From a virus: a stretch of DNA of 21,868 nt. The notes under the pieces were generated by a model that saw only the letters and a program-made list of their open reading frames with translations, had not been told where the DNA came from and did not search any database. Shown piece by piece: positions 1 to 21,868 of the stretch (position 1 is the stretch's first letter; every line of letters starts with the position of its first letter). Both the position numbers and the translations under genes were made by a program. Where the stretch lies: the IMG/VR virus record IMGVR_UViG_3300046011_004384, positions 1 to 21,868 of that record; one strand, given 5' to 3'.

Positions 1-1
1 C

Positions 2-307
2 AAGGAGCGGTTCAGCCGCGAGCTCGACTCGATGGCCGCTGACGGATTCGCCGTCGACTGCTGCCGCGACGAGATGATCGAGGAGCTCGTCTCCTCGTCG
101 AACCCGCAGCGCAAGATCGCGTTCTGGCGCGAGAACTTCCGCCGCGATCCTGTCGGCGTCCGCGTTGCAGCGACCCCTCGCTCCGGCGCCAAGCCCGATG
201 CTTCGTCGTCCCTTGACCGTGACACCGTCGCCAAGATCGTGGCCGAGGCCGCTGGCGATCCCGAGAAGTTCAAGACCCTCATGGCCCGCGCGAAGAGCGG
301 CGCCTGA
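2..307 (+). CDS. C-terminal part of a head gene (5' end outside window)
   Basis: The frame is already open at base 2, reading KERFSRELDS before the first internal ATG at 32, so this is the end of a longer gene rather than a 91-residue protein. The visible 101 residues are charged and probably helical. They end in a segment (DRDTVAKIVAEAAGDPEKFKT) that looks like a short helical tail. There is no recognisable catalytic motif in this part. The gene sits directly upstream of a decoration-like protein and the major capsid protein, where many phages, including Mu-like ones, carry the head maturation protease and/or scaffold. That role is inferred from position only. A Shine-Dalgarno for the next gene (AAGGAAGG) follows its stop. 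Confidence 0.75.
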   Translation, partial: KERFSRELDSMAADGFAVDCCRDEMIEELVSSSNPQRKIAFWRENFRRDPVGVRVAATPRSGAKPDASSSLDRDTVAKIVAEAAGDPEKFKTLMARAKSGA

Positions 308-328
308 TCCCAAGGAAGGCAACACCAC

Positions 329-727
329 ATGAGCTCTTTCTCAGACACCCCGTCGCTCGTCGCGAGCGGCAACACGACCGCCTACCGTTTCGTCCGTGTC
401 AGCGGTCGCAATCTGGGCGTCACCTGTGACGCCATCACGCAGATCGCTGTTGGCGTGGCCGATGGCTCCAGCAAGTCGTTCCCCGCCGCTGGCGTGACCA
501 ACGTCCACGCCGCAGCCGGCGATCCGATCAACCTTCAAGGCGGCAATGTCGTCCTGGTCGAGGCAGCTGCCGCGATCACCGCTGGCGCGCGAGTCGCACC
601 GAGCACTGATGGCCGCGCGCAGGTCGCTGTCGCCACGCAGTTCCCCTACGGCATTGCTCTCGAGCCCGCTGCCGGCGCTGGCGAGATCATCCGAGTCTTC
701 AAGAACTCGATGACCGTCGTTGCCTGA
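329..727 (+). CDS. Putative capsid decoration protein (DUF2190-like)
   Basis: A 132-residue protein rich in Ala, Val and Gly with a beta-rich pattern. It probably binds the outside of the capsid shell and stabilises it. The stretch at residues 83-98 (ITAGARVAPSTDGRAQ), followed by a YGIALEPAAGAGEIIRV-type ending, resembles the small head-decoration or cement proteins commonly placed in DUF2190. In such proteins an 'aG..V....dGra' strand-turn-strand precedes a 'G.al..a.aG..i.V' end. Position immediately before the major capsid gene supports this. The start ATG has AAGGAAGG about 10 bases upstream. The exact family is judged by eye; another small capsid-associated protein is possible. Confidence 0.7.
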   Translation: MSSFSDTPSLVASGNTTAYRFVRVSGRNLGVTCDAITQIAVGVADGSSKSFPAAGVTNVHAAAGDPINLQGGNVVLVEAAAAITAGARVAPSTDGRAQVAVATQFPYGIALEPAAGAGEIIRVFKNSMTVVA

Positions 728-761
728 TCCGTCCGCACACCAACCAACGAGGTAAACACAC

Positions 762-1781
762 ATGGCAGATGCAAACATCGGTGGCGGACTGAACACGTTC
801 GTTCCCACCTTCTCCGAGGCGACCGGCCTCATCCAGACCGAGTTCACGCGGAACGTCAAGTCGTTCGCGCTGAACCGCTACACCAAGCTCGTTCCCGTCT
901 CGACCGTCAGCGGCTACTACCTCAAGATCAACTCGGACGAGGCCGTCCGCGTGGTCGATGAGAACGATTTCCGCTGGGCGTACGGCGAGGATCGCCCGAC
1001 CGGCATCAACAACGACTTCGAGTTCTCGCAGTTTGCCACCAAGCGGTTCGAGCGCGGCTTCCACATCCCCTACGAGACCGCCAAGGTCGCCGCATGGGAC
1101 ATCGTGGCCCAGCACGCCCGTAGCCGTGCGACCCAGCTGATGACCCTCCGCACGCAGCGGGCGCTCGGCGTCCTGACCACCGCCACCAACTGGACCTCCG
1201 GAACGAACTATTTCGCCAACGCAACCGCGCTTGGATCCAATCCGGCCTACACCACCGGCAACATCCAGAAGCTCTTCCAGATCGCGATCGAGAAGATCAT
1301 GGTCAACACCGGCGGAGCGGTCCAGCCGAGCGACATCATCTGCGTCATGGGTCCGCAGACGGCTCACAAGCTGTCGCAGTCCGGAGAGCTCAAGGAACTG
1401 ATCAAGTACACGCAGGGCGTGCAGCTCATGCAGGGCCAGGGCAACTACAGCCGCTACGGCCTCGCTCCCGGCCTGTTCGGAATCGGTGACATCGTCATCG
1501 AGGACGCCGTCAAGGTCAGCAACCAGAAGGGTGCGGCCCGCTCGGCTTCGTACATCCTCGGCCTGGACAAGGTTCTGTTCCTGTCCCGTCCGCAGGGTCT
1601 CGTCGGAGTCGAGGGTGGCGCGAACTTCGCGACCATCACGAACTTCGTCTACGAGGACATGACCGTCGAGACCTTCGACGATCCGCGCAACCGTCGCACG
1701 GTCGGCAGCATCGTGGACAACAGCGTCCCCGAGCTGACCGCTCCGCTCGCCGGCCTCTACGTCGCCGACATCGCCGCCTGA
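762..1781 (+). CDS. Major capsid protein
   Basis: A 339-residue protein that probably forms the icosahedral shell with the HK97 fold. Typical features are an N-terminal segment with alternating charges, a long helical stretch around residues 100-140 (DIVAQHARSRATQLMTLRTQ), a central 'IICVMGPQTAHKLSQSGELKELIKYTQ' region like the domain of capsid proteins where a peptide is picked as 'the n-th antigen position', and a C-terminal strand region (VYEDMTVETFDDPRNRRTVG) before a hydrophobic end. Size is normal for unprocessed or non-delta-domain capsid proteins; no obvious long N-terminal scaffolding domain is fused. GAGG lies upstream of the ATG. A strong intrinsic terminator follows the stop, consistent with a highly expressed transcript end. 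Assignment rests on these patterns and on the flanking decoration and connector genes. Confidence 0.85.
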   Translation: MADANIGGGLNTFVPTFSEATGLIQTEFTRNVKSFALNRYTKLVPVSTVSGYYLKINSDEAVRVVDENDFRWAYGEDRPTGINNDFEFSQFATKRFERGFHIPYETAKVAAWDIVAQHARSRATQLMTLRTQRALGVLTTATNWTSGTNYFANATALGSNPAYTTGNIQKLFQIAIEKIMVNTGGAVQPSDIICVMGPQTAHKLSQSGELKELIKYTQGVQLMQGQGNYSRYGLAPGLFGIGDIVIEDAVKVSNQKGAARSASYILGLDKVLFLSRPQGLVGVEGGANFATITNFVYEDMTVETFDDPRNRRTVGSIVDNSVPELTAPLAGLYVADIAA

Positions 1782-1805
1782 CGCAAGGTCTCTTCTCTCT
1801 TCTGT

Positions 1806-1841
1806 GGGGGGGTGGCAGCACGACGCTGCCACCCCCCTTTT
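1806..1841 (+). terminator. Rho-independent terminator after the capsid gene
   Basis: Perfect 13-bp hairpin: GGGGGGTGGCAGC (1807-1819), a 5-base loop ACGAC, GCTGCCACCCCCC (1825-1837), then TTTT at 1838-1841. It lies 25 bases after the capsid stop and ends 10 bases before the next start codon. It would limit, not necessarily abolish, read-through into the connector and tail genes. Confidence 0.9.
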
Positions 1842-1851
1842 GGGAGCAACG

Positions 1852-2343
1852 ATGCCAGTACCCTACGCAACGGTGCAGCAGTTCGTCCTCGCTGTCGACG
1901 AGCGGCTCCTCGAGGAGCTGGGCATCGACGCGGAGGCCGATGGAGTCGTCGACTCCAACAACGCCATCATCATGGCGGCGCTGACCCGCGCATCGCACGA
2001 GGTCCAGACCTTCGCTCTTCGCGGAGGCGTCTACACGACGGCGGACCTCGACCAGCTCCAGGCGGACACCAACTGGATGCTCGTCGGAGTGGTCTGCGAC
2101 CTAGCCCTCGGCATCCTGCTCGCCCGCCGCGGCGGTCCGTTCGGGGAGGCCGTCAGGGACCGCATGGACAAGGCAAACGCCCTCCTGCTCGACCTGCGCG
2201 ACGGATCGCGCGTGTTCCCGATCGAGCAGAACATCGACGCGGCCAAGCCGTCGCTCTCCGTCATCACCCAGGTTCAGCGGGGCAATCTCGGAATGGTCGC
2301 CGACACCGAGTTCTTTCCCCGCAGGAAGTACACCGCATCGTGA
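1852..2343 (+). CDS. Head-tail connector protein (Mu gp36 / DUF1320-like)
   Basis: 163 residues. Probably forms a ring at the portal vertex that joins head to tail. The opening MPVPYATVQQFVLAVDERLLEELGID, a following helix of ASHEVQTF type, and a middle VVCDLALGILLARRGG segment followed by a DKANALLLDLRDGSRVFP stretch match the layout of the Mu gp36-like (DUF1320) connector family. In that family a 'tp.dl...' start is followed by helices and a G-rich end. The frame extends upstream to 1804, but that part translates the terminator hairpin. ATG 1852 with GGGAG six bases upstream is the likely start. Its TGA overlaps the GTG of the next gene (GTGA). Confidence 0.75.
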   Translation: MPVPYATVQQFVLAVDERLLEELGIDAEADGVVDSNNAIIMAALTRASHEVQTFALRGGVYTTADLDQLQADTNWMLVGVVCDLALGILLARRGGPFGEAVRDRMDKANALLLDLRDGSRVFPIEQNIDAAKPSLSVITQVQRGNLGMVADTEFFPRRKYTAS

Positions 2344-2885
2344 GCGCGTTCAACCGACAGGCTCTCGAGGAACTCATCGTCCGCCGCATCGCGGACGGGT
2401 TCGTCGACGCCCTGAAGGAGAACCTCGAGACCTCGCGCGACTCCGATGGCAACGAGTTCGCCCCCATGCAGGCATGGGGCAAGATCTTCAGGGACGAGAG
2501 CGGACGGCGCGTAGAAGGCGACCGCACGAACGCAGACAGGCCGCTCCTCGACACCGGTCGCCTGCGCGACTCCATCCAGCTCGGCTACATCACCAGCCCG
2601 ATCGCATACCGAACGAGCACGGGTGCGCAGGGATCCGAGTACAAGGTGACCATCCTCGCGGCTGACTACGGCCTGCCATTCACGCGGGAGACGACCTTCA
2701 GGGACGTGTACCTCGCGAAGCACAGGGAGTCCCGCCGATCCCGCAACTTCGCCGACCTTGAGCCGGTGCTCGAGGTCGTGCGCAGGAGCAGCATCACCGT
2801 TCCCGCCCGAAAGTGGAACGCGGTGACGCAAGAAACACTCAACAGAATTGCTTACAGGGCGGTGCGCGGCATCGCAGGAGCTTGA
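2340..2885 (+). CDS. Virion morphogenesis / tail completion protein (Mu gpG-like)
   Basis: 181 residues starting at GTG 2340, which overlaps the stop of the upstream gene as GTGA; AGGA lies at 2323-2326. The frame is open further upstream, but that portion is an Arg-rich shadow of the connector gene. The sequence has the signature of the phage virion morphogenesis family (Pfam PF05069, Mu gpG): an N-terminal helix, a 'F..M..W......' segment, then NADRPLLDTGRLRDSIQ near residue 60-77 and a beta-rich second half. These proteins act at the neck or tail completion step. A gp10-like tail-component label would be the alternative. In Mu the gpG gene lies before the capsid gene, whereas here it follows the gp36-like gene. 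Confidence 0.75.
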   Translation: MSAFNRQALEELIVRRIADGFVDALKENLETSRDSDGNEFAPMQAWGKIFRDESGRRVEGDRTNADRPLLDTGRLRDSIQLGYITSPIAYRTSTGAQGSEYKVTILAADYGLPFTRETTFRDVYLAKHRESRRSRNFADLEPVLEVVRRSSITVPARKWNAVTQETLNRIAYRAVRGIAGA

Positions 2886-2886
2886 C

Positions 2887-3432
2887 ATGGCGTCACAAGA
2901 CTTTCATGTGAACGGACCGACGAAGATCAGGATCGGCTTTGGCAAGGCCGCGACGACGATGGCCGAGCTCGGCTACACCGACAACGAGGATCTCGTCCGC
3001 ATCCAGGTCCGCGATCACGTCCGCACGTTCACCCGCAACGACACCGGCGACATGATCGCCGAGGCCGTGATGAGCGGATCGACGGCCACGGTCGACATGA
3101 CATTCGTCTCGTGGGACGACACGCAGTTCTGGACGATGCTCAAGAAGCATCGTCAGGGGAGTGTGACCACTCCAGCTGTCGCCGACGAAGGCAAGTTCGC
3201 GACCGTCGGCGGCGTCGTCGTCGATGGCGACGAACGTGTCCTCACGCTCGAGATCGTCCCTACCCGCGCAGGAGAGACCTCGTACAAGTTCCCGTCCGTG
3301 ATGATCACGGCTGGACCCGAGTACGTCGATCTCGGCAACACGGTCAAGCGCATCGCGATGTCGTTCACGAGCATCGTCACTGTGTCGGAAAACCTGACCA
3401 ACCCCATGATGGTCACGTCGACGACGGCCTGA
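2887..3432 (+). CDS. Putative major tail (tube) protein
   Basis: 181 residues, ATG one base after the upstream TGA. Tail tube proteins stack as hexameric rings through which DNA passes. Features consistent with that fold are an N-terminal strand (VNGPTKIRIGF), a 'LGYTDNEDLVRIQVRD' segment, a 'DDTGDMIAEAVMSGSTATVDMTFVSWD' segment resembling the tube-family 'd..G..p.e.v..Ge.a.v...l' block, then an insertion and a beta-rich C-terminal part ending in repeated TST. It lies directly before the frameshifted chaperone, exactly where siphovirus tail tube genes sit. No sheath gene lies nearby. An N-terminal extension in frame from 2848 would overlap the preceding gene and has no better start. Confidence 0.75.
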   Translation: MASQDFHVNGPTKIRIGFGKAATTMAELGYTDNEDLVRIQVRDHVRTFTRNDTGDMIAEAVMSGSTATVDMTFVSWDDTQFWTMLKKHRQGSVTTPAVADEGKFATVGGVVVDGDERVLTLEIVPTRAGETSYKFPSVMITAGPEYVDLGNTVKRIAMSFTSIVTVSENLTNPMMVTSTTA

Positions 3433-3457
3433 GCAACACAAGAGAAAGGAAGAGGAC

Positions 3458-3721
3458 ATGCCAGCTACACGCATCGATCTTGGCGGCGACGACGAGTGGA
3501 ACATCACGTTCGTCAAGAACGACAAGGAGTACAGGATCGACTCGCTCGTCTACACGAGCATCCTGCTCGAGAAGTCGAGCGGCGACGAGAACCCGCCACG
3601 CGAGACCGTCATCAACGCCATGAAGGAGGCGCTGTCCTCCCATGACGGGCTCAACGACCACGACCTGTGGGCGATGTCCGTCCGCCTGTCGAAGGTGATG
3701 GGCCGAGCGGGAAACGCCTGA
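3458..3721 (+). CDS. Tail assembly chaperone, short form (gpG analogue)
   Basis: 87-residue zero-frame product. Tail assembly chaperones of this class bind the tape measure protein and guide tail tube growth, and are not in the mature virion. Residues 1-40 look beta-like (RIDLGGDDEWNITFV, then KEYRIDSLVYTSILLE) and the rest is helical. Strong ribosome site AAAGGAAGAGG before the ATG. The stop TGA at 3719-3721 comes just after a slippery heptamer at 3709-3715. Position between the tube gene and the terminator/tape-measure genes matches lambda gpG. The sequence itself is too diverged to name by family, so the call rests on position plus the frameshift signal. Confidence 0.8.
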   Translation: MPATRIDLGGDDEWNITFVKNDKEYRIDSLVYTSILLEKSSGDENPPRETVINAMKEALSSHDGLNDHDLWAMSVRLSKVMGRAGNA

Positions 3722-3972
3722 AGGCGGCGGCGCTGTTCGCCGCTGCCTACGGATTCCCACCGAGCGCATGCAGGGACGAGGACGAAATGCTTGGACTCTT
3801 CCAGAACATCCGCACGGCGATGGCGATCAAGGCCGCGACTTTCGCGCGCGGGGTCGCCGCATGCCTGTCAGCCGAGGCCAACGCCGAGCTGATGAAGGAC
3901 TGCGGCGCGCCGGCGCAGGACATCGCCCGCATGCGGGTCGAGGCTCTCAAGCAGAAGGCGGGGCGACGTTGA
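3458..3972 (+). CDS. Tail assembly chaperone, -1 frameshift fusion (gpGT analogue)
   Basis: Product of the same start codon with a -1 slip at G GGA AAC (3709-3715). The zero-frame codons are GGA (3710) and AAC (3713). After the slip translation resumes at CGC 3715 and runs to the TGA at 3970-3972, giving an 86 + 85 = 171-residue fusion. The added part (RLKAAALFAAAYGFPPSACRDEDEM...) is helical, as the T domain of lambda gpGT is thought to bind tube monomers. The extension frame has no convincing start of its own: it opens with GTG at 3667, inside the chaperone gene and out of frame. The fused form is normally made at a few percent relative to the short form; the ratio here is unknown. Confidence 0.85.
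3709..3747 (+). promoter_or_regulatory. -1 programmed ribosomal frameshift element
   Basis: Slippery heptamer G GGA AAC at 3709-3715 in the correct X XXY YYZ phase for the chaperone frame (codons begin at 3710 and 3713). A 7-base spacer (GCCTGAA, holding the zero-frame stop) is followed by a stem-loop: 3723-3731 pairs with 3739-3747 (GGCGGCGGC with GCCGCTGCC, one G-U pair) around a 7-base loop. Spacer length and stem are as expected for a stimulator. Lambda uses the close relative GGGAAAG at the same gene pair. Confidence 0.9.
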
Positions 3973-4769
3973 TCAGGGTCACTCAGGACAGGGTCCACCG
4001 CGAGATCAGGCAGCGCCTCGTCTCCATGCTTGGACTTCCCGAGAGCAGGGTCTACCTGACCACCGAGCCCAAGTTCACCGAGGCGATGGACTTCGTGGTG
4101 CAGGTCAGCCCGATCAGCGCGGGCGCGACCAACGAGTTCAACCGCAGCGGCCTCGGGTTCATCACCGAGCGGTTCGCGGTGACGACCTTCGTCCGCAACG
4201 CCTCCGACAACGACATCAAGCAGTCACGTCAGATCGCGGGCGAGGAAAGGGGCGTGCTCGCCCGTCAGGCCGATGTGCGTGCCGCCCTGATACAGCACAG
4301 CCTCGGGGGCATCCTCCAGGTCGACATCCGTCTCGTCTCGAGCGGTCCCATCAGGACCGAGCCCCGTTCGGGCAACTACCTGATGGCGACGGACGTGTTC
4401 ATCTGCTCCTACGCGACTCCCTGGCCTGTCTCTGGGCTGCTGCGGTCTGGCTTCCGAGCCACGGCGCCGACGTGGGCGCAGCTCGGCAACGAGGTCAATG
4501 CCGACGGCAAGATCGCGTACACGCAGACCTACACGCGGCTGTCGTCGACGCCCGAGTACTTCTGGTTCGCCGTCCCCGACGAGATGCACCAGCGAGGCAC
4601 GAGGATCTTCACCGCCGAGGGCGAGGAGCAGTTCTACAGGACCGGCTTCCCAGCCCCGAGCGGACCCGCCGCAGGGACGATCACTCAGGATTCTGTCCTT
4701 TACCACCTCTACCGCAGGGCGTATCCTACGACCGCGCTTGCGCTGACCTATAGGATCGAGGTGGCCTGA
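3969..4769 (+). CDS. Tail-terminator-like protein with extra C-terminal beta domain
   Basis: 266 residues from TTG 3969, which overlaps the fusion stop as TTGA; AAGGCGGGG lies just upstream. The frame is open earlier, but that part is a shadow of the chaperone extension. Residues 1-160 show the order expected of small tail-terminator or neck proteins: helix (VTQDRVHREIRQRLVSML), strand, 'FVVQVSPISAG', 'FAVTTFVRNAS', helix, 'LQVDIRLVSSG', 'YLMATDVFICSYATPW'. Residues 165-266 form a separate block with 'PEYFWFAVPDEM', 'GEEQFYRTGFP' and a 'LYHLYRRAYPTTALALTY' end. This resembles a beta-sandwich often seen at the C-terminus of phage tail proteins. Both readings are by eye. The combination in one gene is unusual. 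Confidence 0.6.
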   Translation: MIRVTQDRVHREIRQRLVSMLGLPESRVYLTTEPKFTEAMDFVVQVSPISAGATNEFNRSGLGFITERFAVTTFVRNASDNDIKQSRQIAGEERGVLARQADVRAALIQHSLGGILQVDIRLVSSGPIRTEPRSGNYLMATDVFICSYATPWPVSGLLRSGFRATAPTWAQLGNEVNADGKIAYTQTYTRLSSTPEYFWFAVPDEMHQRGTRIFTAEGEEQFYRTGFPAPSGPAAGTITQDSVLYHLYRRAYPTTALALTYRIEVA

Positions 4770-6235
4770 TGTCGAGCATCCCGTCTAGCGAGATCACGGT
4801 CAGGTTCGAGGGCGGCGGCGGCGATCCTGCCGGCGGCGACCGCGGTGACGCGATCATGTCGTCGGTCCTCGACACGCTGCGTCAGATCCAGGTCAACGTC
4901 GGAGCGATCAACAACAACGTGCGCGCGATCCTCGAGACGCTGCGCACGATCGCATCGCGCGGCGTGCGTGCCACGGGAGGCGGAGGCGGCGGTGGTGGCC
5001 GTCGTGGCGGCGGTGGAGGTGGAGCGGGCGACGGACCCGCGAGTGGCTTCCCTGCCGACATCCTCGAGTACCGCAACAGGATGATGCGGAGTCCTGGGCT
5101 GCGCATCACGGACATCGCGTCCGAGCAGCATCGGGCGCTCCTCGGTCGCTACCACGACCTGTCCGAGCGCGCCGGCATGAGCCGACGCGAGATGCGCGAG
5201 GCGATGTCGCTGCGCAGGCTCGAGCTCCTCGGAGAGACTCAGGCGGGCAGCATCAGCGCGGAGTCTGCGCGCGAGATCTACAGGGCCGAGCGCGAGGCGC
5301 AGCGCGCCGCCGCACGGCAGGTCCGCACCGACCAGATGGCTGGTCTGCGCACCGCGCGCAACCGCATGACGGGCCTACAGCAGTCCCGCATCGACGCGCT
5401 CCGACAGCAGCGAGCACAGGGAGTGAACCTCATGTTCACGCCCGAGGAGCTCGCGATCATCAACAACCAGGTGTCGCCGTCAGGGCTCCCAGGCACCCGC
5501 GCGTACCACAGGGAGATCCGACGGCTCGGAGCGCCTCCTGCGATCCCAGGCGCCGCGCCAGCCGCCCCTGCGGCTCCTGGGCCGTTCGCCGGCTTCATGA
5601 ACGTGGTGACCGTCGCGGGACGCATCCTGTCGGTCATCCACCTCGTCTCGGCGGCGATCACGAAGATCGTCAAGATGCTCGCGTCCGTCGTCGACTTCGC
5701 GAAGCAGCAGCGCGCGATGTTCGCGAACGTGAGCGCGCCGATCGCGATGATGCAGGCGCAGGTGAACCAGGCGCGCCTGATGGACATGATGTCGATCGGA
5801 AACATGCGCACGACGCAGGCGTTCACGCAGGCGTTCACGAGCGCGGAGCTGCTCAACATCTCCGCCATGCGCTACCCGAAGATGGCTTTGAACGCGGCGG
5901 GAAACCTCGTCGGCGCCATGATCCTGAACCAGGTCTCGAACGCGGGCCTGCTGTTCGAGGGAGCCGTCACGGGCAACGCAAGCGCCGCGATGGCCGGCTT
6001 CACTGGCCTGATGAACATGAGTCCGATCGGCAACCTGATCAACCAGATGCTCGGCATGGACAAGTGGTATCAGAACTACATCGCCCAGCGGATCAACGGA
6101 CAGCGCCAGGTCAACAACGGCATCTTCATCGACGTGCTGCGTGACATGACTGGCGGTCGGTTCGACACCAACAAGGCGTACAGCAGCAGGCGTGCCAATT
6201 CCGAAAACTGGTGGGACTACAGGTTTCAGACATGA
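4769..6235 (+). CDS. Putative tape measure protein (short)
   Basis: 488 residues, start overlapping the previous stop (TGATG). Tape measure proteins set tail length and lie in the tube lumen. Supporting features: N-terminal helices (residues 28-65) followed by a glycine tract at about 69-88 that is encoded by repeated GGC/GGT/GGA, a long charged helical region (about 110-230), an Ala/Pro linker (about 252-270), a hydrophobic stretch at about 271-310 and a second at about 372-430, both typical of membrane-active parts of tape measure proteins. It follows the frameshifted chaperone and terminator-like genes. At 0.15 nm per residue the tail would be about 73 nm. No lytic transglycosylase or peptidase motif is visible. 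A 12-bp tandem repeat occurs at 5813-5836. Confidence 0.7.
   Translation: MSSIPSSEITVRFEGGGGDPAGGDRGDAIMSSVLDTLRQIQVNVGAINNNVRAILETLRTIASRGVRATGGGGGGGGRRGGGGGGAGDGPASGFPADILEYRNRMMRSPGLRITDIASEQHRALLGRYHDLSERAGMSRREMREAMSLRRLELLGETQAGSISAESAREIYRAEREAQRAAARQVRTDQMAGLRTARNRMTGLQQSRIDALRQQRAQGVNLMFTPEELAIINNQVSPSGLPGTRAYHREIRRLGAPPAIPGAAPAAPAAPGPFAGFMNVVTVAGRILSVIHLVSAAITKIVKMLASVVDFAKQQRAMFANVSAPIAMMQAQVNQARLMDMMSIGNMRTTQAFTQAFTSAELLNISAMRYPKMALNAAGNLVGAMILNQVSNAGLLFEGAVTGNASAAMAGFTGLMNMSPIGNLINQMLGMDKWYQNYIAQRINGQRQVNNGIFIDVLRDMTGGRFDTNKAYSSRRANSENWWDYRFQT
5813..5836 (+). repeat. 12-bp perfect tandem repeat in tape measure gene
   Basis: ACGCAGGCGTTC occurs twice in a row (5813-5824 and 5825-5836), encoding TQAFTQAF. 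A tandem duplication of this kind in a ruler gene changes protein length by exactly four residues. Confidence 0.8.
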
Positions 6236-8304
6236 GCGAGACCACGATCTACTACGGAAGGCCCACGGCGAACCAGAACGTGCTCCTCAGGCAGGTGAGG
6301 ATCATGGAGCATCGCATCGACAGCCCGTCGGGATTCGACAATCCCTCGACGGGCATCATGCGCCACACGATCACGGGCGAGGCTCTCGTCTTCAAGGAGC
6401 AGGGCGAGTACGGCCAGAACCCGAACCGGTCCTCGCAGAACTTCCTGATCAAGATGAAGGAAGTGCTGAATACCCCGCGTCTTCCTTTGCGCATCAGCGT
6501 GGTCGGGGACGGACAGAACAACCGCTTCGACATCATCGACACCACCGCCGCAAACGCCAGGACGCAGGACGATCTCGGCGGTCCGTTCTTCCGCGCGAGC
6601 ATCGTGCAGATCACAGGCACGAACACGCTGCTGGTCAACTTCACGATCGAGTTCGCGCAGGCGTCGAACAACTCGTCTGGGAACAGGATCAGGTCGTTCT
6701 TCTGCCAGTCGACGTTCTCGATCGACGAGGTCGGCATGACGACCATCAGGAAGACGGGCTCGATCCAGCTCGTTTCCCGTCCCTTCTACGACAAGACGGC
6801 GAACAGGATCGCGCCGCTCGCGACGGACAAGGCAGGTGCTCCGAACACAGCCACGCTGCGCAACCGCTACCCAGGCGGCGATGATATCCGGACCGATGTC
6901 GTCGTCGACTTCGTCACGTCGGCTGGAGCGGGCGACTTCGCCGACTACTACAGGCGCCTCGTGTCGGGCAACCTGTACCGGGGATTCCGGCGCATCAGGC
7001 AGGAGTACGCGATCGACGAGACGCGCACCCGCATGATGTTCGACATCACCGACCAGGAGTTCTCTCGCGGCCTGCCCGCGCCCGCCCGCGTCGGAGACTG
7101 CTCCTACACGTTCGAGCGGTCGCTGAACGAGAACCAGATCCTCGGCATCAAGCACTTCATCGCCTCCGTCAAGGGCGACAGGAACGTGGCGCCTGGCGCG
7201 CTGCTGACGCTCTGCATCCGCCTGAGCCAGAACAGGATCGACTACAAGAACGACCTGATCACGACCGTGCGGGTCTCCGAGCAGAACATGCTCACGGAGA
7301 ACTCGATCACGTTCGAGATCATGGCGACGGCGACCAGCGCGCAGGTGTTCACGCCGACATCGTCCGACGGCAACAACGGCGATGCTCCAACGAACGCAGG
7401 CAGCGGCACGATCGTCGACGAGAGCCTGCTGCTGAAGAACATCCTGTCCCCGATCAAAATGGCTGGTAGTGGTGGCGTGTTCCAGTTCACGCCGGCTCCG
7501 CAGGCCGACTCGTACGGATCCGCGCTGATCGTGCGGGTGACTCCGTCCGCGTACGACCACCAGTCCGTCGACGCGACGACTCTCGCCCTTCCGACGACCC
7601 GTCAGCTGTCGGAAGAGAATCCCGTCATCTACCAGTTCCCCAACGCTGTCTTCGATTCCATAGAGGGTCAGCAGCCTGATGGGATCAACAGGTACATCGA
7701 CAAGTACAAGCCGTTCGTCGAGCGCGGACCGAACCGCGGCGACAGCCAGGTCATCCCCGAGAATCCCGAGGACCGCGAGAGGCAGAAGCGCGAGAAAGTC
7801 CTCCACTCGAAGGGCAACCGCAGCGTCAAGGTCGACACCGGCATCATCCGCGTGCCGTCCGTGTCGGGCTCGGGCGGCGATGCGATCTTCCAGATCTCGG
7901 CGCCGTTCATCAGCATCGACGAGAACCAGAACAGCGCGCGCATGAACGTCGCTCCCCAGCGCCTCATCGAGGAGCGTTCCAGCAACACGGGATCGTTCCT
8001 GACGCAGTACTCGTTCGCCGGCACGAGCGGATCGCCCGACCTGAACGGCAACCGAGTCCTGAGCGCCAACTTCGGGCGCAGCTCGATCCAGACATGTCCG
8101 ACCGACGTGCCTGCCAACTCGGGTTCCTCGCCGACCAACCCCGAGTTCCAGCGCGTGACGGCGCAGCTCAACGGGCGCTCGTACAGCCTGATCCGCTACT
8201 ACCCGACCACGTTCGACATGCCGAACGACGAGACGCAGGGGCGCGATGAAGCCAGCCGTCCGTCGTACACTGCTGGTCTCGGAGCGCCAGAGGTTCTCGC
8301 ATGA
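6232..8304 (+). CDS. Putative tail-tip / baseplate structural protein (690 aa)
   Basis: 690 residues, ATG overlapping the tape measure stop as ATGA. A GTG at 6211 is in frame, but would overlap the tape measure gene by 25 bases. Located straight after the tape measure gene, where distal-tail and hub proteins are found in siphoviruses. The sequence has no transmembrane segments and is beta-rich. The N-terminal third contains three similar-looking strand blocks ('MRHTITGEALVFKEQG', 'FSIDEVGMTTIRKTGSIQLVSRP', 'MMFDITDQEFSRGL'), suggesting repeated beta domains. Residues about 340-355 (KNDLITTVRVSEQNM) and onward hold another block, and the C-terminal part is Ser/Asn/Pro-rich with scattered charged linkers. 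I do not recognise the family. Role is from position and composition. Confidence 0.6.
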   Translation: MSETTIYYGRPTANQNVLLRQVRIMEHRIDSPSGFDNPSTGIMRHTITGEALVFKEQGEYGQNPNRSSQNFLIKMKEVLNTPRLPLRISVVGDGQNNRFDIIDTTAANARTQDDLGGPFFRASIVQITGTNTLLVNFTIEFAQASNNSSGNRIRSFFCQSTFSIDEVGMTTIRKTGSIQLVSRPFYDKTANRIAPLATDKAGAPNTATLRNRYPGGDDIRTDVVVDFVTSAGAGDFADYYRRLVSGNLYRGFRRIRQEYAIDETRTRMMFDITDQEFSRGLPAPARVGDCSYTFERSLNENQILGIKHFIASVKGDRNVAPGALLTLCIRLSQNRIDYKNDLITTVRVSEQNMLTENSITFEIMATATSAQVFTPTSSDGNNGDAPTNAGSGTIVDESLLLKNILSPIKMAGSGGVFQFTPAPQADSYGSALIVRVTPSAYDHQSVDATTLALPTTRQLSEENPVIYQFPNAVFDSIEGQQPDGINRYIDKYKPFVERGPNRGDSQVIPENPEDRERQKREKVLHSKGNRSVKVDTGIIRVPSVSGSGGDAIFQISAPFISIDENQNSARMNVAPQRLIEERSSNTGSFLTQYSFAGTSGSPDLNGNRVLSANFGRSSIQTCPTDVPANSGSSPTNPEFQRVTAQLNGRSYSLIRYYPTTFDMPNDETQGRDEASRPSYTAGLGAPEVLA

Positions 8305-10601
8305 GCACCGCAAAGGGCATGGTCGAGATCAAGGTGACCGCGGACATCCCAGGAGATGATCCGCAGTTGTCTCCGCGCTTCATCAATGCGCGCCTGCTGA
8401 CTCCCGAGATCGAGGCCATCTGCCGCCGGCAGGGCGTCGAGACCTCGGACATCAACAGCATGAAGTGGCCGATCTTCGGCCTGTCTCGCCATGCGACGTG
8501 CAAGCTGCTGATGCTCAGGAGCGACTTCCTCCGACTCCTGTTCGAGAATCCAGACGACTGGCGTTCTGAATTTCTCGGATTAAACTTAGAACTCAGATCA
8601 TTTGCCATCTGGTTCTTCTGCGGGAGCGCAGCCGAATCAGGCTACACGCGGTTTGACCGCATGTATGTCGGCAACATCCAGCCGCTCGCCGTGACCAACA
8701 ACGGCCTCGTGCAGAGCGTCCCGCGCGTCGACGGGAACGGCGATCCCGTCATCGATCCCGAGACCAACGAGCAGATCGTCGACAAGTTCAACGAAGGCGA
8801 TGCCATGTACGTCGTGACGTTCCACGACAGCAGGTGGCGATTTGCTGGAGTCAGATTGCCCTTTGGCGTTATCGCTGGAAACAATCTTCCCAAGCTAAAA
8901 GAGGTCAGCCCTCTTTCATGGCGGGACGACCTCGAGCTGAAGACTACAGCCGACTTGAAGTCTCCCAAGGCCATCATCGAGAGGATCGTCACGGATCTTC
9001 TTTCCGTAAAATTAGTTGGTTCTCCTCAAGAAGGGTTATTCATACCGCAGGGCGCTCAGCCTTCCAGGTACGACACCTATGCGGATGAAACCACGGCTGC
9101 CAATGGTTTTCGGCCTGAATACGAAACTCCTTTCGAGTGGGAAACAGGTTTCCCAGGAATCGACAGCTACTCAAGCAGGCCGGTGACCGAGTTTGCCGAC
9201 TACCTGCTGACGAAGTGCGGTCTTGCCATTGCGGTGTTCCCCAAGCAATACCCGGCGGAAGATGGATTCAACTTCGTCGTGAAAAAGCAGGGATACCTCG
9301 TCGAAACTGAGACGTCAAGAACTGCTTCATACCTGATTGACAACGACTATCAGGACGACGTGATCGCAGGTTCTCGGCACGGCACGGGAAGAGAGTTTCA
9401 AAATCCAGACACGTCATCGACGTGGGTTGCTCGGATACTAAACATCCCTTTCTATGACGAGTTCTTTGCCTTGGATTCTTTGTATGGCGTCGTTGTAAGG
9501 AAGCCCAATCAACCAGATGGCCGTCCGCCAGACGTGTTCAAGGTTGACTACTCGCAGAGGAATCCTGGGACTCTCTACACGACAAGCGAATACTTGCCCA
9601 ACCCGTTCTCCCAGCACATCGCGTTTGTTGGAGAAGGTCAACTTGACGATCGCGGCCAAAGGTTGCAAAGCTCAATCTTTGCCGATGAGGTCATGCCTGC
9701 CAGGCTGTTTGAAAATCGGCAAGAGCTCAAGAGCAGGTCTGTTTCAGTGATTTATGAACCTGCCGTTATTCCGCCTTATGGCGGCTTTGGAAACCCGAAA
9801 GAACAGAAAGACATTACAAAGTGGTATAAAGATCTCGTCGAAAGACGACGGGATGCCGAGGTCTGCGACATCTGGCTCAGGGGATGGGCGAAGCCGCCTG
9901 GATTCGACGCATGGTTCGGAGCCTCGTGGATCGAGTACAGATTGCAGACGGATCAGGACGGCTTCGGCTATCCGACGACGCGCATCTGGGGCGACTACGA
10001 CGACCCGCTGTTCATTCCCATCGCCGACCGAGGTCCGCTCGAGATCTCGACGAGTGGGCTTGCGAAGTCGTGGCGCGACTGCCGCGGCAAGAACCACATC
10101 CACGTCGACTGGCCGTTCGGCATCCCGTGCCTGATCAAGATCACCGGCGTCGTCGGTCCGTTCAACGCCGGAATCAAGGCATGGCAGTACAAGGCGCAGA
10201 TCGTCCTTCGCGATGCGACGAACAGCCTGTACCCGCCCAACGGCCCGTTCCTCGGGCAGCTCGTCAACTTCTCCCTCATCGACGCTTCGTGGGCGGAGAA
10301 GGAGCTCGTCGCGTACAACCTCGCGGAGCTCGCGAACAAGACGAACTTCGCGGCGCCTGGCTACAGGCTTCCGCTCGCGCAGAGCGGGTTCGACATCCTT
10401 CCGATCGGGCAGGACAGGCTCGGCAACACCAACGAGGTCATCGTGCAGGGAATGCTGTACCTCGACGCGAAGGTCGGCAACGCAGACGACACCGCCAATC
10501 CCGACAGCACAGCCGTCGTCTACTTCTGCCTGTCGAACGCGGTCGACGGCGACTGTCCTGCTCCGCTGACTGACACGACCTACGACGCGGGGGTGTACTG
10601 A
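8301..10601 (+). CDS. Putative tail-tip / hub-like structural protein (766 aa)
   Basis: 766 residues, ATG overlapping the previous stop (ATGA). No family recognised with confidence. Probable tail-tip or hub component from its place between the 690-residue protein and the fibre genes. Recognisable blocks are a 'DAMYVVTFHDSRWRF' strand near residue 175, 'PEYETPFEWETGFPGIDSY' near 275-290, a 'VARILNIPFYDEFFALDSLYG' segment around 380-400 and 'RDCRGKNHIHVDWPFG' around 590-605. It ends in TTYDAGVY, which weakly resembles the DGG-x-[FY] tag of the fibres downstream. The middle (about 8565-9850) is much less GC-rich than either end, with many A/T third positions, so the gene is compositionally mosaic although its reading frame is intact. 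Confidence 0.6.
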   Translation: MSTAKGMVEIKVTADIPGDDPQLSPRFINARLLTPEIEAICRRQGVETSDINSMKWPIFGLSRHATCKLLMLRSDFLRLLFENPDDWRSEFLGLNLELRSFAIWFFCGSAAESGYTRFDRMYVGNIQPLAVTNNGLVQSVPRVDGNGDPVIDPETNEQIVDKFNEGDAMYVVTFHDSRWRFAGVRLPFGVIAGNNLPKLKEVSPLSWRDDLELKTTADLKSPKAIIERIVTDLLSVKLVGSPQEGLFIPQGAQPSRYDTYADETTAANGFRPEYETPFEWETGFPGIDSYSSRPVTEFADYLLTKCGLAIAVFPKQYPAEDGFNFVVKKQGYLVETETSRTASYLIDNDYQDDVIAGSRHGTGREFQNPDTSSTWVARILNIPFYDEFFALDSLYGVVVRKPNQPDGRPPDVFKVDYSQRNPGTLYTTSEYLPNPFSQHIAFVGEGQLDDRGQRLQSSIFADEVMPARLFENRQELKSRSVSVIYEPAVIPPYGGFGNPKEQKDITKWYKDLVERRRDAEVCDIWLRGWAKPPGFDAWFGASWIEYRLQTDQDGFGYPTTRIWGDYDDPLFIPIADRGPLEISTSGLAKSWRDCRGKNHIHVDWPFGIPCLIKITGVVGPFNAGIKAWQYKAQIVLRDATNSLYPPNGPFLGQLVNFSLIDASWAEKELVAYNLAELANKTNFAAPGYRLPLAQSGFDILPIGQDRLGNTNEVIVQGMLYLDAKVGNADDTANPDSTAVVYFCLSNAVDGDCPAPLTDTTYDAGVY
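8565..9850 (+). other. Low-GC island inside the 766-residue gene
   Basis: Hand counts of 60-base blocks: 8581-8640 48% GC, 9001-9060 47%, 9721-9780 45%, 9781-9840 43%, against 67% at 10021-10080 in the same gene. Third positions shift to A/T. A GC-richer stretch interrupts it near 8641-8835. Confidence 0.75.
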
Positions 10602-10792
10602 TGGCGGACATCTTCCTCATCAAGCGCAGCAGCACGCCAGGCTCCGTCCCGCAGCCCACGCAGTTGCAGCTCGGCGAGCTGGCGATGAACACCGCCGACG
10701 GCAAGGTGTTCCTGAAGAAGGCCAACGGAGTCGTGACGCAGGTGAGCGGCGGGATCCAGGACGGCGATCAGATAGACGGCGGAAACTTCTAG
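10601..10792 (+). CDS. Small fibre-module protein (63 aa)
   Basis: 63 residues, TGATG overlap with the previous gene. It consists almost only of a module found at the N-terminus of two longer fibre proteins in this window: 'IKRSSTPGS...LQLGELAMNTADGKVFLKKANGVVTQV', compare 13516 and 14601. This is a common N-terminal module of phage fibre proteins ('IKRS..g....l..GELA.N..DGKlF.K'). It ends in QIDGGNF, matching the C-terminal tag of neighbours (VDGGDF, IDGGTY). So it looks like an attachment module joined directly to a C-terminal tag with no shaft in between. It may act as an adaptor or be a relic of a fibre gene that lost its middle. The first option fits better because frame and spacing are intact. 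Confidence 0.75.
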   Translation: MADIFLIKRSSTPGSVPQPTQLQLGELAMNTADGKVFLKKANGVVTQVSGGIQDGDQIDGGNF

Positions 10793-10802
10793 GAGTCGAA
10801 CC

Positions 10803-11261
10803 ATGCCATACAACGAGGCTGTCTTCCCGCTAGGCGTTCCGATCGCTCCCACCGAGCCGACGGACGTGAACCCCACGCACATCGCGGAGTACGGTCGCGG
10901 CGGACTCATGTCGGTCGCGACCATCGCCGCGCGGAATGCGATCCCATCCGAGCGCAAGACCGTCGGCATGCTCGTCTTCGTGTCGGCGGAGTCGAAGTAC
11001 TACACGCTGTCTTCGCTGCCTGGGACGTGGGTCGAGCTCGCGACGGGAGGCGGCGGACTGACTCCGCTCGTGCCGAGCCCCGCCGGCAGCTACGCGATCC
11101 CGTCGATCACGGTCGACCAGTTCGGTCGCGTGACGATTGCATCGCTCAACAACGACGTTGCGAGCGCGACGACGCAGCAGCAGATCCTCGTCACGCTCGA
11201 CCAGATCGTCAACGACATCGCCGTGGGCGGGGTGGACGGCCTGTTCTGGGGACCGACCTGA
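10803..11261 (+). CDS. Fibre-associated protein (152 aa)
   Basis: 152 residues; AGGAG overlaps the upstream stop codon and serves the ATG at 10803. The first half carries 'ERKTVGMLVFVSAESKYYTLSSLPGTWVELATGG' (about residues 49-82), a strand pattern of the type 'R..GM.V.V....kyY.L.....TWvEl' that recurs in phage fibre and baseplate proteins. The second half is a short Gly/Ser/Thr-rich repeat ending in a helix (TTQQQILVTLDQIVND). Probably part of the tail-fibre or tip complex. There is no DGG-x-[FY] tag; it ends GVDGLFWGPT. Confidence 0.6.
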   Translation: MPYNEAVFPLGVPIAPTEPTDVNPTHIAEYGRGGLMSVATIAARNAIPSERKTVGMLVFVSAESKYYTLSSLPGTWVELATGGGGLTPLVPSPAGSYAIPSITVDQFGRVTIASLNNDVASATTQQQILVTLDQIVNDIAVGGVDGLFWGPT

Positions 11262-12355
11262 TGCTCATCCCGTACCCGTACAACCCCACGACGCAGGATC
11301 TCTGGATCTACGAGGACGCGACCCTGTCGTACACGGTCCCCGAGCCGACGACGATCCAGGTCAAGCGTCCCATCGGCTGGAACCCCAACAGCCCTCTGTA
11401 CGGGTACAGGCGTTCCCTCCGCGGCATCTCCGCGAGGCTGCGCACGTTCTCCTCGTTCGCGGGACAGGGTCTGGTCAATCAGTACTCCCAGTACAACGAC
11501 CCGATCCTCGAGGTCAACAAGCCCGTCTACTACAACTCGTTCCCGATGCAGTTCACGGTGATGAGCCCTCTGTTCATGTGGGGATGCCTTCACTGCTTCA
11601 ACATGAGCGGAGCGAGGAACCCGAACTTCAGGCTCGTCGGGCCAGGCGGCTACTCGCCCAACTCGCTGTTCGACGCCACGCTGAACCTGACGTGGCTCGA
11701 CCACGACAACAGCGTGATCCAGACCGTCAGCCCGCAGAACGTGATCAAGGGCTACTCGACCGATCCGCCGACGAACCTGAACTGCACGGGCGACCTGTCC
11801 ATGTTCGAGTTCCTGAACCCAGTCTCGGTGCCTCCGATGCAGGTCGTCGATTGCAGGACGGCGGGGCATGCCCAGGACTTGTGGGTTCTCGACTCGAACC
11901 ACAAGATCATCCGCGTCAAAATGGAAAGCGCCTCCGTCCAGAACGGCAGGGACTTCTACAGCTTCCAGGCGGTAAAGCCCGACGGCTCCGTCATACCGAC
12001 GAGCGTGTACGAGGTCTACGCGTTCCTGCACGACTCGGGATCGATCGCGCTCGCCGAGATCTCTCCGCCGACATCGCCTGCTGCTGGCGACGGCGTGCTC
12101 GGACTGGTTCCCGCGCATGTATTCTCTTCGGGCAATCTCGTCATGGACGAGTGGGGATACAAGCGGATCGGCTACGGTGACTTCGATGCCGACGGCGACT
12201 ATGCCGGCACGCCGGTTCCGACCAACATCTTCTCTTACTGCGCCAGCAGGGGTAGTCCGTTGCTCCCCGTGAGGAATGCAAGGCGCACGACTGCGCTGGC
12301 ATCGCAGTCCGTAGACAACCAGATCCTCGCGATGATGGAGGGGCTGCTCGCATGA
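11261..12355 (+). CDS. Unrecognised structural protein in fibre cluster (364 aa)
   Basis: 364 residues, ATG overlapping the upstream TGA (TGATG). The frame is open upstream to 11027, but that part is an Arg-rich shadow. No family recognised. It is beta-rich, with many Pro, Asn and Tyr residues, no transmembrane segment or signal peptide, and few charged clusters. Position in the middle of a set of fibre genes, with stop/start overlaps at both ends, makes a virion (fibre or baseplate) role likely. It shares no obvious module with its neighbours, so it may be a connector between tip and fibres. The final residues (DNQILAMMEGLLA) are helical, which may be a docking tail. Confidence 0.55.
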   Translation: MLIPYPYNPTTQDLWIYEDATLSYTVPEPTTIQVKRPIGWNPNSPLYGYRRSLRGISARLRTFSSFAGQGLVNQYSQYNDPILEVNKPVYYNSFPMQFTVMSPLFMWGCLHCFNMSGARNPNFRLVGPGGYSPNSLFDATLNLTWLDHDNSVIQTVSPQNVIKGYSTDPPTNLNCTGDLSMFEFLNPVSVPPMQVVDCRTAGHAQDLWVLDSNHKIIRVKMESASVQNGRDFYSFQAVKPDGSVIPTSVYEVYAFLHDSGSIALAEISPPTSPAAGDGVLGLVPAHVFSSGNLVMDEWGYKRIGYGDFDADGDYAGTPVPTNIFSYCASRGSPLLPVRNARRTTALASQSVDNQILAMMEGLLA

Positions 12356-13500
12356 TCACGGGTCCAATCATTCCCAAGACGTACGTCAACGCGACGGAAA
12401 TCGCACCTGACGCGACTAACAACACATATTCCAATCAGCTCGACGAGGGCGAGATCATCACATGCCGCCGCACGGGTCGCATGTGGATCCAAGGGCGAAC
12501 GAGGACTGGCGGCTACACGATTCGCTCCATTGCGCCGACCGGCTTGCAGGAGATCGCGTACAACAACTCTGGCGCGACGATCCAGAAGGGATCTGTGGTC
12601 TACGTCACGGGCTCGCACGCCGAGTCGCAGATCACCATCGCGCTCGCTGACGCCGACTTCGAGTCGGCATCGTCCAAGACAATCGGTTTCGCCGCCGAGG
12701 ACATTCCGAACAACCAGTCTGGCCTTGTCCTCAGCGAGGGCATGCTGACGGGAATCAGGACCAACACACTTTCGGGAGCCGCTGGGTCGCCCATATGGCT
12801 GTCGGATACCGCTGGCGAGTTCACCTCGGACAAGCCCGTGCAGCCGAAGCACGGCGTGTTCCTCGGTTGGATGATCAAGAAGGCTGGTCCTGGCGCAGGT
12901 TCCGTCTACGTCAAGATCATCAACTACCCCGAGCTCGGGGAGCTGCACGACGTTCTCCTGACCACACCCGTCGACAACGACTCGCTCGTCTGGGATGCCA
13001 CGGCAGGGGTCTGGCGCAACGAGAAGATCTCCTACCCGTCCATCCAGCCCGTCGCGGCGTCGTCGCTGCTCGGTCGCCAGCCTGGGGGGGTCAACGGAAC
13101 CCTTCAGGAGATCTATCTGTCCGCGCAGTTTGCATGGGGAACTATCGGCGGCAAGCCCCAGCTCTCGATCGTCACGGTATCGGACCCTGCGAAGGTAGAC
13201 GTGGCGACCCTGATGTCGGCAGGGGTCGGCCTGACGGGCGGCGGCGACCTGAGCGCCAGCCGGACCTTCACGGTGGACTTCGCAAGCAACGGCACGGTCA
13301 GCACGACCAAGGCGGTGCGGGCGGACGACCTGCGCCTGTCGGACGCACGGACCCCTACGGCGCACGTCCACGCGATCTCCGATCTTTCGGATTTCCTAGT
13401 GACCTCGGTTCAAAATAACAACGTTATGCAATATTCTTCGACGGCTGGGAAGTGGGTCAATGTCCCGCAGACCGCGCTTGTCGACGGCGGTGATTTCTAA
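12352..13500 (+). CDS. Tail fibre protein with C-terminal DGG tag
   Basis: 382 residues, ATGA overlap with the previous gene. Residues about 70-188 form a domain widespread in phage fibre proteins: 'YNNSGATIQKGSVVYVTG', 'IALADADFESASSKTIGFAAEDI', 'GLVLSEGMLTGIRTNTL', 'GSPIWLSDTAGEFTSDKPVQPKHGVFLGWM'. Residues about 275-348 are fibre-shaft-like (GVGLTGGGDLSASRTFTVDF; DDLRLSDARTPTAHVHAISDLSDF). It ends ALVDGGDF, the tag seen on neighbouring fibres. The last 40 codons from about 13385 are much AT-richer than the rest (38% GC in 13381-13440 by hand count), suggesting the end was exchanged. Such proteins make up host-contact or side fibres. Confidence 0.8.
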   Translation: MITGPIIPKTYVNATEIAPDATNNTYSNQLDEGEIITCRRTGRMWIQGRTRTGGYTIRSIAPTGLQEIAYNNSGATIQKGSVVYVTGSHAESQITIALADADFESASSKTIGFAAEDIPNNQSGLVLSEGMLTGIRTNTLSGAAGSPIWLSDTAGEFTSDKPVQPKHGVFLGWMIKKAGPGAGSVYVKIINYPELGELHDVLLTTPVDNDSLVWDATAGVWRNEKISYPSIQPVAASSLLGRQPGGVNGTLQEIYLSAQFAWGTIGGKPQLSIVTVSDPAKVDVATLMSAGVGLTGGGDLSASRTFTVDFASNGTVSTTKAVRADDLRLSDARTPTAHVHAISDLSDFLVTSVQNNNVMQYSSTAGKWVNVPQTALVDGGDF

Positions 13501-13515
13501 CACTCGGAACTAATC

Positions 13516-14601
13516 ATGGCTAACACACTGCGGATCAAGCGGCGGGCATCAGGAGCAGCGGGAGCGCCGTCGAGCCTTGCGAACGCGGAGCTCGCGTTCA
13601 ACGAGGTCGACGACACGCTGTACTACGGCAAGGGCAGCGGCGGCGCCGGCGGCACGGCGACCACGGTCGAGGCTGTCGCGGGCAAGGGCGCCGTGATGAT
13701 GCTCACGGGCAACCAGACCATCGCCGGCACGAAGGCTTTCACGGGAACGCTGACCGCGCCGACCGTCGCGAGCGTCGACTCGAGCACGAAAGTCGCCACC
13801 ACAGCATGGGTCAACGGACAGAGCTACCTGACCTCGGCTGTCAGCAGCGTCGGCCTGTCGCTGCCATCGTTCATCACGGTGACCAACTCGCCCGTGACGA
13901 CGAGCGGCACGCTGACTGGAACGCTCGCCTCGCAGACGGCCAACACCGTGTTCGCTGCTCCGAACGGCAGCGCCGGCGCGCCTACGTTCCGCACGCTCGC
14001 GTCCGCCGACATCCCCGACCTGTCGGCGTCGTACCTGCCCATCGCGGGCGGCACGATCACGAGCAACCTCACGGTGACGGGCAACCTCACGGTGAACGGA
14101 ACGACCACGACCGTCAACTCGACGACCATCGACGTGGCGGACAAGAACATCACGCTCGGCAACGTCGCGAGCCCGTCGAACACGACGGCTGACGGCGGCG
14201 GCATCACGCTCAAGGGAGCGACCGACAAGACGTTCAACTGGGTGAGCGCGAACCAGGCATGGACCTCGAGCGAGTCGATCCGACTGAATCCGCAGAAGGG
14301 CTTCTTCCTCCTCAACGGAACGAAGGGCTTCTACTCGACCGCCAGCACGTCGTTCCTCGCGGCGCATGCGGTCATCACCGACGACATCGTCTGCACGAAC
14401 GCGATCTCTGGCAGCGTGACAGGTACGGCGGCGAACGTGACTGGCACGGTCGCCATCGCAAACGGCGGAACGGGCGCGACTGATGCTCCGACCGCGCGCA
14501 CGAACCTCGGGCTGGGTACGATGGCAACGCAGGCCGCGAGCAACGTCGCGATCACCGGCGGCACGATCGACAACATCACCATCGACGGAGGGACGTACTG
14601 A
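13516..14601 (+). CDS. Tail fibre protein with N-terminal module and DGG tag
   Basis: 361 residues. ATG 13516 follows a 15-base gap with no strong ribosome site (only CGGAAC). The N-terminus is the shared module 'ANTLRIKRRASGA...LANAELAFNEVDDTLYYGKG'. Then come shaft-like repeats: 'LTGNQTIAGTKAFTGTLTAP' and 'ATTAWVNGQSYL' (as in many fibres), 'SVGLSLPSFITVTNSPVTTSGTLTGTL', 'NGTTTTVNSTTIDVADKNITLG' with 'ADGGGITLKGATDKTFNW', and 'ANGGTGATDAPTARTNLGLGTMATQ' near the end. The last residues are NITIDGGTY. A typical trimeric fibre shaft or knob protein. An 18-bp tandem repeat at 14065-14100 encodes NLTVTGNLTVNG. Its stop overlaps the next start as TGATG. Confidence 0.8.
   Translation: MANTLRIKRRASGAAGAPSSLANAELAFNEVDDTLYYGKGSGGAGGTATTVEAVAGKGAVMMLTGNQTIAGTKAFTGTLTAPTVASVDSSTKVATTAWVNGQSYLTSAVSSVGLSLPSFITVTNSPVTTSGTLTGTLASQTANTVFAAPNGSAGAPTFRTLASADIPDLSASYLPIAGGTITSNLTVTGNLTVNGTTTTVNSTTIDVADKNITLGNVASPSNTTADGGGITLKGATDKTFNWVSANQAWTSSESIRLNPQKGFFLLNGTKGFYSTASTSFLAAHAVITDDIVCTNAISGSVTGTAANVTGTVAIANGGTGATDAPTARTNLGLGTMATQAASNVAITGGTIDNITIDGGTY
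14065..14100 (+). repeat. 18-bp imperfect tandem repeat in fibre gene
   Basis: AACCTCACGGTGACGGGC (14065-14082) is followed by AACCTCACGGTGAACGGA (14083-14100), 15 of 18 bases the same. It encodes NLTVTG-NLTVNG, a unit of the fibre shaft, and is a likely site of slippage that changes shaft length. Confidence 0.75.
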
Positions 14602-16136
14602 TGGCGAACACCATCCGCCACAAGCGCAGCTCGACGACGGGCGCAACGCCTGCGGCGGGTAGCCTCGTCACTGGAGAGCTCGCGGTCAACACCGCCGACG
14701 GCAAGCTCTTCACCAAGAAGGACAGCGGCACGGTCGTGGAGATCGGCGGCACTCCCGCGGGCAGCACGAGCCAGGTGCAGTTCAACAGCTCTGGCGTGTT
14801 CGCAGCCGACGACGGCCTGACGTTCACGTCGGCGAGCGAGACCCTGCGCGTCGGCAGCGGTGCGAACCACCTGAAGCTGTACAGCGATGCCTACCAGACG
14901 TTCGTAGAGCCCGTAGGCGGAGCCCTTCGCCTTCGGCATCCGTCGGGCGGCTACATCACCATCGGCGATGCAAGCGCGACGGGATCGATCGGAACGGGAA
15001 CGAACATCCTCGTGTCCGCCAACGACGCGAGCATCACGAACTACGCGCAGCTCGTGTGGAACCGAGCGCCCGTCTTGACCGAGGGCGTGGCGACGTTCCA
15101 GGCGAACGTAAACCTTCAGGCGAGCCTGCTCCTGAACAACTCGCAGGGAACCAATGGTCAGGTGCTGACCTCGACGGGAAGCGGAGTTCAGTGGGCAACT
15201 CCGAGCAGCGGAGGCGGGTCGTCGTTTATATCCAGAACGCAGTTCGACTCTTCTTCTACATACACCATCCCGACAAATACGAGGTTACTTCGTATTTTCG
15301 CAGTCGGCGGTGGTGGTGGCGGCGGCGGCGGATATCGACGCGCAAGCGCCGGCAGCGGCGGTGGTGGAGGTGGCGGGATGCCAGCTCAATCCGCGCTCAT
15401 CGAAATCAATGCGTCGTTTTTCGGAGGTGCGGGTGTCGTTCTCGGTATAACCATCGGCGCAGCTGGAACCGGCGGCGCAGGAGGAGCGACCGACAACTCG
15501 AACGGGTCTGCTGGAACGGCTGGTGGCGATACGATCATCACTTGGAATGCAAGTGGAAATACGTTTCTGAAATGCCTTGGTGGGCCAAAGGGAAACGGCG
15601 GCACGGCGTTCGCTGGCGGAACAGCGGATTCAGGCAGAGGCCACTACTTCTATCCTACATTACAGCCGCTTTCAACGGCTGCGGGATCGGGCGGCGGATA
15701 TGGTTCGACAGTATCAGCTGTCGCTAGTCAAACTGGTAGCCCAGTTTATTGCTTCGGAACGGGAGGAGCTGGTGTCGCTGCTGCTGCTGATTACGCGGCA
15801 GGAGCCGTAGTCAACTACTTCTTTTGGTCCACGACTGTACCGATGGTCGCTAAAGATCTTCCTGCGTCATCCACTACGGGAATCATTATCAATGGGGGAG
15901 TTGCAGGAGGAAACGGCGGCAATGCATCAGCGAACGTGACCGACCTGATGAGCATCGGTCTTCCTGGGTCTGGCGGCGGAAGCGGATACAACAGAAACGC
16001 AGGAAATGGTGGAAACGGATATCGCGGCGCCGGTGGTGGCGGCGGCGGTGCATCAAACTCGTCTGGAACGGGATACGCGGCAGGCAACGGCGGCAACGGC
16101 GGAAATGGATACGTCTGCATTGAGGCATACGCATGA
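14601..16136 (+). CDS. Tail fibre / adhesin with glycine-rich tip
   Basis: 511 residues, TGATG overlap with the preceding fibre gene. Residues 1-50 are the shared N-terminal module ('ANTIRHKRSSTTGA...LVTGELAVNTADGKLFTKKDSGTVVEI'). Residues 50-205 are shaft-like and end in 'GTNGQVLTSTGSGVQWATP', a motif common near the end of fibre shafts. From about residue 207 the protein changes: 'SFISRTQFDSSSTYTIPTNT', then from 235 long glycine runs separated by hydrophobic strands to the end ('GNGGNGGNGYVCIEAYA'). This is the pattern of polyglycine-rich adhesin tips that bind the host surface. The tip is encoded by an AT-richer stretch (42% GC at 15241-15300). It has no DGG tag. Confidence 0.85.
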   Translation: MANTIRHKRSSTTGATPAAGSLVTGELAVNTADGKLFTKKDSGTVVEIGGTPAGSTSQVQFNSSGVFAADDGLTFTSASETLRVGSGANHLKLYSDAYQTFVEPVGGALRLRHPSGGYITIGDASATGSIGTGTNILVSANDASITNYAQLVWNRAPVLTEGVATFQANVNLQASLLLNNSQGTNGQVLTSTGSGVQWATPSSGGGSSFISRTQFDSSSTYTIPTNTRLLRIFAVGGGGGGGGGYRRASAGSGGGGGGGMPAQSALIEINASFFGGAGVVLGITIGAAGTGGAGGATDNSNGSAGTAGGDTIITWNASGNTFLKCLGGPKGNGGTAFAGGTADSGRGHYFYPTLQPLSTAAGSGGGYGSTVSAVASQTGSPVYCFGTGGAGVAAAADYAAGAVVNYFFWSTTVPMVAKDLPASSTTGIIINGGVAGGNGGNASANVTDLMSIGLPGSGGGSGYNRNAGNGGNGYRGAGGGGGGASNSSGTGYAAGNGGNGGNGYVCIEAYA

Positions 16137-16320
16137 AATTTGCAATCGTCGATCAGTCAAACAAGGTTGTGAACGTCGTCATCTCCGACATGAATTGGCC
16201 CGTCGATCCTGAAATGCAGAAGGTCGAGGTTTTGGAAGGCGAAGTATGTTTCATCGGCCAGGACTTCGACGCCAATGCCAACCCGCGATTTTCAGGCAAC
16301 CAGCCATCTACTCCGCAATC
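15215..16320 (+). other. Low-GC island over adhesin tip and next gene's 5' part
   Basis: Hand counts: 42% GC at 15241-15300, 48% at 16141-16200 and 57% at 16261-16320, then 72% at 16321-16380. It starts near the shaft/tip boundary and ends at the boundary between the two halves of the following small gene. Confidence 0.75.
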
Positions 16321-16537
16321 GTGGACGGCGTACCAGTTCCTCCTGCGGTTCACCGCCGAGGAGCGCGCCGCGTTCCGAGCGGCGGCTCTGACCGACGCGA
16401 ACGTCGCCGACTTCCAGCAGCTCGCGCAGGCCGCGCAGGAAGTCGTAAGCGACGACCCGATGACCGTGGCCGGCATGAACTACCTCGTGTCGGTCGGACT
16501 CCTCACCGAGCAGCGCAAGCAGGAGATCCTGGGATGA
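16133..16537 (+). CDS. Fibre-associated small protein (possible fibre assembly factor)
   Basis: 134 residues, ATGA overlap with the adhesin gene. Two parts: residues 1-62 (MKFAIVDQSNKVVNVVISDM..., then a 'EGEVCFIGQDFDANANPRFSG' segment) have the look of a small N-terminal domain found beside tail fibre genes ('kyAiv.ng.VvNvv...'). Residues 63-134 (WTAYQFLLRFTAEERAAFRAAALTDA... then ...GLLTEQRKQEIL) form a helical domain that recurs in short phage genes next to fibres. Its function is not known to me. Chaperone or assembly factor is a guess from position. GC content jumps between the two parts (57% to 72% at about 16320), so the halves may have different histories. Confidence 0.65.
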   Translation: MKFAIVDQSNKVVNVVISDMNWPVDPEMQKVEVLEGEVCFIGQDFDANANPRFSGNQPSTPQSWTAYQFLLRFTAEERAAFRAAALTDANVADFQQLAQAAQEVVSDDPMTVAGMNYLVSVGLLTEQRKQEILG

Positions 16538-16734
16538 CCTTCGAGCAGTTCGGCACGATCATCGCGCCGATGGCGACGGTGCTCGCGGCGAGCGCGTGGA
16601 TCCACGGCTCGCTCAACCGCCTCGCCATCAAGGTCGAGGTGATGAACTCCAAGCTCGATGACTACGGCGAGCGTATCCGCCGCATCGAGAAGGAACTTGA
16701 CGAGATAAGGAAGAACGACCATGCAAGACACTAA
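16534..16734 (+). CDS. Small membrane protein with coiled coil (lysis-type)
   Basis: 66 residues from ATG 16534 (ATGA overlap). The frame is open upstream to 16246, but there it is a shadow of the preceding gene. One hydrophobic segment at residues 7-24 (GTIIAPMATVLAASAWIHG) is followed by an amphipathic, charged helix from about 30 to 60 (LAIKVEVMNSKLDDYGERI...). N-terminal membrane anchor plus coiled coil is the shape of inner-membrane spanins and of XhlA-type accessory proteins, though XhlA has the opposite order. It overlaps the holin-like gene by 14 bases, so the two are probably translated together. Lysis role is inferred from context. Confidence 0.65.
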   Translation: MTFEQFGTIIAPMATVLAASAWIHGSLNRLAIKVEVMNSKLDDYGERIRRIEKELDEIRKNDHARH

Positions 16735-16909
16735 GCCTGGCTACAAGACCACCGAGTTCTGGCTCTCCTTTGCGGCGCTCTGCATCGGCGCGGCGTTCGC
16801 GAGCGGCGTGTTCCCGACCGAGTCGACTGGCGACAAGATCCTTGGCCTTGCGGCGACCGTGATGTCGGCGCTCGGCTACACCGTGTCGCGGACGATGGTG
16901 AAGAAGTGA
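16721..16909 (+). CDS. Holin-like small membrane protein
   Basis: 62 residues with two predicted membrane segments (about 13-30 and 40-55), a short polar N-terminus and a basic C-terminus (SRTMVKK). The layout 'KTTEFWLSFAALCIGAAFASG' ... 'ILGLAATVMSALGYTVSRTMVKK' is typical of small phage membrane proteins often labelled holin. Holins form pores in the inner membrane that time lysis. AAGGAAG lies about 8 bases before the ATG. The gene overlaps the previous one by 14 bases and its stop overlaps a GTG in another frame (GTGA). No endolysin gene is next to it, so the label rests on topology and context. Confidence 0.65.
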   Translation: MQDTKPGYKTTEFWLSFAALCIGAAFASGVFPTESTGDKILGLAATVMSALGYTVSRTMVKK

Positions 16910-17250
16910 CGCAAGGCTACGACGACTGGTATGAGGAAAACGCGCCATGCTCGAGCGCATCGTCGCACATGTCGTCGTCTCGCTGGCTTCGTGGCTTGAA
17001 GGACGCATTGCCGCCGGCAAGGTGGCTATGGACGCCGACATTGACCGCGATCATCTTCGCCGCACTGGTGGTCGCGTGCGCGAGTGGCTGCGGTCGGACG
17101 GTGTTCGTACACGAGTCGACCCCGATGCGGGTGGGGCCGATGTCCAAGACAAGGGTGTATCACAGGATCGCGGGTGAATGGGTGCTATCCGCGAACCCTG
17201 TTCCAATTCCAGAGGGCTGGTATCTGGTCCCACCGTCGTTCGTCGAATAG
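16906..17250 (+). CDS. Lipoprotein-like reading frame (possible outer spanin)
   Basis: Frame open from GTG 16906 (GTGA overlap with the holin-like gene) to TAG 17248-17250, 114 residues at most. A hydrophobic segment TLTAIIFAALVVACASGC carries lipobox-like cysteines (VVAC and ASGC). After it comes a short soluble part ending 'PIPEGWYLVPPSFVE', similar to small phage lipoproteins with a 'pEGWY' end. A full-length start would put 45 residues before the signal segment, which is too long. Starts at ATG 16969 or, better, TTG 17008 (with GAAGGA at 16998-17003, giving MPPARWLWTP...) fit a lipoprotein signal better. An 80-residue lipoprotein is my preferred reading. Another frame, at 16947, overlaps most of it. 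Confidence 0.6.
   Translation: MTQGYDDWYEENAPCSSASSHMSSSRWLRGLKDALPPARWLWTPTLTAIIFAALVVACASGCGRTVFVHESTPMRVGPMSKTRVYHRIAGEWVLSANPVPIPEGWYLVPPSFVE
16933..16937 (+). promoter_or_regulatory. Ribosome site for the 16947 start
   Basis: GAGGA at 16933-16937, followed by an A-rich stretch, lies 9 bases before ATG 16947. It is a stronger site than any before the overlapping GTG 16906, and is the main reason to accept the 16947 frame. Confidence 0.5.
16947..17177 (+). CDS. Overlapping gene in the lipoprotein region (76 aa)
   Basis: 76 residues in a different frame from the lipoprotein. ATG 16947 has GAGGA at 16933-16937, a good ribosome site 9-10 bases away. The sequence starts 'MLERIVAHVVVSLASWLEGRIAAGK', then 'VAMDADIDRDHLRRTGGRVREWLRSDG', an arrangement (weakly hydrophobic helix, DAD, R-x-G-x-R-x-x-x-W) that reads like a small phage protein rather than random shadow. 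The C-terminal third is less convincing. Overlapping lysis genes in two frames are known from Rz/Rz1 pairs, but this protein has only a weak membrane segment, so inner spanin is not supported. Function unknown. Confidence 0.5.
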   Translation: MLERIVAHVVVSLASWLEGRIAAGKVAMDADIDRDHLRRTGGRVREWLRSDGVRTRVDPDAGGADVQDKGVSQDRG

Positions 17251-17257
17251 GTGGAAC

Positions 17258-17264
17258 AAAGGGG
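17258..17264 (+). promoter_or_regulatory. Ribosome site deciding the phosphoesterase start
   Basis: AAAGGGG ends 4 bases before ATG 17269 and lies after the alternative GTG 17251, favouring the shorter 290-residue product. Confidence 0.6.
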
Positions 17265-17268
17265 TGTC

Positions 17269-18141
17269 ATGGCGGATCTCGACAACATCCAGGTGAGGAA
17301 GACCGACAGGTCTGTGCTCAGGATCGACTACCGTCCTGAGAAGCAGTGCGAGCCGATATGGTTCCTGCTTCGCTCCGACGCGCATCACGACAACGCGCAC
17401 ACGGACCAGGACATGGAGCTTCGCCATCTCGAGGAGGCGAGGCGCAGGAATGCGCTCATCCTCGACAACGGCGACTTGCACTGCGCCATGCAGGGCAAGT
17501 TTGACCGGCGGTCCGACAGGTCCGCCCTGCGACCCGAATACCAGTTCGGGAACTACCTTGACCGCCTGGTGGACGAAGCGGTCAAGTTCTACGCTCCATA
17601 TGCGCCCAACTGGTGCATGATGGGGCTTGGCAACCACGAGACCTCGATCCTGAAGCACCATGAGACGAACCTCACGGAGCGCACGGTCGAGCGCCTCAAG
17701 ATGGCCGGCGCGGTCAACCTCCAGTTCTCCGCGTATGCGGGCTGGGTGCGGCTGATCATCTGCCCGAAGGGGAACCGCAAGTCGGCGAGCCTTTGGATGT
17801 ACAGGCACCACGGCTATGGCGGCGGCGGACCCGTGACGCGCGGGACGATCCAGACCTCGCGCATGGCGGTCTACCTGCCCGACGCCGACATCGTGTGGAC
17901 GGGACACACCCACGACCAGTGGATACTGCCGATCGAGCGTTACCGTGTCACAAGCGGCGACGTACCCTACCTCGACAGGCAGATGCACGTCAGGACTCCC
18001 GGCTACAAGGACGAGTTCTCGCCGCAGGAGGGATGGCATACGGAGCGGGGAGGACCGCCGAAGCCGCGGGGAGCCTTGTGGCTCAAGGCGTGGCTGAACA
18101 AGGACACCAAGGTCGAGTACGAGATTACGGAGGCACGCTGA
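17269..18141 (+). CDS. Calcineurin-like metallophosphoesterase
   Basis: 290 residues from ATG 17269 (GTG 17251 is in frame but less well placed; AAAGGGG at 17258-17264 serves the ATG). All metal-binding motifs of the calcineurin-like family are present in order: D37-A-H39 in LLRSDAHHD, G68-D69 in ILDNGDLHC, G121-N-H-E124 in GLGNHET, a histidine pair at 180-181, and G212-H-T-H215. These bind two metal ions and hydrolyse phosphoester bonds. The real substrate (nucleotide, nucleic acid, phosphoprotein or other) cannot be read from the sequence. It has no signal peptide or membrane segment. It lies between the lysis-type genes and a fibre gene, with its stop overlapping the next start (TGATG), so it belongs to the same late transcript. 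Confidence 0.9.
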   Translation: MADLDNIQVRKTDRSVLRIDYRPEKQCEPIWFLLRSDAHHDNAHTDQDMELRHLEEARRRNALILDNGDLHCAMQGKFDRRSDRSALRPEYQFGNYLDRLVDEAVKFYAPYAPNWCMMGLGNHETSILKHHETNLTERTVERLKMAGAVNLQFSAYAGWVRLIICPKGNRKSASLWMYRHHGYGGGGPVTRGTIQTSRMAVYLPDADIVWTGHTHDQWILPIERYRVTSGDVPYLDRQMHVRTPGYKDEFSPQEGWHTERGGPPKPRGALWLKAWLNKDTKVEYEITEAR

Positions 18142-18491
18142 TGGCCGCAGGCACCTACAACATGATCATCGAGCAGGGTACGGACATCACCCGTACGTTC
18201 ACCTACACCGACGACGCAGGAGTCGCGTTCAACCTCGCGGGCTACACGGCGCGCATGCAGGGACGCGCGTCCATCCAGAGCACCGCGACGATCTTCGAGC
18301 TGACGACTGCAAACGGCGGACTGTCGATCCCGACGCCCGCCAACGGCACGATCGTGATGACGATGACCTCGGCGCAGACCTCGGCGTACCCGTGCGACGG
18401 CGTCTACGACCTCGAGATCATCGACTCGTCGGGCAAGGTGACGCGCCTCGTCGAGGGCCAGTTCACGCTCTCTGGAGAGGTGACGCGATGA
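18141..18491 (+). CDS. BppU-like N-terminal domain structural protein (116 aa)
   Basis: 116 residues from ATG 18141 (TGATG overlap). Upstream open frame to 17793 is a shadow of the phosphoesterase. The layout fits a common phage structural domain: 'YNMIIEQGTDITRTFTYTDDAGVAFNLAGYTARMQ', then 'FELTTANGGLSIPTPANGTIVMTMTSAQTSAY', then 'GVYDLEIIDSSGKVTRLVEGQFTLSGEVTR'. The pattern 'QG.d....f.y.D..G.p..LtGy.arm' and ending 'vYDlei....G.v.rL..G...ls.eVTR' is seen in BppU-type baseplate proteins and many tail-fibre-associated proteins. It probably docks a fibre to the tip. The next gene begins at its stop (ATGA), and both fibre-like genes follow. Confidence 0.75.
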   Translation: MAAGTYNMIIEQGTDITRTFTYTDDAGVAFNLAGYTARMQGRASIQSTATIFELTTANGGLSIPTPANGTIVMTMTSAQTSAYPCDGVYDLEIIDSSGKVTRLVEGQFTLSGEVTR

Positions 18492-19360
18492 ACGTCAACG
18501 TCACCGAGACCACGACGGGCGTGCAGATCAGCGAGAACCCAGCGGGTCTTGCGAGCGGCGTGCTCACGGGTTCGTACCCGAATCCCGCGCTGAACTACGG
18601 CGCGGTCGACCATGTCGCGATGGACCGGAGCTCGTACAGGCTCTTCAGCGACTTCGGTCACAACGCATCGCCGTGGAACGTCTTTACCGCCGTAGGTGCG
18701 ACGGCGACGTACACGCACCTCTACAGCGGCGACACAATCCACTACGTCACGATCTCGCCGGCGATTAACACGGCTGCATCCCGCGGATGGATCAGCGACC
18801 GTCCCGATGTCTCCGTTCAGCCGCAGATGGTTTTCGGAACTGGATACGCGGCATCGAACTTCTCGGCAAGAGTTCGGGTGAACAAGGGCGCGCAGACGAA
18901 CATCACCTACCGCGTCGGATTCAGCCAAGGGCATGCGCCGCCGATCATCGGACAGAGCGGACTGGTAGGCGATGGCCAGGTGAACGCCTGCTGCTTCCTG
19001 TGCTACGGAAGCAAGACGACATGGCATGCGCTTGCGGCTGCGAAATACATCAGGGATCCCAGCGAGCCAGCATTCAACACTGGAGACGCGACCGAGATCG
19101 ACACCGGAATCGCGGTAAACGACTGGCACGTCCTCGAGGTCCGCGTGAACGCAGCCGGCACGCAGGCGCTGTTCTACATCGACGGCGCACTTGCGGCGAC
19201 CATCACGACCAACATCCCGACCGTCGCAACGGCGGATGTGAAGTCGAACGGCAACTGGTGCATGGCATGCTGCTCGGTTCGCGCCGGAGATTCAGGAATC
19301 ACCGCATTGGCGCCGTTCGACATCGACTGGCAGTCATTCGAGTACAAGCGAGCGAGGTAA
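18488..19360 (+). CDS. Lectin-like tail fibre protein A
   Basis: 290 residues, ATGA overlap. The N-terminal peptide MNVNVTETTTGVQISE is similar to that of the next gene. It is followed by 'SGVLTGSYPNPAL', a version of the 'GdLtGtYPnPt' motif of many fibres. The second half is beta-rich with 'DTGIAVNDWHVLEVRVNAAGTQALFYIDG', then 'TTNIPT', and ends in an 'IDWQSFEYKRAR' strand. This is the layout of a concanavalin/LamG-like jelly-roll, likely to bind carbohydrate on the host or to decorate the virion. Six cysteines (for example CCFLC near residues 169-173) are unusual for a phage fibre. The upstream open frame to 18392 is a shadow of the previous gene. Confidence 0.7.
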   Translation: MNVNVTETTTGVQISENPAGLASGVLTGSYPNPALNYGAVDHVAMDRSSYRLFSDFGHNASPWNVFTAVGATATYTHLYSGDTIHYVTISPAINTAASRGWISDRPDVSVQPQMVFGTGYAASNFSARVRVNKGAQTNITYRVGFSQGHAPPIIGQSGLVGDGQVNACCFLCYGSKTTWHALAAAKYIRDPSEPAFNTGDATEIDTGIAVNDWHVLEVRVNAAGTQALFYIDGALAATITTNIPTVATADVKSNGNWCMACCSVRAGDSGITALAPFDIDWQSFEYKRAR

Positions 19361-19363
19361 CCC

Positions 19364-20137
19364 ATGAAGGTCAGCATCGACAGCACAACCAACGCCGTCA
19401 GAATCTCCGACTCGGGGATCCTCGCGACACCTTCGTACGTCACCCGGACGTTTGATCCTCGCATCCTTGTTCGCATGTTCTGCGACTTTCACAACTCAAG
19501 TTCTCCGTTCGTCGAGTTAGTGCAGTCGAACGGATCCATTGTGTACGGAAACTCCGACACTTCGGCAAATGTGATCAGGGGAGTTTCGGTTCTCAATGCA
19601 TCACCGACCGTGAATGGCTCTTCGGCTGCGATCAGGACACATCCGTCCAACTACGCAATCGAACCCACAGCTGGCGTCGAGGTTCGGTTCTCTGCAAACG
19701 CACGTCTTCTTTTCGAGACTCCTTCGCAGCAGACCCTCATGCGAAGCGCGGTCGGATTCTTCGCCACGCAGGGAGCGAATCCCCTCAGGGCAATCTGCTT
19801 TAGAACCGGCGCATTCACTGGCTTGACGGCGACGAACACATGGTGGTGCTCGACCATCCATACGCCGGACGGCGGCGGGGCAACAACTACGACCAACTTC
19901 AACACGGGCATTTCCGTAGAGACCTTCAGGAACCTGTCGATCGAGATCAACCCGAACTTCTTGCAGGTCGTGTTCAAGATCGATGGATCAACGGTCTACA
20001 CGTCGACCACGAACATCCCTCCGCCGAACGCTATCGGGCTTCTGGGAGGCGCGTACGTCACCAACTCGAGCGCATCGGCTGGAAACAACAAGCTCCTGCT
20101 CGACTACATGCTCCTCGACCAGTACGTCAACCGATGA
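19364..20137 (+). CDS. Lectin-like tail fibre protein B
   Basis: 257 residues, ATG 19364 three bases after the previous stop, with GAGG upstream. It looks like a diverged paralogue of the preceding gene: shared N-terminal pattern (M-x-V-x-[IV]-x-x-T-T-x-x-V-[QR]-I-S) and shared C-terminal jelly-roll order ('NTGISVETFRNLSIEINPNFLQVVFKIDG', 'TTNIPPPNAIG', final 'LLLDYMLLDQYVNR'). A putative host-binding or decorating fibre subunit. Middle sequence is different and the DNA from about 19440 to 19900 is somewhat AT-richer (52% at 19501-19560 by hand count). No transmembrane segment. Confidence 0.7.
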   Translation: MKVSIDSTTNAVRISDSGILATPSYVTRTFDPRILVRMFCDFHNSSSPFVELVQSNGSIVYGNSDTSANVIRGVSVLNASPTVNGSSAAIRTHPSNYAIEPTAGVEVRFSANARLLFETPSQQTLMRSAVGFFATQGANPLRAICFRTGAFTGLTATNTWWCSTIHTPDGGGATTTTNFNTGISVETFRNLSIEINPNFLQVVFKIDGSTVYTSTTNIPPPNAIGLLGGAYVTNSSASAGNNKLLLDYMLLDQYVNR

Positions 20138-20142
20138 AGGAG
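20137..20142 (+). promoter_or_regulatory. Ribosome site deciding the 20149 start
   Basis: AAGGAG sits 6 bases before ATG 20149. The earlier in-frame ATG 20134, which overlaps the upstream stop, would lie before this site, so 20149 is the better start. Confidence 0.65.
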
Positions 20143-20148
20143 AACCGC

Positions 20149-20415
20149 ATGTCACGGCGCAAGAAGGACCAGCCAGCTGACGACAGCGACGACATCACGC
20201 CGCTCTATCTCGCCGAGCGGGCGGCGCGCGAGTTCGTCGAGGCGGTCGGTGCCGACGCCGTCGTGATCGTGTGGACCACGCAGAACAAGCGCGCCACGCG
20301 GTACTGGCGCCATCAGATCGGCAACGCCATGCTATGCAACGCTCTCATCGAGAAGACGGCGGAGCAGCAGGAGGAGCAGTTGTCCGAGGTCGAGGAAGAG
20401 GAGGAGGATGAATGA
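20149..20415 (+). CDS. Small protein with acidic C-terminal tail
   Basis: 88 residues from ATG 20149 (93 if from 20134). A basic N-terminus (SRRKK) and acidic patch (PADDSDD) are followed by a central folded part (LYLAERAAREFVEAVGADAVVIVWTTQNKRATRYW) and a tail ending in EVEEEEEDE. I do not recognise the family. The middle has the look of a small alpha/beta domain with a hydrophobic VVIV strand. No membrane segment or catalytic motif. It is translationally linked to the cysteine-rich gene downstream (ATGA overlap at 20412), so the two may function together. Small acidic proteins of this sort can act as chaperones or inhibitors, but nothing here proves that. Confidence 0.6.
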   Translation: MSRRKKDQPADDSDDITPLYLAERAAREFVEAVGADAVVIVWTTQNKRATRYWRHQIGNAMLCNALIEKTAEQQEEQLSEVEEEEEDE

Positions 20416-21868
20416 GCGCCGCCAGAGGATGCTGCTGCGGAGGAGAGCGTTGCGAGTACGGTGACTGCCTGTCGGGAGCCGAGGTGGAGGACGGCTGCTG
20501 CCATGCGTGCGACACCCTGCTCATGTGGTGCGAGCGGCCACAGACGCAGCTCCAGCAGCACAGCGCGTACGGCGGACAGATCCCAGGCACCGTGCCGTGC
20601 GAGACGTGCTACACGGTGACGAACTTCGGCCTGCCGCCGGTACAGGCCATCTACAAGTTCTACAAGTCGTTCTACCGCTGCGTGTTCTTCGACCTGACGC
20701 CGACGCAGCTGGTGACGCTGCCGCCGTCATGCCCGAACTGCCCGGGCGACCCGCCCGTCACAGACTGCTGCTCGACGCAGTTCGACGACGGCAACTGCCA
20801 GTGCTTCTCGTTCGAGGCGGGCTACGGCGGCATCAACTCGTACCGGCGCGCCGAGATGATGTCGGACGACGCCACGAAGTGGTTCATCGAGATGCGCTGC
20901 TTCAAGCAGGGGCAGACGATCGGCGGCAGCATCGGCGTCGGCAGCATGTTCACCGAGATGCTGTGCCTCGTGTACCAGGAGCGGTGGTGGCGCATCGCGA
21001 TGGACTGCGACGGCAACGTGCGCATCTACGTCCCAGGCTGCAACCAGAACGTGGGCAACCCGCCCACGTCGAACTGCGGCGGCATCCCGTTCGTCGAGTC
21101 GCAGCTCGTGCCGAAGTACTGGATCTACGCGTGCAGCGGCATCCCCCTCTACAGGTGGGAGGTCGACGAGGCCATCGTCCGCGGCGTCATCACGGGCGAC
21201 GAGGCGAGCTCGCTGCTGATCGACATCGGCAACAAGATCACGCCGAACCAGACGATCCTCGCGAAGCTCGGCGATGCCGGCTACATCAAGGCGGGCGACT
21301 GGCGCGCCGAGCAGCGGCAGGCGTACGTCGACCTGCACGCCCTCTACCCGAGCGCCGGCTACGGCCAGTGCATCCAGCCCGTCGAGCAGATGCACACGCT
21401 CGGGCCGTTCCGCAAGCGCCTGACCGAGCCGCTCGTCGGCGTGAACAACAACGCGCTCGTCCGCAAGACGATGGTGATCCCCGAGTCCGCGGGCTTGCAG
21501 GCCGACTGCTTCCTGCCGTACGCGGGCGACACCGACGACCAGGCCGCGTACAACTTCTGGTCTGAACGCCAGTGGGTCTACTTCCGAGGCGTGCCTGGTG
21601 GTTGGACGTGGGCGGGATGGTCTCCTGTCTCCGACCCCGCGTGCTTCGGGCTCGGGCTGACCGAGGAGGAGGCGATCCTGCGCGGCTGCGGTCGCGGGGA
21701 CACGGGATGCCTCGAGGCGATCAAGGGCAACCCGCGCGGACCGACGCAATGCACGCCGTGCGCATGCATCAACCCTGCGTACAACTGCTGCGACTCATGC
21801 ACGGACGACTGCGAGCTGAACTGCGGTCCAGGCGCCGTCACGTCGTGCGCGGACGGACAGCTGCCCGT
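20412..21868 (+). CDS. Large cysteine-rich protein (3' end outside window)
   Basis: Open from ATG 20412 (ATGA overlap) to the last base without a stop: 485 codons plus two bases. By hand count about 38 of 485 residues are cysteine (about 8%). They cluster at the N-terminus (residues 7-40: CCC, then pairs and singles), at 63-66 (CETC) and 107-120 (CPNC, CC), and in the last 40 codons (447-485: CTPC, CC and several singles). The middle (about 140-420) looks like a normal beta-rich domain with 'YGGINSYRRAEMMSDDATKWF'-type strands and few Cys. No signal peptide is visible. Probably a virion protein with disulfide- or metal-stabilised end modules, from its place in the late region; function unknown. 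Confidence 0.75.
   Translation, partial: MSAARGCCCGGERCEYGDCLSGAEVEDGCCHACDTLLMWCERPQTQLQQHSAYGGQIPGTVPCETCYTVTNFGLPPVQAIYKFYKSFYRCVFFDLTPTQLVTLPPSCPNCPGDPPVTDCCSTQFDDGNCQCFSFEAGYGGINSYRRAEMMSDDATKWFIEMRCFKQGQTIGGSIGVGSMFTEMLCLVYQERWWRIAMDCDGNVRIYVPGCNQNVGNPPTSNCGGIPFVESQLVPKYWIYACSGIPLYRWEVDEAIVRGVITGDEASSLLIDIGNKITPNQTILAKLGDAGYIKAGDWRAEQRQAYVDLHALYPSAGYGQCIQPVEQMHTLGPFRKRLTEPLVGVNNNALVRKTMVIPESAGLQADCFLPYAGDTDDQAAYNFWSERQWVYFRGVPGGWTWAGWSPVSDPACFGLGLTEEEAILRGCGRGDTGCLEAIKGNPRGPTQCTPCACINPAYNCCDSCTDDCELNCGPGAVTSCADGQLP

Follow-up and report, generated by a model that had tools for sequence, protein, structure and literature searches.

The window analysed here, a 21,868-base IMG/VR fragment, ends in a gene for a large cysteine-rich protein whose family has so far been met only in uncultured phages. 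Our best explanation, which we hold with about even confidence, is that this open reading frame encodes a large tailed-phage virion protein whose cysteines lie mostly in intramolecular disulfides that would close outside the cell, assisted by a small CxxC-bearing partner. Phage proteins fold in a reducing cytoplasm and for that reason usually contain little cysteine. The features of the window that bear on this explanation are listed by coordinate.

329–727: scaffold-like gene (phrog_673, E 4e-17)
762–1781, + strand: major capsid protein (phrog_1005, E 7e-7)
1804–2343: adaptor gene (phrog_195, E 2e-9)
16534–17250, + strand: probable lysis genes, two small membrane proteins and a spanin-like lipoprotein with an ASGC lipobox (sequence reading and alignment)
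17251–18141, + strand: calcineurin-like metallophosphoesterase, a syntenic neighbour (PF00149, E 4e-5; phrog_7339, E 2e-11)
18138–18491, + strand: phrog_1084 protein (E 8e-24; also phrog_3304, L-shaped tail fibre assembly, E 7e-12)
18485–19360 and 19364–20137, + strand: two variable late proteins, possibly fibre or appendage, less conserved than their neighbours and with no confident family match
20134–20415, + strand: small acidic protein of ~93 aa, adjoining the cysteine-rich gene in the window’s clade only; no family match
20412–21866, + strand: cysteine-rich protein, N-terminal 485 residues (~75%), running off the window end; homologues 27–82% identical; dN/dS ~0.26
20412–20546, + strand: N-terminal cysteine cluster CCC-x4-C-x4-C-x9-CC-x2-C, with Cys 8, 14, 29 and 30 invariant in 25/25 full-length members
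20775–21749, + strand: central conserved domain, cysteine-poor over residues 251–400, with its own AlphaFold model
21699–21866, + strand: second cysteine cluster, residues 430–485, extending past the window into a cysteine-rich C-terminal part

The capsid, scaffold-like and adaptor genes place the window in a tailed phage. The cysteine-rich frame opens with an ATG at 20412 and runs for 485 codons with no stop before the window ends; the exact count of 38 cysteines (7.8% of residues) and the open frame bear out the earlier note, which had given about 38 cysteines and a protein running off the window. Cysteines occupy positions 7–9, 14, 19, 29, 30, 33 and 40 within residues 1–50; 63, 66, 90, 107, 110, 119, 120, 129 and 131 within 51–150; 163, 185, 199, 210, 222, 241, 320 and 366 within 151–400; and 411, 426, 433, 447, 450, 452, 459, 460, 463, 467, 471 and 479 within 401–485. 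Density peaks in residues 1–50 (nine), 101–150 (six) and 401–485 (12), with just two in 251–400, so the description of clusters at both ends and few cysteines in the centre was accurate. Judged from a full-length homologue, ~165 residues with ~13 further cysteines lie beyond the window, forming the cysteine-rich C-terminal part (residues 486–650 in homologue numbering). The central domain carries the conserved motifs ERWWrIA, DWRxEQRQA, LGPfRKR and RQWVYFRGvPGGWxWAGW.

Cysteine content in the remaining window genes is mostly 0–2.6%, with 3.9% in one open reading frame of uncertain start. The binomial chance of at least 38 cysteines at a 0.9% background is ~2e-23, and chance is excluded as the source of this richness. 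Against an 82%-identical homologue, 38 of 39 cysteine positions are kept and dN/dS is ~0.26; the corresponding values are 0.16 (metallophosphoesterase) and 0.48 (major capsid protein). The ratio of ~0.26 indicates purifying selection on the cysteine-rich gene, and the retained cysteines together with the dN/dS value show that the frame is not an artefact of reading frame or composition.

Profile scans of IMG/VR gathered homologues from 31 contigs, at identities down to ~27%; one more homologue lies on a 45.7-kb metagenome contig (CAINDT010000349.1, hereafter L002). The L002 homologue is complete, with 650 aa and 52 cysteines, and is 82% identical to the window protein over the shared part. The 25 full-length members span 633–904 aa and contain 46–67 cysteines (6.4–9.4%). 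The gene is single-copy in each virus record with a match, and the virus records without a match are fragments. One scan of cellular genomes returned L002, filed in an ‘actinobacterium’ metagenome-assembled genome (MAG), as its sole match, and 396 genomes of that MAG’s phylum held no further match. L002 is filed under an actinobacterium, yet the lysis region (window 16906–17250) encodes a spanin-like lipoprotein with the ASGC lipobox. Such a lipoprotein would suggest a host with an outer membrane, and L002 may be mis-binned.

Known families were sought widely. Nothing scored above cut-off in Pfam, PHROGs or NCBIfam for the window protein or the members scanned, and PDB sequences returned nothing meaningful for a single sequence or a profile. 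Neither 50,697 phage records (no relative of the cysteine-rich, capsid, acidic or downstream protein) nor 72,556 plasmids (no match to the cysteine-rich protein) added a family member; one weak phage-record match (E 3) was judged to be chance. Searched as separate modules, the N-terminal 45 residues and residues 430–485 (the earlier note had named 447–485) had no PDB or NCBIfam match. The library of papers searched contained no description of the family. The protein had been called a candidate for an undescribed virion component, with a known family of different role as the natural counter-case, and none emerged from the Pfam, PHROGs, NCBIfam, PDB, phage or plasmid sets.

An AlphaFold model built from 22 sequences reached a mean pLDDT of 80 and a pTM of 0.82, with low confidence at residues 1–20. 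Neither PDB nor BFVD contained a significant match to the full model (best Z 2.6); the central domain modelled alone (pLDDT 76, pTM 0.70) had no PDB match. The top fold matches were at noise level and lend no support to kinship: the MACPF/perforin fold (Foldseek best E 0.06–0.1, probability 0.02, TM 0.05–0.06), porins (Z 2.6) and ribosomal proteins. A missing match for a predicted model in PDB and BFVD is no proof of a new fold.

Gene order in the window runs from scaffold-like, capsid, adaptor, tail and fibre-like genes to the probable lysis genes, a label taken from sequence reading, as 16534–17250 had no confident family match. Three genes, at 10601–10792, 13516–14601 and 14601–16136, start with one type of N-terminal segment (KRSxxxGxxP...GELAxNxxDgklf); they are apparently related and fibre-like, one with a glycine-rich domain at its end. 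Across the window lineage, fibre-like genes are followed by the small membrane proteins, lipoprotein, metallophosphoesterase, phrog_1084 protein, two variable proteins, acidic protein, cysteine-rich protein, a small CxxC protein, exonuclease VIII/DUF3799, RecT and a helicase. The cysteine-rich gene and its CxxC partner thus close the late region, after the tail and lysis genes. The metallophosphoesterase is among the most conserved genes (74–85% identical across relatives). A 37%-identical counterpart lies after endolysin and membrane-protein genes in Rhodobacteraceae phage LS06-2018-MD07, and in the L104 and L062 subgroup the metallophosphoesterase sits just downstream of the cysteine-rich gene and partner rather than upstream.

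The earlier note had proposed that the small acidic protein, whose stop does overlap the cysteine-rich start by four bases (20412–20415) as described, keeps the larger protein soluble or reduced. That chaperone role was dropped: only one clade places the acidic gene beside the cysteine-rich one, whereas among the loci examined the neighbour kept across clades is a small protein encoded downstream that bears CxxC and CxxCGC motifs. This protein matches phrog_13558 (E 2e-6 to 7e-9) and, weakly, DUF6171; it is a neighbour of the cysteine-rich protein and not homologous to it. Examples with the pattern CxxC ... CxxCGC ... CPxxKW lie behind the cysteine-rich gene in most clades (L002:11963-12400; L097:7989-8285; L110:7914-8366). 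The downstream protein was not found at the L056, L075 and L115–L121 clade loci.

Position beyond the lysis genes in the window lineage speaks against a virion protein and makes a late role outside the virion possible. Such a protein would be set free or displayed as the cell lyses, might act on the cell envelope or on competing phages, and would form its disulfides extracellularly. The order in the window lineage, where the gene follows the probable lysis genes and metallophosphoesterase, speaks for this, as does a group in which it stands directly behind the spanin-like lipoprotein gene. However, no enzyme family is evident, the N-terminus is unlike a signal peptide, and copies in two divergent phages, G408 and G411, sit among structural rather than lysis genes. 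We consider this alternative rather unlikely.

The G408 gene is flanked on one side by an adaptor-like gene (PF24175, weak) and on the other by a gene for a 1231-aa protein bearing CBM96; it lies downstream of genes that resemble portal, scaffold and capsid by size and order. PHROGs and Pfam gave no portal or capsid match in G408, where, apart from CBM96 and the weak adaptor assignment, the labels are our reading, mostly of gene size and order. In G411, the cysteine-rich and CxxC pair precedes genes for 878-aa and 4073-aa proteins near a recognised major head protein. The 4073-aa protein (L126:2906-15124, − strand) contains zero cysteines and has weak DNA-ligase-type matches at about residues 1597–1681. 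The cysteine-rich gene in these divergent phages is thus probably inside a structural module, and these neighbourhoods favour a structural role over one in lysis or DNA functions. Of the proposal that this is an undescribed virion component, the first half stands on the searches above; the virion location we infer from the structural module in distant relatives.

How the cysteines are used can be addressed from their conservation. Among the 25 full-length members, 12 cysteines show no variation and a further 14 reach at least 90% conservation. Where otherwise conserved cysteines are absent, they tend to disappear two at a time, at distant positions. In homologue numbering, the lost pairs include 131/163 in L056, 531/601 in L058, 602/623 in L053 and 584/606 in L072. 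The pair 320/366 is lost in L054 and L075, 66/450 in L061 and again in the L115–L121 clade, and 19/241 also in that clade. At the clade level, 33 is co-lost with 426, 63 with 467 and 411 with 433; in L068, 210 and 222 are both gone through one single deletion.

Within 17 closer sequences, 14 cysteine columns each have one tip-specific loss, and six sequences account for 12 of these 14 losses, exactly two apiece. With branch-length weights, the chance of no odd tip for those 12 losses is ~6e-4 in a small sample judged after the pattern was seen; it rises to 0.026 when the two extra events, both of which look like alignment slips, are kept. An even-number rule was considered and rejected: cysteine totals were even without exception in the first seven full-length members, but the 25 members comprise 14 even and 11 odd. 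We therefore make no parity claim, and totals that are not preferentially even suggest that some cysteines are free or bonded between chains, so that not every one need have an intrachain partner.

The paired losses fit disulfides better than four-ligand metal sites. A metal-binding or Fe–S protein of the virion or infected cell, its clusters holding zinc, iron or Fe–S, would account for the dense, invariant N-terminal cysteines, and it has a precedent in the Fe–S cluster of the C-terminal domain of lambda gpL. The downstream partner’s CxxC and CxxCGC motifs are likewise typical of metal sites. The variable conserved cysteines, however, vanish by two at distant positions and not by four, and we judge a metal protein unlikely. 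The paired-loss approach is blind to the invariant N-terminal cluster, and a protein that combines disulfides with one metal site would also fit the data. The choice between metal and disulfides that the earlier note had left is thereby narrowed: disulfides are favoured, and metal is less fitting, the N-terminal cluster aside.

The bacterial cytoplasm is normally reducing, and the protein N-terminus, on inspection, has no evident signal peptide. A cytoplasmic host-takeover or assembly factor outside the virion, its cysteines kept reduced as a thiol or redox buffer, would suit both observations and the adjoining small CxxC partner. Yet metallothionein-type buffers differ from this family, whose core is folded, confidently modelled and marked by invariant aromatic and charged motifs, and the paired losses fit covalent partners. 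Such a factor seems improbable to us.

For the virion protein that we favour, we hypothesize the following course. The protein would be made late in the host cytoplasm, without a signal peptide and probably reduced, and incorporated into an exposed region of the particle such as the tail, an appendage or the connector. Assembly is likely helped by the downstream CxxC/CxxCGC protein, which might act as a metal-stabilised thiol chaperone. A search of 16 virus records turned up no phage gene for a thiol oxidase (Erv/Alr), VKOR or thioredoxin; given this result and an N-terminus unlike a signal peptide, oxidation most likely takes place at or after lysis. On meeting oxidising conditions there, the disulfides would close to give a rigid, stapled form. 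By analogy with known phages, they could double as a redox-sensitive lock that is loosened at infection.

A bolder version, which we offer tentatively and think doubtful, is a virion protein of new fold, built reduced with a dedicated CxxC partner and self-locking through ~20–30 disulfides outside the cell. If it holds, this would be, to our knowledge, the most disulfide-dense phage protein, carried by tailed phages that are otherwise dissimilar. More generally, a conserved family with 6–9% cysteine whose residues change in pairs suggests a covalently stapled phage part that matures only outside the cell. If true, this would matter for how stable particles are in natural waters and for infection triggered by redox change. 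The co-lost pairs provide a concrete, testable disulfide map, and the family aids annotation of a phage group without an isolate.

Three known systems invite comparison. Lambda gpL carries an Fe–S cluster, which some homologues are without (PMC13243795). Conserved cysteines in a phage tail-region protein are the likeness. The gpL cysteines form a single small site that holds one cluster, whereas the cysteine-rich protein has dozens, lost in pairs. No gpL or tail-tip relative of it was found by sequence or fold in PHROGs, Pfam or PDB, a result that does not exclude kinship. The capsid of phage 7-7-1 contains a disulfide network (PMC12796354) and resembles our case in its high cysteine content (2.58% over four capsid proteins) within interconnected bonds. 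There, however, the bonds join capsid and decoration proteins, whereas the window capsid protein has one cysteine and the cysteine-rich protein is separate.

Agrobacterium phage Milano has a disulfide network in its sheath and baseplate, and contraction of its tail in vitro required DTT in addition to guanidine (PMC10811340). What the two would share is cytoplasmic synthesis of virion proteins that acquire disulfide bonds in the particle, with a suggested role in stability and redox-controlled infection. In Milano many proteins carry the cysteines (2.1% of structural proteins), with many interchain bonds and a contractile tail. The window has no such rise across many structural proteins (capsid 0.29%, tail proteins mostly 0–1.4%), and no match by sequence or fold was found for the cysteine-rich protein. 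Instead, one protein carries 6.4–9.4% cysteine while the other virion genes of the window are cysteine-poor. The family is new to the libraries searched; the principle of a disulfide network is already known in phages.
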